Assembly (NCBI RefSeq): GCF_004362395.1
Contig: NZ_SNWE01000013.1
Location: 62,001 to 126,000, forward strand
Reading direction: 5' to 3'
DNA length: 64,000 bases
From: Salegentibacter sp. 24
GTDB taxonomy: Bacteria > Bacteroidota > Bacteroidia > Flavobacteriales > Flavobacteriaceae
Part shown: in pieces, positions 1 to 64,000 of the stretch
How positions within the stretch are numbered: position 1 is the stretch's first letter
Layout: the number at the start of each line of letters is the position of its first letter
Position numbers and translations under genes: made by a program
The notes under the pieces: model-generated
The model's input: the letters and a program-made list of their open reading frames with translations, nothing else
Databases searched by the model: none
What the model was told of the DNA's origin: nothing

Positions 1-30
1 AGCACCTGATTTTCGTTTACAACAGCGCTA

Positions 31-58
31 TTGCTTAATTCTTCGTTTCGTACCTTTG
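31..58 (+). promoter_or_regulatory. Bacteroidota-type promoter for the adenosyltransferase gene
   Basis: TTG at 31-33 and TACCTTTG at 51-58 are separated by 17 bases. This fits the Bacteroidota -33/-7 consensus TTG-N17-23-TAnnTTTG. The predicted transcript starts near 65, about 55 bases before the coding start at 121. Confidence 0.5.
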
Positions 59-120
59 AAATGCAAATTTCCCAGTTATGAATTATTCAGGTCAACTGGT
101 AGAAAAAAGAAAACATTATT

Positions 121-693
121 ATGAAAATTTATACCAAGACTGGTGATAAAGGATCCACCTCCCTTTTTGGAGGTACCCGGGTTCCCAAACACCATATTCG
201 CATAGAGAGTTACGGTACAGTAGACGAGCTTAATTCACATATCGGGTTAATTCGTGACCAGGACACCGGGGCCCATACCAAACAAATTTTAAGCAGGATT
301 CAGGATAGACTTTTTACCATAGGTTCTACCCTGGCCACGGATCCCGAAAAACAAAAATTAAAAAATGGAAAAGACCGGCTTCAAATCCCCAAAATTTCTA
401 AAGAAGATATCGAACTGCTGGAAAAAGAAATGGATTCCATGAATGAGAAGCTACCTGAGATGACCCATTTCATACTTCCCGGGGGGCACCAAAGCGTGTC
501 ATTCTGTCACATAGCCCGTTGTGTGTGTCGCCGCGCAGAGCGACTTGCCACCGCTTTATATGAAATAGAAGCTTTTGATCAAAGCGTGTTGCAATACCTG
601 AATAGACTTTCTGACTATCTATTTGTGCTGGCACGGATGTTGTCTAAAAGATTAAAGGCCGAAGAAGTGAAATGGATTCCGGAAAAATCTTAA
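121..693 (+). CDS. PduO-type ATP:cob(I)alamin adenosyltransferase
   Basis: Transfers the adenosyl group of ATP to cob(I)alamin, making adenosylcobalamin for B12-dependent mutases in the cytosol. The 190 residues match the usual family length. The N-terminal ATP-binding motif KIYTKTGDKGSTSLFGG and the motif SYGTVDELNSHIG are both present, as is the later helix with CVCRRAER and the tail LNRLSDYLFVLAR typical of the trimeric PduO family. ATG at 121 leads straight into the conserved N-terminus. The likely customers in this window are the IcmF-type mutase at 38.6-42.0 kb and whatever mutase MeaB (9.9 kb) serves. Assignment to family is secure; assignment to a specific pathway is inference. Confidence 0.95.
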   Translation: MKIYTKTGDKGSTSLFGGTRVPKHHIRIESYGTVDELNSHIGLIRDQDTGAHTKQILSRIQDRLFTIGSTLATDPEKQKLKNGKDRLQIPKISKEDIELLEKEMDSMNEKLPEMTHFILPGGHQSVSFCHIARCVCRRAERLATALYEIEAFDQSVLQYLNRLSDYLFVLARMLSKRLKAEEVKWIPEKS

Positions 694-785
694 TTTCTTC
701 AAAAAGCTGAAGCAAGGATTATTTAGTGAAAATATAATTCTAGCGTATGTTCTTAACATTATTGATTAAATAATAGATTTTTTTC

Positions 786-815
786 TTGGCTATTACCACA
801 AAAAATTTATTTTTG
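786..815 (+). promoter_or_regulatory. Bacteroidota-type promoter for the DUF2795 gene
   Basis: TTG at 786-788 and TATTTTTG at 808-815 with a 19-base spacer, 25 bases before the ATG at 841. This is one of the best -33/-7 matches in the window. Confidence 0.55.
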
Positions 816-840
816 CAAAAATAATAAACCTGATCAACCC

Positions 841-1062
841 ATGTATTGGACTTTAGAATTAGCATCTTATTTAAGCGATGCACCCTGGCCAGCAACTAAA
901 GACGAGTTAATTGACTATGCTATTAGAACAGGTGCTCCTTTAGAAGTAGTAGAAAACCTGCAGGCAATTGAAGATGAAGGAGACTCGTATGATTCTATTG
1001 AGGAAATTTGGCCTGATTATCCAACTGACGAAGATTATCTTTGGAATGAGGATGAATATTAA
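841..1062 (+). CDS. DUF2795 family small acidic protein
   Basis: Conserved 73-residue protein of unknown biochemical role. The sequence has the family pattern: an N-terminal YWTLELASYLSDAPWPATK followed by a short segment containing LIDYAIRTGAPLEVVENLQAI, and a strongly acidic C-terminus rich in D, E, W and Y. DUF2795 proteins are small cytosolic proteins in Bacteroidota. It sits directly before secA but is separated from it by a Rho-independent terminator, so the two are probably separate transcripts. ATG at 841 is supported by the promoter just upstream. Confidence 0.8.
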   Translation: MYWTLELASYLSDAPWPATKDELIDYAIRTGAPLEVVENLQAIEDEGDSYDSIEEIWPDYPTDEDYLWNEDEY

Positions 1063-1085
1063 ATAACAACGCGCAAAAAATAGAA

Positions 1086-1114
1086 AAAAGTCTCCAAAGT
1101 GAGGCTTTTTTTTT
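1086..1114 (+). terminator. Rho-independent terminator after the DUF2795 gene
   Basis: Stem AAAAGTCTC / GAGGCTTTT (one G-U pair) around a short loop, followed by a run of T. It lies between the DUF2795 stop and the secA start. Confidence 0.7.
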
Positions 1115-1117
1115 GCG

Positions 1118-1125
1118 TACATTTG
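1118..1125 (+). promoter_or_regulatory. Probable -7 element of the secA promoter
   Basis: TACATTTG matches TAnnTTTG and lies only 4 bases after the T-run of the preceding terminator, 25 bases before the secA ATG. No good TTG is seen at the -33 position, which falls inside the terminator hairpin. Confidence 0.35.
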
Positions 1126-1150
1126 AACCCCGTATTAAACAAAAACTATT

Positions 1151-4100
1151 ATGAGTTTTTTAAATTCTGTATTGAAAGTATTTGTTGGCGATAAATCAAA
1201 AAAAGACGTCAAGGAAATACAACCTATAGTTGAAAAGATAAAGGCGCTGGAAGGTGAGTTTGAAGCACTATCTATAGATGAACTTAGGGCGAAAACCTCA
1301 AGTTTCAAAGCCAAGATCGCTGAAGCTTTAAAAGATATAAACAAACAAATTGATGAACTGGAGGCTGAGGCCGATTCTAGTGAAGATATTACCCGAAAGG
1401 AAGATATTTATGCTGAAATTGATGCATTGAAGTCCAAGTCTTACGAAATATCCGAAGGGGTTCTAAACGATATTCTACCCGAAGCCTTTGCTACTGTAAA
1501 AGAAACTGCGAAACGCTTTTTCCATAACAAGCAGTTAAAAGTAACCGCATCAGAATTTGACCGGGAGATTTCAGCGGAAAAAGATTATGTAAATCTTGAA
1601 GGAGATCATGCCATATGGGATAACTCCTGGGATGCTGCCGGAAAACCGGTAACCTGGGATATGATCCATTATGATGTGCAGCTCATTGGTGGTGTAGCCA
1701 TGCACCAGGGTAAAATTGCAGAGATGCAGACCGGTGAAGGTAAGACCCTTGTGGCCACCTTGCCCATGTACCTCAATGCCCTTACGGGGAACGGCGTACA
1801 CCTTGTAACGGTCAATGATTACCTTGCTAAAAGGGATAGCGCATGGATGGCGCCTATTTTCGAGTTTCACGGTTTGAGTGTGGATTGTATAGATTATCAC
1901 AGGCCTAATTCTGCCGCAAGAAGAAAGGCTTACAATGCGGATATTACCTACGGAACCAACAATGAATTTGGATTCGACTATTTGCGTGATAATATGTCTC
2001 ATGCCCCAAATGATTTAGTACAGCGGCCGCATAATTTCGCCATTGTAGATGAGGTAGATTCCGTGTTGATTGATGATGCGCGTACCCCGCTAATCATTTC
2101 AGGACCAATTCCAAAAGGAGATGTTCACGAATTTAATGAGCTTAAACCTGCTATTTCGAATATTGTTGAATTACAAAGAAAGCATCTTACCAAAGTCCTG
2201 GCTGAAGCTAAAAAACTCATCAAAGAAGGAAACACCAAGGACGGTGCATTTCTACTGCTCAGGGTTTACCGCGGGCTTCCAAAGAATAAAGCTTTAATTA
2301 AATTCTTAAGTGAAGAAGGTATAAAACAATTACTGCAGAAGACCGAAAATCATTATATGCAGGACAACAACCGTGAAATGCCAAAGGTAGACGCGGATCT
2401 TTATTTCACCATTGAAGAAAAAAGCAACCAAATAGACCTGACCGATAAAGGTATTGAATTCCTTTCGGCGGAAGGGGATTCCGATTTCTTTGTGATGCCA
2501 GAGATGGGAATGGAAATCGCCAAAATTGAAAAAGAAGGACTCTCCAAGGAAGAAGAGGCTGAGAAAAAAGAGGAACTTTTTCGTGATTACAGCGTAAAAA
2601 GTGAGCGTATTCACACCCTACGTCAATTACTTAAAGCCTATACCCTATTCGAAAAAGATGACGAATATGTGGTGATGGATAATAAAGTAAAAATTGTAGA
2701 CGAGCAGACAGGCCGTATTATGGATGGGCGTCGTTATAGCGATGGATTACACCAGGCCATTGAAGCCAAGGAAAATGTGAAAATTGAGGATGCCACCCAA
2801 ACCTTTGCTACCGTAACGCTTCAGAATTACTTCAGAATGTACGGTAAGTTATCTGGTATGACTGGTACTGCGGTAACTGAAGCGGGAGAATTCTGGGAGA
2901 TTTATGAATTGGATGTGGTAGAAATTCCTACCAACCGACCCATTGCAAGAAACGACAAGGACGATTTGGTTTATAAAACCAAACGAGAAAAATACAACGC
3001 GGTTATAGATCATGTTACCGATCTTTCCAATGCCGGTCGACCAGTTCTTATTGGTACAACCTCCGTGGAGATCTCAGAGTTGCTTTCCAGAATGCTGAAA
3101 TTAAGGAATGTACCCCATAACGTGCTTAACGCGAAATTACATAAAAGAGAGGCCGATATTGTGGCTGAAGCCGGTAAATCAGGTATTGTGACCATTGCTA
3201 CCAATATGGCGGGCCGTGGTACAGATATCAAATTGAGTAAAGAAGTTAAAGCTGCAGGTGGTTTGGCAATTGTAGGTACAGAACGCCACGATTCACGTCG
3301 TGTAGACCGGCAGTTAAGAGGTCGTGCAGGTCGTCAGGGAGATCCGGGAAGCTCTCAGTTCTACGTCTCGCTTGAAGACAATCTGATGCGTTTATTCGGT
3401 TCTGAAAGAATCGCGAAATTAATGGATAAGATGGGGCTGGAAGAAGGTGAAGTAATTCAACATTCCATGATCTCAAAATCAATAGAGCGAGCCCAGAAAA
3501 AAGTAGAGGAAAATAACTTCGGAATCAGGAAACGTTTGCTGGAATATGATGATGTTATGAATGCCCAGCGGGAAGTCATATACAAACGTAGATACCATGC
3601 TTTATTTGGGGACAGGCTTAAAGTCGATATCGCCAATATGATTTTTGACACCGCTGAAGCCATTACAGAAAATAATAAAGTTGCCCAGGATTATAAAAAT
3701 TTTGAATTCGAACTGATCAGGTATTTCTCTATGAGCGCCCCTGTTTCAGAAGAAGAGTTTGAGAAAATGGGCGTACAAAAAATCTCCGGAATTGTTTATA
3801 AGGAAGCCTACCAGCATTACCAGGAAAAAATGAAGCACAGTGCTTCCAAAGCTTTCCCTGTAATTAAACAGGTGTATGAGGACCAAAAGAATAACTTTGA
3901 GAGGATTTCAGTTCCCTTCTCTGATGGGCAAAAAACCCTTCAGGTAGTAACCAATCTTGAAAAGGCCTATCAAACAGAAGGCGTGCAACTGGTTAAAGAT
4001 TTCGAGAAAAATATAAGTCTGGCCATTATTGATGATGCCTGGAAAACCCACCTTCGTAAAATGGACGAGTTGAAACAGAGTGTTCAGCTGGCCGTGCACG

Positions 4101-4510
4101 AGCAAAAAGATCCTTTATTGATCTATAAATTTGAAGCTTTTGAATTATTTAAAGCAATGCTGGATCAGGTGAATCGGGATGTAATCTCTTTTCTTTTCAA
4201 AGGGGAAATTCCAGAAGGCAATGTTTCCAGTATTCAAGAAGCCAGACAACGCAGAAAGGAGAAAGTAGAAACCCAGAAGGAAGAAATTCCTAATATTGAT
4301 GAAAGGGCTGCTCAAAGCCGTGCTGCAGGGAATACCCAGCAGCAGCGTCGCCCGCAGGTTACGGAAACCATTACCAGGGACCAGCCGAAAATTGGTCGTA
4401 ATGATAAGGTTACCATTAAAAATGTGATGAGTGGTGAAAATAAAACCCTGAAATACAAACAGGCCATTCCTCTTATTGAAAAAGGAGAATGGGTCGTGGT
4501 TAACCAATAA
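1151..4510 (+). CDS. secA: Preprotein translocase ATPase SecA
   Basis: Motor ATPase that drives secretory proteins through SecYEG at the inner membrane. Walker A is MQTGEGKT, Walker B sits in [17 protein letters not shown], and the helicase motif [26 protein letters not shown] is split across residues near 705-735. At 1119 residues it is about 200 longer than E. coli SecA; much of the excess is an insert after [12 protein letters not shown] (roughly residues 320-410), plus longer terminal parts. The C-terminus ends with a basic and hydrophobic tail and has no cysteine-rich SEC-C zinc motif. Long, zinc-free SecA proteins are usual in Flavobacteriia. It is a single gene with its own promoter region and terminator. 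Confidence 0.98.
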
Positions 4511-4532
4511 CTGAATTTCAATTTCTTATAGA

Positions 4533-4583
4533 AAAGGACTATCTAAATTCCACAATACCGGAGCTTTTGGATAGTCCTTTCTT
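4533..4583 (+). terminator. Rho-independent terminator after secA
   Basis: Perfect 11-base stem AAAGGACTATC (4533-4543) / GATAGTCCTTT (4570-4580) with a 26-base loop. It follows the secA stop by about 25 bases. Confidence 0.65.
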
Positions 4584-4635
4584 ATTGCCTCTATTTTTTT
4601 GAGTAAATTAGCCGTTCAACCAACGGGTCAAAAAA

Positions 4636-5112
4636 ATGAAAAACTACCAGATAGAAATAAAGTGGGGAGTTATCTTCTTCGCTGCCTCCTTACTTTGGAT
4701 GTACTTTGAAAAACTGATGGGCTGGCATGATGTACTTATCAGCAAGCACGCTATCTACACCAATTTTTTCGGTCTTATCGCCATAGCGATTTACCTGTTG
4801 GCTATTCATGACAAAAGGAAGAATTTTTTCCACGGAAAAATGACCTGGACCCAGGGGTTCATCTCCGGAATTATTCTAACCACTGTGATCGCCTTACTTT
4901 CTCCAGTTGGTCAATTATTTACCCATTATCTTATTTCGCCTAAATACTTTGAGAATGCCATTGAATTTGCAGTAACTACGGAAAGGATGGAGCGCCAGGA
5001 AGCCCAGGCCTACTTTAGCTTAAATTCCTACATTATCCAGGCCATTGCTGGTGCTTTAATGATGGGTGTGGTCACCTCAGCCATTGTGGCCTTAATTTTA
5101 AAAAGAAAATAA
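4636..5112 (+). CDS. DUF4199 family membrane protein
   Basis: 158-residue inner-membrane protein of unknown function. Four hydrophobic segments are visible: WGVIFFAASLLWMYF, FFGLIAIAIYLLAI, FISGIILTTVIALLSPVGQLF and AIAGALMMGVVTSAIVALI. The mixed layout with a short soluble loop carrying DKRKNFFHGKMTWTQGF is typical of DUF4199 proteins of Bacteroidota. The stop codon (5110-5112) directly abuts the stop of the convergent M23 peptidase gene, with no intergenic base. Confidence 0.75.
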   Translation: MKNYQIEIKWGVIFFAASLLWMYFEKLMGWHDVLISKHAIYTNFFGLIAIAIYLLAIHDKRKNFFHGKMTWTQGFISGIILTTVIALLSPVGQLFTHYLISPKYFENAIEFAVTTERMERQEAQAYFSLNSYIIQAIAGALMMGVVTSAIVALILKRK

Positions 5113-5814
5113 TCAGAAGTTTCTTAGTTTCAGCAGGTAATTAGGATCGGGACAATTTTGTAAATAAAAATCCAGGTCTCTTCTTGAGGTCACCCCCGGG
5201 AAATCGCCAATTTTCTCTACCAGGTCCTCAATGATCTGAAAATGTAAATGTGGTGCGTAATCGCCGTTTTCTTCCGGTCTGCCAAGTTCGGCAATCTTTT
5301 CCCCTTTTTTTACCATGGACCCCGGCACCATACCGTTCAAGGAAGCTTTACTTAAATGTCCGTATAGAGAATAGAATTTCTTTTCCTGAAACCGATGTTC
5401 CAAAATTATTGTTGGCCCATAATCGCCAAAATTAGAATTATCGTTAAAACTGTGAATCTTACCTTCCAAAACAGCTAAAACATCGGTATGGGCATCAGCC
5501 CAAAAATCGAGTCCCAAATGAATATTCCTATCATCCTGCTGGTCCTTGGAAGCCTTGAAAAGCTCACTTCTATTGTAGAGTTTGCGAACTTCGGAATAGC
5601 CGCCAAAAGCGACCTTTTTGCCAAAGGCATTTAAATAATCAGCAATATAATTGGAAAAAGCCCGGGAAGAAGAAATATCAACTTTCCCGAGCTCAACATT
5701 ATTCTCAGATAAATCTATTACGATATAATCTTCTGCCTTCAAATTCACGTCCAGTACCTGGGTAAATCCAGTTGTTAGTTGCGATAGAAATTCAGAAAAA
5801 TTAGTTGTTCCCAT
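5113..5814 (-). CDS. M23 family metallopeptidase (LytM-like)
   Basis: 233-residue peptidase-like protein whose C-terminal two thirds form an M23/LytM fold. Zinc ligands can be read as HLGLD (about residues 99-103) and the HxH motif PHLHFQI (about 188-194). LYGHLS and VKKGEKIAELG are the standard beta-strand landmarks of the family, so the catalytic site looks intact. M23 enzymes cleave peptidoglycan cross-links. No signal peptide or transmembrane segment is visible at the N-terminus (MGTTNFSEFLSQ), so export is not evident. The substrate is therefore uncertain. It stands alone on the minus strand. Confidence 0.8.
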   Translation of the reverse strand: MGTTNFSEFLSQLTTGFTQVLDVNLKAEDYIVIDLSENNVELGKVDISSSRAFSNYIADYLNAFGKKVAFGGYSEVRKLYNRSELFKASKDQQDDRNIHLGLDFWADAHTDVLAVLEGKIHSFNDNSNFGDYGPTIILEHRFQEKKFYSLYGHLSKASLNGMVPGSMVKKGEKIAELGRPEENGDYAPHLHFQIIEDLVEKIGDFPGVTSRRDLDFYLQNCPDPNYLLKLRNF

Positions 5815-5870
5815 AAGCGATAATTGAAACGGTTTGCCGTTTAAGAATCGCTAAAATTACACCTTGAAAT

Positions 5871-7268
5871 CTAATTTAACAAGACATCACTAAAATTAGC
5901 TTTAATACTTATGTTCCCACCTGAATCTTTGGTTTTATGATAACCACTTAGCTTCCTGTTATCATAAGATTCCGTGGAAGTTAAATTTAAAGCCTTGGGA
6001 TGCTTAATATCGCTTTGTGTACCGCTATAGATAAAATCAAATGCTGAGGAAGGCAGACCCAGTTTCAAATCGCTGTTCTCCAGGTTGATATCCAGATTTT
6101 TAAAATTTGGAGCTACAGTCTCAATATTTAATTCCCCAAAATTTCCTGAAAGAATCCCCGTATCTTCGAGTTCGCCAATATGTACATTACTGGAATTCGA
6201 GCTCAGCTTAATACTCTTAACCTTATTGATTTTGAAGTCTTGCACATATTTGGCGTCCATAACTCCATAAGACCAGAAATTGATATGCACTGGCGTATAT
6301 GCAGCCTCTACACTGGTGTTTTTACCAATTAACCTATCAGCAGTAAGTTTACTATGTGAGAGATCAGCACGCAGGCTTTGGGTAGTTCCCGAGAGTTTCA
6401 CATTTCCGTGGCGGATATCTAGGTTAAGATTGGCATTGTTTGGTACTTTTAATTTTATGGTCTTTTTAGCCTTAGCATTATTCATACCAATTATATTGGG
6501 TTTTCCATGCTCTAGATCCCCAAACCGGGCTTCCATTTGTGCACCAAAGGATTCTCCCCAGGCCTCCATATCTTTTCCAAAGCTCTCTGCCCATTTTTCC
6601 ATAGATTTCTCAAACTCTTCCTCGTTTATCTCCATCTTCATCTCGAAATTCTTCTCCCAGTTTTCAGCATTTTTCTCAAACTGACTAGCCCATTCTTCCA
6701 TAGATTTTTCAAAATCTTCGCCGAAATTAGCTTCAATTTGTTTCTCGAATTTCGCAAGGTATTTATCTCCGTCCTTTTCGTAGGCTTGGTAATCGAATTT
6801 GATGTTCCCCATCTTTTCACTGAATTCCGGTGGAAGCGGCGCCCCCATGGTCTCACCCATACTGGCAATCAGCGGAGTAACCAAATCATTCATTAACGGC
6901 TCCAACATCTGGGGAAGATTACTAAGTGGTTTTTCTAGTCCGCTAAGATCTACATCGCCACTCCATTGCATGGCACCCCCTGAAGTAACTGTTACCCGGG
7001 AAGTATTTCCTGAAGTACTCAGCTTCCAACTATCGAGTAACTCCTGCATTTTTTCTTTCTCAACCTGCTGGGTTTCTAAAACAGCCTCTATTTGCACTTC
7101 ATTCCTGTCCCAATAATCTACTATTATATTGGTGTGACTGGCATCGATGTTCACTTCCACATCACTGGAAGTCTTATAGGTTTTCTCCAGTTTTTTACTT
7201 TGTGCGCCAAGCATTGCCGGAAGGCAAACGAGCAGCGCAAACATTAAATTATACCTCATAGTCCTCAT
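5871..7268 (-). CDS. Secreted DUF4097-like adhesin-domain protein with acidic coiled segment
   Basis: 465-residue exported protein, third gene of the ECF sigma operon. A signal peptide is clear (MRYNLMFALLVCLPAMLGAQ; start may be the ATG at 7268 or the one at 7259). Residues about 170-255 carry imperfect repeats of the form FEKSMEEWASQFEK / FEKSMEKWAESFGK, which are charged, aromatic and probably helical. The C-terminal 200 residues are beta-rich (LKVPNNANLNLDIRHGNVKL and similar strands), like the putative auto-transporter adhesin / DUF4097 family. The start overlaps the preceding anti-sigma gene by 20 bases, which suggests translational coupling. Function is unknown; a cell-envelope role controlled by the sigma factor is inferred from the operon. 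Confidence 0.6.
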   Translation of the reverse strand: MRTMRYNLMFALLVCLPAMLGAQSKKLEKTYKTSSDVEVNIDASHTNIIVDYWDRNEVQIEAVLETQQVEKEKMQELLDSWKLSTSGNTSRVTVTSGGAMQWSGDVDLSGLEKPLSNLPQMLEPLMNDLVTPLIASMGETMGAPLPPEFSEKMGNIKFDYQAYEKDGDKYLAKFEKQIEANFGEDFEKSMEEWASQFEKNAENWEKNFEMKMEINEEEFEKSMEKWAESFGKDMEAWGESFGAQMEARFGDLEHGKPNIIGMNNAKAKKTIKLKVPNNANLNLDIRHGNVKLSGTTQSLRADLSHSKLTADRLIGKNTSVEAAYTPVHINFWSYGVMDAKYVQDFKINKVKSIKLSSNSSNVHIGELEDTGILSGNFGELNIETVAPNFKNLDINLENSDLKLGLPSSAFDFIYSGTQSDIKHPKALNLTSTESYDNRKLSGYHKTKDSGGNISIKANFSDVLLN

Positions 7269-7866
7269 ATTGATTGTCTTTTGATTGATTGATTTCTTTT
7301 AATTTGTTTTTAAGCTTGTACAAGAGCTCCAGCCTGAGCTGAAGGTTAGCGATCAGCGCTTCTAAAGTTTCTTCATTAGGCCCTGTTTCTTTAATTTCCA
7401 GATTAAGGCGCTGGTATTCTTTATCCAGTTCAGACATCTGGTGCATAAAAGAATCGATAAGAGCTTTGTTCTCTGAAGTAATATTGATTTTAGATAGTTC
7501 AATATTAAGACTCGCCATATAATAATCTTCAATTTTTTTGTATTCAGGAGAAATCTCACTTAGCTGAAAATTATCCTCATTGAGTTTTAATTTATTCTCT
7601 TTTTGATCTAAAACCTTAGCAGGAGTGTCTGCCATCGAAGGTTCCTTGTTAAAATTATTTTCACCTGAATTCAGATAAAAAAATCCTATGCCGAAGCTTA
7701 CAATCAAAACTGCCGCAATCTTTAGGAAAAAGAAGGTATTGTTTCGCTTTTTCCGGGACAATTTTTTATCTAAGCGTTCTTCAAATCGTTTTTGATGCCC
7801 CTTAGGTAACGTATTTGGTTGAGGCTCTTTCTCATTTTTGAACATTTCTCTAATATCCTGTGCCAT
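7249..7866 (-). CDS. Probable anti-sigma factor, single-pass membrane protein
   Basis: 205-residue protein encoded between an ECF sigma factor and a secreted protein, overlapping both (17 bases with the sigma gene, 20 with the downstream gene). The N-terminal 40 residues are basic and cytosolic (RFEERLDKKLSRKKRNN). One transmembrane segment follows (FFFLKIAAVLIVSFGIGFFYL), then a charged periplasmic region ending in a long helix (LQLRLELLYKLKNKLKEINQ). This layout and position are those of membrane anti-sigma factors in Bacteroidota. No HCC zinc motif is present, and I do not recognise a named anti-sigma family. Confidence 0.6.
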   Translation of the reverse strand: MAQDIREMFKNEKEPQPNTLPKGHQKRFEERLDKKLSRKKRNNTFFFLKIAAVLIVSFGIGFFYLNSGENNFNKEPSMADTPAKVLDQKENKLKLNEDNFQLSEISPEYKKIEDYYMASLNIELSKINITSENKALIDSFMHQMSELDKEYQRLNLEIKETGPNEETLEALIANLQLRLELLYKLKNKLKEINQSKDNQYEDYEV

Positions 7867-8395
7867 TTTTTATAGTCTTTAATTCTTCTTGCAATTTTTT
7901 CTTACCCCTGTGTACCAGCGTCCGCGAGGCTACCGGACTTATATTTAATATATCTGATATTTCCTGATGATCATAACCTTCCATTAAAAACAGCATCAGG
8001 GGATATTTATATTTTTCCGGCAGCCTTTCCATGCACTGCTTCACCTCTGCCATCCCAATTTCATCTTCTACCTGCCAATTGTCGTCTTCTTCCGCAGTGC
8101 TCAATACCTGCTCGTTTATAGCGATTAATTCCAGCTTCTTGGATTTCAGTTTATCAATACATTTATTGATAACAATTCGTTTAAGCCAGGCGCCAAAGCT
8201 TACCTCTCCTGTAAACTGCTGGAGTTTTGAAAAGGCTTTTATAAAGGCTTCCTGCATTGCATCCTCCGCTTCATATGGGTCTTTTAAAAAACGTAATGCC
8301 ACGTAATGCATTCCCTGACTATACTGATTGTAGAGCTTCAGCTGAGCTCTGCGATCGTTGTTTTTACAGGCTTCGATTAATTGATGCTGTATCAT
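7850..8395 (-). CDS. ECF-type RNA polymerase sigma factor
   Basis: Sigma-70 family factor of the extracytoplasmic-function class. Region 2 is seen in LYNQYSQGMHYVALRFLKDPYEAEDAMQEAFIKAF (split: YEAEDAMQEAFIKAF is the core), and region 4 in MERLPEKYKYPLMLFLMEGY and HQEISDILNISPVASRTLVHR. The start is chosen at ATG 8395 (MIQHQLIEACKNNDRRAQ), giving 181 residues and the usual family N-terminus. An in-frame ATG at 8503 would add 36 residues unlike the family. It is first in a three-gene overlapping operon with a probable anti-sigma factor and an exported beta-rich protein. Confidence 0.9.
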   Translation of the reverse strand: MIQHQLIEACKNNDRRAQLKLYNQYSQGMHYVALRFLKDPYEAEDAMQEAFIKAFSKLQQFTGEVSFGAWLKRIVINKCIDKLKSKKLELIAINEQVLSTAEEDDNWQVEDEIGMAEVKQCMERLPEKYKYPLMLFLMEGYDHQEISDILNISPVASRTLVHRGKKKLQEELKTIKNGTGY

Positions 8396-8636
8396 TTTGA
8401 TGGTTGGTTTCACCCACTGTGTGGGGTTAAATATACTGGAAACAAATAGCCAATTATTTTCGTTCTTATTGAAAAGATACGGCTTATTCCAACTTGGTTT
8501 CATTATAAAGACGAAGCCATTTTACCAATGTTGCAAGCTTTTGCTAATTTCTTGTTGAAAATACATTTTTTTCCTTTTTTTGTTTAAGATGAAGTTTGCA
8601 CGCTTTTTGAACAGCTATTAAAAAATTAAAATAATA

Positions 8637-9227
8637 ATGAAAAGACCGGTTAAAACCTTTTTAAAACTTGGCGGTATACTTATCGTACTGGCTGTGGTAG
8701 TGCTTTTTATAACTCGCTATAGCACCAAAGCCCATAGCCCTGAGGACACGGTAAGCTTTACAGAGGGAGAGCTAAGACTGGAAGTTTTTTATAACAGGCC
8801 ATATAAAAAGGAACGGGTGATCTTCGGCAACCTAGTTCCTTTTAATGAAGTCTGGCGAACCGGAGCCAACGAGGCGACTACCTTTTCTACCAACAAGGAT
8901 ATTATGGTAGATGGTTCTCTTTTAAAAGCAGGTCAATACACGCTGTGGACCATCCCTATGAAAGATTCATGGAAGGTGATTTTTAATGAAAAAATGTATC
9001 CCTGGGGAATCGATCTTGATGAAAAGGCCTACCGAGAACCGGAATTCGACGCACTTACACTGGAAGTCCCTACCAAAGATTTGAGCAAAACATTAGAACA
9101 ATTTACCATTTTTTTTAATGAGAAAAATGAATTTGTAAATTTAAACCTGGCCTGGGACCAAACCCTGGTAAGTGTTCCCATAAAACCAGAAGAAAAATTA
9201 AAAACCCCACAGGTTTCAAAGCTGTGA
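8637..9227 (+). CDS. DUF2911 family membrane-anchored protein
   Basis: 196-residue protein with an N-terminal anchor (LGGILIVLAVVVLFITRY) and a DUF2911 domain. Landmarks are FYNRPYKKERVIFGNLVPF, WRTGANEATTFSTNKD and LKAGQYTLWTIP, which are diagnostic of this Bacteroidota family. The function is unknown; the domain is presumably periplasmic. The last codons overlap the first arm of a Rho-independent terminator. Confidence 0.8.
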   Translation: MKRPVKTFLKLGGILIVLAVVVLFITRYSTKAHSPEDTVSFTEGELRLEVFYNRPYKKERVIFGNLVPFNEVWRTGANEATTFSTNKDIMVDGSLLKAGQYTLWTIPMKDSWKVIFNEKMYPWGIDLDEKAYREPEFDALTLEVPTKDLSKTLEQFTIFFNEKNEFVNLNLAWDQTLVSVPIKPEEKLKTPQVSKL

Positions 9228-9234
9228 GGTTTTA
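9201..9234 (+). terminator. Rho-independent terminator overlapping the DUF2911 stop codon
   Basis: Stem AAAACC-C-CACAG / CTGTG-A-GGTTTT. The left arm (9201-9212) lies inside the last sense codons and the right arm (9222-9233) spans the stop codon at 9225-9227. Confidence 0.5.
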
Positions 9235-9368
9235 ATGGCTATAAAGCCGCTCTTTTGATTTTTTTTACTAGCGCCATTTCTGGATAAGATCCAAATCTGT
9301 GAAATAGTTCAATAACATCTAATTGAGTTCATTTTGCTAGTGGGAAACCAATTCTTTTTAAAGTCGAT

Positions 9369-9800
9369 TTAATCCTCGTCTACTAAAAGATTAAGAGTTA
9401 CATCTATATTATCTCTGGTCGCTCTGGAATAAGGACAAATCTCGTGAGCATCATTAATAATTTTTTCCCCTGTTTCTACATCTACTCCCGGCAGAAAGCA
9501 ATCCAGGACCACCGCTAATTGTAATTCTTTATTATCGGTTAGACCCAGTTTTACCTCTGCACTTACACTTAGTTCTTCCCCTAATTTGATATTGTGCTCT
9601 TTAGCCGCCTGCACTAAAGCTCCCCCAAAACAAGCAGAATAGCCTGCACCAAACAATTGCTCAGGATTAGTGAAATCTCCACCTTCACCCCCCATAGATT
9701 TAGGCATACTCAACTTTAAATCGAGGATTCCATCTTCACTTTTGGCGTGACCATTTCTGGTTCCATGGGTAGTAACTGTTGTTTTATACAAATTTTTCAT
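9369..9800 (-). CDS. Ohr-like OsmC family peroxiredoxin
   Basis: 143-residue thiol peroxidase of the Ohr/OsmC family, which detoxifies organic hydroperoxides in the cytosol. The two redox cysteines are visible in [10 protein letters not shown] (about residue 58) and [10 protein letters not shown] (about residue 122). The opening [20 protein letters not shown] and the segment [18 protein letters not shown] favour the Ohr subgroup over OsmC proper. Its start lies close to the divergent MeaB gene, so the two share a short upstream region. No adjacent MarR-type OhrR regulator is present. Confidence 0.9.
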
Positions 9801-9870
9801 CGTTATTTAAGTTATATTTATTAGGCCTGAATATACCAAGCAAAAACAAGGCTCACAAAGATCGAATTCA

Positions 9871-9878
9871 TAAATTTG
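9871..9878 (+). promoter_or_regulatory. Possible -7 element for the MeaB gene
   Basis: TAAATTTG matches TAnnTTTG, 18 bases before the TTG codon at 9896 chosen as the MeaB start. No convincing -33 TTG is seen. Confidence 0.3.
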
Positions 9879-9895
9879 TCATAAATAACCTTAGC

Positions 9896-10984
9896 TTGAG
9901 CGAAAATAAACACAAATCGGCATTAAATGAATCTGGCAGCAGACCGGTTGCAGGCAATGTTAATCCCAAATCGGCTCAAAAAATAAGAGCATCCAGAAAG
10001 CGTAAATTTTTAGAAGAAGATTTACTTCAGCAATTGTTGGAAGGTAACAAAACCGCTCTTGGACGTGCGATAACTTTAGTGGAAAGCAATCAGTTTACAC
10101 ACCAGCAAAAAGCGCAACAGCTTTTGGAAAGTGCGCTGCCCTATAGCCAGAAATCGATCAGAATTGGAATTACCGGGGTGCCAGGTGTCGGGAAGAGTAC
10201 TTTTATAGAAAGTTTTGGCTCCTACTTAATCAGGCAGGGTAAAAAAGTTGCTGTATTAGCGGTAGATCCCAGTAGTAGCGTTTCTTCTGGGAGTATTTTA
10301 GGCGATAAGACAAGAATGGAAAACCTGGTAAAAGAAGAAAATGCTTTTATCCGCCCCTCGGCTTCCGGAACTTCACTTGGCGGGGTGGCAAAAAAAACCC
10401 GAGAAAGCATCATTCTTTGTGAAGCTGCAGGATTTGATATCGTTCTCATTGAAACCGTTGGTGTTGGTCAAAGTGAAACCACGGTTCACAGTATGACCGA
10501 TTTCTTCCTATTGCTAAAACTGGCCGGTGCCGGAGACGAGTTGCAAGGTATCAAACGTGGAATTATTGAGATGGCAGATGCCATAGTGATCAATAAGGCC
10601 GATGGGGATAATTTAAAGGCGGCTCGCGAAGCCAAATCAGAGTTTAATCGTGCCCTACAGTTATATCCATCAAAAGAAAGTGGCTGGAAACCCAAGGTTG
10701 CCCTTTGTAGTGCTTTACAGCAAACAGGGATTGAAAGTGTTTGGGAACTTATTGCTGAATTTCAAAAAAATGTAAAAGAAAACGGATATTTTCAGAAAAA
10801 TAGGAAAGAACAGAATAAGTTCTGGCTTTTACAAACTATAAACGAACACCTTAAAAACAGTTTCTATAGAAATCCGGTGATGAAAAAAGAACTGGAAATC
10901 CAGTTAAAAGCGATTGAAAGCAATAAAATCACTGCTTTTGCCGCAGCTGATCTCTTACTGGAAAAATATGAAAAACTGGATTAG
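9896..10984 (+). CDS. meaB: MeaB-type GTPase chaperone of a B12-dependent acyl-CoA mutase
   Basis: G3E-family GTPase that gates and protects the cofactor of adenosylcobalamin-dependent mutases. Walker A is [12 protein letters not shown], the base-recognition motif is NKADGDN, and [20 protein letters not shown] and VETVG-like ([11 protein letters not shown]) segments are family hallmarks. No ATG exists in frame before the conserved part. TTG at 9896 (then [13 protein letters not shown]) gives 362 residues, normal for MeaB; the open frame extends back to a TTG at 9779 inside the divergent gene. The neighbours are not mutase genes; a separate MeaB next to an IcmF that carries its own G domain implies another partner mutase outside the window. 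The 3' end overlaps the convergent PAP2 gene by 4 bases. Confidence 0.92.
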
Positions 10985-11550
10985 GTTTTTTTGAACACTT
11001 CTTTCTGAACCCATTGGTGAAGTTTATAGAAAATAAAGCCTATCAATGCTCCCACTAGCATTCCCACTATGATATCACCCGGATAATGAACACCAAGATA
11101 TACCCGGCTATAGGCAACCAATAAGGCCCAAAAGACCAGCCAAATCATCATTTTCGGATATACTTTTCTAAATAATAAACCCAGGAAAACGGCTACCCCC
11201 ATCGAATTGGAAGCATGGGCTGAAAAGAAGCCGTAAGTGCCACAGCGAACAGCAACAAAACGAGCGTATTCCATCACACCTTCCTGCCGGCATGGCCTTA
11301 GGCGTTCAAAACCATCTTTAAACACATTGCCCAATTGATCTGTTGCGGTGATTAATAAGGTGATAAATACTACAGTAATCAGGCTGGGTTTCCATCCAAA
11401 TTTCTTGAAGATCAGAAATAAAAGTAACGCATATAAAGGGAGCGCTGTCCATTTATAAGTAATCAGTAGCCAAATCCAATCCCAGGATTCGCTTCCCAGA
11501 TTATTGAGCCAAATAAATAATCGATGATCTAATTCTATTAATTTTTCCAT
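10981..11550 (-). CDS. PAP2 family membrane phosphatase
   Basis: 189-residue integral membrane phosphatase of the PAP2 superfamily, which acts on lipid phosphates such as undecaprenyl or phosphatidylglycerol phosphate. The three catalytic motifs are present: [13 protein letters not shown] (KX6RP), FFSAHASNS (PSGH-like, here FSAH) and [16 protein letters not shown] (SRX5HX3D). About five or six membrane segments alternate with these motifs. It overlaps the upstream 76-residue gene by one base (TAATG), so the two are translationally coupled, and converges on meaB. The exact lipid substrate cannot be told from sequence. Confidence 0.88.
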
Positions 11551-11780
11551 TAATCCTCTTCGTATCTTGCTATTTCCCTATCATAAAATTCGGAAGCTTC
11601 CTTGATAAGGTTTTCAGTTTCATTTTCGAGTTCTTCTTCATCGTGCTGGTCAAATTCTTCCAGCCATTCTATTTCATCGTTTTCCAAGTTGATTATAAAG
11701 CGTGGAAATTCGGTATGCACTACGAAAATTGCCGTTGGATAATCGGTATTATCACCGAGAAGAAATTTAGGGAAATCCAT
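11550..11780 (-). CDS. Conserved small acidic protein, function unknown
   Basis: 76-residue soluble protein with about one third Asp and Glu, most of them in the second half (EWLEEFDQHDEEELENETEN). The N-terminal half looks like a small beta-sheet (DYPTAIFVVHTEFPRFIINL). I do not recognise a named family; the size, composition and setting between a MATE and a PAP2 gene look like a conserved flavobacterial hypothetical. It starts 2 bases after the MATE stop and overlaps PAP2 by one base, so all three are probably one operon. Confidence 0.6.
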   Translation of the reverse strand: MDFPKFLLGDNTDYPTAIFVVHTEFPRFIINLENDEIEWLEEFDQHDEEELENETENLIKEASEFYDREIARYEED

Positions 11781-11782
11781 AA

Positions 11783-13153
11783 TTATATTTTTGATTGAAC
11801 AAGATTAGCTTCTTGCAAAATAAGTTTTTTTGATAAATAGTTAAATCGAATGTACAACATTAATGCCGAAGCAGAGAGTCCTGCCAAGAGGCCTAACCAA
11901 ATTCCCATACTCCCTAAATTTTCGGCCTTTCCATAATACCAGGAAACCGGGAAGCCGATAATCCAGTAAGCTATAAAACAGATTACTGTGGGAATCTTCA
12001 CATCCTGAAGGCCTCTTAAAGCACCGAGAATAACAACCTGCAACCCATCACTCAACTGAAATAACGCGGCAACTACGAGCAACTGGGACGCCAGGATAAT
12101 TACTTCCGCATTATCTATATAAAATGTGGGAAGCCAACTCTTAAGTAGAATAAAACCCAACGCAAATACTGCTTCAATTAAAAAAACCAACAGAAAAGTT
12201 GACAGGGCCACCCGTCGCAAATTTTTAAAATTTGCCAGCCCCTTTTGGTTTCCCACCCTAATAGTTGCGGTAACCCCAAGGCCAACTGCAATCATAAAGG
12301 TCATAGAAGCAAGATTCAGGGCTATTTGGTTGGCTGCCTGTGGGTTTGTCCCGAGTAAACCGGCAAGAAATACCGTAGCGGTAAAAATACCTACCTCAAA
12401 CAACATCTGAAGTGCGGTTGGAAAACCAAGGCTTAGTAATCTTTTAAAAACTTCAGCATTTAAGGATTCCTTTTTACCCCATTTAAAATATTCCGTAAAT
12501 TTCTTTTTACGTCTTAAAATCTCCCACACAAACCACAACATAAAGAAACGAGAAATCAATGTACCGATAGCGGCACCTTCCAGTTCTAACCTTGGAAAGA
12601 ACCAAATCCCATAGATAAGAAGGTAATTAAAAATCACATTGACCACGTTGGCTATTAAGGTAGCATACATGGCATATTTGGTCTGCGAAAGACCATCAGC
12701 AAACTGTTTAAAAGCCTGGAAAATCATCAGTGGAATCATGGAAAACGCCACAATATTTAGATATGGAATGGCCAGTTCCACCACCTCTGGTGGCTGATCT
12801 AAATAATACAAAACAGGTTTTGCCACCAGCAGGGTTAAGAAAAGAAGAATTCCATTTATGGTACACAAGATAACCCCGTGATGAAAATAGCTTCGGCCTT
12901 TATTGATATCCTGTGCCCCATCGGCCTCAGCAATTAAAGGCGTTATGGCAAATGAAAACCCAATTCCCAGGGAAAGTGCTATAAATACAAGTGAATTCCC
13001 TAAAGAAACCGCAGCAAGTGGTGCCGGGCCCAGTTGACCAATCATTAGGTTATCTACTAAGCCTACCATCACATGCCCCAACTGCCCGAGCATTACGGGG
13101 AAGGCGATATGTAGGTTTTTACCGAATTCTTTGGTGTAGGCGCTTAGTTGCAA
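11783..13153 (-). CDS. MATE family efflux transporter
   Basis: 456-residue twelve-helix antiporter of the multidrug and toxic compound extrusion family, probably exporting cationic drugs or metabolites in exchange for Na+ or H+. MATE hallmarks are the opening IAFPVMLGQLGHVMVGLVDN and the mid-protein LEGAAIGTLISR and GFPTALQMLFEVG segments, with the two six-helix halves visible. The start codon is TTG at 13153; the nearby ATG (13156-13158) is out of frame and stops after four codons. A promoter -7 box (CAAAGATA on the plus strand) lies 18 bases upstream inside an inverted repeat. Confidence 0.93.
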   Translation of the reverse strand: MQLSAYTKEFGKNLHIAFPVMLGQLGHVMVGLVDNLMIGQLGPAPLAAVSLGNSLVFIALSLGIGFSFAITPLIAEADGAQDINKGRSYFHHGVILCTINGILLFLTLLVAKPVLYYLDQPPEVVELAIPYLNIVAFSMIPLMIFQAFKQFADGLSQTKYAMYATLIANVVNVIFNYLLIYGIWFFPRLELEGAAIGTLISRFFMLWFVWEILRRKKKFTEYFKWGKKESLNAEVFKRLLSLGFPTALQMLFEVGIFTATVFLAGLLGTNPQAANQIALNLASMTFMIAVGLGVTATIRVGNQKGLANFKNLRRVALSTFLLVFLIEAVFALGFILLKSWLPTFYIDNAEVIILASQLLVVAALFQLSDGLQVVILGALRGLQDVKIPTVICFIAYWIIGFPVSWYYGKAENLGSMGIWLGLLAGLSASALMLYIRFNYLSKKLILQEANLVQSKI

Positions 13154-13165
13154 AACATAAATTTT

Positions 13166-13194
13166 GGCGGCAAAGATAGCAGGATTTTGCCGCC
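13166..13194 (-). promoter_or_regulatory. Inverted repeat over the MATE promoter
   Basis: Perfect 9-base inverted repeat GGCGGCAAA (13166-13174) / TTTGCCGCC (13186-13194) with an 11-base centre. The minus-strand -7 box TATCTTTG (13178-13171) overlaps one arm. It could be an operator for a repressor of the efflux gene or an RNA hairpin; the sequence does not decide. Confidence 0.45.
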
Positions 13195-13233
13195 CTAAAA
13201 TTTAAATGGAATAAAGAATTAATAAATTTATGT

Positions 13234-14652
13234 TTATAGCTTTTGTTCTTTATTCAAATCTATATGCCTTATTCCGTATTTGTCAACCAAATAGATTAAT
13301 GAGGTCATGGTAGCTGCACCTAATTCCAATTCACGTTTATTAACATGTTCAAAGGTATCCGTTGCGGCGTGATGATGGTCAAAATATCTTTGAGAGTCAG
13401 GCCGCAATCCCGCCAGAACAATATCTCCTTTTTTCAACGGCCCGATATCTGCTCCGCTTCCACCCTGTTCAAAATAATGAATTAGGTAGGGTTTAAAAAG
13501 TGGTTTCCAGCTTTCAATTTGTGCGAATTGGGCATCATCGGCATCAAAGGAAAAACCCCGGGGGGTAAATCCACCGGCGTCACTTTCTAAAGCGAAAATG
13601 TGGTTTTCATTTTTAGCATGAGCTACATCGGCATATTTATTTCCCCCACGTAAACCGTTCTCTTCATTCATAAACAGCACCACTCTGATTGTTCTCTTAG
13701 GCTGGTAACCGGTTTCTTTAAACAATCTTAGAACTTCCATGGACTGCACTACTCCCGCACCATCGTCATGGGAGCCGTCACCCAGATCCCAGGAATCCAA
13801 ATGGCCACCCACGACCATAATTTCCTGCGGAAATTCACTACCGGTAATTTCTCCTATCACATTATAAGATTGAACTTCCCCGTGATTTTCAGAACTCAAC
13901 TTATAGTAAAATTCAAGATCCTTTTTAAGTTTTAACATCCCTGAAAGGTATTCAGCGTCCTGGGTGCTAATAGCTGCAGCCGGAATCCTTTTGTTAATAG
14001 GCAAATCACCATAACTCATAGAACCCGTATGCGGGTTATCATCAATTTTATGGCTCAGAGATCTCACAATCACACCAGCAGCCCCGTATTTAGCCGCGGC
14101 TTCCGCTCCAGAATACCGCTGATCTACGCAACCTCCATAGGCCTCAAAGGTCTGGATCAGCTTGGGATCCATAGGTCGGTTGTAGAAAACGATCTTACCC
14201 TTTATTTGATCTTTGTAATTTTCAAGATCCTGAATTCCCTGTACCTCTATTACCTTTGCTTTTAATCCGCCCGGGCTGGTGGCCACAGAGCCTCCTAAAG
14301 CGGTAATATTCATCGGGGTAGTCATTCCAGGACCAGTTTGCAAATAAGCGTGCTCGCGTGCCCCACGAGTCCATTTAGGAACCATTACCGGTTGCAACCA
14401 AACTTTGTCCAATCCTAACTCTTCTAACTGAGCCTTTGTATATTCCACTGCCTCCTGCGCATTTAAAGAACCCGACAGTCGACTACCAATATTGTTGGAA
14501 AGATGCTCCAGCCATTGGTAACTTTTTCCATTGACCAGGGCGGCATCGTAAATTTCGCGGATCTTAAGGGAATCTTCTTTAACCTGCGGGGTCTGGGCCG
14601 CTAGGCTCAAAGTGAATATCAAAAAGAATGTAGCAAAAATGTATTTTTTCAT
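13234..14652 (-). CDS. Secreted M28 family metallopeptidase (carboxypeptidase Q-like)
   Basis: 472-residue exported zinc peptidase. Signal peptide MKKYIFATFFLIFTLSLAAQ is followed by a PA-domain-like insert (KYGAAGVIVRSLSHKID) and an M28 catalytic domain. Metal and catalytic residues are seen in GGHLDSWDLGDGSHDDGAG (His, Asp, Asp) and FMNEENGLRGG (Glu-Glu), with a final His in YFDHHHAATDTFEHVN. This matches periplasmic or secreted di-zinc aminopeptidases and the carboxypeptidase Q group. It is a single gene on the minus strand with about 240 bases of noncoding DNA upstream. Confidence 0.9.
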   Translation of the reverse strand: MKKYIFATFFLIFTLSLAAQTPQVKEDSLKIREIYDAALVNGKSYQWLEHLSNNIGSRLSGSLNAQEAVEYTKAQLEELGLDKVWLQPVMVPKWTRGAREHAYLQTGPGMTTPMNITALGGSVATSPGGLKAKVIEVQGIQDLENYKDQIKGKIVFYNRPMDPKLIQTFEAYGGCVDQRYSGAEAAAKYGAAGVIVRSLSHKIDDNPHTGSMSYGDLPINKRIPAAAISTQDAEYLSGMLKLKKDLEFYYKLSSENHGEVQSYNVIGEITGSEFPQEIMVVGGHLDSWDLGDGSHDDGAGVVQSMEVLRLFKETGYQPKRTIRVVLFMNEENGLRGGNKYADVAHAKNENHIFALESDAGGFTPRGFSFDADDAQFAQIESWKPLFKPYLIHYFEQGGSGADIGPLKKGDIVLAGLRPDSQRYFDHHHAATDTFEHVNKRELELGAATMTSLIYLVDKYGIRHIDLNKEQKL

Positions 14653-14869
14653 TATGGAAACTGAATTTTATTATAGAACATATTGATTACGAAAATAATT
14701 ATTACTTCCCAGGCAATTCATTATAAGGTGTTTTTTTCTGAAATTTTTTAAAGTATTTTATTTTTTTACCTGGTCCTTGTCATGTATAAACAATTAATGT
14801 GCCTGAACACGCTTTAATTTTTGCTGATTTATAGCCAGTTTTAATAAGCTTCAAAAAATATAAATTTTA

Positions 14870-14877
14870 TATCTTCG
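14870..14877 (+). promoter_or_regulatory. Probable -7 element for the GNAT-like gene
   Basis: TATCTTCG, a common variant of TAnnTTTG, lies 18 bases before the TTG start codon at 14896. Confidence 0.3.
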
Positions 14878-14895
14878 CCCCTAAATTATAGCAGT

Positions 14896-15492
14896 TTGGA
14901 TAAAGAAGAAAAACAGGAGATTATCACAAAAGTCACCAGCCTTTTAAAGGAGATTCCATCTTCTATGGATATCGTTAAAAAAGGAGGAAATCGCCACAAG
15001 CGCTTTGAATATCTTGCCACACATATGGTAGAAAAAGCTATTGAGAAGGATGCGCTTATCATTTCTGAAAACCGAATGGGAATTGCGATTTTATTTAAAA
15101 CCAGCAGAAAAGAAGATAATTTCCTAAAAGATATCTGGACCCAAATTGGTCTGGTTCTAAATGTAACCGGCATTAAGAATGCTTATCAAATTGTAAAAAA
15201 TCAGAATTATATTAAAAAGCAACGCCCACAAACTGGGGAATATCTTTATTGCTGGTTCTGGGGAATTTTAGCGGAATCCCGAGGTGCAGATACTCAGGTG
15301 GGAAAAGAAATGAAAGATGAATTCTACCGACAGGCTAAAGAATACCAGATCCCACTTTATGCTGAAACCAGAATGCGTAAAAACGCACTGGTTTATCAGC
15401 GATTTGGATTTGAGTTATTTCACCAATGGCTACACCCCAGTGGCGACACGATGTACTTTTTAAGGTATAACCCTCCAGGGAACGAGCGCTAA
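14896..15492 (+). CDS. GNAT-like N-acetyltransferase domain protein
   Basis: 198-residue soluble protein. The C-terminal half has GNAT-like features: a strand and helix with LYCWFWGILAESRGADTQVG, then PLYAETRMRKNALVYQRFGFELFHQW, resembling the acyl-CoA fold's final strands where an older copy of the residue set Y-x-R-x-G-F is common. The start is TTG at 14896 (MDKEEKQEII); the next in-frame ATG is 23 codons in and would cut the first helix. The substrate is unknown. It converges with the NtrC-like regulator gene with 6 bases between them. Confidence 0.6.
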   Translation: MDKEEKQEIITKVTSLLKEIPSSMDIVKKGGNRHKRFEYLATHMVEKAIEKDALIISENRMGIAILFKTSRKEDNFLKDIWTQIGLVLNVTGIKNAYQIVKNQNYIKKQRPQTGEYLYCWFWGILAESRGADTQVGKEMKDEFYRQAKEYQIPLYAETRMRKNALVYQRFGFELFHQWLHPSGDTMYFLRYNPPGNER

Positions 15493-15498
15493 AGTTCT

Positions 15499-16665
15499 TT
15501 AGAATTTACTACCAAAAAGTTTTACATCTTCTTCGGATATTTTTTCCCCGCCCAGGATAATAAGACGCTCTATTACATTTCGCAACTCTCGTATGTTTCC
15601 CCGCCAGTCATAATCTTTTAGGAGCTTTAAAGCATCCTGGGTAAATTCTTTTTTACCCGAACCGTGTTCCAGGGAAATCTTTTCACTAAAATAATCGATA
15701 AGCAAGGGAATATCTTCACGTCGATCATTTAACGAGGGAACTTCTATTAGAATTACCGCGAGCCTGTGATAAAGATCCTCACGGAATTTCTTCTCCTCTA
15801 TTTCACTTTTCAAGTCCTTGTTTGTTGCAGCAATCACTCGTACATCTACTTTAATATCCTTACCACTACCTACCCGTGAAATCTTGCTTTCCTGAAGAGC
15901 GCGTAAAACTTTAGCCTGGGCCGAAAGACTCATATCGCCAATTTCATCCAGGAAAATGGTTCCGCCATTGGCCTCCTCAAACTTCCCGGCACGATCTCTA
16001 TTGGCCGAAGTAAAAGCTCCTTTGATATGTCCGAAAAGCTCACTTTCAATAAGTTCAGAAGGAATCGCAGCGCAATTCACCTCTATCATTGGCCCTTTGG
16101 AGCGTTCACTTTTTTCATGGATCCAATGGGCTACGAGTTCTTTCCCGGTACCATTTTGACCGGTGATCAGAACCCGGGCATCGGTTGGTGCTACTTTTTC
16201 AATTAAATTTTTGATTCTCTGAATTTCATCGGACTCACCGACCATCTCATAATTCTTGCTTACCTTTTTCTTAAGCCTGGTATTTTCTACCACCAGTTCC
16301 TTTCGATCCAGGGCATTTCTAACCGTATTGAGTAGCCGGTTTAAATCTGGTGGTTTGGCAATATAATCAAAAGCGCCAATTTTCATCGTATTAACCGCGG
16401 TTTCAAGATCACCGTGACCAGAAATCATCACTACCGGAATCTCGGGCTTTATTTTCATTATAGCCTCCAGTACTTCTACCCCATCCATTTTAGGCATTTT
16501 TATATCGCAGAGTACCAGGTCAAAATCCTGATCTTTTATTTTTTCAATTCCTTCAAGACCATCTGCTGCTTCCTCAACCTGGTAATTTTTACTCTCTTCG
16601 GTAAGGATTTTTACTAAAACCCTTCTTATGGATGCTTCGTCTTCAATTAATAAAATGTGTGCCAT
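15499..16665 (-). CDS. NtrC-like response regulator with sigma-54 AAA+ domain, no DNA-binding domain
   Basis: 388-residue two-component regulator. The receiver domain has Asp54 (VLCDIKMPKMDG) and Lys104 (YIAKP). The AAA+ domain has Walker A GQNGTGKE (169-176), Walker B GGTIFLDEIGDM (Asp240-Glu241) and the arginine-finger region FREDLYHRL. The sigma-54 contact loop, normally GAFTGA, reads GAFTSA (216-221). The protein ends at ERLIILGGEKISEEDVKLFG, so it lacks the Fis-type helix-turn-helix found at the end of most NtrC relatives. No histidine kinase gene is adjacent. It may activate sigma-54 promoters from solution or through a partner. Confidence 0.88.
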   Translation of the reverse strand: MAHILLIEDEASIRRVLVKILTEESKNYQVEEAADGLEGIEKIKDQDFDLVLCDIKMPKMDGVEVLEAIMKIKPEIPVVMISGHGDLETAVNTMKIGAFDYIAKPPDLNRLLNTVRNALDRKELVVENTRLKKKVSKNYEMVGESDEIQRIKNLIEKVAPTDARVLITGQNGTGKELVAHWIHEKSERSKGPMIEVNCAAIPSELIESELFGHIKGAFTSANRDRAGKFEEANGGTIFLDEIGDMSLSAQAKVLRALQESKISRVGSGKDIKVDVRVIAATNKDLKSEIEEKKFREDLYHRLAVILIEVPSLNDRREDIPLLIDYFSEKISLEHGSGKKEFTQDALKLLKDYDWRGNIRELRNVIERLIILGGEKISEEDVKLFGSKF

Positions 16666-16666
16666 A

Positions 16667-17578
16667 TTACAAAATACTAAATTTTAAACCGCTGCGGGCA
16701 TAGAATGTATTGTTTTCATCTATTGTATACAGGTCCTCCCGGTCCTTATCTCTTAGCCGAATATCGTTTATAAGGGTGTAACCTGCATAGGCATAAAATG
16801 AAATATGCTCGGTGAAATTATATTGGTAACCCAGGCCACTGAGTACAATAGTCATAGACATGCTTTCTGCAAGTCTATTGGTGCCGGGATTGGTCTGCGG
16901 ATAAGGATTGAAATTTTGCTGCAGATTTGCGAAAAACCCGTCTAAGGTTACAAAGCCCTGAACCTGGTGTTTCTCATTTAAATAGTGGATAAGATTTGTT
17001 TTTGGAATTCCAAGGGCATAGGACCATTTCTCATCAAAACGCTTATAATAGTTAATTACGGGTAGGGGAAATGGAAATCCTGTGGTTGTGGAATAACTCA
17101 AGCCTAAAATTAATCGCCAGGGTTCTACATAACGTGGGTCTTCCTTAATTTTTATAAAATATACAGAACCGGTATAGATAAAATCATCTTTCACCAATTC
17201 ATCAGTTGTGAAATTAGAAGCCACCTTCACCCCTGTTTCGGCGCCAAAACGCCATAGATCGTTCATTTTAAATGTGTAGCCTATTTTCCCGGTGAAAGAT
17301 TGAAAACGATCTAAATTGTTGGTGGAGAAAGTTTCATCGTTCCTATACCTGAAATTAACATTTCGGTATTCTACTCCAGGAATTAAATAAGCGTCATTTT
17401 CATTTAGTTTGATAGGGAAATTCACAAAGGTCCTAAATCTTCTAAATGAATTATCCGAATCCGACTGGGGAAAATAAGTGTATTCTATCCGTGCCAAATC
17501 TGTAGATTGTGCCATTACCGGAAAAGTCACAAATCCCAGTAGCAGAAAAACTACAACTAAATTAAGGGGCTTATTCAT
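16667..17578 (-). CDS. Outer-membrane beta-barrel protein (DUF6268-like)
   Basis: Exported protein of 303 residues with a signal peptide (MNKPLNLVVVFLLLGFVTFPVMAQ) and then alternating amphipathic strands rich in Tyr, Phe and Asn, ending with a terminal aromatic or hydrophobic strand (YARSGLKFSIL), as in outer-membrane barrels. Strand motifs such as YTFKMNDLWRFGAETGVKV and YNFTEHISFYAYAGYTL fit the DUF6268 group, which is tentative. The start is set at ATG 17578; the open frame extends 14 codons further but without a signal-like sequence. It overlaps the stop of the upstream channel gene by 8 bases. Confidence 0.6.
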   Translation of the reverse strand: MNKPLNLVVVFLLLGFVTFPVMAQSTDLARIEYTYFPQSDSDNSFRRFRTFVNFPIKLNENDAYLIPGVEYRNVNFRYRNDETFSTNNLDRFQSFTGKIGYTFKMNDLWRFGAETGVKVASNFTTDELVKDDFIYTGSVYFIKIKEDPRYVEPWRLILGLSYSTTTGFPFPLPVINYYKRFDEKWSYALGIPKTNLIHYLNEKHQVQGFVTLDGFFANLQQNFNPYPQTNPGTNRLAESMSMTIVLSGLGYQYNFTEHISFYAYAGYTLINDIRLRDKDREDLYTIDENNTFYARSGLKFSIL

Positions 17579-18494
17579 CTTTGGGTGAATTTTGATTTTG
17601 AGTAGGATAAAAATGAACATCCCGCTGTGGAAAAGGAATTGTAATATTATTCATCCTGAATTCTTCATCTATTTTAAATCGAAGTGCACTTTTTATTTTG
17701 GGATCTACAAAACTATCGGTTACATAAAAATGCAACGAAAAATCCAGGGCTGAATCGCCAAAATCCTCAAAGAGCACAAAGGGCTCTGGGCTATCCATGA
17801 CATTTTTATTTTCCTTTGCACATTTTACCAGTACCTGTTTTACTCTTTGAGTATCACTGCCATAAGCCACACCCACACTTACCGATTCTCTTGTGACCTC
17901 ATGATTTTGGGTATAATTCAGAATCACATCGCTCATAAACTTGTGATTGGGAATAATCATCACTTTATCATCCCTTGTCAGGGCACGGGTAGTTCTCAAT
18001 TTAATTTCAAAAACACGTCCAACCCTTCCATCCATCTCAATCACATCTCCAACTAATAAAGATTTATCTAAAATGATAAAAATTCCTCCGATTATATCCT
18101 GGAAAAACTCCTGTAAAGCTAAACCTATACCTACAAAAAGTGCAGCGGAAGCTGTTAAAAGTATGGTAATATTTATCCCGGCGGAACTTAGGGTAATAAG
18201 AATAACGACCAGGTAGACGAAGTATTTTATAAATTTAAATACGCTTATAAATTTATGTTTGTCTTCCTTGGCTAATTTTCCGGTAATAAAGGAACGAATC
18301 ATCCGAAGCACAATTCCGGTCACCACGAATGCCAGTATGACAAGCAATATTAGACTTACCGTAATCTCAATTGGCGTACCACTAACTTCATATTTAAAAA
18401 GGATGAGATTCCAGAAATCAACAATATTACCCCAAATATCTTCTTCCACTACTTCTTTTAAGGCTTCCGTGGTTCCCTGATCCTGTTCCTGCAT
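17571..18494 (-). CDS. Small-conductance mechanosensitive channel (MscS family)
   Basis: 307-residue inner-membrane channel of the MscS type that opens under membrane tension to release solutes. Three membrane helices precede the pore helix with LLTASAALFVGIGLALQEFFQDIIGGIFIIL (split: SAALFVGIGLALQEFFQDII), then the beta domain VGDVIEMDGRVGRVFEIKLRTT and the C-terminal alpha/beta part. The start is set at ATG 18494, four bases after the stop of the ABC permease gene; a longer frame runs back to 18548 inside that gene. It is probably in the operon with the ABC exporter. Confidence 0.92.
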   Translation of the reverse strand: MQEQDQGTTEALKEVVEEDIWGNIVDFWNLILFKYEVSGTPIEITVSLILLVILAFVVTGIVLRMIRSFITGKLAKEDKHKFISVFKFIKYFVYLVVILITLSSAGINITILLTASAALFVGIGLALQEFFQDIIGGIFIILDKSLLVGDVIEMDGRVGRVFEIKLRTTRALTRDDKVMIIPNHKFMSDVILNYTQNHEVTRESVSVGVAYGSDTQRVKQVLVKCAKENKNVMDSPEPFVLFEDFGDSALDFSLHFYVTDSFVDPKIKSALRFKIDEEFRMNNITIPFPQRDVHFYPTQNQNSPKDE

Positions 18495-18498
18495 TTTT

Positions 18499-19791
18499 TT
18501 AATATTTAAGCCATTTAAATAATTCTTTATAACTCGCTTTTTTACCATACATCAGAATTCCCACCCTATAAATCTTGGCCGCAAGCCAAATCACCGCAAA
18601 ATTAGTAAGAATTAAAATCGTTACCGATATTGCCAGTTCCCACCATGGTACGCCAAATGGAATTCGCATGAGCATCACAATTGGCGAGGTTAGTGGAATC
18701 ATAGAGAAAATAGTGGATACACTGCCGTGGGGATTTTCTATAACCGAAAAGAAACCGACATAGATTCCCAGCATAAGAGGCAAAATTACCGGAAACATAA
18801 ATTGCTGCGTATCGGTTTCACTATCTACTGCTGCACCAATTGCAGCATAAATGGCACTATATAAAAAGTAACCGCCAATAAAATAGATAAGAAAGAATAT
18901 AATCAGACTTAGGATGGGTAAATTAATCACATCCATAACCAGTTGGGCTACTTGCGGTTTTGCTATCTGTTCAATGCTTTCCAGTTGGGATTTTTGTACC
19001 GTAAAAATATCTATACCCAAAACATAAAATGAAATCATGGCCAAAGCCCCGGCAAGGATCACCCATATGGTGAACTGTGTAATTCCGGCTAAAGAAGTCC
19101 CCAGTACCTTTCCCATCATAAGTTGAATGGGTTTTACCGAAGAAACTATGATCTCAATAATCCTGTTGGTTTTTTCCTCGATAACACTGCGCATGACCAT
19201 ATTGCCATAAATAATAATAAACATCATTAGCAGGTACCCGGCGGCACCACCAAAAAACATTTTTATATAGTTGGACATTTTAGAGGTGCGCTGGCCAGAG
19301 AAATTCTGAATTTCAATTTTCACCTCGGTTCTTGCCTCATTTAATTGATTAACATCAATCCCGCGCTCAATTAATTCCTCTCTTGTCAGCCTATCGGCAA
19401 TGGTTTTTTCTATAGCTTGTACAGTTCCCAACCCGGGCGATTCTTTACCAAAGAATTGCACGCCTTCCAGGGTCTTGTCAATATTTTCTGGAATATAGAG
19501 CAGCCCATAGTATTCCTGTTCATTAACTAAACTTTTTGCCTGTTCCAAAGTCTTGCCAGAGAGGTCCAAATATTGAACCTGCTCCTGATCCTTAAATTCT
19601 GTAGCAAACATTTCAGATTCATCATACAGGCCGATGATTCGCTGTTCACTGCTGTTCAGCATACTCAAATAAGCAATAAGGGCAAACATTCCTATTAAAA
19701 ATAATGGACTCAGAAAGGTCATTATAATAAAGGTTTTGTTCCTTACCCGAGCCAAATATTCCCGCTGAATTATAAGCTTTAGATTACGCAT
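18499..19791 (-). CDS. ABC-2 type exporter permease
   Basis: 430-residue permease, N-terminal helix (FIIMTFLSPLFLIGMFALIAYL), a large periplasmic domain (about residues 50-165) and a C-terminal block of five helices including NRIIEIIVSSVKPIQLMMGKVLG. This is the NatB / ABC-2 family layout that pairs with the NatA-like ATPase encoded just upstream; the two genes overlap by 8 bases. Such systems export ions, drugs or lipids, and the cargo here is unknown. The downstream MscS channel and beta-barrel genes follow in the same direction. Confidence 0.88.
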   Translation of the reverse strand: MRNLKLIIQREYLARVRNKTFIIMTFLSPLFLIGMFALIAYLSMLNSSEQRIIGLYDESEMFATEFKDQEQVQYLDLSGKTLEQAKSLVNEQEYYGLLYIPENIDKTLEGVQFFGKESPGLGTVQAIEKTIADRLTREELIERGIDVNQLNEARTEVKIEIQNFSGQRTSKMSNYIKMFFGGAAGYLLMMFIIIYGNMVMRSVIEEKTNRIIEIIVSSVKPIQLMMGKVLGTSLAGITQFTIWVILAGALAMISFYVLGIDIFTVQKSQLESIEQIAKPQVAQLVMDVINLPILSLIIFFLIYFIGGYFLYSAIYAAIGAAVDSETDTQQFMFPVILPLMLGIYVGFFSVIENPHGSVSTIFSMIPLTSPIVMLMRIPFGVPWWELAISVTILILTNFAVIWLAAKIYRVGILMYGKKASYKELFKWLKY

Positions 19792-20713
19792 TCTGAGTAA
19801 CGGTTTTTATGAATATATCGTTTACCGAAGGAATGACCTCTACGAAATGATTGATCCTGGCTCTGCCGAGAAGATATTCTAAAAGTTGATTGGGGGTTTC
19901 CTGGTTATTTAATTGAATAGTCAATTTAAGATCGTCGTTTATACTTTTAAAATTGGTATTTCCTATCACAAATTTTTCATTTAATTCAGCAAAAAGCACA
20001 GCATTATTTTCAGATTCCAGACCAACCTCGTAAGTATTGGATTTATAAGCTCTTTTTATTTCAGAAACCTTTCCATCCAGTAGTTTATTCGATTTATGAA
20101 TTAATGCCATATAATCGCACAATTCTTCTACGCTTTCCATACGGTGTGTTGAAAAAAGAATGGTAGCGCCCTCTTCTTTTAATTGAAGAATTTCATTTTT
20201 AATCAAACCGGCATTTACCGGATCAAACCCGCTGAATGGCTCATCAAAAATCAATAATTTAGGCTGATGTAAAACCGTAATGATGAATTGTATTTTTTGG
20301 GCCATACCTTTGGATAGCTCCTGGATTTTTTTATCCCACCAGCCTTCGATTTGTAATTTTTTAAACCAATATTCCAGGCGGGTTTTTGCTTCAGTTTTTG
20401 AAAGTCCTTTTAATCGTGCGAGGTACAAGGCCTGCTCCCCAACTTTCATTGACTTATAAAGCCCCCGTTCTTCCGGCAAATAACCAATATGAGCGATATC
20501 ATCAGGATGTAATGGTTTTCCGTCTAAATACACCTGACCCCTATCGGGCATGGTAATTTGATTAATTATTCTAAGAAGCGTGGTCTTCCCAGCGCCATTG
20601 GGTCCTAAAAGACCAAAAATACTTCCACGCGGGATAGCTATTGAGACATTGTTTAGTGCAGTAAAATTGCCAAATTGCTTGTAAATATTTTCTGCTACTA
20701 AGAGATTTTCCAT
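19784..20713 (-). CDS. ABC transporter ATP-binding protein (NatA-like)
   Basis: 309-residue nucleotide-binding subunit. Walker A GLLGPNGAGKTTLL, signature LSKGMAQKIQF (a variant with LSKGM in place of LSGGQ), Walker B LLIFDEPFSGFDP and the switch His in LFSTHRM are all present. The C-terminal 90 residues form the regulatory extension typical of ABC-2 exporters. It is the first gene of the operon with the ABC-2 permease (8-base overlap), MscS and the barrel protein. A hairpin with a T-run sits about 60 bases upstream and may be a terminator or attenuator. Confidence 0.92.
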   Translation of the reverse strand: MENLLVAENIYKQFGNFTALNNVSIAIPRGSIFGLLGPNGAGKTTLLRIINQITMPDRGQVYLDGKPLHPDDIAHIGYLPEERGLYKSMKVGEQALYLARLKGLSKTEAKTRLEYWFKKLQIEGWWDKKIQELSKGMAQKIQFIITVLHQPKLLIFDEPFSGFDPVNAGLIKNEILQLKEEGATILFSTHRMESVEELCDYMALIHKSNKLLDGKVSEIKRAYKSNTYEVGLESENNAVLFAELNEKFVIGNTNFKSINDDLKLTIQLNNQETPNQLLEYLLGRARINHFVEVIPSVNDIFIKTVTQNA

Positions 20714-20773
20714 ATAAAAAGCTTGGTAAATTTAAATTATCCTCTGGCGAACCTATAAGGAGATGTTCTTTCG

Positions 20774-20800
20774 AAAAAAAAATTCGTCACGGATGACGAA
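20774..20800 (-). terminator. Hairpin plus T-run, terminator or attenuator before the ABC operon
   Basis: On the minus strand, TTCGTCA / TGACGAA (7-base arms, 4-base TCCG loop, 20783-20800) is followed by nine T. It lies between the fasciclin terminator and the ABC ATPase start, about 60 bases upstream of that start. Confidence 0.5.
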
Positions 20801-20862
20801 AATAAATCAATACATACATATTTAGTAAATATATTGAAATAGGTTGAAGTTTAGAATAATTC

Positions 20863-20894
20863 ATAAAAAAATACCCCAGAAATATTGGGGTATT
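20863..20894 (-). terminator. Rho-independent terminator of the fasciclin gene
   Basis: Minus-strand stem AATACCCCA / TTGGGGTATT (loop of 6), followed by T-rich sequence. It lies 25 bases after the fasciclin stop at 20919. Confidence 0.7.
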
Positions 20895-20918
20895 GTATAT
20901 AAAACTTTGAGAATTTCC

Positions 20919-21452
20919 TTAGTCCATCGTTACATCTTTGGTTGCCTCTACAACACCATCCACAACGTGAATCACAGCATCTTCTGCTTCAATATCTGAA
21001 GCCAGTATTTTTGCACCACCAACATATACAACGTCTCCAGTTTCTCCGATCACAATTTCTTCGTCCCCGGCTGAATTGGCAACCTGAGTTTCGTTAAATT
21101 CATATTTCATTACCTTAGTAGGTAACATATGGTTTTTAATCAATTGAATGAGTTCCAACCTGTTTTCCGGATCACTAAGGTAGGCCAACTTGTCGACTTC
21201 CATTTCTGAGAAAGCTTCATTTGTAGGCATTAAAATTGTAAAATCATCGGCGAATTCAACCGACAAATCCAAACCTGATAATTCTAAAAATTCAACGAAG
21301 TTTGAAAACCGATCATCCATTTGCGCCAACTCAAGAGCACTGTAATCTTCTGTGTCTTCTACACCAGAGAAATAATCATCCTGTGCGAAACCTGCAAAAG
21401 TACCTGTTAAGAATAATATTGTAAAAATAAAAATCTTGTTCATCCTTTTCAT
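20919..21452 (-). CDS. Fasciclin domain-containing exported protein
   Basis: 177-residue protein with a signal peptide (MKRMNKIFIFTILFLTGTFAGFAQ) and one FAS1 domain. Landmarks are the first half FSNFVEFLELSGLDLSVEFADDFTILMPTNEAFSEM (core FTILMPTNEAFSEM), then YLSDPENRLELIQLIKNHMLPTKV, and the end ASDIEAEDAVIHVVDGVVEAT. FAS1 domains mediate surface adhesion. It has its own terminator; the upstream side toward grpE-dnaJ holds several inverted repeats. Confidence 0.85.
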   Translation of the reverse strand: MKRMNKIFIFTILFLTGTFAGFAQDDYFSGVEDTEDYSALELAQMDDRFSNFVEFLELSGLDLSVEFADDFTILMPTNEAFSEMEVDKLAYLSDPENRLELIQLIKNHMLPTKVMKYEFNETQVANSAGDEEIVIGETGDVVYVGGAKILASDIEAEDAVIHVVDGVVEATKDVTMD

Positions 21453-21564
21453 AATAAGCTATTTAATTAGTTATTAAAATTTGTTTACACTAAGATAGGA
21501 AACAGATAAAGAATATCATTCTAATTAAAAAAAGCTTAAATAACTTTTAACGCTAGTGTTAAAA

Positions 21565-21597
21565 ACAAAACCCACCCTTAAAAAATTAAGGATGGGA
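21565..21597 (-). terminator. Second hairpin downstream of dnaJ
   Basis: CCCACCCTTAA (21571-21581) pairs with TTAAGGATGGG (21586-21596), one mismatch, short A-rich loop. On the minus strand it is followed by T-rich sequence, so it could back up the dnaJ terminator. Confidence 0.4.
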
Positions 21598-21608
21598 AAA
21601 AAATTGCT

Positions 21609-21648
21609 ATGAAAAAGAAAAATTATCACTAAAAGACTTAGTGATAAT
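21609..21648 (-). terminator. Rho-independent terminator of grpE-dnaJ
   Basis: Perfect 11-base stem ATTATCACTAA (21622-21632) / TTAGTGATAAT (21638-21648) with a 5-base loop, followed on the minus strand by TTTTCTTTTTC. It begins 35 bases after the dnaJ stop. Confidence 0.65.
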
Positions 21649-21682
21649 CAAATATATAAATTTTTTTCTTAAAACCTAGGTG

Positions 21683-22810
21683 CTAAGAAAACATATCTTT
21701 AACTTTTTCAAAAAATGATTTATCGCTTTTCTCTGGATTAGGCTGGAAGTTCTCGTCATCAGCCATGTTCTCAAAGAAATCTCTTTGTTCTTTACTTAAA
21801 TTCTTAGGAGTCCAAACATTTACATGGACCAACAAATCTCCTTTTCCATATCCATTGAGATTTCCGATCCCTTTTCCTCTAAGCCTCAGGATTTTTCCGG
21901 ATTGCACTCCTTCTTCTACCTTTATCCGCACTTTCCCGGTCACCGTATCAATTTCTCTGGAAGAGCCTAAAACAGCTTCAGATAAACTGATGTATAAGTC
22001 GTAATGCAAGTTATCTCCTTCACGCTGGAGGCTATGATGTTCTTTCTCCTCTATAGCCACCAATAAATCTCCAGGGATTCCATTTCCGGGTGCATCATTT
22101 CCTTTTCCGGAAACTTTTAACTGCATTCCATCTTCAACACCTGATGGAATTTTAATAGAAACAGTTTCTTCTTTTTGCACCAGGCCGTGGGCATCTGCCT
22201 CTGGGGGTCTTTGGTCAATAATCTGCCCTGAGCCACTACACACAGTACAAGGAGATGCAGTTTGCATTCTTCCCAAAATTGTATTGGTAACTCGGGTTAC
22301 CTGTCCGGTCCCCTTACAGGTAGTACAGGTTTTATAAGTTGTACCCGGTGCCTGAACTTTTCTTTTTACTTTAATTTTTTTCTCTGCACCATTGGCAATT
22401 TCTTCTAAGGTAAGACTTACCCTGATCCTAAGGTTACTTCCCTTGGCACGTCTTTGGCCTCCGCCAAAACCGCCTCCAAAACCAGAGAAGCCTCCGCCAC
22501 CACTGAAACCACCACCAAAGATGTCTCCAAACTGGCTGAATATATCATCCATATCCATTCCGCCAAAGCCGCCACCACCACCGGCACCTTCAAATGCCTG
22601 GTGACCAAACCTGTCATAACGGGCTCGTTTATCTTCATTGCTAAGGACTTCGTAAGCTTCAGCTGATTTTTTAAACTTTTCCTCGGCCTCGGTATCTCCC
22701 GGATTTTTGTCAGGATGATATTTAATAGCCATTTTACGGTAAGCCTTTTTTATTTCAGCTGTGGAAGCACCTTTACTTATGCCTAATATGTCGTAATAAT
22801 CTTCTTTCAT
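21683..22810 (-). CDS. dnaJ: Chaperone DnaJ with reduced zinc domain
   Basis: 375-residue Hsp40 co-chaperone that stimulates the ATPase of DnaK. The J domain has HPD at 33-35 (YHPDKNPGD), followed by a glycine/phenylalanine-rich region (about 76-118) and the C-terminal client-binding domain ([20 protein letters not shown]). Only two of the four CxxCxGxG repeats remain: CTTCKGTG (162-169) and CTVCSGSG (188-195). The first and fourth repeats, which form the other zinc centre in E. coli, are absent. grpE lies 29 bases upstream in the same operon; no dnaK is in the window. Confidence 0.97.
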
Positions 22811-22839
22811 GGTCTCGTTTTGCAGATTCTAAAAAGCTT

Positions 22840-23433
22840 TTATTTTCCGGTTACAACTTTAGGAAACCTAATAATACGCTCCCCAAGCATATAACCTCTC
22901 TCAACTACATCAACTATCTTGCCTTTAAGCTTATCCTCAGGCGCAGGTATTTGGGTAATAGCCTCATGAATTTCAGAATCAAAGGCATCACCTTCCTTTA
23001 CATCCATAGATTCAAGGCCTTTACTGGTAAGGGTTTCTTTGAATTTATTGTGAATTAGTTCTACCCCTTGTATTAAATTTTTGTCTCCGGATTTTCGCAA
23101 TTCGTTTAAGGCCCTGTCAAAATCATCCAACACTGGCAACATGGCTGCCATTACTTCCTGGTTGGCAGTTTTGAACAGCTCTAATCGTTCTTTGGAGGTT
23201 CGTCTTTTATAGTTTTCAAATTCAGCGAAAAGCCGTAAAAACTTATCTTTCTCCTTCTGAACCTCTTCTTTTAGCTTTTCCTCTTCCGATAGGGCATCCT
23301 GAGTATCTTCATCTTCAGTTTCCTTATTTTCATTCTCTACCTCATCTATAGCTTCGTCTAAAACATCCTCAACCTGATCTTTAACAGATTGATCTTGTTG
23401 GTCTTCTCTTATATCCTTTTTCTTCTTACTCAT
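22840..23433 (-). CDS. grpE: Nucleotide exchange factor GrpE
   Basis: 197-residue protein that releases ADP from DnaK. A long acidic N-terminal stretch (VEDVLDEAIDEVENENKETEDE region) precedes the coiled-coil and the beta-wing domain with FENYKRRTSKERLELF, HNKFKETLTSKGLESMDV and RGYMLGERIIRFPKVVTGK. The start is set at ATG 23433 (MSKKKKDIREDQ); an earlier in-frame ATG at 23457 adds 8 unlikely residues. dnaJ follows 29 bases downstream. Confidence 0.95.
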   Translation of the reverse strand: MSKKKKDIREDQQDQSVKDQVEDVLDEAIDEVENENKETEDEDTQDALSEEEKLKEEVQKEKDKFLRLFAEFENYKRRTSKERLELFKTANQEVMAAMLPVLDDFDRALNELRKSGDKNLIQGVELIHNKFKETLTSKGLESMDVKEGDAFDSEIHEAITQIPAPEDKLKGKIVDVVERGYMLGERIIRFPKVVTGK

Positions 23434-23551
23434 TTTTATGCATTTTAATACAGGCACAACGGGTCAAATTCATTGCCAATTATGATTCGATGTCAAAATG
23501 TCACTATAATTAATTACCAAAAATTTACCTTTATGGTATTTGATATTTATG

Positions 23552-23559
23552 TATTTTTG
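23552..23559 (+). promoter_or_regulatory. Probable -7 element for the YceI gene
   Basis: TATTTTTG matches TAnnTTTG, 31 bases before the ATG at 23590. No clear -33 TTG at correct spacing. Confidence 0.3.
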
Positions 23560-23589
23560 CAAGCTAATTTAAAACTAAATTGTTAACAA

Positions 23590-24258
23590 ATGAGAAAATC
23601 AATTTTAAGCACTTTTGTAATTGCGGCCTTTTTAACTGCAGTTGTGGGATGTAAGAACGATAAAAAAGAAGCGGAAACTTCCGAGGTTCAGGATGCAGCA
23701 AGCGCACAAGCTGAAGCTATGGAATTCACGGTAGACACTTCAGCTTCTGTTATAGAATGGAAGGGTAGCAAGCCAACCGGAGAACATACTGGAACTATTG
23801 CCCTTTCAGAAGGTACCTTTAGTGCCAATGACAGCATTATAGAGAGCGGAAGTTTCGTGATTGATATGCAGTCTATTAATGTTACAGATCTTGAAGGACA
23901 GGATAAAGCTGATCTTGAAGCTCACCTGATGGGAACCGTAGAAGGTAAAGAAGGCGACTTCTTTAATGCCACAAAGTTTCCGGAAGCTACTTTTGAAGTA
24001 ACAGGCATTAGTGAAGAAAACGGTCAAAAGATGTTATCGGGTAACCTTACCATAAAAGAGGAAACCAAAAATATCACTTTCCCAGTTAGTATCAATCGTA
24101 CTGAAGATACTATTGAAATAACCAGTGAAGAATTCACCATAGACCGCACAAACTGGAATGTTAATTTTGGATCCAAATCAGTATTCGACGGACTTGGAGA
24201 CAACTTCGTAAGTGACGATATCGCATTAAAAATAGATATAAAAGCTACTAAAGTTTAA
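23590..24258 (+). CDS. YceI family lipoprotein
   Basis: 222-residue protein with a lipoprotein signal peptide (MRKSILSTFVIAAFLTAVVGC, lipobox Cys near residue 21) and a YceI domain. Landmarks are SVIEWKGSKPTGEHTGTIAL, FVIDMQSINVTDLEG and NATKFPEATFEVTGI. YceI proteins are lipid-binding beta-barrel proteins of the periplasm, thought to bind isoprenoid-like molecules; the exact ligand is unknown here. It is a single gene with its own terminator and -7 box. Confidence 0.93.
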   Translation: MRKSILSTFVIAAFLTAVVGCKNDKKEAETSEVQDAASAQAEAMEFTVDTSASVIEWKGSKPTGEHTGTIALSEGTFSANDSIIESGSFVIDMQSINVTDLEGQDKADLEAHLMGTVEGKEGDFFNATKFPEATFEVTGISEENGQKMLSGNLTIKEETKNITFPVSINRTEDTIEITSEEFTIDRTNWNVNFGSKSVFDGLGDNFVSDDIALKIDIKATKV

Positions 24259-24283
24259 TAACATACCTAATTAAAAATTTAAA

Positions 24284-24312
24284 GGAGGCTGTCTGAGAAG
24301 ACAGCCTTTTTT
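24284..24312 (+). terminator. Rho-independent terminator after the YceI gene
   Basis: Stem GGCTGTCT (24287-24294) / AGACAGCC (24299-24306) with a 4-base loop and six T. Confidence 0.8.
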
Positions 24313-24334
24313 ATGCTTTAGAATTTGTAAAAAA

Positions 24335-25237
24335 TTAAATTAAATCCTCCAGCGCCTTGGTCAGATTGACATATTTAAAAGTATAGCCTTGCTGTTCTAT
24401 TTTATCACTGCTCACCAATTGGCTGGATAAAACCAGGTGCGACATTTCTCCCAATACAAGCTTAAGGGCTACTTTGGGAACATTAGGCAACCATACCGGT
24501 TTTCCCATTTGAGAAGCCACCTCATTGACCAGTTCTTTATTAGTAACTGGATTTGGTGCAACGGCATTATAGATACCGCTTAGTTTCTGTTCCAGGGCAA
24601 ACATAAAAATACCGCCAATATCATCTATATGGATCCAGGACTGCCACTGTTTACCACTTCCAAGAGGAGACCCGACACTAAAATTAACCGGTTCCTTAAG
24701 TTTCTGCAACATCCCCCCATTTTCAGCCAAAACAAGTCCTATTCTAATTTTAGCAACCTGGATTCCAAGATCTCTAAAATTATCCACTGCTTCTTCCCAT
24801 TTCACGACGACTTCGCCAACAAAAGAGTCATCTACTCCCTGGTCCTGCTCAGTATATAATTTTTCTAAGGAACTGGGGTAAACGCCAATGGCACTGGCGG
24901 ACACCAGGTTTCTCACCTGATGTTCATTTTCCTCTAAACATTTGTAAAGCAAACTGGCCGTTTCGGTTCGGCTTTTAAGAATTTTTTCCTTCTGTTCGGG
25001 GGTCCATCGCTCTGCAATACTGGCACCGACAAGGTTTATAATAGCATCAACTCCCTGAATGGCATTGGGATCAATTTCATTTTCCTCGGGATTCCAGTAA
25101 AAACCTTTGTAGTTCGGCTCATCTTCCAGTTTATCTTTACTGGTAGAGAGGTAATAAACATCTATTCCCTTTTCACGACATAACCGACTAATTTTAGATC
25201 CAATTAATCCGGTAGCTCCTGTTATTAATACACGCAT
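24335..25237 (-). CDS. TIGR01777 family NAD-dependent epimerase-like protein
   Basis: 300-residue extended SDR protein. The dinucleotide motif GATGLIGSKI is at the N-terminus, SASAIGVYPSS holds the catalytic Ser/Tyr position, and the family-typical strings NAVAPNPVTNKELVNEVASQMGKP (core NAVAPNPVTNKEL) and SWIHIDDIGGIFMFAL are present. TIGR01777 (YfcH-like) proteins act on unknown sugar nucleotides or cell-division targets. It stands alone on the minus strand, converging with the YceI gene. Confidence 0.9.
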   Translation of the reverse strand: MRVLITGATGLIGSKISRLCREKGIDVYYLSTSKDKLEDEPNYKGFYWNPEENEIDPNAIQGVDAIINLVGASIAERWTPEQKEKILKSRTETASLLYKCLEENEHQVRNLVSASAIGVYPSSLEKLYTEQDQGVDDSFVGEVVVKWEEAVDNFRDLGIQVAKIRIGLVLAENGGMLQKLKEPVNFSVGSPLGSGKQWQSWIHIDDIGGIFMFALEQKLSGIYNAVAPNPVTNKELVNEVASQMGKPVWLPNVPKVALKLVLGEMSHLVLSSQLVSSDKIEQQGYTFKYVNLTKALEDLI

Positions 25238-25307
25238 TTTTATTTACAAGATAGCAACAAGCAAAGACCTTAGCTAAAAATTATTACTGATTTAACAGCA
25301 AACACCA

Positions 25308-25982
25308 CTACTTTTTTAATGCCCTTAACATTTCGCGTTTTCCTGGAGGGCCTGGAAGTCGCTCAACTATAAAACCTGCCGTTTGCATGGCTCTTCGCAC
25401 ACTTCCTTTGGCCGAATAGGTGACTAGAACTGAATTTGGTTTCATAGCTACAAACATTTTAGCAAAGATTTCTTCTGTCCAAAGTTCTGGCTGAACCCGG
25501 GCGCCAAATGCATCAAAAAACACCAGATCATACGCATTGACATCCTGAATTTCTTCAAAACGCTTTTGCTGCTTTTCCAATTGAAAATTCTTTGAAATTG
25601 CTACTGGCACATCCCATGGGCTATTGTGCATTTTTTGAAAAAATGTTATTTGATTTCCTGGTGAGAGCATTTGAGCATAGTTCAGTTCCTGTATTTCATT
25701 CTCAGAAACCGGATAGGCCTCCACCCCCGTATAATTAATATTGAGCTCAAGTTTTTTGGCTTCAAGAAAAGTAATTAAGGCATTGAGCCCGGTTCCAAAA
25801 CCAATTTCGAGGATAGAAAGCTCCTTCTCTTTATTCCAACCCACCCAGTATTCCAGACCCATTTTTATAAACACATGCCGAGCTTCCGCAATGGCGCCGT
25901 GTTTGGAATGGTATTGTTCATCCCACTGGCTTAAATGGATGGTTACTGAACCATCGCCGGTCCTTATAATTTTTCGCTCCAA
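25308..25982 (-). CDS. mnmD: Stand-alone tRNA (mnm5s2U34) methyltransferase MnmD
   Basis: 224-residue SAM-dependent methyltransferase that makes the last methyl transfer in 5-methylaminomethyl-2-thiouridine at tRNA wobble position 34. The opening RKIIRTGDGSVTIHLSQWDE, YHSKHGAIAEA, SAM motif LEIGFGTGLNAL and active-site DLVFFDAFGARVQPELW are diagnostic of MnmD. The oxidoreductase half of MnmC is missing, as in many bacteria outside Gammaproteobacteria. The start codon is TTG at 25982, four bases after the DUF4920 gene, so the two are coupled. Confidence 0.92.
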   Translation of the reverse strand: MERKIIRTGDGSVTIHLSQWDEQYHSKHGAIAEARHVFIKMGLEYWVGWNKEKELSILEIGFGTGLNALITFLEAKKLELNINYTGVEAYPVSENEIQELNYAQMLSPGNQITFFQKMHNSPWDVPVAISKNFQLEKQQKRFEEIQDVNAYDLVFFDAFGARVQPELWTEEIFAKMFVAMKPNSVLVTYSAKGSVRRAMQTAGFIVERLPGPPGKREMLRALKK

Positions 25983-25986
25983 ATTA

Positions 25987-26490
25987 TTATTCTTTTAAAA
26001 GTACAGCCTCAGCAATAAAAGCTTTAGTGGTTTTAGGCATAGTGATCTCTGACAGACCAGCATGAGGTTTCCCCTCATCTTGGGCATAGTGTTTTTGGTC
26101 TTCAACTGATATTTCATTTAAAAATGCTTTTCCCTCTACAATCACCTCTGTATTTTCGCTATCCTTGGGCACAAAAAAGCCATACTCTTTAAAGCTAACC
26201 CTCACCTCTTGCTCTGGAAGCTCCAAAATTATCCAACAGCCTTTCTTTTTACATACACTCTTGATTTTCGAAGAAAATTTTAGATTTAGCGTATCCCCAG
26301 GTTCAAGGGAGTTGAATTTCTCAAGGGCCTGGGTAGCACTCAAAGCATTTTCCGCGGTGATTTCAGTACCAAAAGACTTATAGGAAACAGGATTTTTCTT
26401 TGCTAAAGCTGACGCACCTCTATTAGAATTCCCTTCATTACAAGAGATTAAGATTAAGGATAGGACCAGTCCAAATACAATTTTTCTCAT
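25987..26490 (-). CDS. DUF4920 lipoprotein
   Basis: 167-residue protein with a lipoprotein signal (MRKIVFGLVLSLILISC, lipobox LISC). The domain has KCYSFG-like SYKSFGTEITAENALSATQA and KSVCKKKGCWIILE with two cysteines, followed by FKEYGFFVPKD and LNEISVEDQKHYAQDEG, all diagnostic for DUF4920 in Flavobacteriia. Function is unknown, though the Cys pair suggests a redox or metal site. It precedes mnmD by four bases. Confidence 0.85.
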   Translation of the reverse strand: MRKIVFGLVLSLILISCNEGNSNRGASALAKKNPVSYKSFGTEITAENALSATQALEKFNSLEPGDTLNLKFSSKIKSVCKKKGCWIILELPEQEVRVSFKEYGFFVPKDSENTEVIVEGKAFLNEISVEDQKHYAQDEGKPHAGLSEITMPKTTKAFIAEAVLLKE

Positions 26491-26546
26491 TTATTTATTT
26501 ATTTCTCCAACCTTACGGGCAATCAAATTTACCAAAACTTTAGATT

Positions 26547-26575
26547 TTGATTCTGTTTTAATTTGGGTAAATTTG
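26547..26575 (+). promoter_or_regulatory. Bacteroidota-type promoter for ilvE
   Basis: TTG at 26547-26549 and TAAATTTG at 26568-26575 with 18 bases between them. The predicted start site lies 6 to 12 bases before the two candidate ATG codons. Confidence 0.5.
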
Positions 26576-26587
26576 TTAACTAAATTA

Positions 26588-27661
26588 ATGATAATGAAAT
26601 ACGATACTGACCAGCTCGAGATTAATAAAGTCCAAAAATCTAAAATTGAAAATGTAAATTTTGACAATCTGGTTTTTGGCGAAGTTTTCACCGATCATAT
26701 GTTTGAATGTGATTACGAAAATGGACAATGGCAAAATCCTAAAATTAAGCCTTATGGTCCTATTCAACTTGATCCATCTGCTAAGGTATTTCATTATGGA
26801 CAGGCTGTTTTTGAAGGAATGAAGGCTTATAAAGATCAGGACGACAGGATTTGGCTTTTTAGACCAGAAGAAAATTTTAAGCGAATAAATAAATCCAGCG
26901 CCAGATTGGCCATACCCGAATTCCCGGAAGAATTTTTCTTCAGCGGTCTAGAAGCCTTATTAAAGCTTGAGAAAGACTGGATTAAAAAAGGTTTTGGCAA
27001 CTCGCTTTATATTCGCCCGTTTGTTATTGCTACTGAAGAATGTGTTTCTGCCAATCCCTCGACTAAATATAAATTTATGATCATTTGCTCTCCAGCCCAG
27101 GCTTATTATAGTGGCGAAGTTAGAGTTCAATTTTCAGAAAAATATAGTCGTGCTGCAGATGGTGGTGTTGGAGCTGCCAAAGCTGCCGGAAATTATGCCG
27201 CACAGTTCTATCCTACAAACCTGGCAAAAGAAGCTGGTTTTCAGCAAATAATATGGACTGATGCTAATACCCACGATTACCTGGAAGAAGCTGGAACCAT
27301 GAATATTTTCTTTAGGATTGGAGATACCCTGATTACCGCACCTACCAGTGACAGAATTTTGGATGGTGTTACCAGAAAGAGTGTGATCGATCTTGCTAAA
27401 GACCTTAATATTAAAGTAGAAATCAGAAGAGTACCGGTTTCTGAAGTTATTGAAGCTGCCAGGAAAGGAGAACTTAAAGAGATCTTCGGTTCGGGAACTG
27501 CTACAGTGATTAACCCAATTGCCGGTTTTGGTTATAAAGATGAAAAGTTTGAACTTCCAAAAATGGAGGATTCCTATGGAAAATCATTTAAGGATCGTTT
27601 AATGAAAATTCAGTATAACCAAGCCGAAGACAAACACGGATGGAGACATCAGGTGAAATAA
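26588..27661 (+). CDS. ilvE: Branched-chain amino acid aminotransferase IlvE
   Basis: 357-residue PLP enzyme that interconverts branched-chain 2-oxo acids and Leu, Ile or Val in the cytosol. The sequence has FHYGQAVFEGMKAYK, the PLP-lysine region GGVGAAKAAGNYAAQFYPTN, and the cofactor-phosphate loop EIFGSGTATVINPI; these fit class IV (fold type IV) aminotransferases of the BCAT group. The start is taken as ATG 26588, with ATG 26594 also possible. The open frame extends to a TTG at 26573 that overlaps the promoter. Own promoter and terminator. Confidence 0.95.
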   Translation: MIMKYDTDQLEINKVQKSKIENVNFDNLVFGEVFTDHMFECDYENGQWQNPKIKPYGPIQLDPSAKVFHYGQAVFEGMKAYKDQDDRIWLFRPEENFKRINKSSARLAIPEFPEEFFFSGLEALLKLEKDWIKKGFGNSLYIRPFVIATEECVSANPSTKYKFMIICSPAQAYYSGEVRVQFSEKYSRAADGGVGAAKAAGNYAAQFYPTNLAKEAGFQQIIWTDANTHDYLEEAGTMNIFFRIGDTLITAPTSDRILDGVTRKSVIDLAKDLNIKVEIRRVPVSEVIEAARKGELKEIFGSGTATVINPIAGFGYKDEKFELPKMEDSYGKSFKDRLMKIQYNQAEDKHGWRHQVK

Positions 27662-27689
27662 TTTTACCTGGTTTCCTTTTATAACTAAG

Positions 27690-27723
27690 GCCTCTGAGTT
27701 TTTGAAAGCTGAGAGGCTTTTTT
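27690..27723 (+). terminator. Rho-independent terminator after ilvE
   Basis: Stem GCCTCT (27690-27695) / AGAGGC (27712-27717) followed by six T. Confidence 0.65.
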
Positions 27724-27771
27724 AATGGCAGCCCCTCGAATATTTAGGTCCAAAAGAACTACTGGATCCTT

Positions 27772-28803
27772 TCATTGGGGCGGAAAACGTACCGGCAGGA
27801 TAAGTTCTCTATCAAATTCTGGCTTTCCCGAAGCATTGGATTTTTCAAAAATCAAATAACCAGGCTTACCCTCTGGGAAATTCTCAAAGCTAAGCGCTCC
27901 AGAGAAAGGCACAAAATTGCTAGTCATCCAATCACCGCTAGCCTTTATGGAGGTCCTGGCCAAAGTCCTGTAATTCTTATCGACTAGTTTTACCGGGGCT
28001 TCCCCTTCAAAGAACCAACTCCCCCTGGCTTTTCCGGTAATTTGTAATGGAGACTTAAGCTGAGTATTTGGTATAGGATTCTTAACTTTAATGAGCTCAG
28101 AAAGTTCCCTGCGTTGCTTTGCATCTTCGCTGAAAAAATAAAGAGAATTCAGCACCAGATCCAGCTTTCTTTTACTTGTTTTATCGATTTCTCCGGAAAT
28201 TTTTATCCGATCTTCTCCCATAGGATCACATTGCTGCATGGGTTTTAGCTTACCGCTTGAAGAAAAGCAGCTCGCATTGAAATTTCTGATTGCATTATGC
28301 ACAAAGATCCCACCGTATCGGTTCCATTTTTCAGGGGGCTGATCAAACCTGATAAAATAAGCCCAGGCCTGCCCGTTTTCAAGAAGATAAACCATGGACT
28401 CCTGCTCATTGATATTAAAAGTTAAATTAAAATTGATTTTGCTGTCCATTACAGATTTTTGTTCCCCTGAAGGAGCGTCAACCCCAAAACCCTTTGGCAA
28501 AAAAGCAATATAGGAGCGTTCCGGTTTTTCGTGGATTGCAAGAGGTTTATCAATATCAGCAGCTTTTGGATATACATTGATTACAATGCTGTTTCCTGGC
28601 AGCTTTCCTTTTATGACAGTATAATCTGAGGGATATTTAAAGGCAAAGTTCCAGATAGTGTCCTTGTATTTTAAAATACCACTTTGAAGACTGTCCTTTG
28701 TATGCCCTGCAGGCTGGGCTTGGGAATTTCCGGTATTATTTTTTGGATTCTTACATCCAGAGCTCGCAAGAAACAATAAGATCCAAAGAAACAGCATTTT
28801 CAT
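27772..28803 (-). CDS. Lipoprotein with Gmad2 immunoglobulin-like domain
   Basis: 343-residue predicted lipoprotein (MKMLFLWILLFLASSGC, lipobox ASSGC). The N-terminal 220 residues form an uncharacterised beta-rich domain with segments such as FKYPSDYTVIKGK. The C-terminal 100 residues match the Gmad2 fold: VKNPIPNTQLKSPLQITGKA, SWFFEGEAPVKLVDKNYRTL, then EGKPGYLIFEKSNASGKP. Gmad2 domains occur in spore germination and envelope proteins and bind unknown ligands. It is a stand-alone gene that converges with ilvE. Confidence 0.7.
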   Translation of the reverse strand: MKMLFLWILLFLASSGCKNPKNNTGNSQAQPAGHTKDSLQSGILKYKDTIWNFAFKYPSDYTVIKGKLPGNSIVINVYPKAADIDKPLAIHEKPERSYIAFLPKGFGVDAPSGEQKSVMDSKINFNLTFNINEQESMVYLLENGQAWAYFIRFDQPPEKWNRYGGIFVHNAIRNFNASCFSSSGKLKPMQQCDPMGEDRIKISGEIDKTSKRKLDLVLNSLYFFSEDAKQRRELSELIKVKNPIPNTQLKSPLQITGKARGSWFFEGEAPVKLVDKNYRTLARTSIKASGDWMTSNFVPFSGALSFENFPEGKPGYLIFEKSNASGKPEFDRELILPVRFPPQ

Positions 28804-28930
28804 TTTTTAAGCTTTTTTATAGGGTTCAAATACGGTCGGTTGAAATCAGTAATAGCACCAGGTAATTAAATCTTAAAATAATAGATCCCTTTGCCTTGCT
28901 TTTATTGCGCTGTGTGCATTTTTCAGAAGC

Positions 28931-29326
28931 TTAGGAGTCCTTATCTTCTAAGGCTCTTGCAATATCAGGTTTAAAATAATTCGGCCCTTTTATCACTTTC
29001 CCGTTTTCATTATACATTGGTTTTCCGTTTTCGCCAAGTTTACTCATATTGCTATGTTGAATTTCATCAAAAATCGCCTCAATTTTATGCTCCAGGCCAT
29101 GGGCTATGATGGTTCCGCATAATACATAAAGCATATCTCCCAGGGCATCAGCTACTTCTTCTATATCACCTTTAGTTGCAGCTTCAAGGTACTCCCGGTT
29201 TTCTTCCTCCATTAATTCATAACGTAACCGATTTGTTTCCGGTCCCAGGGAGGCCTGCGGATTCTCAGCGATCCCCAGCTTAAAAGTCCTATGAAATTCC
29301 TTAACTGCAGCAAGTCTTTTTTTCAT
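28931..29326 (-). CDS. MazG-like nucleotide pyrophosphohydrolase
   Basis: 131-residue alpha-helical protein of the MazG / PRA-PH superfamily. Metal-binding motif ELMEEENREYLEA and EVADALGDMLYVLCG match the EExxE...ExxD pattern of these NTP pyrophosphohydrolases. This group carries a C-terminal tail ending ALEDKDS. The start is taken at ATG 29326 (MKKRLAAVKEFHRTF); a longer frame adds 11 residues with no family match. The nucleotide substrate is unknown. Confidence 0.85.
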   Translation of the reverse strand: MKKRLAAVKEFHRTFKLGIAENPQASLGPETNRLRYELMEEENREYLEAATKGDIEEVADALGDMLYVLCGTIIAHGLEHKIEAIFDEIQHSNMSKLGENGKPMYNENGKVIKGPNYFKPDIARALEDKDS

Positions 29327-29436
29327 CTGTTTTATTTTTATATCATTGCGCCAATGCATCCGTAATTATTAAGGTTTCCAGATCACATCTGTTAGAGTTA
29401 AAAAAATTAAATCAATAACAGCTCCGCTTAAAACCT

Positions 29437-29444
29437 TAACTTTG
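29437..29444 (+). promoter_or_regulatory. Probable -7 element for the 62-residue membrane gene
   Basis: TAACTTTG matches TAnnTTTG, 17 bases before the ATG at 29461. Confidence 0.35.
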
Positions 29445-29460
29445 CATAAAAGTAAATAAA

Positions 29461-29649
29461 ATGTTTAGCACCGGCCAACTCGTTTTTGCAGGTTTATTTC
29501 TAATAACTTTTATAATAATTATAGTGATTAGCTATAAAAAAGACACCCTCTTGCATAAAAGACAATACAAGGGAAGCATATGGGTACTTTTGGCTTTCCT
29601 TGCCTTTATTGGTCTGCTCTTTATCCTTAAAGGCGTTTTAAACCCTTAA
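29461..29649 (+). CDS. Small two-helix membrane protein, function unknown
   Basis: 62-residue protein with two hydrophobic segments (LVFAGLFLITFIIIIVISY and WVLLAFLAFIGLLFILKGV) and a short basic loop (KKDTLLHKRQYKGS) between. I do not recognise a named family, though small proteins of this layout are common in flavobacteria. It has a good -7 box and precedes the SRPBCC gene by 58 bases. Confidence 0.6.
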   Translation: MFSTGQLVFAGLFLITFIIIIVISYKKDTLLHKRQYKGSIWVLLAFLAFIGLLFILKGVLNP

Positions 29650-29707
29650 ACTACGCTTTAAACCAATATTGTTAAATTAAGTATCTTCGCTTTCTAAACC
29701 TGCCAGT

Positions 29708-30739
29708 ATGAAAATTTTAAAATACCTTTTCTTTTTATTGCTTATAGTAATAATAGCCGGATCTATTTATATAGCCACTCAGGATGGCGATTATCATTTG
29801 GAAGAAACCAAAGTAATTCCAGCGCCCGTAGAAATGGTATTTCGGGAAGTAAACGAGCTTAAAAACTGGGAATACTGGGAGCCCTGGTCTGGGGAAGCTG
29901 ATGATATGATTGTTGAATATGGTATGAAAACCAGCGGGGATAGTGCTTCTTATTCCTGGAAAAGTGAGACTGCCGGGGATGGAGCAATAAAAATAATTTC
30001 ATCCAAACCCTATTCTGAAATAGAGCAGGAATTAAGCCTTATCACTCCCTTGGGAGAATCTACTAGTATAGTTTATTGGGAATTCAAGGAAGTCGAAACC
30101 GGAACGGAAGTAACCTGGGGCATAAAGGGGGAGCAAAGTTTTATGGAAAAAATGGCCTTCACCTTTCAGGAACAAAGTATAATGGAATTGATGCGCCCTA
30201 TGCTTGAAAAAGGCCTTAACAACCTTGAGAATGTGGTGCTCAATAAAATGGATGAATACACCATTAATGTTGATGGGGTAATTCAGCACGGTGGCGGGTA
30301 TTATATGTATACCACAACGGCAAGCAAAATAAGCCAGGTAGACCAAAAGATGGGAGCTATGTTTTCTGAGGTTTCCACCTTTATGGATGAGAATGGTATT
30401 GAAAAAAATGGGAACCCATTTGTGCTTTATAACCAGTGGAACGAAACTTCCGGGAACGTCATTTTTTCCGCAGGAATATTTACTCCCAGCCAGGTCATTA
30501 CTCCAGCTGAAAGTGAAATCCTAAATGGTTTTATGCCAAATCAAAAAGTTTTAAAGACCACTTTAAAAGGAGATTACAAAAACCTTAAAGAAGCCTGGGA
30601 GCAAACCCGTAATTACATTGAAAAAAACGGTCTGGAAGTTCAACAAGAGGCCAACAGCTTTGAAGTTTACTTAACCTCCCCTGACCAGGTAGCAAATCCT
30701 GCAAAATGGATTACCCACCTTTATATTCCGGTTAAATAA
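29708..30739 (+). CDS. SRPBCC domain protein with GyrI/AraC-effector-like C-terminus
   Basis: 343-residue protein. An N-terminal helix (YLFFLLLIVIIAGSIYIA) anchors or exports it. Residues about 35-170 form an SRPBCC polyketide-cyclase-like domain (VIPAPVEMVFREVNELKNW, YWEFKEVETGTEVTWGIKGE), and residues about 175-343 look like the GyrI / AraC effector-binding fold (QNEEKNG-like ATYNETSGN region, GDYKNLKEAWEQTRNYIEKN). Such combinations occur in flavobacterial and clostridial proteins; the ligand is unknown. crcB follows six bases after the stop, so the pair is likely co-transcribed. Confidence 0.75.
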   Translation: MKILKYLFFLLLIVIIAGSIYIATQDGDYHLEETKVIPAPVEMVFREVNELKNWEYWEPWSGEADDMIVEYGMKTSGDSASYSWKSETAGDGAIKIISSKPYSEIEQELSLITPLGESTSIVYWEFKEVETGTEVTWGIKGEQSFMEKMAFTFQEQSIMELMRPMLEKGLNNLENVVLNKMDEYTINVDGVIQHGGGYYMYTTTASKISQVDQKMGAMFSEVSTFMDENGIEKNGNPFVLYNQWNETSGNVIFSAGIFTPSQVITPAESEILNGFMPNQKVLKTTLKGDYKNLKEAWEQTRNYIEKNGLEVQQEANSFEVYLTSPDQVANPAKWITHLYIPVK

Positions 30740-30745
30740 AAAATT

Positions 30746-31120
30746 ATGTTTAAACAACTATTATTGATTTTCCTTGGTGGCGGGCTGGGGAGTGTTTTGC
30801 GATACCTGATCAGTAAAAGTTTAAATGTTGAAACGGCCTTTATACCCTATGGAACCTTTACAGTAAATATTTTGGGCAGTATAATCCTTGGGTTAATTCT
30901 CGGGATGGCGTCCAAATCTGACATTTTCAATTCAAATACCGTATTATTCCTGGCCGTTGGCTTTTGTGGCGGCTTTACAACCTTTTCAAGTTTCGCATTT
31001 GAAAATCAGGCACTTTTGCGTACCGGAGATTACCTAAATTTCTTCTTTTACGCTTTCGGAAGTATAATTTGTGGAATTTTGGCTGTTTTTTTAGGCCTTT
31101 TTCTCTCCAAACTGACCTGA
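30746..31120 (+). CDS. crcB: Fluoride ion channel CrcB/Fluc
   Basis: 124-residue four-helix protein that forms dual-topology fluoride channels to lower cytosolic fluoride. The conserved GGGLGSVLRY, GTFTVNILGS and FCGGFTTFSSF motifs are present; the Asn and Phe residues in the last two line the fluoride pathway. It starts six bases after the SRPBCC gene. I found no obvious fluoride riboswitch upstream. Confidence 0.95.
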   Translation: MFKQLLLIFLGGGLGSVLRYLISKSLNVETAFIPYGTFTVNILGSIILGLILGMASKSDIFNSNTVLFLAVGFCGGFTTFSSFAFENQALLRTGDYLNFFFYAFGSIICGILAVFLGLFLSKLT

Positions 31121-31170
31121 GTTAACTTCAAAAATTTAGAAACTAACCAAAACTTTCCTGTTTTATAGAT

Positions 31171-31200
31171 CAACCCCTAATTTTTAAGGGGTTGTTTTTA
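31171..31200 (+). terminator. Rho-independent terminator after crcB
   Basis: Stem CAACCCCT (31171-31178) / AGGGGTTG (31187-31194) with a short A/T loop and a T-run. A second hairpin ACACCC/GGGTGT at 31224-31247 follows in the leader region of the PII gene. Confidence 0.7.
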
Positions 31201-31291
31201 TTTATTCCATATTTATTTAGCATACACCCCTATTTTTTAACGGGTGTTAAGATAATTTTATACATTTATATCCATTAAAAATATAGTTTTT

Positions 31292-31630
31292 ATGAAAAAA
31301 ATAGAAGCAATCATTAGAAAATCCAGGTTTGATGAAGTAAAAAAAGCACTTCACGAAACCGAAGTCAATTTTTTTAGCTATTGGGATGTTACCGGGGTGG
31401 GTAACGAAAAACAGGGTCACGTTTATCGTGGAGTCTCTTATAGCACCAGCGACATCCAACGCCGAAAGATATCCTTAGTGGTTTCAGACCATAATGTAGA
31501 AAGTACCGTAGAAACAATTCTAAGGGCTGCGCATACCGGTTCGGTTGGGGATGGAAAAATATTTGTGTCCCCTGTAGAAGAAGCATACCGCATTAGAACA
31601 AAAGAAAAAGGTACGGACTCGCTATCCTAA
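31292..31630 (+). CDS. PII nitrogen regulatory protein (GlnB/GlnK family)
   Basis: 112-residue trimeric signal protein that senses ATP/ADP and 2-oxoglutarate and controls ammonium transporters. The opening MKKIEAIIRKSRFDEVKKAL and the B-loop GSVGDGKIFVSPVEEAYRIRT are canonical. The T-loop is GVGNEKQGHVYRGVSYSTSDIQ; Tyr at the usual uridylylation place (position 51 in E. coli) is kept, but the loop is one residue shorter and Glu replaces the Gln before the Lys that contacts Mg-ATP in E. coli. The amtB gene follows 27 bases downstream, the usual partner arrangement. Confidence 0.95.
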   Translation: MKKIEAIIRKSRFDEVKKALHETEVNFFSYWDVTGVGNEKQGHVYRGVSYSTSDIQRRKISLVVSDHNVESTVETILRAAHTGSVGDGKIFVSPVEEAYRIRTKEKGTDSLS

Positions 31631-31657
31631 AAAAAATAAACTTAAAAAATCACTTTT

Positions 31658-32899
31658 ATGGAATTACTTACTATTAATAATGTTTGGATGATGGTGTGTA
31701 CCGCCCTGGTATTTTTTATGCACCTGGGCTTTTCACTACTTGAAGTTGGACTTACAAGACAAAAAAATGCCATTAATATCCTGTTTAAAAACGTATTTAT
31801 TATTTGTGCCGGGTTACTTACCTACGCTATTATAGGTTTCAACCTGATGTACCCTGGCTCCTTTATTGCAGGAATAATCCCTGACTATTTCTTTGATCTT
31901 TTTGGATTAAGTGCACCTCTGGCGGACGGTTCTTTAGACTTAACTTATAACCAGGGTTACACCTACTGGACAGACTTTCTTTTCCAGGGAATGTTCGCAG
32001 CCACAGCTGCAACCATCGTATCGGGGGCTGTAGCTGAAAGAATTAAACTAGGAAGTTTTATGCTATTTTCTGTGATTTATATCACTATTGTTTATCCCAT
32101 CGTAGGTTCCTGGAAATGGGGCGGAGGATTCCTGGCTGATATGGGTTTCTATGATTTTGCCGGTTCTACTTTAGTCCATTCTGTAGGAGGCTGGGCAGCA
32201 CTTATTGCCATATACTTATTAGGCTCTCGTTTGGGAAAATTTGGGAAAGATGGTACTTCACATGCCATACCAGGACACAACATCCCACTGGCAACTGCCG
32301 GGGTTTTCATCCTTTGGTTAGGTTGGTTTGGCTTTAATGGAGGCTCAGTACTTTCAGCTGATCCGTCTTTAACTTCTATCACTCTGGTGACCACCTGCCT
32401 TGCTGCAGCTGCTGGAGGTATCTCTGCATTTATTGTCTCCACACTAACCTATAAGAATTACGATCTTACCATGTTCTTAAACGGAATTCTGGGAGGACTT
32501 GTAGGTATTACTGCAGGAGCCGATGTTATGTCTCCCTTGGACGCTATCCTTATAGGTCTTGTTGCGGGCGGTATAATTGTATTCGGGGTGGCCCTTGTCG
32601 ATAAACTTAAACTCGATGATCCTGTTGGAGCAGTAGCGGTTCATCTTATCTGCGGAATTTGGGGAACACTTGCCGTAGGAATCTTTGGAAGCCTAGCAGG
32701 GTTTGACCAGTTGCTCATTCAATTGGCTGGCGTGGGAATAATAGGTGCTTTTTGTTGTATTTCAGCATTTATTATTCTATCGATTATTAAAGCCACCATG
32801 GGATTAAGAATGCAAGAAAAAGAAGAAACAGAAGGCCTGGATGCACACGAGCACGGGATGGATGCCTATGCCGAATTTGGTGCTGTGCACGATAGATAA
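31658..32899 (+). CDS. amtB: Ammonium transporter AmtB
   Basis: 413-residue inner-membrane trimer that conducts NH3/NH4+. Eleven helices can be followed. The conserved recruitment and conduction residues are present: FYDFAGSTLVHSVGGWAAL (Asp, His of the central pore) and AVAVHLICGIWGTLAVG (second pore His). No cleavable signal peptide is needed. It is directly downstream of the PII gene, whose T-loop is expected to plug it, and upstream of a porin-like gene after a strong hairpin. Confidence 0.96.
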   Translation: MELLTINNVWMMVCTALVFFMHLGFSLLEVGLTRQKNAINILFKNVFIICAGLLTYAIIGFNLMYPGSFIAGIIPDYFFDLFGLSAPLADGSLDLTYNQGYTYWTDFLFQGMFAATAATIVSGAVAERIKLGSFMLFSVIYITIVYPIVGSWKWGGGFLADMGFYDFAGSTLVHSVGGWAALIAIYLLGSRLGKFGKDGTSHAIPGHNIPLATAGVFILWLGWFGFNGGSVLSADPSLTSITLVTTCLAAAAGGISAFIVSTLTYKNYDLTMFLNGILGGLVGITAGADVMSPLDAILIGLVAGGIIVFGVALVDKLKLDDPVGAVAVHLICGIWGTLAVGIFGSLAGFDQLLIQLAGVGIIGAFCCISAFIILSIIKATMGLRMQEKEETEGLDAHEHGMDAYAEFGAVHDR

Positions 32900-32922
32900 A
32901 TTTTAATAATTTAAAAGAAAAA

Positions 32923-32946
32923 AGGAGCGCTTGGCGGAGCGCTCCT
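32923..32946. repeat. Strong hairpin between amtB and the barrel gene
   Basis: Perfect 9-base inverted repeat AGGAGCGCT (32923-32931) / AGCGCTCCT (32938-32946), loop TGGCGG. It is not followed by a T-run on the plus strand; on the minus strand it would have a T-run but no minus gene ends here. Most likely an RNA-processing or partial-termination site in the amtB 3' region. Confidence 0.45.
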
Positions 32947-33009
32947 ATAGGTAAACCTTTCATAAAGCTTTGCTCAACACATTTCAACTCATTAAACAAG
33001 ACTTTTATT

Positions 33010-34125
33010 ATGAAAAAATTTACAATTACAAATATCCAAAAAATATTCCTGTTAGGAATATGTTTTGCCATAGGTTCTAACTTGCAAGCTCAGGAAGCTG
33101 ATACTTCTGAAAGTGAAAGTTTTATGTCCAATTTTAGCATAAGCGGATCTGTTGACACTTACTTTCGAACCAATTTCAATGGATTAAATAAATATGCCTA
33201 TAACGAAGCAGGGGAGATTATTGCTGTTCCCCAGGCTCCCGCCTCTTCTTTTGCCAATGACCCGGGTTTTGCTATTGGAATGGCCAATGTTATTTTGGGC
33301 TACGAGGGTGAAAAAGTAGGTTTTGTGGCCGATTTAGTATTCGGTCCAAGGGGGGAAGATGCTGTTTTTGCATCCTCGGCACCCAGCAATATTGTAAACC
33401 AGCTATATGTTTACTGGAATGTCTCGGACGCGGTTACCCTAACGATGGGTAATTTCAATACCTATTTGGGTTATGAAGTAATTTCACCAACTGCCAACTT
33501 TCACTATTCTACTTCATATATGTTTTCCTATGGCCCTTTTTCTCATACCGGAATTAAAGCTGACTTTGCGATAGATGACAATTGGAGTGCTATGCTTGCT
33601 GTTATGAACCCCACGGACTGGACTGAATTTAATCCTTATGGAAAATATACTTTTGGAGGCCAGCTTGGTTATGCCAACTCTAAGGGAAGCGGATTTTTAA
33701 ACCTTTTATATGGAGAACAAATGCCGCTTTCGGATGAAGCTACTTTCCAGATAGATTTGACCACCGGGTGGGACTTTACCGAATCTTTTTATTTAGGCCT
33801 GAATACAACCTATAATACTACGGATGGTGCAGGATTTTATGGAGCAGCACTTTATCCACAAATCCAAACTTCTGATAGTTTTGCTATTGGTCTGCGGGCG
33901 GAATATTTTAAGGAACTAGAGGATGGAGGGCCAGTATATGGCGCTGATGCAGAAGCAATAGACTTCACCCTTACCGGGAGCTATTCAGTTGGAAGCCTAA
34001 CTATTAAACCAGAGGTTCGTTTGGACCAAGTATCCAACACCCCTGATCCGGTCTTTTTAAACTCGGATTTAGAAGGAACCGATAATCTGTCCTCTTTTGT
34101 ACTGGCAGCCATCTACGCGTTTTAA
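33010..34125 (+). CDS. Outer-membrane beta-barrel porin (BBP2/OmpL-like)
   Basis: 371-residue outer-membrane protein following amtB. Signal peptide region is MKKFTITNIQKIFLLGICFAIGSNLQA. The mature part opens ISGSVDTYFRTNF and has paired strands (DPGFAIGMANVILGYEGEK, VYWNVSDAVTLTMGNFNTYLGYEVI), ending in the barrel-closing strand SSFVLAAIYAF. This matches the BBP2-type porins found next to PII-amtB in Bacteroidota. The role is probably passage of ammonium or nitrogen compounds across the outer membrane (inference from the neighbours). Confidence 0.8.
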   Translation: MKKFTITNIQKIFLLGICFAIGSNLQAQEADTSESESFMSNFSISGSVDTYFRTNFNGLNKYAYNEAGEIIAVPQAPASSFANDPGFAIGMANVILGYEGEKVGFVADLVFGPRGEDAVFASSAPSNIVNQLYVYWNVSDAVTLTMGNFNTYLGYEVISPTANFHYSTSYMFSYGPFSHTGIKADFAIDDNWSAMLAVMNPTDWTEFNPYGKYTFGGQLGYANSKGSGFLNLLYGEQMPLSDEATFQIDLTTGWDFTESFYLGLNTTYNTTDGAGFYGAALYPQIQTSDSFAIGLRAEYFKELEDGGPVYGADAEAIDFTLTGSYSVGSLTIKPEVRLDQVSNTPDPVFLNSDLEGTDNLSSFVLAAIYAF

Positions 34126-34130
34126 ATTAA

Positions 34131-34772
34131 TCATTTAAAGTTCTTTATCCCTGCCGGGATAGCAATTTCTAAATGATTATCGGCAGGAACTATAGGACAG
34201 GAAAAATTACCACTATAAGCACAGTAAGGATTATATGCTTTATTAAAATCTAACAAAATGGAATCACCCTCCGGTATCCTTAAGTCTAAATACCGTCCGC
34301 CGGAGTAGGTGGTTTCGCCATTAGTAAGATCTGTAAAAGGAAGAAATAAATAATTATAATATTCAGGGTCAGAAATAAGCTCCTGATTCTGAAAAACATT
34401 TAATTTAAAATCCTCTCCCTTAATTTTAAAATATAATTCTCCGTACTTCACATACACCGGTTTTCTATCTGTAGTAGTTTGCATTCTAAATGGCGCTTCA
34501 GCCGGGGTTCTTAAAAAATGAGCTTTCACTATAAAAGCCGAATCAATTTTAAAAAAATCCAGGCCTTTAAATTCAGCTAAATCTTTATCAGAAAGTGGGG
34601 TGCGTTGGGGATCACCGAACTTTTCATTTATTTCCTGTTGAAACTTCATTACGCTTTGCTCCTGCGCCAAAAATGAGTTGGACAGCAGTAAAAAGAATAG
34701 GAAACTGAATTTCAGCTTAATTGCCGGCTTTATAATATTTGGCCTCTCCAAGATATTCCCTGATTTTATCAT
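34131..34772 (-). CDS. DUF1684 family secreted protein
   Basis: About 213-residue exported protein. The DUF1684 domain is recognised by LSDKDLAEFKGLDFF, LFLPFTDLTNGETTYSGGRYLDL and the terminal block NPYCAYSGNFSCPIVPADNHLEIAIPAG. DUF1684 proteins bind unknown ligands, and in Bacteroidota are exported. Start is uncertain: ATG at 34772 overlaps the upstream gene by 56 bases, and a TTG at 34751 would leave a shorter, more normal signal peptide (KLKFSFLFFLLLSNSFLAQ). It pairs with the upstream esterase-like gene. Confidence 0.8.
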   Translation of the reverse strand: MIKSGNILERPNIIKPAIKLKFSFLFFLLLSNSFLAQEQSVMKFQQEINEKFGDPQRTPLSDKDLAEFKGLDFFKIDSAFIVKAHFLRTPAEAPFRMQTTTDRKPVYVKYGELYFKIKGEDFKLNVFQNQELISDPEYYNYLFLPFTDLTNGETTYSGGRYLDLRIPEGDSILLDFNKAYNPYCAYSGNFSCPIVPADNHLEIAIPAGIKNFK

Positions 34773-36141
34773 TATAAGGTTCACTTATTTTAAGATCTAA
34801 AATACCTTTTATATCGTACAGAGCTTCCATATCGTCAAATCCGGTTTTTAGTAAATCCTCCAGGTATAGCAGTGCAGTCTGGTGATCCCCATCGTGTCCG
34901 GCTATTTTAATGATATTTAAATAAGCTTCTGGATCTTTTTTATCGAAAATCGTTCGCAGTATACTTACAAAGATTTTTGTTTTGGAATCCGCAGCAGAAT
35001 TCACGTAATTATCATAATAATTTTTGCTTAACACATCCAGAAATCCCTGTAGCCTGCTGGCCATTTTCTGCTGCGCCCCATTAGATTTTTCTGCCATTTC
35101 TTCCAATTCTGCCACCTTTGCGGCCCACCAACCAATATTTTCAAAATTGGCTGTTACCACATCGGTCTCCATAAAATAAATATACTCTTGCTGACTTTCC
35201 TCCTCTTTGGCCGTAGCATTCCGATAATTTCTTCTTTGTTCCCTAAAGGCATCATTCCTTCTTATATCCCTTATCCTATCTTTTAAATCTGTTTCCAGGT
35301 CAAAATCTTCATATTTTTCCTCGATTTGCTGTAATTTTTCAAAAGCTCGATAATAATCGCGCCTGCGGCGTAAAACTTCTGCATAGGCTACTTCCTCATT
35401 AAAAAGGGTTCTCACCAAATCTAAATCTTTTGGTCGGCTGCCTTCTTTGATCGCATTCAGGGTAAAACCTGTAACTGCGTTTTGAATTACATCCACACTG
35501 GGCCATTCAATTTCTTTCTCACAGCTATAATAGTTCATTTCCGTTGGAAAGTCCTCCTGGTCCATATAGGATACGATTTCCTTTAAGGTATTCATGGAAT
35601 TATTACGATCACAGGCAATTGCACTAAACATAAATTTATTGGACGAATTCAGGTATTGTGTGTTTATCCAGGCATCTTCGATGGCAAGTACCCCAGAGAC
35701 ATTATTGAAGATAAACGGAAGTGCAGTGGCTAATTGACCTCCCTCTGCAAGACCTGCTATATAAACCTGCTCCCGATCTAATGGCAGCATCCCGTCTACC
35801 TGGTTTACAAAAGGTCCTACTTTCTTAATATTGTTTTGCAATGAATCCTTTTCTAAATTCAAATTAGAGGCTGCTATAATATAAGACTGCTGTTCGGCAA
35901 TTGTTCTAAAAAGTTGGGTAGCCGCTCTTCCCCTTCCTTTGGGATCGAAAACAAAGATGATCGGCCACTGCTCTTTTTCAGAATAATCCTGAGGAAGGTA
36001 TAGGGAGAAACTGTTGCCAGTAGTATCAGCCGCTGGGATCGAATCTACAATGCTTCCTAAGGGAATTTTAATTTCCTGGCCATGCCCGATTTGAGAAATA
36101 AAAAGAAAACTTAATATTAGAAATGATGCTTTTTTCAACAT
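34717..36141 (-). CDS. Exported alpha/beta-hydrolase-like protein lacking the nucleophile
   Basis: 474-residue exported protein (signal MLKKASFLILSFLFISQIGHGQ). Residues about 40-200 resemble an esterase domain (SFSLYLPQDYSEKEQWPIIFVFDPKG, split core WPIIFVFDPKGRG). The nucleophile elbow that should read GxSxG reads GLAEGG, with Ala132 in place of Ser, so hydrolysis is unlikely. The C-terminal 270 residues are helical and charged, with tetratricopeptide-like spacing (DLETDLKDRIRDIRRNDAFR and the terminal HDGDHQTALLYLEDLLKTG). It is followed by, and overlaps, the DUF1684 gene. A binding or scaffolding role is inference. Confidence 0.65.
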   Translation of the reverse strand: MLKKASFLILSFLFISQIGHGQEIKIPLGSIVDSIPAADTTGNSFSLYLPQDYSEKEQWPIIFVFDPKGRGRAATQLFRTIAEQQSYIIAASNLNLEKDSLQNNIKKVGPFVNQVDGMLPLDREQVYIAGLAEGGQLATALPFIFNNVSGVLAIEDAWINTQYLNSSNKFMFSAIACDRNNSMNTLKEIVSYMDQEDFPTEMNYYSCEKEIEWPSVDVIQNAVTGFTLNAIKEGSRPKDLDLVRTLFNEEVAYAEVLRRRRDYYRAFEKLQQIEEKYEDFDLETDLKDRIRDIRRNDAFREQRRNYRNATAKEEESQQEYIYFMETDVVTANFENIGWWAAKVAELEEMAEKSNGAQQKMASRLQGFLDVLSKNYYDNYVNSAADSKTKIFVSILRTIFDKKDPEAYLNIIKIAGHDGDHQTALLYLEDLLKTGFDDMEALYDIKGILDLKISEPYNDKIREYLGEAKYYKAGN

Positions 36142-36192
36142 AATAGTATATAATTATTATAAATATAAGCATTGATAACAAAGATCGTGCAT

Positions 36193-36220
36193 AAAAAAGC
36201 CCTCATCAAAAGATGAAGGC
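36193..36220 (-). terminator. Rho-independent terminator after the DUF1328 gene
   Basis: Minus-strand stem GCCTTCATC / GATGAGGGC with an internal mismatch and TTTT loop, followed by six T. It lies 25 bases past the stop at 36245. Confidence 0.6.
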
Positions 36221-36244
36221 ATATTACTATATCGTTGATAGGTT

Positions 36245-36439
36245 TTACTTTTTAATACGTTGAAGTCTCAAGTTGTCATTTCTAAAGAAAAGACGGGCAA
36301 TTAAAGATACTACAAGTAAATCTGCAAAGACTAAAAACAATACCCTCACTACTTCAATACCGGCAAAATTTAATCCGGAAAATCCCAAAGCACCGGTTAA
36401 AGCCGCTACAATTAGGAACAATGTACTATACTTTCTCAT
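36245..36439 (-). CDS. DUF1328-family small membrane protein
   Basis: 64-residue protein with two membrane helices (LFLIVAALTGALGFSGLNFAG and VLFLVFADLLVVSLIARLFF), close to the DUF1328/YtjA family. The start is taken as ATG 36439 (MRKYSTLFLIVAAL); an upstream in-frame start at 36460 would add seven residues. Function is unknown, but family members respond to stress in other bacteria. It is a single gene with a downstream terminator. Confidence 0.75.
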   Translation of the reverse strand: MRKYSTLFLIVAALTGALGFSGLNFAGIEVVRVLFLVFADLLVVSLIARLFFRNDNLRLQRIKK

Positions 36440-36655
36440 AATGCAATTTCTTTTAAGCAAAAATAGCTACATAATAGTCGTGTCGCTATTAATAAAATTA
36501 CAATTTGCTATAATTTAACTAAATCAAATATAGCTATTAGCAATTCGTTAAAAACAAAAATAAAACCAATGGATTTTAACTAATTCATAGAAAAAAAGGC
36601 TTCCATAATTGGTTATTTGAAAATCTCTGAGAACTGGCTTTACTTATTTTTAACA

Positions 36656-37105
36656 TTATAATAGCTTGTTTTTATGCATAGGTGCGAAATTCACTACCTG
36701 TGATAGTACAATATGGGTTTTTGTTTCGCCATAAGTAATTAACTTATCTATGAATTCTTCCAGATGTGCCTGATCACGGAGCACAACTTCCATAATAATA
36801 TTTTCATTTCCGGTTATTCGGTAACAATTGCTTACCTCTTTAAATTCCCTGACCTTTTCCAGAAAAGGTTTTAGCCTTCCCATAAATGCACGTAGGGTTA
36901 TTATGGCTTTTAACTGATGGCCGGTTTTATGATAAGAAATTTGGGTTTTATATCCGTGAATAACCCCAGCATCTTCCATTTTTTTTACCCTTTCAGCTAC
37001 CGCTGGAGAACTTAATCCTATTTCTCGTCCAATTTCAGCAAAAGAGTAACGGGCATTTTTTTGCAATCGGTCCAAAATTTTCCAGTTTAAATCATCAATT
37101 TGCAT
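36656..37105 (-). CDS. Lrp/AsnC family transcriptional regulator
   Basis: 149-residue leucine-responsive-type regulator. The N-terminal winged helix-turn-helix is LDRLQKNARYSFAEIGREIGLSSPAVAERVKKMEDAGVIHGY (core IGREIGLSSPAVAERVKKME), and the C-terminal RAM ligand-binding domain has ITGNENIIMEVVLRD. The start is set at ATG 37105 (MQIDDLNWKIL); an earlier frame start at 37135 adds ten residues. The divergent gene at 37221 shares its upstream region, so it is a candidate target. Confidence 0.92.
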   Translation of the reverse strand: MQIDDLNWKILDRLQKNARYSFAEIGREIGLSSPAVAERVKKMEDAGVIHGYKTQISYHKTGHQLKAIITLRAFMGRLKPFLEKVREFKEVSNCYRITGNENIIMEVVLRDQAHLEEFIDKLITYGETKTHIVLSQVVNFAPMHKNKLL

Positions 37106-37220
37106 ATCAAAGTTTTTAACAAGTAATACCTTCAATTTTTAGGTAAAAATTCATTTCTGCATTAAAACCCAAAGATAAACTATTTAATTTCTCGCTAATT
37201 TTACTTTGAAATTAAATAGA

Positions 37221-37625
37221 ATGCCACAAGCTTTTCCTAATAACACCTACCAAATGCCGGCTTATCGCAAAGCTTTGGAAATTTTCAAGCTTTCCAGAGC
37301 AATGGCCGTTCATTTTACACAAGACAAACATGTCCTTGAAATGGGCTTCTCCGCAAGTTCGAAGGATAGATTTGCAGGAGATCTTGTAACTGAATCCCTA
37401 CAGCTTGCTCCAGGAGTGGCTTCCGTAGCTACGGCAAAAAATTATGGTTCCCGTCTGGAACGTATTCGAAATATCAGAAAAGCCAGTAAAAGCCTGAAAT
37501 TACTTTGCAAAAACCTCGAATTTTCGGGAGTAAGGGAAAGTGAATTTCTCGTGCTGTTAAAAAACGAGATCCAAATTTTCGACAAAATGATCGTAGATTG
37601 GATTAAGCACATTAGAAAAGCCTAG
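37221..37625 (+). CDS. Small helical protein, possibly of the four-helix-bundle (S23/IVP) group
   Basis: 134-residue soluble protein, predicted all-alpha. YRKALEIFKLSRAMAVHFTQ and RFAGDLVTESLQLAPGVASVATAKNYGSRLERIRNIRKASKSLKLL (core SRLERIRNIRKASKSLKLL) resemble the arrangement of small four-helix-bundle proteins such as the 23S-intervening-sequence group, but the diagnostic residues are not all present. Function is unknown. The start is taken as ATG 37221; a TTG at 37206 is also open. It is divergent from the Lrp/AsnC gene with about 115 bases between the two starts. Confidence 0.5.
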   Translation: MPQAFPNNTYQMPAYRKALEIFKLSRAMAVHFTQDKHVLEMGFSASSKDRFAGDLVTESLQLAPGVASVATAKNYGSRLERIRNIRKASKSLKLLCKNLEFSGVRESEFLVLLKNEIQIFDKMIVDWIKHIRKA

Positions 37626-37645
37626 TTTGTTCTGCTTATTTTCGT

Positions 37646-38257
37646 TTAAAAGAAAGCGATTTTAATTCCCTCGATAAGCATATTCGTACCAATAATGGCA
37701 ATAATTAATCCCATTATTTTCTCTATCACAATAATCTTGTTTTGCCCAATGAACCGCACTAAATAATCACTGGAAATAAAAGCCAGGTGGTTTAAAAACA
37801 TAATCAACCCGAACATTGCAACAATAATTCCCATATCCATATAACTGGCGGTAGTGGTATAATTCATCGCCGTTACAATAGTACCCGGCCCCGCAAGAAT
37901 AGGAATTGCAAGCGGAGATATTGAAATACCTTCGTTAAAGTCGATTTCTTTCTGGTTATCAATACTTGACTGCTGCGCTCTAATCATTTCAAAACCAACA
38001 AAAAACACCAGGATACCACCAGTGATTTTAAAGGCAGGGATGGTTAAACCAAAAAGCTGAAAAATATATTTTCCCAATAAAATAAAACCGGTCACAATCA
38101 CAAAAGCCGTAAAGGTTGCCTTCTTAGAAATAAAACGCTTTCTTGTTCCATCGGCCTGCTTGGTCAGGCTCAGAAATATGGGGATATTCCCAATAGGATT
38201 ATTGATCGCAAAAAATGCGGTAAACGCACCTATGGCATATAACCAGACATTTTCCAT
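37646..38257 (-). CDS. MarC family integral membrane protein
   Basis: 203-residue inner-membrane protein with six helices. Family landmarks are FAINNPIGNIPIFLSLTKQ, GGILVFFVGFEMIRA, GISISPLAIPILAGPGTIVTAMNYT (core PLAIPILAGPGTIVTAMN) and the C-terminal helix. MarC proteins have no established transport substrate despite the historical antibiotic-resistance name. It is a single gene with 336 bases of noncoding DNA between it and IcmF. Confidence 0.92.
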   Translation of the reverse strand: MENVWLYAIGAFTAFFAINNPIGNIPIFLSLTKQADGTRKRFISKKATFTAFVIVTGFILLGKYIFQLFGLTIPAFKITGGILVFFVGFEMIRAQQSSIDNQKEIDFNEGISISPLAIPILAGPGTIVTAMNYTTTASYMDMGIIVAMFGLIMFLNHLAFISSDYLVRFIGQNKIIVIEKIMGLIIAIIGTNMLIEGIKIAFF

Positions 38258-38593
38258 AGATTAAATTTTTGGGTACTTAAAAGGTCGAAATTTAGAAGCT
38301 GTAAAACTAATCTGAAAATTTAGCCCCACCCAATAAAAAATAGGAAATTTTTAAGCCTTATACCTATCTTGTATTAGAGAATATTTCAATTTCCGATCCT
38401 TAAAAGAATAATAAGGCCAAAAGCAACTTATCCAATCATCACAAAGTGCACTAAGCTCTTGGGATTTTTAATTTCTAAGATACCAGATCAACTTTTAAAA
38501 TATTTCGCATGAGCCCAAAAACCCCTAGTTAATCGGGATAACTGCTTCACGAATTGTTAGCAGGCAAAGGGGCTTCGAAAATTCATTCTCTGC
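38258..38593. other. 336-base noncoding gap with a possible structured 3' element
   Basis: No convincing gene is present on either strand. On the minus strand just after the mutase stop, CCCCT (38522-38526) can pair with AGGGG (38568-38572) around an inner CTGCT/AGCAG hairpin (38542-38563), and the outer stem is followed by TTTTT. This could be the mutase terminator. The rest looks featureless. Confidence 0.35.
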
Positions 38594-41500
38594 TTACATA
38601 TTTCTTCTATACTGGCCCCCAACTTCAAACATCGCCTTGGTAATTTGCCCCAGGGAACAAACTTTGGTGGCCTCCATCAATTCTTTAAAAATATTTTCGT
38701 TTTTAATCGAAGCTTCCTTAATCCTCTCCAATGCCTCTTCAGCGGAATCTTCTTTGGCTTTATGAAGCGTGTTGAGGGTTTTAAGCTGGTGCTTTTTTTC
38801 CTCCTCCGTAGCCCTGATTACCTCGCCTGGGGTGACCGTGGGAGAACCCGTCGAACTTAAAAAAGTATTGACTCCAATAATGGGATAATCTCCGTTGTGC
38901 TTCAGGGTCTCATAATGCAGGCTTTCCTCCTGAATTTTTCCACGTTGGTACATCGTTTCCATCGCTCCAAGCACCCCGCCTCTTTCTGTAATTCGATCGA
39001 ATTCGGTTAATACGGCTTCTTCTACAAGATCGGTCAACTCTTCGATTATAAAAGATCCCTGAATTGGATTCTCGTTTTTGGCAAGTCCTAGCTCTTTGTT
39101 GATAATCAGCTGTATTGCCATTGCCCTTCTTACTGAAGCTTCTGTAGGCGTGGTAATGGCTTCATCGTAGGCATTGGTATGCAGGGAATTACAATTGTCA
39201 TAAATGGCATACAAAGCCTGAAGCGTCGTTCTAATATCATTGAAATCTATTTCCTGGGCGTGCAGGGATCTCCCAGAAGTCTGAATGTGGTATTTCAACA
39301 TCTGTGCTCGTGGGTTCGCTCCGTATTTATGTTTAAGTGCCTTAGACCAAATCTTCCGTGCTACCCGTCCAATTACCGCATATTCGGGATCAATTCCATT
39401 GGAAAAGAAAAAAGAAAGGTTGGGACCGAATTTATTGATATCCATTCCACGGCTCAAATAATACTCCACATAAGTAAAACCATTGGCAAGGGTAAAGGCC
39501 AGCTGGGTAATTGGATTGGCTCCGGCTTCAGCAATATGGTATCCGGAAATAGACACCGAATAAAAGTTCCTTACCTTTTCTTTGATAAAATACTCCTGGA
39601 CATCACCCATTAAACGTAAAGCGAATTCCGTAGAAAATATACAGGTATTTTGTGCCTGGTCCTCTTTAAGAATATCGGCCTGAACCGTTCCCCGAACCAC
39701 GCTGATAGTTTGTTCTTTGATATTAGCATACACCTCTGGCGGTAATACCTGGTCACCGGTAAGCCCCAGGAGCATAAGGCCAAGACCATTGTTTCCCTCG
39801 GGCAGATCTCCTCGATAAACCGGGCGGTCCAAACCATTGTCATCATAAAGTTCTTTATATTTTGCTTCAACTTTATTTTCTAGTTGGTTTTCTTTGATAT
39901 ACTTTTCACATTGCTGATCTATAGCCGCATTCATAAAGAAACCAAGCAACATGGGCGCAGGACCGTTTATAGTCATACTGACCGAGGTCATCGCATCGGC
40001 CAAATCAAAGCCGGAATATAATTTCTTAGCATCATCCAAACAGCAAATAGAAACTCCGGAATTCCCGATTTTCCCGTAAATATCAGGACGCTCATCGGGA
40101 TCATTTCCATAAAGGGTCACCGAATCGAACGCAGTAGAAAGCCTTTTAGCCGGCAAGCCCATACTCACATAATGAAAACGTCGGTTGGTACGCTCCGGGC
40201 CACCTTCCCCGGCAAACATTCTTGTGGGATCCTCTCCCTGACGTTTAAAGGGGTAAAGCCCTGCAGTAAAAGGAAACTCTCCCGGTACATTTTCCTGAAG
40301 GCACCATTTTAAAATATCACCCCATGCTTTATACTTGGGCAATGCAACCTTGGGAATCTGCGAATGTGAAAGGGATTCCGTATGAGTATCAATTTTAATT
40401 TCTTTATCCCGAACTTTAAAGGAATAAACCGGCTCTACATATTTTGTTACTTTATCCTGCCAGCTCTGAATAATTTCCCAATTATAAGGATCCAGATCCA
40501 TTTTCACCCTATCGAATTCTGCAAAAAGCATTTTTAGAAAATCCTTTTGAGAATCTTCCGCAAATTCCTTTATTTCCTCCTGGTTAATACCGTGTTTCTC
40601 CAGGTACTGAGATTGGTTATTGCTCAGGTCTAGACCGCACACAGATTCTATAGTTTTAAAAACTCCATATAGTTTCTGGGCGACCTCAGCCTGGCTTGCG
40701 GCCTTTTCATCATAGCTTCTGTTGTTCTCAGCAATTTCCGAAAGATAACGGGTACGTTTTGGGGGAATTACAAATATTTTTTCGCTCATTTCAGCCGAGA
40801 TCTCAAAAGTGGAATGGAGATCCGCCCGGGTTTTTTCCGCTACCGTATCCATAATTTCACGATATAGGGTATTCATTCCAGGATCGTTAAATTGAGAGGC
40901 AATGGTTCCAAAAACTGGTAATTTTTCAGCGTCTTTATCCCATAACTGGTGATTGCGCTGATATTGTTTTTTCACATCCCTCAAGGCGTCCTGTGCCCCG
41001 CGCTTATCGAACTTATTTATGGCCACTAAATCAGCAAAATCGAGCATATCGATTTTTTCCAATTGCGTTGCGGCACCGAACTCCGGAGTCATAACATATA
41101 ATGCTACATCAGAATGATCCATAATTTCGGTATCACTCTGGCCGATTCCTGAGGTTTCCAAAATTATCAAATCAAATTCCGCTGCTTTTAAAACCTCCAC
41201 GGCTTCAGCCACGTGTTTAGAAAGGGCAAGGTTGGATTGTCGTGTGGCCAGGGAACGCATATAGACATGATCGCTGTTAATGGCATTCATTCGAATTCTA
41301 TCCCCTAGTAAAGCGCCACCGGTTTTTCTTTTAGAAGGATCCACTGAGATAATCCCTATATTTCTTTCGGGGAAATCACTTAAGAATCGGCGTACCAGTT
41401 CATCTACTAAACTCGATTTTCCCGCACCACCGGTTCCTGTGATTCCCAGTACAGGAATTTTACTTTTTTCGGTTTCTTTTCTTAAGTTCCTAAAATGCTT

Positions 41501-42049
41501 AAGAAAAGCATCATGTTTATTTTCAGCAAGGGAAATAAGCCTTGCGATAGTGTTTACATTCTTATCCTTTAAATCTTCAGCAACAGATTTTTCTTCCGCC
41601 AGATCACGTGTTTCATAATCAACCCGTCTGACCATATCATTGATCATCCCTTGGAGTCCCATTTCACGGCCATCATCAGGAGAATAGATTCGGGTTATTC
41701 CGTAATCCATTAACTCCTTAATTTCCTCAGGAAGAATAACTCCGCCACCACCACCAAAAATAGCAATGTGACTGGCGTTCTTTTCCTGAAGCAAATCGTG
41801 CATATACTTAAAATATTCGGTATGCCCACCCTGGTAAGAAGTCATTGCAATGGCCTGTGCATCTTCCTGAATTGCACAATTGACCACCTCTTCCACACTT
41901 CTGTCGTGCCCCAGGTGAATTACCTCAACACCCGTAGACTGAATAATCCGGCGCATTATATTTATAGCTGCATCATGCCCGTCAAAGAGCGAGGCAGCCG
42001 TAACAATTCTTATTTTATTTTTAGGAGTATATGGTTTTTGTTGTTCCAT
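38594..42049 (-). CDS. Fused adenosylcobalamin-dependent acyl-CoA mutase (IcmF type)
   Basis: 1151-residue fusion in the order B12-binding domain (DGHD, Asp23 and His25), MeaB-like G domain (Walker [10 protein letters not shown], 205-213; NKFD at 345-348), then the mutase barrel (from about 580) with [22 protein letters not shown]. This is the isobutyryl-CoA mutase fused (IcmF) layout; the enzyme is cytosolic and interconverts branched and linear acyl-CoA. Pocket positions read Tyr599 and Gln800, where, from memory, IcmF has Phe and Gln and methylmalonyl-CoA mutase has Tyr and Arg, so the substrate is uncertain. It needs adenosylcobalamin from a PduO-type enzyme such as the one at 0.1 kb. Confidence 0.93.
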
Positions 42050-42199
42050 TGCTAATTATCTCTGAATTTTGGACCTGCAATTTACGAAAATCGCATTCAA
42101 ATATTGGTATTTTAAGTTTTTTATAAGGATCTTCCAATTGCTATTCCCGAAAAACATTGCATTGAAAAAGTAAATTCTCAAGTCCCAATCTTAAATTTA

Positions 42200-42207
42200 T
42201 ATCTTTG
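42200..42207 (+). promoter_or_regulatory. Probable -7 element for the DUF4197 gene
   Basis: TATCTTTG matches TAnnTTTG, 17 bases before the ATG at 42224. No -33 TTG at the right distance. Confidence 0.35.
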
Positions 42208-42223
42208 GTTAAAAAGCAATTAT

Positions 42224-42922
42224 ATGAAAAAGATTTTTTTGGTTTTTATAGTACTTATCTTTTCTTCCTGTGCCCAGTTGCAAACCATTGCCGAAAACTA
42301 CCCACAAATTGGTGTTAGTAATACTGAAATTGCTTCCGGTTTGCGTCAGGCTTTAGATATGGGAATTGAAAAGCAGGTGACCAAGCTTACGCAAGAAAAT
42401 GGGTTTTACAATAACGAACTGGTAAGAATTACGCTTCCCCCCGAATTGCAAAAAATTGACAAAACCCTTCGTGATGTCGGTTTAGACGCCTTAGCCGATG
42501 AAGGTTTAAAAGTTCTAAATCGCGCTGCTGAAGAAGCCGTAAAAGAAGCTACTCCAATCTTTGTAGATGCGGTGAAAGAAATTACATTTTATGATGCTCG
42601 GGATATTCTGTTAGGCCCTGATAATGCCGCCACTTTATACCTTACCAATAAAACACAAGAACCCCTCTATAATAAATTTAAGCCAGTAGTTGCTTCTTCC
42701 CTTGATAAAGTTGGGGCGACAGAAATCTGGGCTACTATTATCAAGCGTTACAACAACCTGCCCCTTACCAATGACGTAAATCCAGATCTTGCAGATTATG
42801 TGAGCGATCAGGCCCTTGATGGGGTTTATACCATGATTGCCATTGAAGAAAGGGAGATTAGGGAAAAGGTTTCGGCAAGATCTACAGCCCTTTTAAAACG
42901 CGTTTTCGCACTTCAGGATTAA
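42224..42922 (+). CDS. DUF4197 lipoprotein
   Basis: 232-residue protein with a short lipoprotein-type leader (MKKIFLVFIVLIFSSC). The domain is all-alpha; typical pieces are ASGLRQALDMGIEKQVTKL, GFYNNELVRITLPPELQK and TPIFVDAVKEITFYDARDILLG (core AVKEITFYDARDILLGPDNAA). DUF4197 proteins are widespread in Bacteroidota and have no known activity. It has a -7 box and is followed 27 bases later by a small membrane protein gene. Confidence 0.85.
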   Translation: MKKIFLVFIVLIFSSCAQLQTIAENYPQIGVSNTEIASGLRQALDMGIEKQVTKLTQENGFYNNELVRITLPPELQKIDKTLRDVGLDALADEGLKVLNRAAEEAVKEATPIFVDAVKEITFYDARDILLGPDNAATLYLTNKTQEPLYNKFKPVVASSLDKVGATEIWATIIKRYNNLPLTNDVNPDLADYVSDQALDGVYTMIAIEEREIREKVSARSTALLKRVFALQD

Positions 42923-42948
42923 CTTTTTCATTTAAAAATTCCTAAAAA

Positions 42949-43200
42949 ATGACTCACTTTCTAGCTATTGGAGCTCCTCAAATTATTTTGATACTCATAG
43001 TTCTTATTCCACTTTTATTACTACCCATCGTTGCTTTAATAGACATTTTAAGGAATGAATTTACCGCTAACAATAAAATAGTTTGGATCATTGTAGTAAT
43101 ATTCTTTAACTTCCTTGGAGCATTTCTGTATTTCATTATGAGTTCTAAACACAAGATGAGGGTTAATTATGACAAGGATTCACCAAATAAAAACGTTTAA
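42949..43200 (+). CDS. PLDc_N-type small membrane protein
   Basis: 83-residue protein with two helices (PQIILILIVLIPLLLLPIVAL and KIVWIIVVIFFNFLGAFLYFI) and a short loop with IDILRNEFTANNK. The second helix plus preceding loop match the phospholipase D N-terminal (PLDc_N) domain, which occurs alone as a membrane module. Activity is not expected without the PLD catalytic domain. Confidence 0.7.
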   Translation: MTHFLAIGAPQIILILIVLIPLLLLPIVALIDILRNEFTANNKIVWIIVVIFFNFLGAFLYFIMSSKHKMRVNYDKDSPNKNV

Positions 43201-43319
43201 TTAATATTTTTAACAATTTGAGTTCAAACAGGATAATTTTTACATCAATCTTAACGCCCGCTTAGCATTTACTTTGCATAGATGAGGCTTATCTTTGTTC
43301 CAAAGACGAAAACAAAATT

Positions 43320-43499
43320 ATGTTCAAAATCTTTGAGACAAAATCTACAGAAGAACACCTTAGTGATAAGTATCAATACCTTATGCATAAAGCTTATAAA
43401 TTGGCACTTACCGACAAAGAAGAGAGTGACAGGCTGAACGCCCGGGCCAAGAAGATTCTAATGGAGCTCAAAAGAATGCAGTATGATAAAATTGATTAA
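43320..43499 (+). CDS. Small cytosolic protein, probably Lacal_2735 family
   Basis: 59-residue basic-acidic helical protein read from ATG 43320 (MFKIFETKSTEEHLSDKYQY, then LMHKAYKLALTDKEESDRL). The opening MFKIF...EEHL-KYQYLMHKAYKLA and the AKKILMEL heptads resemble the Lacal_2735 family of flavobacterial hypothetical proteins. It ends four bases into the convergent BtuF-like gene. The frame uses normal codons for this genome, but no experiment or homology search was possible here. Confidence 0.6.
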   Translation: MFKIFETKSTEEHLSDKYQYLMHKAYKLALTDKEESDRLNARAKKILMELKRMQYDKID

Positions 43500-44269
43500 A
43501 GGCTAAGGCTTTTAAAATAATCCATCGCCTTTATCAACCTTGACCCGTACCAGCTGAAATATTCCCCATCTACCAACTTTACTTGAGTATTTAATTCAGA
43601 AAAATATGCTTTATGCTTTTCCTGAAAAGGAAACGGCTCAGAAGATAATAAAATAATATCAGGTTTATTTGCTTTTAAGTCCTTCAGGCTTGTTTGGGGA
43701 TAGCGAGCTTCATTAAAAACATTTTCCAGCCTATTCAACTTTAAGAGCTCATCTATAAAAGTATCCTTTCCGGCTACCATTAAAGGTTTTTTCCAGATTA
43801 AATAAGCTACTTTTTTTACAGGCCTGCCGCTAAGTTGCTTCTCCAGCGAGTTCATTTTTATCTTTATGGAATTCACCATGGTTTGGGTCAAAGCTTGTTT
43901 TTGAAAGAGCTTTCCATACTGATCCATTAATTCAAAGGCATCGGCAAGCTTTACGATATTTGAAACATGAACTGGAGCAATATCTTCTAACTGCATCACC
44001 ATCTCACGGGTGTTCTCTTCTTTATTACAAAGAATAATATCAGGCTTTAGGGACTTTATTCTTTCTAGCTTTACCTGTTTGGTTCCCCCAACAATTTTCT
44101 TGCTTTTCCGAAGCTCTTCGGGATGAACACAAAACTTAGTGATTCCTACCAGGCTTTCTTCTAGGCCTAAGTCAATCAACAATTCTGTTTGGCTGGGCAC
44201 CAGGGAGATAATACGTTTTGGCACATCGGGAAGGTGAATTTCTCTATGTAACTGATCTCTGAGCTCCAT
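43496..44269 (-). CDS. BtuF-like helical backbone metal-receptor protein, no export signal
   Basis: 257-residue two-lobe binding protein of the BtuF / vitamin B12 and iron-siderophore receptor type. Family landmarks are RIISLVPSQTELLIDLGLEESLVGIT (core ISLVPSQTELLIDLG) and LKPDIILCNKEENTR, then the second lobe LKDLKANKPDIILLSSEPFPF. There is no signal peptide or lipobox at the start (ATG 44269, MELRDQLHREIHLPDVPK), so it appears cytosolic, unlike the usual periplasmic BtuF. The open frame could begin at TTG 44275. It follows pyrF by 11 bases in the same direction. Cobalamin is one candidate ligand. Confidence 0.75.
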   Translation of the reverse strand: MELRDQLHREIHLPDVPKRIISLVPSQTELLIDLGLEESLVGITKFCVHPEELRKSKKIVGGTKQVKLERIKSLKPDIILCNKEENTREMVMQLEDIAPVHVSNIVKLADAFELMDQYGKLFQKQALTQTMVNSIKIKMNSLEKQLSGRPVKKVAYLIWKKPLMVAGKDTFIDELLKLNRLENVFNEARYPQTSLKDLKANKPDIILLSSEPFPFQEKHKAYFSELNTQVKLVDGEYFSWYGSRLIKAMDYFKSLSL

Positions 44270-44280
44270 AAGCAAAAAAA

Positions 44281-45099
44281 TTAAAGCTGCTTCAATTCCT
44301 CGGCCATTTGCTTTTGCAGCACTTCAGCTTTTGCTCCTGCTATTTCAGCGAAATTTGAAGATTCTGAAGCGTATATTATTTTTCGAGAAGAATTTACCAG
44401 AAGTCCTACATTTTTACTCATTCCATAGGTACACACATCTTCCAATTTCCCCCCCTGGGCCCCCACCCCGGGCACCAGAATAAAATTTTCGGGAATTATT
44501 TCTCTAATTTCCTTTAGAAACTCCGCTTTCGTAGCTCCGACCACGTACATAAGCCGGTCGGCATTCTTCCAGGTTTTAGAAATTTTAATCACCCTTTTAT
44601 AAAGCTCTTCCCCATCTATAACCTGTGTTTGAAAATCGAAAGCACCTTCATTGGAAGTCAGGGCCAGTAAAATTGCCTGCCTGTTGTCAAATTCCAAAAA
44701 GGGTTCTACCGAATCTTTACCCATATATGGTGCCACTGTCACGGAGTCGAACCCGAGATCCTGTAAAAAAGTTTTAGCATACATTCTGGAGGTATTACCA
44801 ATATCCCCGCGTTTTGCATCTGCAATAGTATAGATTTCAGGATACTGGTGATGAAGGTAATTTATCGTTTTTTCTAAAGCAAGCCAACCTTCAACGCCAC
44901 TTGCTTCATAAAAGGCAATGTTCGGTTTATATGCGACACAAAATCGATGGGTTGCATCAATAATGGCTTTATTGAATTCAAAAATAGGATCGTCTTCAGA
45001 TAATAAATAAGTCGGAATACGATCTATATCCACATCAAGGCCTACACACAAAAAAGAGTTCTTTTTCAGGATCTGCTCGGTTAATTCTTGTGGAGACAT
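44281..45099 (-). CDS. pyrF: Orotidine-5'-phosphate decarboxylase
   Basis: 272-residue enzyme that makes UMP in pyrimidine synthesis. The group 2 sequence has [12 protein letters not shown], the catalytic [11 protein letters not shown] (Asp-x-Lys-x-x-Asp), [13 protein letters not shown] and [31 protein letters not shown] (core [12 protein letters not shown]). The terminal [13 protein letters not shown] is normal. Located 11 bases from the BtuF-like gene downstream and 110 bases from prfA upstream. Confidence 0.97.
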
Positions 45100-45209
45100 A
45101 GGTTAGATTTTGTAATTAAAATATGTTTGAAAATATAAAAAGAAAATTCCGCTTTCAAGAAAAAGTAATCCTTAAAAGAAAATAGATTTCCAGTTCCGGG
45201 ATGCTGGAT

Positions 45210-46286
45210 TTAAAATATATCAGAATTCTCCTTAAGCTTCTCGGTGTTTTCCACCAAACGCAATTCATCTATAATTTTCTGAATATCCCCGTTAATGATA
45301 TTAGAAAGATCATATAAAGTAAGGTTTATACGGTGATCAGTAACCCTTCCCTGGGAATAATTATAAGTTCTAATCTTGGCACTACGATCCCCACTGGAAA
45401 CCATTGAGTTTCTCTTGGCGGCATCGGCTTCCTGCTTTTTAGCAAGTTCAATTTCATATAACCTGGACCTTAAAACCCTAAAAGCTTTTTCTTTATTTTT
45501 ATGCTGAGATTTCTGATCCTGACACTGTGCAACCAAACCGGTTGGTTCGTGGGTCAGACGTACTGCAGAATAGGTTGTATTTACGGATTGACCACCTGGA
45601 CCAGAAGAACAGAAATAATCAATCCTTACATCTTTCGGATCTAATTCCACATCAAATTCCTCAGCTTCAGGAAGCACCATTACCGTTGCTGCCGAGGTAT
45701 GTACCCTACCCTGAGTTTCGGTTTGAGGTACACGCTGAACGCGGTGTACACCAGCTTCAAATTTCATAGTCCCGTACACATCTTCCCCAGAAACTTCAAA
45801 AATCATCTCCTTAAATCCCCCGCTGGTACCCTCGCTATAATCTACAATATTATGTTTCCAGCCTTTGCTTTCCACATACTTAGTGTACATTCTATAAAGA
45901 TCTCCAGCAAAAATACTGGCTTCATCTCCACCGGTTCCCGCTCTGATTTCCATCACCACGTTTTTGGCGTCGTCCGGATCCTTAGGGACCAGCATCATCC
46001 TGATCTTTTCTTCGAGTTTGGGCACTTCCTTTTCGGCTTCCTCAAGCTGCATTTTGGCCATTTCAGTCATTTCGGGATCGCTCCCATCTGAAATAATTTC
46101 TTTGGCTTCCTCTATATTATTGGTAAGCTCCAAATATTTTTCTCGCTCATCCATTAAAGCCCTAAGGTCTTTATACTCTTTATTTAATTCTATATATCGC
46201 TTTTGATCTGAAATTACATCGGGCTGAATAATTAAATCATTCACCTCATCAAAACGCTGCTTTACTATGTTAAGCTTCTCAATCAT
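45210..46286 (-). CDS. prfA: Peptide chain release factor 1
   Basis: 358-residue termination factor recognising UAA and UAG. The peptidyl-hydrolase motif [10 protein letters not shown] holds the GGQ tripeptide. The codon-recognition loop reads [17 protein letters not shown], with PQT at the site where E. coli has PAT, still a PxT motif. N-terminal helices and the C-terminal [15 protein letters not shown] region are as in RF1. It is alone in the window as a release factor; pyrF follows downstream. Confidence 0.96.
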
Positions 46287-46348
46287 ATAATCACACGGAT
46301 TTTAGGAAAACAAATTTACGATAAATTGCCCGAAATCTAAGAATGGCT

Positions 46349-47047
46349 TTAAATGTTTTCCAATTCAGAAACTGCCGAGTGTTTCCTGTCTAAAGAGGCA
46401 AATTTAACCAGGGCTAAAAGAGAAAGAAGGTAAAAAATCCGGTCGGCATAAAAGAATTCATAAAACTCCAGGTAATAGGCTATAAATGAAGTGATATCAG
46501 CAAAAACTATAAATAAAGTCGCGGCTGTATAATAAAAGGATGGATTGCTTGCGTAACGGTTGCTATAGGAAACCGCTGTAATTATCATCGCCATCATCGC
46601 CATTCCATAAGCAAAAAACAATACATTCAAATAAGGGTAATTAAATTTTTCCGGTACCATCTTCACCAGAGAGACGAGCATGGCCAGGTTTAATCCCAAA
46701 ATGGCAAGAAAAAGAATTTTTTGAAAAAGATTGGTTTTTAATTTCTTTAGTTCAGGTACCACAAGTAAGGAAAGTAAGATATAGGCTGAGATCTTGACGA
46801 TGAAGGTTAAGGCGTTAAATAAAACCTGTTCATAAAAGAAAAGCAAGATATCTGCAATCAAAAAAAGCGCAAAAATACTGCGTACTTTTTTCGAATTAGA
46901 CCTTTGCAATACCAGCATTAAATAAATTAGACCGGTACTTATAAATCTGGACCAACGATTCAGGACAAGTTCTTGTTGGGATATTACCAGACAATTGAAA
47001 AATAATAAAAGTAGGACAAATAAAACCAGTACTCTATTGGAGGGCAT
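46349..47047 (-). CDS. Polytopic membrane protein, YhhN/lysoplasmalogenase-like
   Basis: 232-residue protein with seven or eight hydrophobic segments, for example VLVLFVLLLLFFNCLVIS, IFALFLIADILLFFYEQVL and YLNVLFFAYGMAMMAMIITAV. The layout and the FADITSFIAYYLEF and FADRIFYLLSLLALVKF segments suggest the YhhN / TMEM86 lysoplasmalogenase family, but conserved catalytic residues are not clear. It lies between prfA and the mini-ABC pair, on the minus strand. Treated as tentative. Confidence 0.45.
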   Translation of the reverse strand: MPSNRVLVLFVLLLLFFNCLVISQQELVLNRWSRFISTGLIYLMLVLQRSNSKKVRSIFALFLIADILLFFYEQVLFNALTFIVKISAYILLSLLVVPELKKLKTNLFQKILFLAILGLNLAMLVSLVKMVPEKFNYPYLNVLFFAYGMAMMAMIITAVSYSNRYASNPSFYYTAATLFIVFADITSFIAYYLEFYEFFYADRIFYLLSLLALVKFASLDRKHSAVSELENI

Positions 47048-47227
47048 AATTATTAATTTGGTGGCCTCCTAACTTACGTAAAATTATCCAAAATGGTTTT
47101 AATCAAGTCCTTTGAAGGCTAGAAAGGGAATGCGAGAAAATTTAAAAAACCTGAAGAATAAAATATAAAAACCGACAACCACGAAAATTTTCCTAAATTT
47201 AACTATTCATCTTTATTCTTAAATAAA

Positions 47228-47518
47228 TTGTTTTTTAAACTAAGGCTGGCTTTCCATTTTTATCAAAGGCTTATAATAAGTTCGGTGCTCCTGAATTTAA
47301 TTATGATCTTTTTTGGTAATCCCCAACAAGTCACGCTGCTAGTAAAGATATTTTTAATAGGATTGCTCTTTCTTCATCACCGGTTTCTGGCTTCTAATGA
47401 CAAATTACTTTTCTATCGCAATTTTAGCATTACCCCCCTATATTTATTCGGTTACTGCATTTTTACAGATTTAATCATTATGATGCTATGTTATAAGGTT
47501 TCAATAATTATGCTATGA
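47228..47518 (+). CDS. Small integral membrane protein coupled to an ABC ATPase
   Basis: 96-residue hydrophobic protein with three likely helices (LIISSVLLNLIMIFFG, VKIFLIGLLFLHHRFL, LYLFGYCIFTDLIIMMLCY). TTG at 47228 starts it, and its stop overlaps the ATPase ATG by four bases (ATGA), which means translational coupling. It is far smaller than an ordinary ABC permease, and I know no family for it. It may be a minimal or partial membrane subunit for the ATPase. Confidence 0.5.
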   Translation: MFFKLRLAFHFYQRLIISSVLLNLIMIFFGNPQQVTLLVKIFLIGLLFLHHRFLASNDKLLFYRNFSITPLYLFGYCIFTDLIIMMLCYKVSIIML

Positions 47519-48174
47519 TCTTTGAATTGGATAACGTGGAGCTGAGTTTTGATGAAAAACGTATTTTATACGGTGTTTATATCAAAGCGGAAAAAGGAAA
47601 AATCACTGGTCTGCTCGGTCCAAATGGTTCTGGAAAAACGAGTCTGCTTAAAATTTTCTTCGGAAGCCTTTCCTGTAACAACAAGCTAGTGCGAGTAAAC
47701 CATCAGGGGAGCTTAAAGCCACTTTATACGCATAAAAATGTAAAATTTTTACCTCAGGAAGATTTTCTACCACAGGATATGAGAATTATTTCAATTTTCA
47801 AATATCATAAGGTCTCATGGAAGCATTTCACCCAACGCTTCCCTTCCTTTAAAGCCTTCAAGAATTTTGGTTTGAAAAAACTTTCCGGCGGAGAGAGAAG
47901 ACTTATATCGAGCTGGTTAATTCTCAAGAGTCCTTCGGATATGGTCCTTCTGGACGAACCTTTCTCTCACCTGGCGCCGGTTTACTGTGAAATAATTAAG
48001 AGAGAAATTCTCATAGAAAAACACCATAAGGCCATCTTGATGACAGATCATCTCTATCGCGATATTCTGGAATTAAGCGATGATTTATATTTTTTAAAAG
48101 ACGGATGTTCCCGGCTTATTACTACACCAAAAGAACTTGAAGATCATCATTATCTACAACAAGGGACCTTATGA
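47515..48174 (+). CDS. ABC transporter ATP-binding protein
   Basis: 219-residue nucleotide-binding subunit with intact motifs: Walker A GLLGPNGSGKTSLL, signature KLSGGERRLI, Walker B MVLLDEPFSHLAP and the switch region LMTDHLY. The fold resembles LptB- or CcmA-like subunits of exporters. No dedicated large permease is adjacent; the coupled 96-residue membrane protein upstream (4-base overlap) is the only candidate partner here. Cargo unknown. Confidence 0.85.
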   Translation: MIFELDNVELSFDEKRILYGVYIKAEKGKITGLLGPNGSGKTSLLKIFFGSLSCNNKLVRVNHQGSLKPLYTHKNVKFLPQEDFLPQDMRIISIFKYHKVSWKHFTQRFPSFKAFKNFGLKKLSGGERRLISSWLILKSPSDMVLLDEPFSHLAPVYCEIIKREILIEKHHKAILMTDHLYRDILELSDDLYFLKDGCSRLITTPKELEDHHYLQQGTL

Positions 48175-48266
48175 TTTTTGAGAAACAATACGGGTCTTTT
48201 AGGTATAAGTGAATCATTTTAAAAGGATTCAGTATATTTTTAATATGAAATAAGCCGCAGCTATCA

Positions 48267-49448
48267 CTATTCATACTGAAACGCTCCAAATTCACTTTTA
48301 ATGCTAAGTTTCTTTTCTTGCGAATCTTCAACCTTACCGATAATTTGTGCATCTACATCAAAGGCTTTAGAAATTGCTATAATCTCCGGTGCGATTTCAG
48401 GGTTTACATATAGTTCCATCCGGTGGCCCATATTAAAAACCTGGTACATTTCCTTCCAGTTGGTTCCGCTCTCCTGTTGAATAAGTTTAAAAAGGGGTGG
48501 GACTTCAAATAGGTTATCCTTAATTATATGTAGTTTATCTATAAAGTGCAGAATTTTTGTTTGTGCTCCCCCACTGCAGTGCACCATCCCATGAATGTCT
48601 TTATTACTGAATTTAGAAAGTATTTTTTTGATAACCGGGGCATATGTCCTTGTTGGAGAAAGCACCAGCTTACCGGCATTTAAAGGAGAATTAGAAACAG
48701 TATCTGTTAAGGATTTTGTTCCGGAATAGATCAGGTCTTGTGGAATATCATTATCAAAACTTTCAGGATATTTCTGAGCTAAAACTTTAGAGAATACATC
48801 ATGTCGTGCAGAAGTAAGTCCGTTGCTACCCATACCCCCGTTATATTCTTTTTCGTAAGACGCCTTTCCAGAAGAAGAGAGGCCCACAATCACATTTCCG
48901 GGTTTGATATTGGCATTATCAATTACATCGGCTTTTTTCATTCGGGCAGTAACGGTAGAATCTACAATAATGGTTCGCACCAGGTCCCCAACATCAGCTG
49001 TTTCTCCACCAGTGGAATGAATTTCAACACCGAATTCTTTCAATTCAGCAATCAGTTCCTCGGTACCATTGATAATTGCAGAAATTACCTCCCCCGAAAT
49101 TTTATTCTTATTCCGGCCAATGGTGGAGGAAAGCATTATATTATCTGTAGCCCCCACGCATAATAGGTCATCAATATTCATAATTAGTGCATCCTGGGCA
49201 ATCCCTTTCCATACCGAAAGATCTCCGGTTTCTTTCCAGTACATATAAGCCAGGGAAGATTTTGTACCAGCTCCATCGGCGTGCATAATAAGACAATGAT
49301 CTGGATCACCGGTTAGATAATCGGGCACAATTTTACAAAATGCTTGTGGAAATAAACCCTTATCTACATTTTTAATTGCATTGTGAACATCTTCCTTTCC
49401 TGCTGAAACCCCACGCTGGGCATATCTTTTGCTTATTTCCTGACTCAT
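48267..49448 (-). CDS. purM: Phosphoribosylformylglycinamidine cyclo-ligase (AIR synthetase)
   Basis: 393-residue purine-synthesis enzyme that makes AIR from FGAM with ATP. Landmarks are the opening RYAQRGVSAGKEDVH, HADGAGTKSSLAYMYW, STGGETADVGDLVRT and VNGLTSARHDVFS-like GMGSNGLTSARHDVFS. The length is longer than E. coli PurM (345), as usual in Bacteroidota. A -7 box with a TTG at nearly correct spacing precedes it. Confidence 0.96.
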   Translation of the reverse strand: MSQEISKRYAQRGVSAGKEDVHNAIKNVDKGLFPQAFCKIVPDYLTGDPDHCLIMHADGAGTKSSLAYMYWKETGDLSVWKGIAQDALIMNIDDLLCVGATDNIMLSSTIGRNKNKISGEVISAIINGTEELIAELKEFGVEIHSTGGETADVGDLVRTIIVDSTVTARMKKADVIDNANIKPGNVIVGLSSSGKASYEKEYNGGMGSNGLTSARHDVFSKVLAQKYPESFDNDIPQDLIYSGTKSLTDTVSNSPLNAGKLVLSPTRTYAPVIKKILSKFSNKDIHGMVHCSGGAQTKILHFIDKLHIIKDNLFEVPPLFKLIQQESGTNWKEMYQVFNMGHRMELYVNPEIAPEIIAISKAFDVDAQIIGKVEDSQEKKLSIKSEFGAFQYE

Positions 49449-49467
49449 AATTGTGTTGTTGAAATCC

Positions 49468-49494
49468 CAAAGATAAACAGATTAGATTTTTCAA
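49468..49494 (-). promoter_or_regulatory. Bacteroidota-type promoter for purM
   Basis: On the minus strand, TTG (49494-49492), 16 bases, then TATCTTTG (49475-49468), about 20 bases before the purM ATG at 49448. Confidence 0.45.
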
Positions 49495-49524
49495 CGTAAG
49501 ATGTCGATTATTAATTTTACATAA

Positions 49525-49561
49525 GAAAAAAACCACGTGTCTTTCAACACGTGGTTTTTAA
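49525..49561 (-). terminator. Rho-independent terminator after glutamine synthetase III
   Basis: Perfect 13-base stem AAAAACCACGTGT / ACACGTGGTTTTT (loop CTTTCA) with T-runs on both strands, located between the glutamine synthetase stop (49582) and the purM promoter. Confidence 0.75.
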
Positions 49562-49581
49562 TAACTATTTGTTCCAGCAAA

Positions 49582-51768
49582 TTATCGTGTAAACAACAAT
49601 TCTCTGTATTTAGTTAATGGCCAAAGCTCATCATCTACCAAAAGCTCTAATTTGTCACAGTGATATCTTATCTCATCGAAGTAAGGCCTTACATCATCAC
49701 AATAAGCGAAAGCACGTTTTTCAGCGTCATCGATTTTATTGGCAACCTTTCTTGCCTCGATCATAGCTTTTACCCCACTATTGATTTTAGCGATATGAGC
49801 AGAAATCTCTTCGATTATTTCCAATTGTTCATTAGAATGCTTCTTGAAGTCTTCATTATAAATATGTTTCAGTCCTTCTACATTCTCAATAAGAATATTC
49901 TGGTAACGAACAGCAGTTGGGATCACATGATTCCTGGCGATATCCCCAAGAATTCTACCTTCAATCTGAATTCTCATCGCGTAATCTTCCAGCTCAATTT
50001 CATGACGAGCTACAATTTCCACTTTATTCATCACTTTCATTTGTTCATAAAGCGCGATTGTTTTTTCGGAAACCTGCGCTTTTAATGCCTGTGGGGTGGT
50101 TCTGTTATTGCTTAAACCACGTTTTTTAGCCTCTTTTTCCCAGGCTTCCCCATAACCATCACCTTCAAAACGGATGTTCTTGGATTGCTTGATGTATTCT
50201 CTAAGTACGTTAAAGATAGCATCATCTTTCTTCATTTTCTTGCCTTTGATCAGCTCATCAACTTCTGCTTTAAAGTCGTTGAGTTGTTTAGCCATAATGG
50301 TGTTTATAACCGTCATAGGGTTCGCGCAGTTCGCAGTGGAACCAACCGCCCTGAATTCAAATTTATTACCTGTAAAGGCGAAAGAAGAAGTACGGTTTCG
50401 ATCTGTATTATCCAGTAAAATTTCAGGAATTTTACCTACTACATTAAGTTTTAACTCGGTTTTCTCCTGGGGTGATAATTTCCCATCAGTTACTTTTTCC
50501 AATTCATCTAGCACATTAGTTAACTGAGAACCAATAAATGCTGAAATAATTGCCGGGGGTGCTTCGTTAGCTCCCAACCTGTGATCGTTAGATGCACTTG
50601 CAATGGCTGCTCTCAACAATTCTTCATTGTCGTGAACCGCTTTAATTATATTGATGAAAAAGGTTAAAAATTGAAGGTTCTTCATTGGGGTAGAACCTGG
50701 CGATAAAAGATTTGTGCCTGTATCAGTAGCCAATGACCAGTTATTATGTTTACCACTTCCGTTGATTCCAGCGAATGGTTTTTCGTGAAGAATTACCTTG
50801 AAATGGTGTTTCTCGGCAATTTTACTCATAATATCCATAATTAATGAATTATGGTCTACAGCAAGATTCCCTTCCTCAAAAATAGGAGCCAACTCAAATT
50901 GATTTGGTGCTACCTCGTTATGACGAGTTTTAACCGGAATTCCGAGTTTCATACACTCGATTTCCAGGTCACGCATATAGGCCAGTACCCTGGAAGGAAT
51001 GGAACCAAAATAATGGTCATCTAATTGTTGCCCTTTTGCCGGAGAGTGTCCGAGCAAAGTTCGTCCGGCCAAACTAAGGTCTGGACGTGTTGCCGCTAAA
51101 GCGGAATCTATTAGGAAATATTCCTGCTCCCAACCAAGGGTTGCAGTTACTTTAGTTACATTCTTATCAAAATATTTAGCTACTGAAGTAGCAGCCTGAT
51201 CTACAGCCTGTAAGGCTCTTAAAAGCGGGGTTTTATAATCTAAAGCTTCTCCGGTATATGAAACGAAGATGGTAGGAATACAAAGTGTAGTTCCCCAAAT
51301 GAAGGCAGGTGAAGTAGGATCCCACGCTGTATAACCACGAGCTTCAAAGGTATTTCTTATTCCTCCACTGGGAAAACTTGAGGCATCCGGTTCTTGTTGT
51401 ACCAATGCACCACCCCCAAATTTTTCTATTGCAGTCCCGTCAGCCTGAGTTTCAAAAAAAGCATCGTGCTTCTCAGCAGTTGCTCCGGTTAAGGGTTGAA
51501 ACCAGTGGGTGTAATGGGTTGCACCTTTGTTGATGGCCCATTCCTTCATTCCCGTAGAAATATGGTCTGAGACTCTACGGTCAATTTTCTTACCAGTTTT
51601 TATAGCTTCCATCACATTTTCGTAAGCTTCCTTGGTAAGGTATTGCTTCATGGAGGCTTCGTTGAACACATTTGTTCCAAAGAGCTCAGATCTTCGGGCC
51701 GGCTCTTTAATTTTAACCGGCTTGCGGTTAAAGGTTTCTTTTAAAGCTTCAAATCGTAAAGTTGACAT
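49582..51768 (-). CDS. glnN: Glutamine synthetase type III
   Basis: 728-residue GSIII, the long dodecamer-type enzyme of Bacteroidota that assimilates ammonium to glutamine. Landmarks are the N-terminal MSTLRFEALKETF, the catalytic region ATLGWEQEYFLID, TRHNEVAPNQFELAPIFEEGN (core RHNEVAPNQFELAP), GINGSGKHNNWSLATD, and NRTSSFAFTGNKFEFRAVGS in the C-terminal part. With PII and AmtB in the same window it completes an ammonium-uptake set. The -7 box TACATTTG on the minus strand lies about 36 bases upstream. Confidence 0.97.
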   Translation of the reverse strand: MSTLRFEALKETFNRKPVKIKEPARRSELFGTNVFNEASMKQYLTKEAYENVMEAIKTGKKIDRRVSDHISTGMKEWAINKGATHYTHWFQPLTGATAEKHDAFFETQADGTAIEKFGGGALVQQEPDASSFPSGGIRNTFEARGYTAWDPTSPAFIWGTTLCIPTIFVSYTGEALDYKTPLLRALQAVDQAATSVAKYFDKNVTKVTATLGWEQEYFLIDSALAATRPDLSLAGRTLLGHSPAKGQQLDDHYFGSIPSRVLAYMRDLEIECMKLGIPVKTRHNEVAPNQFELAPIFEEGNLAVDHNSLIMDIMSKIAEKHHFKVILHEKPFAGINGSGKHNNWSLATDTGTNLLSPGSTPMKNLQFLTFFINIIKAVHDNEELLRAAIASASNDHRLGANEAPPAIISAFIGSQLTNVLDELEKVTDGKLSPQEKTELKLNVVGKIPEILLDNTDRNRTSSFAFTGNKFEFRAVGSTANCANPMTVINTIMAKQLNDFKAEVDELIKGKKMKKDDAIFNVLREYIKQSKNIRFEGDGYGEAWEKEAKKRGLSNNRTTPQALKAQVSEKTIALYEQMKVMNKVEIVARHEIELEDYAMRIQIEGRILGDIARNHVIPTAVRYQNILIENVEGLKHIYNEDFKKHSNEQLEIIEEISAHIAKINSGVKAMIEARKVANKIDDAEKRAFAYCDDVRPYFDEIRYHCDKLELLVDDELWPLTKYRELLFTR

Positions 51769-51803
51769 ATTGGTGTTGTTTGATAATTTTAAATTTCAGC
51801 TAC

Positions 51804-51811
51804 CAAATGTA
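51804..51811 (-). promoter_or_regulatory. Probable -7 element for glnN
   Basis: Minus-strand TACATTTG (51811-51804) matches TAnnTTTG, about 36 bases before the ATG at 51768. No clear -33 TTG. Confidence 0.35.
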
Positions 51812-51890
51812 TGTAATTTTACACACACCCCGCTAAATAACAGCACCTTGATTTATATTTTTATGTTTTTCTTAATACACCCCCTTAAAA

Positions 51891-52838
51891 TTACCCCAAA
51901 AATGCAAGACCCGTAAAAATAACATAACTTATAAATAAAATCACACCTTTATACCTGGTGAAAAGAAACCTTTTTGGAAGATAAGTTAAAGGAGCAATGG
52001 CAAATGCCACCCCAATCATCCAAATAATGTCATTACTTAGAATCTGTTCTGATTTGAGAAAGATCGGTTGGATCATGGCAGTAATTCCTAATACGGTGGC
52101 TATATTAAAGATGTTTGAACCTATAAGGTTCCCCAGAGAAAGCGCTTTTTCCTTTTTTAAAGCGGCTATTACTGAGGCAGCGAGTTCAGGCACACTTGTA
52201 CCAACTGCGATCATAGTCACCGAAATCACCCTTTCGCTCACCCCAAGTTTTGTAGCAAGATCCACTGCACCGCTCACCAATAATTCAGATCCGCCATAAA
52301 GCGCTATCCCTCCGATAAGAAGCCAAATAATCATTTTAATATTAGAAGTATATTTCAGAGAATCATCGATGCCTTCTACCGCAATTTCAGTTTTTCGGCG
52401 TGATCTTTTTATAAGGAAAAAAAGAAAGACAATAATCCCCAAAAAGAGGATAAGACCTTCTAAACGTGAAATATTGCCACCAGTACTCAAAAAATAATAA
52501 AGCGCAATGGAAAAAATCATCATAGCCGGCCAGTTAAACCGGTAGAATTCCCTGTCCACAGCTATGGTTGAGATTACGGCAGTAATTCCCAGGACTAATC
52601 CCAGATTGGCAATATTAGACCCGATGACGTTGCCAAGGGCGATATCTGAAAACCCGCTTAAAGCAGCCTGTAAACTCACCAGAAGCTCTGGAGCGGAAGT
52701 AGCAAAGGAAACTACCGTCAAACCAATTACCATTCGGGATACATTTAATTTAAAGGATAGTGCCACCGAAGCCCTAACAAGAAATTCTCCCCCTACCACA
52801 AGTAAAGCCAGACCTATAAGAATAAAAATAATACTCAT
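51891..52838 (-). CDS. Calcium/sodium antiporter (YrbG/CaCA family)
   Basis: 315-residue inner-membrane exchanger with ten helices in two inverted halves. The alpha-repeats VSFATSAPELLVSL + LGNVIGSNIANLGLVLG and AVGTSVPELAASV + LGNLIGSNIFNIATVLG are both intact. These GSNIxN and PEL motifs form the ion pathway in CaCA exchangers. It exports Ca2+ in exchange for Na+ or H+. Single gene on the minus strand. Confidence 0.95.
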   Translation of the reverse strand: MSIIFILIGLALLVVGGEFLVRASVALSFKLNVSRMVIGLTVVSFATSAPELLVSLQAALSGFSDIALGNVIGSNIANLGLVLGITAVISTIAVDREFYRFNWPAMMIFSIALYYFLSTGGNISRLEGLILFLGIIVFLFFLIKRSRRKTEIAVEGIDDSLKYTSNIKMIIWLLIGGIALYGGSELLVSGAVDLATKLGVSERVISVTMIAVGTSVPELAASVIAALKKEKALSLGNLIGSNIFNIATVLGITAMIQPIFLKSEQILSNDIIWMIGVAFAIAPLTYLPKRFLFTRYKGVILFISYVIFTGLAFLG

Positions 52839-52910
52839 TTAATTTTAATTTTTTGCGAATATAAAATAATCTCATCAACTCAGCTTAAAAGCATCATAAA
52901 TCAAAAAGGA

Positions 52911-52936
52911 ACTATTTATATAGTAAAATAACTATA
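52911..52936 (+). promoter_or_regulatory. Candidate BlaI-type operator, three half-sites
   Basis: ACTA at 52911-52914, TAGT at 52921-52924 and ACTA at 52931-52934 have exact 10-base spacing, making two adjacent inverted repeats; the longer one is TATAGT-AAAATA-ACTATA (52919-52936). They sit just upstream of the -7 box of blaI, so binding there would block its promoter. Autoregulation by the BlaI-type repressor is inference. Confidence 0.45.
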
Positions 52937-52944
52937 CATTTCGT

Positions 52945-52952
52945 TATATTTG
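52945..52952 (+). promoter_or_regulatory. Probable -7 element of the blaI-M56 operon
   Basis: TATATTTG matches TAnnTTTG, 21 bases before the ATG at 52974. Confidence 0.4.
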
Positions 52953-52973
52953 AGGAAACCAAACAAATTAACG

Positions 52974-53339
52974 ATGAAAAGATTAACTAATAAAGAAGAG
53001 GAAATAATGCGCATCCTCTGGAAGTTAGAAAAGGCATTTGTAAAGGAAATAATACCTCATATACAGGATAAAAAATTGCATTATAATACCATCTCCACCA
53101 TAGTGCGCCACTTAGAAGATAAGGGTTTTGTTTCCCACCAGACCTACGGGAACACCCACCAATATTACCCGGTGATTTCCAAAGAAAAATACAGAAAGCA
53201 TATTATAAGCTTAACATCCAAGCGATTCTTTGACAATTCTTATAAAAGTATGGTTTCCTTTTTCGCTAAAGAGGAAAAAATAAGTGCTCAGGAACTAAGG
53301 GAAATCCTGGAAATCATAGAAAAAGAGAAAAAAAACTAG
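52974..53339 (+). CDS. BlaI/MecI/CopY family transcriptional repressor
   Basis: 121-residue winged-helix repressor. Motifs are LTNKEEEIMRILWKLEKAFVKEII (core KEEEIMRILWKLEKAFVKEI), HYNTISTIVRHLEDKGFVSHQT and a C-terminal dimerisation helix region (ISAQELREILEIIEKEKK). The start is set at ATG 52974 (MKRLTNKEEEIMRIL); a TTG at 52950 is in frame but is inside the -7 box. It is followed three bases later by an M56 metallopeptidase gene, the normal BlaI-BlaR1-type pair. Confidence 0.92.
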   Translation: MKRLTNKEEEIMRILWKLEKAFVKEIIPHIQDKKLHYNTISTIVRHLEDKGFVSHQTYGNTHQYYPVISKEKYRKHIISLTSKRFFDNSYKSMVSFFAKEEKISAQELREILEIIEKEKKN

Positions 53340-53342
53340 GAC

Positions 53343-55124
53343 ATGGAAACATTCTTAATTTATCTTCTAAAAAGCGCTGGGTTGCTTAGCATTTTCTATT
53401 TAGCTTATGTTGTTTTATTAAAACAAGAAACCGGTTTTCAGGGGAACCGAAGGTTTTTACTTGGAGGTATTCTGGCCTCCGCTGTATTACCGGCCATTTA
53501 TTTTACCAAAAAAGTAGCTGTTGAGACACTCCATTTTTCATCCAACGATCTCCCTATAAGTTCATCGGGAACTGCCAATGGCATTACCTCGAATTTTGGA
53601 ATATGGGAAGTCCTGGGGAGTATTTATTTTCTTATCGCGTTTTATTTTATAATCAGGCTTGCTTCCCAGCTTTACAACATATACAAACTCATCAGGAAAA
53701 ATAAAATACACAGATCAAAGAGGCTTAAGTTTATAAAAACCGAAACTGCTGTAAGTCCCTTTTCTTTTTTTCAGTTCATCGTATATAACCCCAAGGCCCA
53801 CTGCCAGCAGGATCTAAAAATGATCTTACAACACGAAAAAATTCACGCGGCCCAATGGCATTCTGTAGATATTTTAATGGCTAACCTTACCACTGCCCTG
53901 CTCTGGTTTCATCCCCTAAGCTGGTTGTATAAAAGAAGCCTGGCACAAAACCTCGAGTATATCGCCGACAGGGAAACCGTAGCGATCTCAGGGGCAAAAA
54001 GATCCTACCAGCAAGCCCTGTTAAAGGTCTCCATTGCCAATTTACAGCCCGCCATAACCAATCCCTTTTATCAATCATTTATCAAGAAACGAATTCTTAT
54101 GCTAAATAAAAAAACTTCTCCAAAAGGCGGACTTTGGAAAAAAAGCCTGGTTTTTCCTTTCGTACTGGCTTTTATGCTCGCCTTTAATGTAAAGACCGAA
54201 GCACAAGCAAGTAGATCTGCCGGGACCACTGAGGGTCATGCATATGATGAATCGGTTTCAGCGGTGATCTCAAAATTTTCAAAGCAGGAAAGCCTGGAAA
54301 AAATCTCCGACATATTTAAAAAATTCGATGTTCAACTGGAATTTTCGGAACTTCAATATTCCCACGCAGGACTTACTAAGATAAAAGTTTCCTTCTTAAA
54401 CAAAGTGACTAAGCAAACCAGAGGTTTTTCTACTGCTAATTCTGAAGGAATCGAGTCTTTTGAGATCTTTAAAAACAGAAAAGAAACCGGTATTAGAAAA
54501 GCCAATGGTAAAAAGAAGATAAAACTCGCCCAGGTTTCTAAAAAAAACAAAATCCCCGGGAATCAACTATATATTCTAAACGGCGAGGTTACCAAAAAGG
54601 AGCTTGTAGATTTTTTAAATCCCAACCTTATCGAAAGCATAAGGGTGTTTAAAGGTGATACGGCTACCTCCCTTTACGGAAAAGCAGCCAAAGAAGGTGC
54701 GGTGGTAATTACCACAAAGGTTGTGGATAAATCAAAAAAGGAATCGACCAGGCTTAAGGCGAATACTTCTCAGGTTTTATCATTTAAGAAAAAAAATGAT
54801 TATAAAATAATGACTATTAATAGCTTTGGTTATCCTGATGAACAGGTAAATGCATTTCAAAAATTTGAGGAAAAGCCAGCCTCCCAGAAAATAAATGCTT
54901 ATAAGGCAAAAGCGACAATTTTCACAAATGGAGCACTACCAGCTGCACCATTGGTTATCATTGATGGTCAAAGGAAACCCTCGGAATATTTAAAAAAGGA
55001 ACTGCAACCAGAAGATATTGAAAAGATCAATGTTCTTAAAGGAAAAATGGCTATTGAAAAATATGGTAAAGAAGCTAAGGAGGGCGTAATTGAAATCACC
55101 ACGAAAAAAGAGAGCAAAGAATAA
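53343..55124 (+). CDS. M56 family membrane metallopeptidase (BlaR1-like) with TonB-plug-like repeats
   Basis: 593-residue membrane protein. Helices near residues 3-28, 37-57 and 90-110 precede the gluzincin site HEKIH (164-168) and the following EYIADRE (Glu near 205); a further membrane segment lies near 268-284. The peptidase probably cleaves the BlaI-type repressor upon a signal. The C-terminal periplasmic half has two related repeats: LYILNGEVTKKELVDFLNPN...IRVFKGDTATSLYGKAAKEG and LVIIDGQRKPSEYLKKELQP...INVLKGKMAIEKYGKEAKEG. These resemble TonB-receptor plug segments. No penicillin-binding domain is seen. Starts three bases after blaI. Confidence 0.9.
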   Translation: METFLIYLLKSAGLLSIFYLAYVVLLKQETGFQGNRRFLLGGILASAVLPAIYFTKKVAVETLHFSSNDLPISSSGTANGITSNFGIWEVLGSIYFLIAFYFIIRLASQLYNIYKLIRKNKIHRSKRLKFIKTETAVSPFSFFQFIVYNPKAHCQQDLKMILQHEKIHAAQWHSVDILMANLTTALLWFHPLSWLYKRSLAQNLEYIADRETVAISGAKRSYQQALLKVSIANLQPAITNPFYQSFIKKRILMLNKKTSPKGGLWKKSLVFPFVLAFMLAFNVKTEAQASRSAGTTEGHAYDESVSAVISKFSKQESLEKISDIFKKFDVQLEFSELQYSHAGLTKIKVSFLNKVTKQTRGFSTANSEGIESFEIFKNRKETGIRKANGKKKIKLAQVSKKNKIPGNQLYILNGEVTKKELVDFLNPNLIESIRVFKGDTATSLYGKAAKEGAVVITTKVVDKSKKESTRLKANTSQVLSFKKKNDYKIMTINSFGYPDEQVNAFQKFEEKPASQKINAYKAKATIFTNGALPAAPLVIIDGQRKPSEYLKKELQPEDIEKINVLKGKMAIEKYGKEAKEGVIEITTKKESKE

Positions 55125-55220
55125 ATCCTCCTTTCGTCATATGGATCCCAATAGGGAGTTTCAAGAACTGTCTTTTTCTTTTACCTGATTTTCAATATCT
55201 TTGGATGAAATCAACCGGTA

Positions 55221-55373
55221 ATGAAAAAGCAATTCTTTAAGATGCTTTCCAGGCTAAATAAAAAAATCCTGCCCAGTTACACCAAGCAGGAATTGGATCT
55301 TAGAAAAGCCAGTAAGGTACAGATGGCCATTATTGGCTGGAAATTATGGGTTACAAAAAATACCCTCGATTAG
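55221..55373 (+). CDS. Small basic flavobacterial protein of 50 residues
   Basis: Read from ATG 55221 to TAG 55371-55373 (MKKQFFKMLSRLNKKILPSY, then TKQELDLRKASKVQMAIIGW, then KLWVTKNTLD). The KxFFKxLxRLNKKxLPSYTKQELDLxKASKxQxAIIGW pattern resembles small proteins found in many flavobacteria, sometimes mislabelled as SsrA-binding protein. Function unknown. It lies alone between the M56 gene and a convergent oxidoreductase gene. Confidence 0.6.
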   Translation: MKKQFFKMLSRLNKKILPSYTKQELDLRKASKVQMAIIGWKLWVTKNTLD

Positions 55374-55417
55374 AAAAAAGCACTATCAAAAAAAATATCC
55401 AGCCAAACCTTAACCCC

Positions 55418-56068
55418 CTATTTACTCATTTTTTCAGCTTTTTCTCCAAGTTTTTTGACATCCGTAGGATAAGGATTCTGTTTCAGGATTTTTGCCAGGT
55501 GCACCAAGTTATTTGCCATTAGCAGCATCATATTATTGGTAAATTCGTGCTTGTTGCCCTGGGCTTCAATATAACTTGGCCCGGGACCAGCCTTCCCCAC
55601 ATAATAGCAAAACCCGTTCACAGGAATGGTAAATCCATGTTCGGAGAGATCAAAAACCATACTGGAAATGGCTTTTTTGGCACCGTCTTCATTCCCGTCT
55701 ACCATTACCCCGGCCACTTTATTATAAGTCGGGAACTGTCCGTTATCCTCATCCCCTTCTTCCATAATACCATCAAAACGTTCAGCCACTAATTTGGCAA
55801 CTGCGCTGCGATCTCCACGCCATATTGGAGTGGCAAGAATTAATATATCTGCGGCTTTTACTTTTTTTAGGATCTTAGGCCACTGATCGCCATTTTCCTC
55901 GTCTGAGGTAACCCCAAATTTCACATCGTGATCTACAACACGCAAGATCTCAGTAGCTACATCAAGTTCCTTAAAAACTTTTTCAGCTTCTTCAATAAAA
56001 GCTTCTGTATTAGAAGTTTTTGGGGATTTCTTGAGCGTACAATTCAAAAATAAAGCTTTCAATTCCAT
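55418..56068 (-). CDS. Flavodoxin-like NAD(P)H-dependent oxidoreductase
   Basis: 216-residue flavoprotein of the NADPH-dependent FMN reductase / flavodoxin-fold group. The N-terminal phosphate loop region ALFLNCTLKKSPKTSNTEAFIEEA, the segment ADILILATPIWRGDRSAVAKLVAERFDG and GVMVDGNEDGAKKAI are typical. The start is taken at ATG 56068 (MELKALFLN); an upstream ATG at 56089 adds seven residues. Substrate unknown. It is divergent from the kelch gene with about 120 bases between starts. Confidence 0.85.
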   Translation of the reverse strand: MELKALFLNCTLKKSPKTSNTEAFIEEAEKVFKELDVATEILRVVDHDVKFGVTSDEENGDQWPKILKKVKAADILILATPIWRGDRSAVAKLVAERFDGIMEEGDEDNGQFPTYNKVAGVMVDGNEDGAKKAISSMVFDLSEHGFTIPVNGFCYYVGKAGPGPSYIEAQGNKHEFTNNMMLLMANNLVHLAKILKQNPYPTDVKKLGEKAEKMSK

Positions 56069-56191
56069 TATTTTAGTTTTATGGTTCATCTTTACAACTT
56101 ACTAAGAATGCAAATTAGAAGCAGTTAATGCTTGGTTAAACCTAACTTAGAGTTTTGTTAGAAACCTTATATTTATGGTCAAAGCTTAATT

Positions 56192-57460
56192 ATGATAAAA
56201 AAATACATCCTGCTTAGCCTTTTTTGTTTTTCGGCAATAGGCTTAAATTCCCAGTCCTGGAAAAAGCTACCTGCAAACGGGACGCCCCTGGAACGGCATG
56301 AAAATGCTTTTGTGCAGGCGGGGAAACGCTTTATTTTAATTGGAGGTCGCGGCAACAAACCCATAAATATTTATAATACCGAAAACCAAACCTGGAAAAA
56401 AGGTGCACAACCACCATTGGAGATTCACCATACTCAGGCGGTAAGTCTCGATGGTCTGGTTTACATTCTTGGTGCCTTTACTGGCGACTGGCCCAGTGAA
56501 GATCCCATTGCCAATATTTATATATACGATCCCCTGGAAGATCTATGGATCAAAGGCCCGGAAATTCCTAAGGACCGAAGACGTGGGGCTGCGGGAGTCG
56601 CGATCAAAAATAAAAAGATTTATTTGGTAAATGGGATTACCAATGGTCATACCTCTGGCTGGGTGAATTGGTTTGATGAATATGACCCTTATAAAAATAC
56701 CTGGAAAAAACTCCCTGATTCCCCAAATGCACGGGATCATTTTCAAACCATAACCTCGGGAAACATTCTCTTTGTCGCGGGGGGCAGGAAATCAGGAAGT
56801 GTGGAAAACAGTGGGTTCGCGGGAACCGTAAAGCCTACTGATCTCTATGATTTTGATACACAAAAATGGACAACAGTTGCTGAAATTCCAACGCCCCGTG
56901 CCGGGACGGCTATAGGGCTTCACGAGAATAACCCCGTGATCTTTGGAGGGGAAAGCCCCAAAGTGGAAGCTGCGCACCGGGAAGTAGAAATTTTTGATCT
57001 CTCCAAGGGCACCTGGGACAGTTTAGCTCCAATGGAACAGGGCAGGCACGGTACCCAGGCCATCACCCTCAATAATCAAATAATCATTGGAGCCGGTAGT
57101 GCCCATCGTGGCGGTGGCCCTGAACTCAATTCATTTGAAATATTCTCAAAAGACAATAAGTTGAATTTCAGCACCGAAGCTATCCTTGCAGGGGAATTAA
57201 AACCTTCACAAGAACATCTCAGTTTTTCGAAAGATTCCATACAAAGCCTGAAAATTGCCCATAACGGAGGAAACCAGGCCATTGTTATTACTGATATCAT
57301 TCTTAGTGAGGGTTTCCGTATGATCGATAAAAAGGAATTCCCTATTATCCTGGCCCCGAGATCAGCATTTGAATTTAAAATAAAAGGAAATCAAAACCCC
57401 GGGAAATTACTGATAAAAAGAGCGGGCAAGAAAGAAGATATTTCTGTTTCCTTAAATTAA
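56192..57460 (+). CDS. Secreted kelch-repeat protein
   Basis: 422-residue exported protein (signal MIKKYILLSLFCFSAIGLNSQ). Residues about 25-310 hold five to six kelch repeats, for example LERHENAFVQAGKRFILIGGRG, DPLEDLWIKGPEIPKDRRRGAAGV (core GPEIPKDRRRGAAGVAI), FQTITSGNILFVAGG and PTPRAGTAIGLHENNPVIFGGE. The C-terminal 100 residues look like an immunoglobulin-type Hydin/ASPM domain (LSFSKDSIQSLKIAHNGGNQ). Kelch propellers bind carbohydrates or proteins; the target is unknown. The three-gene ABC operon follows 143 bases downstream. Confidence 0.8.
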   Translation: MIKKYILLSLFCFSAIGLNSQSWKKLPANGTPLERHENAFVQAGKRFILIGGRGNKPINIYNTENQTWKKGAQPPLEIHHTQAVSLDGLVYILGAFTGDWPSEDPIANIYIYDPLEDLWIKGPEIPKDRRRGAAGVAIKNKKIYLVNGITNGHTSGWVNWFDEYDPYKNTWKKLPDSPNARDHFQTITSGNILFVAGGRKSGSVENSGFAGTVKPTDLYDFDTQKWTTVAEIPTPRAGTAIGLHENNPVIFGGESPKVEAAHREVEIFDLSKGTWDSLAPMEQGRHGTQAITLNNQIIIGAGSAHRGGGPELNSFEIFSKDNKLNFSTEAILAGELKPSQEHLSFSKDSIQSLKIAHNGGNQAIVITDIILSEGFRMIDKKEFPIILAPRSAFEFKIKGNQNPGKLLIKRAGKKEDISVSLN

Positions 57461-57553
57461 AAGCATCTATATTGTACAAAGCCTCCTTAAAAATACCATC
57501 TAAAACAAGCGTTAAAGTTTGATTAAAACTTAATTAAAAAATACTTTGAAATT

Positions 57554-57561
57554 TATTTTTG
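57554..57561 (+). promoter_or_regulatory. Probable -7 element of the ABC/HlyD/TolC operon
   Basis: TATTTTTG matches TAnnTTTG, 43 bases before the ATG at 57604. A -33 TTG at the right spacing is not seen. Confidence 0.3.
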
Positions 57562-57603
57562 CATACCCAGAAGGAGATTTTTAATTCCTCATAGTAAAAT
57601 TTA

Positions 57604-59268
57604 ATGAATAAAATAAAACCAGGCACGACCGTAAAACGACTGTGGAATTTACTCAAATTAGATAAGCGAGATGTAAAGCATATTCTTTTTTACGCACTTT
57701 TTGCTGGTTTAATGAACCTGACTGTTCCACTGGGGATCCAGGCTATAGTAAATTTAATCCAGGGGGGAAGAGTAAGTACCAGCTGGGTGATTTTAGTAAT
57801 TCTGGTTACCCTTGCCGTAGGTTTGGTCGGTGTTTTTGAATTGCTTCAACTTCGTTTAGCTGAAAACATCCAGCAAAAAATCTTTACCCGCGCCAGTTTT
57901 GAATTTTCATACCGGTTTCCTAAAATTAAAAGTGAAGCATTACAAAATATATATCCCCCCGAACTAGCCAACCGCTTCTTTGACACCATCACTGTTCAAA
58001 AGGGGGTAAGTAAAATGTTACTGGACTTGCCATCGGCCACAGTTCAAATTATTTTAGGAGTCATCCTGTTGTCCCTGTACCACCCATTTTTTATCCTGTA
58101 CGGATTACTTCTTGTCCTTTTACTCTATATCGTTTTTAAATTTACCGCCGCAAAAGGCTTAAAAACCAGTTTAGATGAGTCTAAGAACAAATACCAGGTA
58201 GCCTACTGGATTCAGGAGATCGCACGGAATTTAAACAGTTTTAAAATTTCAGGCCGCAGTAAATTAGCGATAGAGAAAAACGACAGGCTGACGGAAAAAT
58301 ACCTAAAAGAAAGAGAAGGGCATTTTGATATACTTAAAATCCAGTATATAAAACTTATTGTTTTTAAGGTTTTAGTAGCCGGTGGGCTGCTTGCCATCGG
58401 AGGGATGCTGGTATTGAATCAACAAATGAACATCGGACAATTTGTAGCCGCGGAGATTATTATTCTTTTGATCATTTCATCGGTAGAAAAATTAATTCGT
58501 GGTCTGGAAGATATTTATGACACGCTTACTTCCCTGGAAAAACTGGGACAGGTGGTCGACAAACCATTGGAAGCCTTTGAAAACCAAAATCAGGTTGATG
58601 CTTCCCAGGGGATTCAGATAGAATTTAAAGATGTGGCCTTTGAACCCGAAGGCTATTCGGTTCTAAAAAACATTAACTTTACTATTGGTCCAGGGAAAAT
58701 CTTATTAATTTCCGGACCTGCCGGTAATGGCAGAACCAGTTTATTAAAACTTATCTCGGGCATATTCACTCCTACCCAGGGAAAGATATATATAAACAAT
58801 ACCGCCCGGCATTCCTTGGTTTTAAATCAATATAGGCAGCACCTTGGCACCTTTTTACCCGATGAAGCTCCATTTGAAGGTAGTCTATGGGAAAACATTA
58901 CCTTTGGAGATGAATCAATTTCAGACCAAAATATCGATTGGGCCCTGGAGCATTCCGGCTTAAAAGACTTTGTGAAGGATCAGGCCGCGGGACTTTACAC
59001 ACGGATTCATCCTGAGGGTCGTTACCTATCAACACTCATTGCCAAACGTATAATTCTGGCAAGAGCGATAGTCAAAAAACCATCAGTCCTAATTTTAAAA
59101 GAACCCCTCGAGAAATTCGAATTTCGAGAAAAGAAAAGGATTTTAAAATTTTTAACCGATCCCCAAAATAAATGGAGTCTTATTATTGCCAGTAACGACG
59201 AGTTATGGAAAGAAGTATGTGATCAACGCCTGGAATTACAGGAAGGTAGAATCGTCAATTCCCTGTAG
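57604..59268 (+). CDS. ABC exporter-like protein with degenerate nucleotide-binding domain
   Basis: 554-residue protein with an N-terminal exporter membrane domain (about residues 25-305, helices such as YALFAGLMNLTVPLGIQAIV and ILVTLAVGLVGVFELLQL) and a C-terminal ABC-type domain (about 338-554). The catalytic motifs are altered: Walker A GPAGNGRTS has Arg377 instead of Lys; the Q-loop region FLPDEAPFEG lacks Gln; the signature is LSTLI (475-479), not LSGGQ; Walker B is LILKEPLE with Lys499 instead of Asp; the switch His is Ser530 (IASNDE). It looks catalytically dead or strongly altered. HlyD follows two bases later. Confidence 0.85.
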   Translation: MNKIKPGTTVKRLWNLLKLDKRDVKHILFYALFAGLMNLTVPLGIQAIVNLIQGGRVSTSWVILVILVTLAVGLVGVFELLQLRLAENIQQKIFTRASFEFSYRFPKIKSEALQNIYPPELANRFFDTITVQKGVSKMLLDLPSATVQIILGVILLSLYHPFFILYGLLLVLLLYIVFKFTAAKGLKTSLDESKNKYQVAYWIQEIARNLNSFKISGRSKLAIEKNDRLTEKYLKEREGHFDILKIQYIKLIVFKVLVAGGLLAIGGMLVLNQQMNIGQFVAAEIIILLIISSVEKLIRGLEDIYDTLTSLEKLGQVVDKPLEAFENQNQVDASQGIQIEFKDVAFEPEGYSVLKNINFTIGPGKILLISGPAGNGRTSLLKLISGIFTPTQGKIYINNTARHSLVLNQYRQHLGTFLPDEAPFEGSLWENITFGDESISDQNIDWALEHSGLKDFVKDQAAGLYTRIHPEGRYLSTLIAKRIILARAIVKKPSVLILKEPLEKFEFREKKRILKFLTDPQNKWSLIIASNDELWKEVCDQRLELQEGRIVNSL

Positions 59269-59270
59269 TT

Positions 59271-60638
59271 ATGCTAAATATTTCTGAAGAAAAACTCAAC
59301 CAGCACATAGATATTACCGATTCCAGATCGGGTAAATTCGTGTTTTTTAGAAAACACTACGCCATCTTTAATAAAGTTCTTATTGGGTTATTTATATTAT
59401 TTATTGTTATTCTATTTTTACCCTGGACACAAAATATAAGGGCTACAGGGAATGTTACCACCCTTAGCCCTGAGCACAGGCCACAAACCATCCAGTCTCC
59501 CATTCCGGGAAAGATTGAGAAGTGGTATATCGAGGAAGGAGATTTTGTGCAGAAAGGAGATACTATTTTAAAAATATCAGAGGTTAGTAGTGACTATTTT
59601 GACCCTCGCTTAATTAGTAGAACTTCCAGTCAGATAGAAGCAAAAAATCAATCGGCCCTATCCTACGACGATAAGATAGCTGCCCTGGAGGGACAACTGG
59701 CAGCCCAGCAAAACGAAAGAGCCTTAAAACAACAACAGGCGGCCAACAAATTGATACAGGCTGGTTTAAAGGTTCGAAGCGATAGCATCAAACTGGAAGC
59801 AGCCAAAACAGAAGTCGAAATTGCCAAAACGCAATTTGAACGCATGGAAACCCTGCAGCAGGAGGGCTTAAAATCTTTAACCGATTTAGAAGCCAGAAGA
59901 CTCAGGCTTCAGGAGGCACAGGCACAGTTGATCGCCCAGCAGAACCAGCTTTTATCCAGCAGAAATGAGGTCATAAATGCTGAAATTGAAATAAACAGGA
60001 TTACCTCTGAATACGCCGATAAAATGTCCAAAACACGGCAGGAAATCTTCACTACCCAAAGTATACAGTATGGTACCCGTGCTGAAGTTGATAAGCTGGA
60101 AATTCAGCTTTCAAATTATCAGCAACGCAGTGATCTCTACTACATTGTAGCTCCCCAGGATGGTTACATAAATCAGGCCTTAAAAGCTGGACTGGGCGAA
60201 ACGTTTTCCCAGGGAGAAAAACTGGTAGGGATCATGCCTTCCAATTACCAACTGGCAGTAGAGACTTATATTAGACCTTTGGACCTACCTTTAATCCATG
60301 TAGGAGAAGACGTTCGCATTCAATTTGATGGCTGGCCTTCGGTAATATTTAGTGGCTGGCCAAACCTTTCCTTTGGTACCTATGGGGCTGAAGTTGTGGC
60401 TGTGGAGAATTATATTTCTGCAAATGGAAAGTACCGCGTTTTACTGGCTCCCGATCCCGATGACAATCCCTGGCCACAGCAAATTGGAATTGGTAGCGGT
60501 GCACAAACAATTGCACTTCTGGAAACCGTTCCTATCTGGTATGAACTTTGGCGGAACCTAAATGGTTTCCCTCCCAATTATTACCAGCCAGGAAGTAATT
60601 CCCAGGGTGAAAACACCATGAAAATCAATAAAAAATAG
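59271..60638 (+). CDS. HlyD-family periplasmic adaptor protein
   Basis: 455-residue membrane-fusion protein joining an inner-membrane exporter to an outer-membrane channel. One N-terminal helix (VLIGLFILFIVILFLPWTQ) is followed by the lipoyl half-motif TIQSPIPGKIEKWYIEEGDFVQKGDTIL (core PGKIEKWYIEEGDFVQKGD), a long coiled coil (about residues 120-280) rich in Glu and Gln, and the second lipoyl half DGYINQALKAGLGETFSQGE. This matches type I secretion and efflux adaptors. It is two bases from the upstream ABC gene and nine from the TolC gene. Confidence 0.93.
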   Translation: MLNISEEKLNQHIDITDSRSGKFVFFRKHYAIFNKVLIGLFILFIVILFLPWTQNIRATGNVTTLSPEHRPQTIQSPIPGKIEKWYIEEGDFVQKGDTILKISEVSSDYFDPRLISRTSSQIEAKNQSALSYDDKIAALEGQLAAQQNERALKQQQAANKLIQAGLKVRSDSIKLEAAKTEVEIAKTQFERMETLQQEGLKSLTDLEARRLRLQEAQAQLIAQQNQLLSSRNEVINAEIEINRITSEYADKMSKTRQEIFTTQSIQYGTRAEVDKLEIQLSNYQQRSDLYYIVAPQDGYINQALKAGLGETFSQGEKLVGIMPSNYQLAVETYIRPLDLPLIHVGEDVRIQFDGWPSVIFSGWPNLSFGTYGAEVVAVENYISANGKYRVLLAPDPDDNPWPQQIGIGSGAQTIALLETVPIWYELWRNLNGFPPNYYQPGSNSQGENTMKINKK

Positions 60639-60647
60639 AACGGTAAT

Positions 60648-62024
60648 ATGCGTTTAGTACTTTATTTTTCTATTGCCTTTTTAGTGACTTCTTCCGCCTT
60701 TGCTCAGGGGGACAGCCTTGGTTATAATGAATTTTTAACCAGGGTAATTAGCGAGCATCCCCTGGTCAAACAGGCAAAGCTCGTCAGAAATATAGCAGAT
60801 GCACAAGTCCAGTCAGCCAGAGGTGCATTTGACCCCAGATTTGTTGTAGCTTATAAAGAAAAAGAATTTAAGGGAACCGAGTATTACGATCTACTGGATG
60901 CCCAATTACAGGTGCCGATGTGGTATGGCCTTAAATTAAAGGGTGGTTTTGCGCAAAACCAGGGTACTTATTTAAATCCTCAAAACCAGCTTCCCGAGGC
61001 AGGACTCTTCCAGGCGGGTATGATTTTATCACTAGGAGAAGGTTTATGGATTAATTCCCGAATGGCGGGTTTAAGAAAAGCACAGGCCTACAGAGAACAA
61101 AGCCGTGCTCAGCAAAAATTGATGGTAAACAATGTATTATTAGAGGCATCTTTTGCTTATTTTGAATGGCTAGAGGCATATCAAAAATTACAAATTTTCA
61201 CAGCTATTTTAGAAAATGCCAATGAGCGCTACAGCGGCATAAAACGCGGGGCACAGACTGGTGAACTGGCAGGCATAGATACCCTGGAAGCAAGACTTAA
61301 CTTACAAAAACGAAGATTAAAAGCCAATCAGGCGCAGGTGGAACTTAACAAAGCAAAGTTAGTGCTTTCCACTTATTTATGGTCACAGGACCAACCGTTG
61401 CTTTTGCAGGAACAGGTCTGGCCAGTTGGTTTCGATGCTATTTTTTCCAGTTTAATCTCGGAGATTCCGGAAGAAAATTTGGAAACACATCCCCAGCTAC
61501 AGTATTACCGTCAGAAAATAGAAGCTCTTGAAATCGAAAAACGCTATCGTTTCAATAAGTTATTACCCAAAATAGATTTGGAATATAATTTTTTATCGCA
61601 AGAACCTGATAATTTTGAAACCTTTAATTCCAAGGCTTATAAGGCTGGTTTAAAATTTTCCATGCCATTATTTCTTCGTAAGGAGCGCGGGGATCTTAAA
61701 ATAGCAGAATATGAGTTACAGGATGCACGACTGGAACTTAGTCTAAAAGACACCCAGTTACAAGCTAAAATCAACGCTCTGCAGCAACAACTTCAAGGCT
61801 TTCTGGTACAAATTGAAATGACAGAACAACTGGTAGCCGATTCCAGAACTTTACTCGATGGGGAGGTGCGTAAGTTCAATTTTGGGGAAAGCTCCATCTT
61901 TTTAATCAATACACGGGAAACAAAATTAATAGAGGCAAAATTGGAACAATTAGATCTTCAAATTAAGATTTTAAAAATCCAGGCGGAATACCTGCAAGCA
62001 CTGGGCAGCCATGCGGGGCAATAA
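60648..62024 (+). CDS. TolC-family outer-membrane channel
   Basis: 458-residue outer-membrane factor with signal MRLVLYFSIAFLVTSSAFAQ. The mature protein opens LGYNEFLTRVISEHPLVKQAK and is dominated by long helices with hydrophobic heptads, for example LEASFAYFEWLEAYQKLQIF and the second half LDGEVRKFNFGESSIFLINTRETKLIEAKLEQLDLQIK (core NFGESSIFLINTRETKLIEA). This is the usual TolC repeat architecture. Last gene of the ABC-HlyD-TolC operon. Confidence 0.93.
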   Translation: MRLVLYFSIAFLVTSSAFAQGDSLGYNEFLTRVISEHPLVKQAKLVRNIADAQVQSARGAFDPRFVVAYKEKEFKGTEYYDLLDAQLQVPMWYGLKLKGGFAQNQGTYLNPQNQLPEAGLFQAGMILSLGEGLWINSRMAGLRKAQAYREQSRAQQKLMVNNVLLEASFAYFEWLEAYQKLQIFTAILENANERYSGIKRGAQTGELAGIDTLEARLNLQKRRLKANQAQVELNKAKLVLSTYLWSQDQPLLLQEQVWPVGFDAIFSSLISEIPEENLETHPQLQYYRQKIEALEIEKRYRFNKLLPKIDLEYNFLSQEPDNFETFNSKAYKAGLKFSMPLFLRKERGDLKIAEYELQDARLELSLKDTQLQAKINALQQQLQGFLVQIEMTEQLVADSRTLLDGEVRKFNFGESSIFLINTRETKLIEAKLEQLDLQIKILKIQAEYLQALGSHAGQ

Positions 62025-62214
62025 TTATTAACAAGATAACCCGAGCCATCCCAATCCGAGTAAAATCGGAATTCCAAGGACCTTTAGATGTGAAAGACCA
62101 CTAAAGATCTAGTGAATTAACGCTCCGGTATATCAAAGTTTGCTATTTATTCAAAAAAGGAATTCTTATTTTGTAAGTTAGCGTAAACTAATAATAACTT
62201 TAAAAATTAAATCT

Positions 62215-62532
62215 ATGCTAAGTAAAATTTTAAAACCTGTTGCTTTTTTAAGTGTATTTCTTTTTATGGTTTCCTGTGGAGAGAGTACAGATGTAGTTGA
62301 ATCTGGAACATACCAGGGAACAATTAAAGAAGTAGAGCCTTCAAAAGATGAAATTTACGTAACAACTGAAGATAACAAAACTTTGGAATTGTATTTTAAG
62401 GAGGATACGGAATTAACCAGAGATGGAAGTCCAGTAGAATTTTCAGCCCTGGAAAAAGGACAAAAAGTTGAAGTTGAAGTTGAAAAGGTAGGAAAACGTT
62501 TGGATCCTATTTCTGTGAAAATATTGGAATAA
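62215..62532 (+). CDS. Small lipoprotein with an OB-like domain
   Basis: 105-residue predicted lipoprotein (LSVFLFMVSCGES, lipobox VSC). The mature part (TYQGTIKEVEPSKDEIYVTTED, FKEDTELTRDGSPVEFSALEKGQKVEVEVEKVGK, split core SALEKGQKVEVEVEKVG) resembles small beta-barrel domains of the DUF5666/DUF1344 type. Function unknown. It ends one base before a DUF2231 membrane gene. Confidence 0.6.
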   Translation: MLSKILKPVAFLSVFLFMVSCGESTDVVESGTYQGTIKEVEPSKDEIYVTTEDNKTLELYFKEDTELTRDGSPVEFSALEKGQKVEVEVEKVGKRLDPISVKILE

Positions 62533-62533
62533 C

Positions 62534-63028
62534 ATGGATCAGTTACCTGATTTTTGGCGGACAGAGGTTTTTCATCCTTTGTCCGTTCATTTTCCTATTG
62601 CGCTTTTACTGGTTGCTTTTTTATTCAAGCTTGTTGCTTTGGGCTACCCTAAAGAAGTTTGGAAACAGGGAGGAACCATTTTACTGGTTTTGGGAACTAT
62701 TGGGATTTGGATCGCCATTTATACCGGAAATCTTGCCGATGGTATCGTATCAAGAAAAATTTGTGATCCCACGGTGCTCAAAGACCATCAAAATATGGCC
62801 TATGTCACTGCCTGGCTTTATACAGCCTCTCTCCTATTAGATCTACTAAAATTCTCAAAACTTAGGATCTTTAAAACGAAAGTGAAATTTTTATCCTATA
62901 TCTGCATTCTTACTTTAGCCATTGGCTCTGGTTACCTTATGTATGTGGGCCATTTAGGGGCTCGCCTGGTTTATCAGCAGGGTGCTGGGGTTTATCATCC
63001 TTCTCAAGATTGTATTGAATTCAATTAA
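62534..63028 (+). CDS. DUF2231 membrane protein
   Basis: 164-residue integral membrane protein. The opening EVFHPLSVHFPIALLLVAFLFK and four helices, with DHQNMAYVTAWLYTASLLLDL, fit the DUF2231 family, which often accompanies redox or heme genes. Function unknown. Starts one base after the lipoprotein gene, so the two form a small operon. Confidence 0.85.
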   Translation: MDQLPDFWRTEVFHPLSVHFPIALLLVAFLFKLVALGYPKEVWKQGGTILLVLGTIGIWIAIYTGNLADGIVSRKICDPTVLKDHQNMAYVTAWLYTASLLLDLLKFSKLRIFKTKVKFLSYICILTLAIGSGYLMYVGHLGARLVYQQGAGVYHPSQDCIEFN

Positions 63029-63171
63029 GAAATTCACTGGTGAGAGTTAATTTGTCAGTTTAAAGCCTTAAGGGTAATCTCGTGAAGGTTTCTTTCTTCT
63101 GTTTTTAGATATTTCCATAAATAAGTCGATTTGTCGTCAACTTATTTTAGCACGGGACAAAGTTATAAATT

Positions 63172-63200
63172 AAAAAGCACCGCCTGGGCAGTGCTTTTTT
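63172..63200 (-). terminator. Rho-independent terminator at the end of the S8 protease gene
   Basis: Hairpin AAAAAGCAC-C-GCC-TG-GGC-A-GTGCTTTTT, bidirectional with T-runs on both strands. It lies 22 bases after the protease stop at 63222. Confidence 0.7.
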
Positions 63201-63221
63201 CTATTTATGTATGTTTTTTGC

Positions 63222-64000
63222 TTAATGCACAATTATTGCATCTGCCTGACCATCAGGGTCACCATTTACGTTTCCATCAGTTAATGCATTTCCTAATAAT
63301 AGTACTCCGGCTGCATGGGGTGAAGCCATCGAAGTTCCGCTTATGGAATTATAACCACCATCTTTCCAGGTAGAATTAACAGCCACGCCTGGAGCCGCAT
63401 AATCCACGGGTGGATTACCATAGTTAGAAAAAGAGGCCCAGTTGTCATTTATATCCATAGCTGAAATGGTTACGATATTAGATCCATTGACTCTTGCAGG
63501 CGAGCTGTTATTGGCATCAGAACTCTCATTACCAGCGGCAAGAGCGAAAACAATTCCTTTTTCCGATGCGGCAAGTACAGCATTATCAAGAGCATCTGAA
63601 GGTGGTCCTCCAAGACTCATATTGGCAACATCTCCAGGTTTTCCGTATGCAGCCACGTGGTCAACCCCTGCTATGACACCAGAATAAGATCCACTACCAC
63701 GGCTGTCTAAAACTTTAACCGGAACCACTGAGGCACCGGGAGCAACCCCGACAACCCCAAAATCGTTATTTAAGGCTGCAATGGTACCGGCAACGTGAGT
63801 TCCATGTCCATTACCATCATCAGTAGATTTTGCATCTCTTCCTGAAGTAAAGGCATTAAAGCCTCTGGAAGCATCTACATTTAAATCAGGATGATCTGTA
63901 TCGATTCCACTATCAATGATCCATGCAACATTTGAACCAGTGTAGGACGAAACTCCGTTGACCCGAACTATTCCATAAGGCACATCCTGGCCAGTGTCAC
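63222..64000 (-). CDS. S8 (subtilisin-like) serine protease, partial at the window edge
   Basis: C-terminal part of a secreted subtilase; the 5' end lies beyond position 64000 (the frame continues in DTGQDVPYGIVRVNG). The catalytic triad is intact: Asp in WIIDSGIDTDHPDL, His in DDGNGHGTHVAGTIAAL, Ser in ISGTSMASPHAAGVLLL. FALAAGNESSDANNSSPA holds the oxyanion Asn. The protein stops right after the core with no long C-terminal domain. Signal peptide and prodomain are not visible in the window. Confidence 0.92.
   Translation of the reverse strand, partial: DTGQDVPYGIVRVNGVSSYTGSNVAWIIDSGIDTDHPDLNVDASRGFNAFTSGRDAKSTDDGNGHGTHVAGTIAALNNDFGVVGVAPGASVVPVKVLDSRGSGSYSGVIAGVDHVAAYGKPGDVANMSLGGPPSDALDNAVLAASEKGIVFALAAGNESSDANNSSPARVNGSNIVTISAMDINDNWASFSNYGNPPVDYAAPGVAVNSTWKDGGYNSISGTSMASPHAAGVLLLGNALTDGNVNGDPDGQADAIIVH

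Follow-up and report, generated by a model that had tools for sequence, protein, structure and literature searches.

In Salegentibacter sp. 24, a HlyD-family adaptor and a TolC-family channel are encoded in one operon (Table 1) with an ABC protein whose ATPase domain (NBD) is degenerate. If such an operon still exports something, then what drives export? We studied the operon within a 64,000-nucleotide stretch of DNA (the window, by which we mean the whole stretch that was analysed) and compared it to relatives in other genomes.

An operon with the genes of a type I secretion system

A preliminary description of the sequence had given the order of the three genes and gaps of 2 bases (ABC gene to hlyD) and 9 bases (hlyD to tolC); the ORF coordinates and the Pfam matches agree. 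All three genes run in the same direction, and their reading frames are intact, as had been stated. The 554-aa protein matches both ABC_membrane and ABC_tran. An ABC transporter, a HlyD-type adaptor, and a TolC-type channel are thus encoded together, as in a type I secretion system (T1SS). The ATP-hydrolysing NBD motifs of a T1SS are missing from the ABC protein, and it scores far under the curated cut-offs for T1SS permease/ATPases (162 bits versus 693.1 for the LssB model and 142.9 versus 725.55 for HlyB), as it does for all 25 NCBIfam models shown. Its nearest named homologues are eight Salegentibacter records (77-89% identity), and within its own genome, its 21 other matches share 20-35% identity in the region that is matched. 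A scan for defence systems with PADLOC gave only weak partial matches, all to the ABC protein, and we dropped that reading.

The ABC protein is predicted to have the type IV ABC exporter fold, with a membrane domain and an NBD. The predicted model (pLDDT 78.6, pTM 0.71, with residues 158-168 below 50) matches PCAT1 in Foldseek with E = 3.8e-24 and TMq = 0.64 (rmsd 14.0 over the whole chain), and its best fold matches also include TM287/288, TmrAB, and HlyB (8dck). The Pfam model for SbmA is not among the protein's matches (E up to 0.001).

Table 1. Features of the operon, with positions in the window.
Feature	Position	Strand	Evidence
Pseudo-ABC exporter, 554 aa: six-helix membrane domain and degenerate NBD	57604..59268	+	Intact ORF, Pfam
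Membrane domain (residues 8-322), the better-conserved part	57625..58569	+	Mean identity to homologues
Glu284, TM6	58453..58455	+	Invariant in 84/84 rows, including 20 without an NBD in the same ORF
Glu295, TM6	58486..58488	+	Acidic in 81/84 rows
Asp306, lower TM6	58519..58521	+	Acidic in 82/84 rows
Degenerate NBD, about residues 336-554	58609..59265	+	Pfam, alignment, conservation
Arg377 at the Walker A Lys column	58732..58734	+	Alignment; Arg in all 9 Salegentibacter rows
Pro419 at the Q-loop Gln column	58858..58860	+	Profile alignment
Ser-Thr-Leu (476-478) where the signature S-G-G is expected	59029..59037	+	Profile alignment
Walker B: Lys499 replaces Asp; Glu500 kept	59098..59103	+	Profile alignment
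Asn531 at the switch-His column	59194..59196	+	Profile alignment
HlyD-family periplasmic adaptor, 455 aa	59271..60638	+	Intact ORF; Pfam HlyD_3
TolC-family outer membrane channel, 458 aa	60648..62024	+	Intact ORF; Pfam OEP

Catalytic residues are missing from the window's protein and from its family

We fixed the motif columns with 34 ordinary exporters placed on the family profile (five from the window's genome and 29 orthologues of one of them). All 34 have the Walker A Lys, the Q-loop Gln, the Walker B Asp, and the switch His; the signature S-G-G is present in 34, 33, and 34 of them, and the catalytic Glu in 33. At the A-loop Tyr column, where 24 of the 34 have Tyr, the window's protein has Pro348. 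The replacements at Walker A, the Q-loop, the signature, and Walker B that the preliminary description had listed are all borne out by this alignment. It had placed the switch His at Ser530, which is one residue off (Table 1). Its claim that every catalytic motif is lost is right in the main point, and slightly too strong because Glu500 remains.

Homologues (E up to 1e-60, one match each) are present in 148 of 249 sampled Flavobacteriaceae genomes, including the window's own, and nearly all of them are full-length open frames, contig ends aside. The alignment that we read has 81 rows: one for the window's copy, 51 for the named loci L009-L059, and 29 for the best of the other loci. Of these rows, 79 are distinct (L018/L090 and L019/L073 are identical pairs). 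We left out L060, which is partial, and L061-L063, with 26-29% identity. None of the 81 rows has the Q-loop Gln or a Gly at either signature position, and the switch His is kept in just 4. The Walker B Asp column has Asp in one row and Lys in 67, and the catalytic-Glu column has Asp in 49, Glu in 22, and Asn in 7. Three residues ahead of the Q-loop column, at column 416, 57 rows carry a Gln (the window's is not among them); given the spacing to the flanking Gly and Phe, we place it outside the Q position. Because the same losses recur across the 81 rows, chance is excluded.

Walker A is different: its Lys column has Lys in 68 of 81 rows and Arg in 13, and its glycines are kept in 81, 75, and 80 rows, so the loss of the Lys is late. 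The degenerate NBD is the normal state of the rows that we read, and only the change in Walker A is late. Whether the window's substitutions are conserved among relatives, which the preliminary description had left as a check, has a split answer: the Q-loop, the signature, and Walker B are degenerate throughout, or nearly throughout, the rows that we read, and the Walker A Lys is intact in most of them. Homologues with canonical motifs in the same gene context, which would have pointed to a recent lesion, did not turn up in the family sample that we read. The intact Walker A of most relatives read, the TetR gene that heads the operon elsewhere, and the NBD-less and fused forms (see below) go beyond what the preliminary description had covered.

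Both halves of the protein are conserved

Mean identity to homologues is 0.684 for the membrane domain and 0.444 for the NBD across 29 rows (0.672 and 0.421 across 43 rows). Within eight Salegentibacter, the values are 0.916 and 0.799. The membrane domain was the more conserved half in 80 of 80 comparisons (two duplicate pairs included). For an ordinary exporter and its 29 same-family orthologues, the NBD was the more conserved half in 29 of 29 (0.772 versus 0.576). In the only pair usable for dN/dS (L011-L013, both from Salegentibacter; most other pairs were saturated, with dS over 1 or undefined), the membrane domain gave a ratio of 0.023 and the NBD one of 0.064. Judging from these substitution patterns, both halves are under purifying selection, with the NBD constrained less. 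Since the window's protein retains a full-length NBD under purifying selection, this domain still does something. Conservation and dN/dS rule out a recent lesion or a pseudogene. Together with the degenerate rows across the family, the selection on both halves supports the earlier view that this is a pseudo-ATPase and not ordinary decay.

The operon is kept together, with no ordinary ATPase gene near 51 of 52 loci

We examined the gene neighbourhoods of 52 loci (the window and 51 named loci). In all 52, hlyD is the next gene, and in 16 of these full-length operons the ABC gene overlaps it by 8 bases. TolC is present in 51, and the remaining locus ends at a contig edge. A TetR-family gene is directly upstream at 39 of the 52 loci, usually close to the ABC gene (33 of 37 measured spacings are between -14 and +6 bases), and the single upstream regulator that we scanned matches TetR_N. 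None of the 9 Salegentibacter loci has this TetR gene, and no clear homologue of it turned up in the window's genome (best E = 0.008).

We found no ordinary ABC ATPase gene in 51 of the 52 neighbourhoods. The exception, L056, has an ordinary exporter gene on the opposite strand, and this is the only locus of the 52 with a nearby candidate for the linked partner half-transporter that a heterodimer would have.

Relatives with and without an NBD

For a wider search we used a profile of 66 rows, with thresholds of 1e-80 for the order, 1e-80 for the phylum, and 1e-60 for the class. There were matches in 90 of 246, 89 of 345, and 210 of 396 genomes, respectively (these sets share genomes). We read 66 places with their surroundings, one of which, L168, came from the search within the family. 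They were picked to cover a wide spread and unusual lengths, and their proportions are therefore not population frequencies. Among the 132 rows (66 from the profile and 66 read), there are 98 pseudo-ABC proteins, 11 with a membrane domain only (including L199), 9 fused to HlyD, 8 with Walker A, the Asp-Glu of Walker B, and the switch His, and 6 that lack Walker A, in L053 by a single substitution. L159 and L206-L209 have no Walker A. Walker A, Walker B, and the His are kept by 8 of the 11 distant Bacteroidota relatives that we read. Even the 8 "catalytic" rows lack the Q-loop Gln, and their signatures vary.

The NBD-less forms, 10 with the membrane domain only and 9 fusions of the membrane domain to HlyD, all adjoin tolC or hlyD-tolC. 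The membrane-domain-only gene overlaps hlyD by 8 bases in 7 of 10 operons. Behind each of the 9 fusions comes tolC, and a divergent TetR gene is present at 8 of them. The stretches that we fetched around the fusions contain no gene for an ordinary-type NBD. At one of the 10 membrane-domain-only loci (L201), a gene for an ordinary ABC ATPase lies 1300 bases beyond tolC, which we take to be incidental. We do not count L199 as a third loss of the NBD: it has a separate overlapping ORF with an NBD remnant, in a fragmented assembly, and a frameshift is possible. Three NBD-less proteins that we scanned (two membrane-domain-only and one fusion) match ABC_membrane (PF00664) and do not match the SbmA model (E up to 0.1). 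Some relatives have N-terminal extensions. By eye, L137 seemed to have a C39-like domain there, and we rejected this because Pfam found none in L139, the single extended protein that we scanned (E up to 0.1). In HlyB-HlyD, the ratio is 1:1, with three HlyB dimers to six HlyD, according to excerpts of PMC11026475; a 1:1 fusion of the membrane domain to HlyD fits this six-to-six ratio.

Outside the phylum, three plasmid loci from Sphingomonadaceae, which are all that we read of the weaker plasmid matches, have the same gene trio, with an NBD in which we recognise no motif. These three proteins have Glu at position 284 and Ala at 295; by hand count, 306 is Asp, Asp, and Glu.

In a tree of the membrane domain (84 rows), all of the catalytic rows lie in one group of 11 (8 catalytic and 3 not), and the other 73 rows include none. 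We also built a careful tree, with an AU test, from 77 of the 84 rows. We left out L199 for its possible frameshift, and L210, L211, L143, L058, L208, and L209 as long branches. The membrane-domain-only rows form one clade (100/99) and the fusions form another (100/100). A single origin of the NBD-less forms was rejected (p-AU = 0.008, for a group that was named after the first tree and not beforehand). The plain reading is that the NBD was lost twice while HlyD and TolC were kept, although the trees do not themselves tell gain from loss. Genera g304, g306, and g308 each contain both full-length and NBD-less copies. This does not show recent loss within a genus: their full-length copies lie in other branches, which implies replacement or transfer.

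An acidic ladder in TM6 and relaxed coupling loops

Columns 87, 127, 141, 284, 295, and 306 of the membrane domain are acidic in at least 80 of the 84 rows each, and 284, 295, and 306 are all acidic in 79. A single predicted helix (278-316) carries E284, E295, and D306 at intervals of 11 residues, so they share one face (0, 20, and 40 degrees). Ordinary exporters are hydrophobic at 284 (30 of 30 rows with a residue there) and never acidic at 295; at 306, two are acidic among the residues listed. By a profile alignment and our own count, the counterpart of E284 in human ABCB1 is the Phe335/Phe336 pair of TM6. The distant catalytic rows are mostly acidic at these positions (8/8 at E284, 7/8 at E295, and 6/8 at D306), so the presence of the ladder does not indicate that the NBD has been lost, and we abandoned the idea that the two are tied. 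We also ruled out that E284 corresponds to E314 of LmrA, because the spacing to Walker A differs: E284 is 93 residues before Arg377, and E314 is 74 residues before the Walker A Lys388.

On the cytoplasmic side, K133, K137, and N123 are kept in at least 83 of the 84 rows. We set the limits of the coupling loops ourselves (105-118 and 206-222) and expressed their identity as a ratio to that of the remaining membrane domain. In groups with an NBD, these ratios are 0.63-0.94 for loop 1 and 0.78-0.89 for loop 2. Both loops are relaxed in the fusions, at 0.24 for loop 1 and 0.16 for loop 2. Where the membrane domain stands alone, loop 2 is relaxed (0.55) and loop 1 is not (0.96).

Proposed function

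Hydrolysis of ATP by the window's NBD is very unlikely on its residues, and relatives manage without any NBD. We lean towards the view that the operon encodes an ABC-fold tripartite exporter that has abandoned ATP hydrolysis and is perhaps driven by protons or by a substrate gradient. For independence from ATP, the sequences give strong evidence. This envelope exporter would be built of the ABC-exporter membrane domain, HlyD, and TolC. The dimer of membrane domains may still alternate between inward and outward states, and would pass a small molecule or a peptide to the HlyD-TolC duct. The remnant NBD in the window's protein may hold the dimer together or act as a regulatory brake. Energy would most likely come from the proton gradient, acting on E284, E295, and D306, or else from the substrate's own gradient. 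In many relatives, the operon would be turned on when the substrate appears, by the TetR-family regulator encoded at its head. The preliminary description had offered another energy source or a regulated conduit as possibilities, and these gain support because relatives dropped the NBD entirely.

Our inferences on continued transport and on the energy source draw on NBD-less LmrA and MsbA, where the published results are mixed, and on SbmA. According to excerpts of PMC2704374 and PMC6155054, NBD-less LmrA carries out proton-coupled transport, and the pH-driven part requires a Glu in TM6; in one assay, it gave no current. In the accessible part of PMC8660845, NBD-less MsbA is termed active in drug transport, and it did not rescue growth of a conditional E. 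coli strain. SbmA is described, in a portion of PMC13316013, as a natural proton-driven transporter with the ABC fold that lacks the NBD, has lost the coupling helices, and has a glutamate ladder.

Could the protein instead bind ATP and hardly hydrolyse it, with the nucleotide gating a conduit or sensing the energy state of the cell? This is unlikely, in our view. It would suit the Walker A that most relatives keep (both the Lys and the glycines) and the full-length NBD under purifying selection. But in all 9 Salegentibacter rows Arg replaces the Lys, the window's protein has Pro348 at the A-loop Tyr column, L159, L206-L209, and the three Sphingomonadaceae proteins have no Walker A, and two lineages have no NBD. 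It is quite improbable that the protein forms a heterodimer with another half-transporter, or that an ATPase encoded elsewhere in the genome docks onto it. In favour, exporters are well known in which one half of a heterodimer is degenerate, and two of these, TM287/288 and TmrAB, count among the best fold matches; the conserved K133, K137, and N123, as well as coupling loop 1 of the membrane-domain-only set, could serve for docking. Against this, either composite site would be broken, because the NBD has neither its own catalytic residues nor a signature. The preliminary description's suggestion of work with another ATPase loses support from the near absence of ordinary ABC ATPase genes in the neighbourhoods read (the exceptions are L056 and, among the membrane-domain-only loci, L201) and from the decayed loops of the fusions.

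We are similarly doubtful that there is no transport at all, with the membrane domain serving as a sensor, or as a base on which HlyD and TolC are assembled or anchored. A fusion to HlyD gives the 1:1 HlyB:HlyD ratio (excerpts of PMC11026475), which would suit a scaffold just as well as a pump. But a passive anchor would be a poorer fit to the invariant charged residues of TM6 than a transport path. A six-helix platform of 320 residues would also be costly, given that HlyD proteins are anchored in the membrane by themselves. At a single site, the loss of a catalytic domain does resemble gene decay, and the matches in G006 and G009 contain an internal stop. Given nearly all full-length homologues in 148 of 249 genomes, dN/dS far below 1, and invariant membrane columns, we give almost no credence to decay or to an error of assembly.

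Relation to known systems

Our preferred reading, an exporter that runs without ATP hydrolysis, has partial precedents. The operon shares with HlyB-HlyD-TolC the three adjacent gene families and the type IV ABC exporter fold (as predicted), but the window's protein lacks hydrolysis-competent NBD motifs and a C39-like domain. SbmA/BacA (SLiPT), as presented in a portion of PMC13316013, has the ABC-exporter fold, no NBD, conserved acidic residues, and lost coupling helices, and the NBD-less relatives here may be compared to it. SbmA imports peptides, whereas this family is partnered with HlyD and TolC, and intermediate stages of NBD loss survive in it: the window's protein retains a degenerate NBD and two lineages of relatives have none. 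Truncated LmrA and MsbA suggest that an ABC membrane domain alone can transport (excerpts of PMC2704374, PMC6155054, and PMC8660845), but those are laboratory truncations of active ATPases, whereas here evolution made the cut, and the Glu is at a different position. TM287/288 and TmrAB also have a degenerate NBD of the same fold (a portion of PMC7756269), but they keep one working site, and here there is no canonical site and no linked partner gene. In the open PMC literature, we found no paper on this pseudo-ABC family by title or by the start of the abstract; most subscription papers and bioRxiv preprints lie outside that scope.

Implications

We suggest, tentatively and with somewhat more doubt than belief, that these operons are a separate and widespread class of tripartite exporter, in which the ABC membrane domain has turned into an ion-driven secondary transporter that feeds HlyD and TolC, with all stages of the conversion still alive. 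The stages would be a near-canonical ATPase, a pseudo-ATPase, an eroded NBD, an NBD-free membrane domain, and a fusion to HlyD. Several of these genes are annotated as "ABC transporter ATP-binding protein" and would be misnamed. ABC transporters are defined by their use of ATP, and one family appears to have given up ATP and later lost its ATPase domain on at least two occasions. It is an old question whether an ABC membrane domain can by itself be called a transporter, and this natural series makes it testable on natural proteins.

Upstream genes

In most of the relatives that we read, the gene upstream of the pseudo-ABC gene is a TetR-family gene; in the window, this place is occupied by a Kelch-repeat protein, which 8 of the 9 Salegentibacter loci have there. 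The M56 peptidase gene further upstream also matches the TonB-receptor Plug domain.

Genes upstream of the pseudo-ABC gene in the window, and the separate ORFs at homologous locus L199
Sequence	Coordinates	Feature
Window	52950-55124	Penicillinase-repressor-like gene, then M56 (BlaR1-type) peptidase gene
Window	56192-57460	Kelch-repeat protein
L199	3439-6486	Two overlapping ORFs (membrane domain; NBD remnant) ahead of hlyD

Variation among homologues

At nine homologous loci (L216-L224), the ABC membrane domain is joined straight to HlyD in a single protein of 747-836 amino acids, without an NBD, and tolC adjoins. (The longest, at L220, has a 5' extension and its start is uncertain.) The separate ORFs at L199 are either a real split or a frameshift. 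Some pseudo-ABC proteins of the class (L133-L136, L160, and L161) have about 155 additional N-terminal amino acids of unassigned kind, and more distant relatives have other N-terminal extensions of about 130-250 amino acids.

Homologues are also found on plasmids. Sphingomonadaceae plasmids (L255-L257) carry the trio of ABC-exporter-like, HlyD, and TolC genes, with an unrecognisable NBD. In Riemerella anatipestifer, a 37%-identical homologue with adjoining HlyD and TolC genes is encoded on plasmids (hits H3-H6) that are about 102-105 kb long.

Genome G031, which is assigned to the window's genus, contains a 45%-identical copy (L168) that is from a different branch and is accompanied by a TetR gene, which suggests replacement through transfer.
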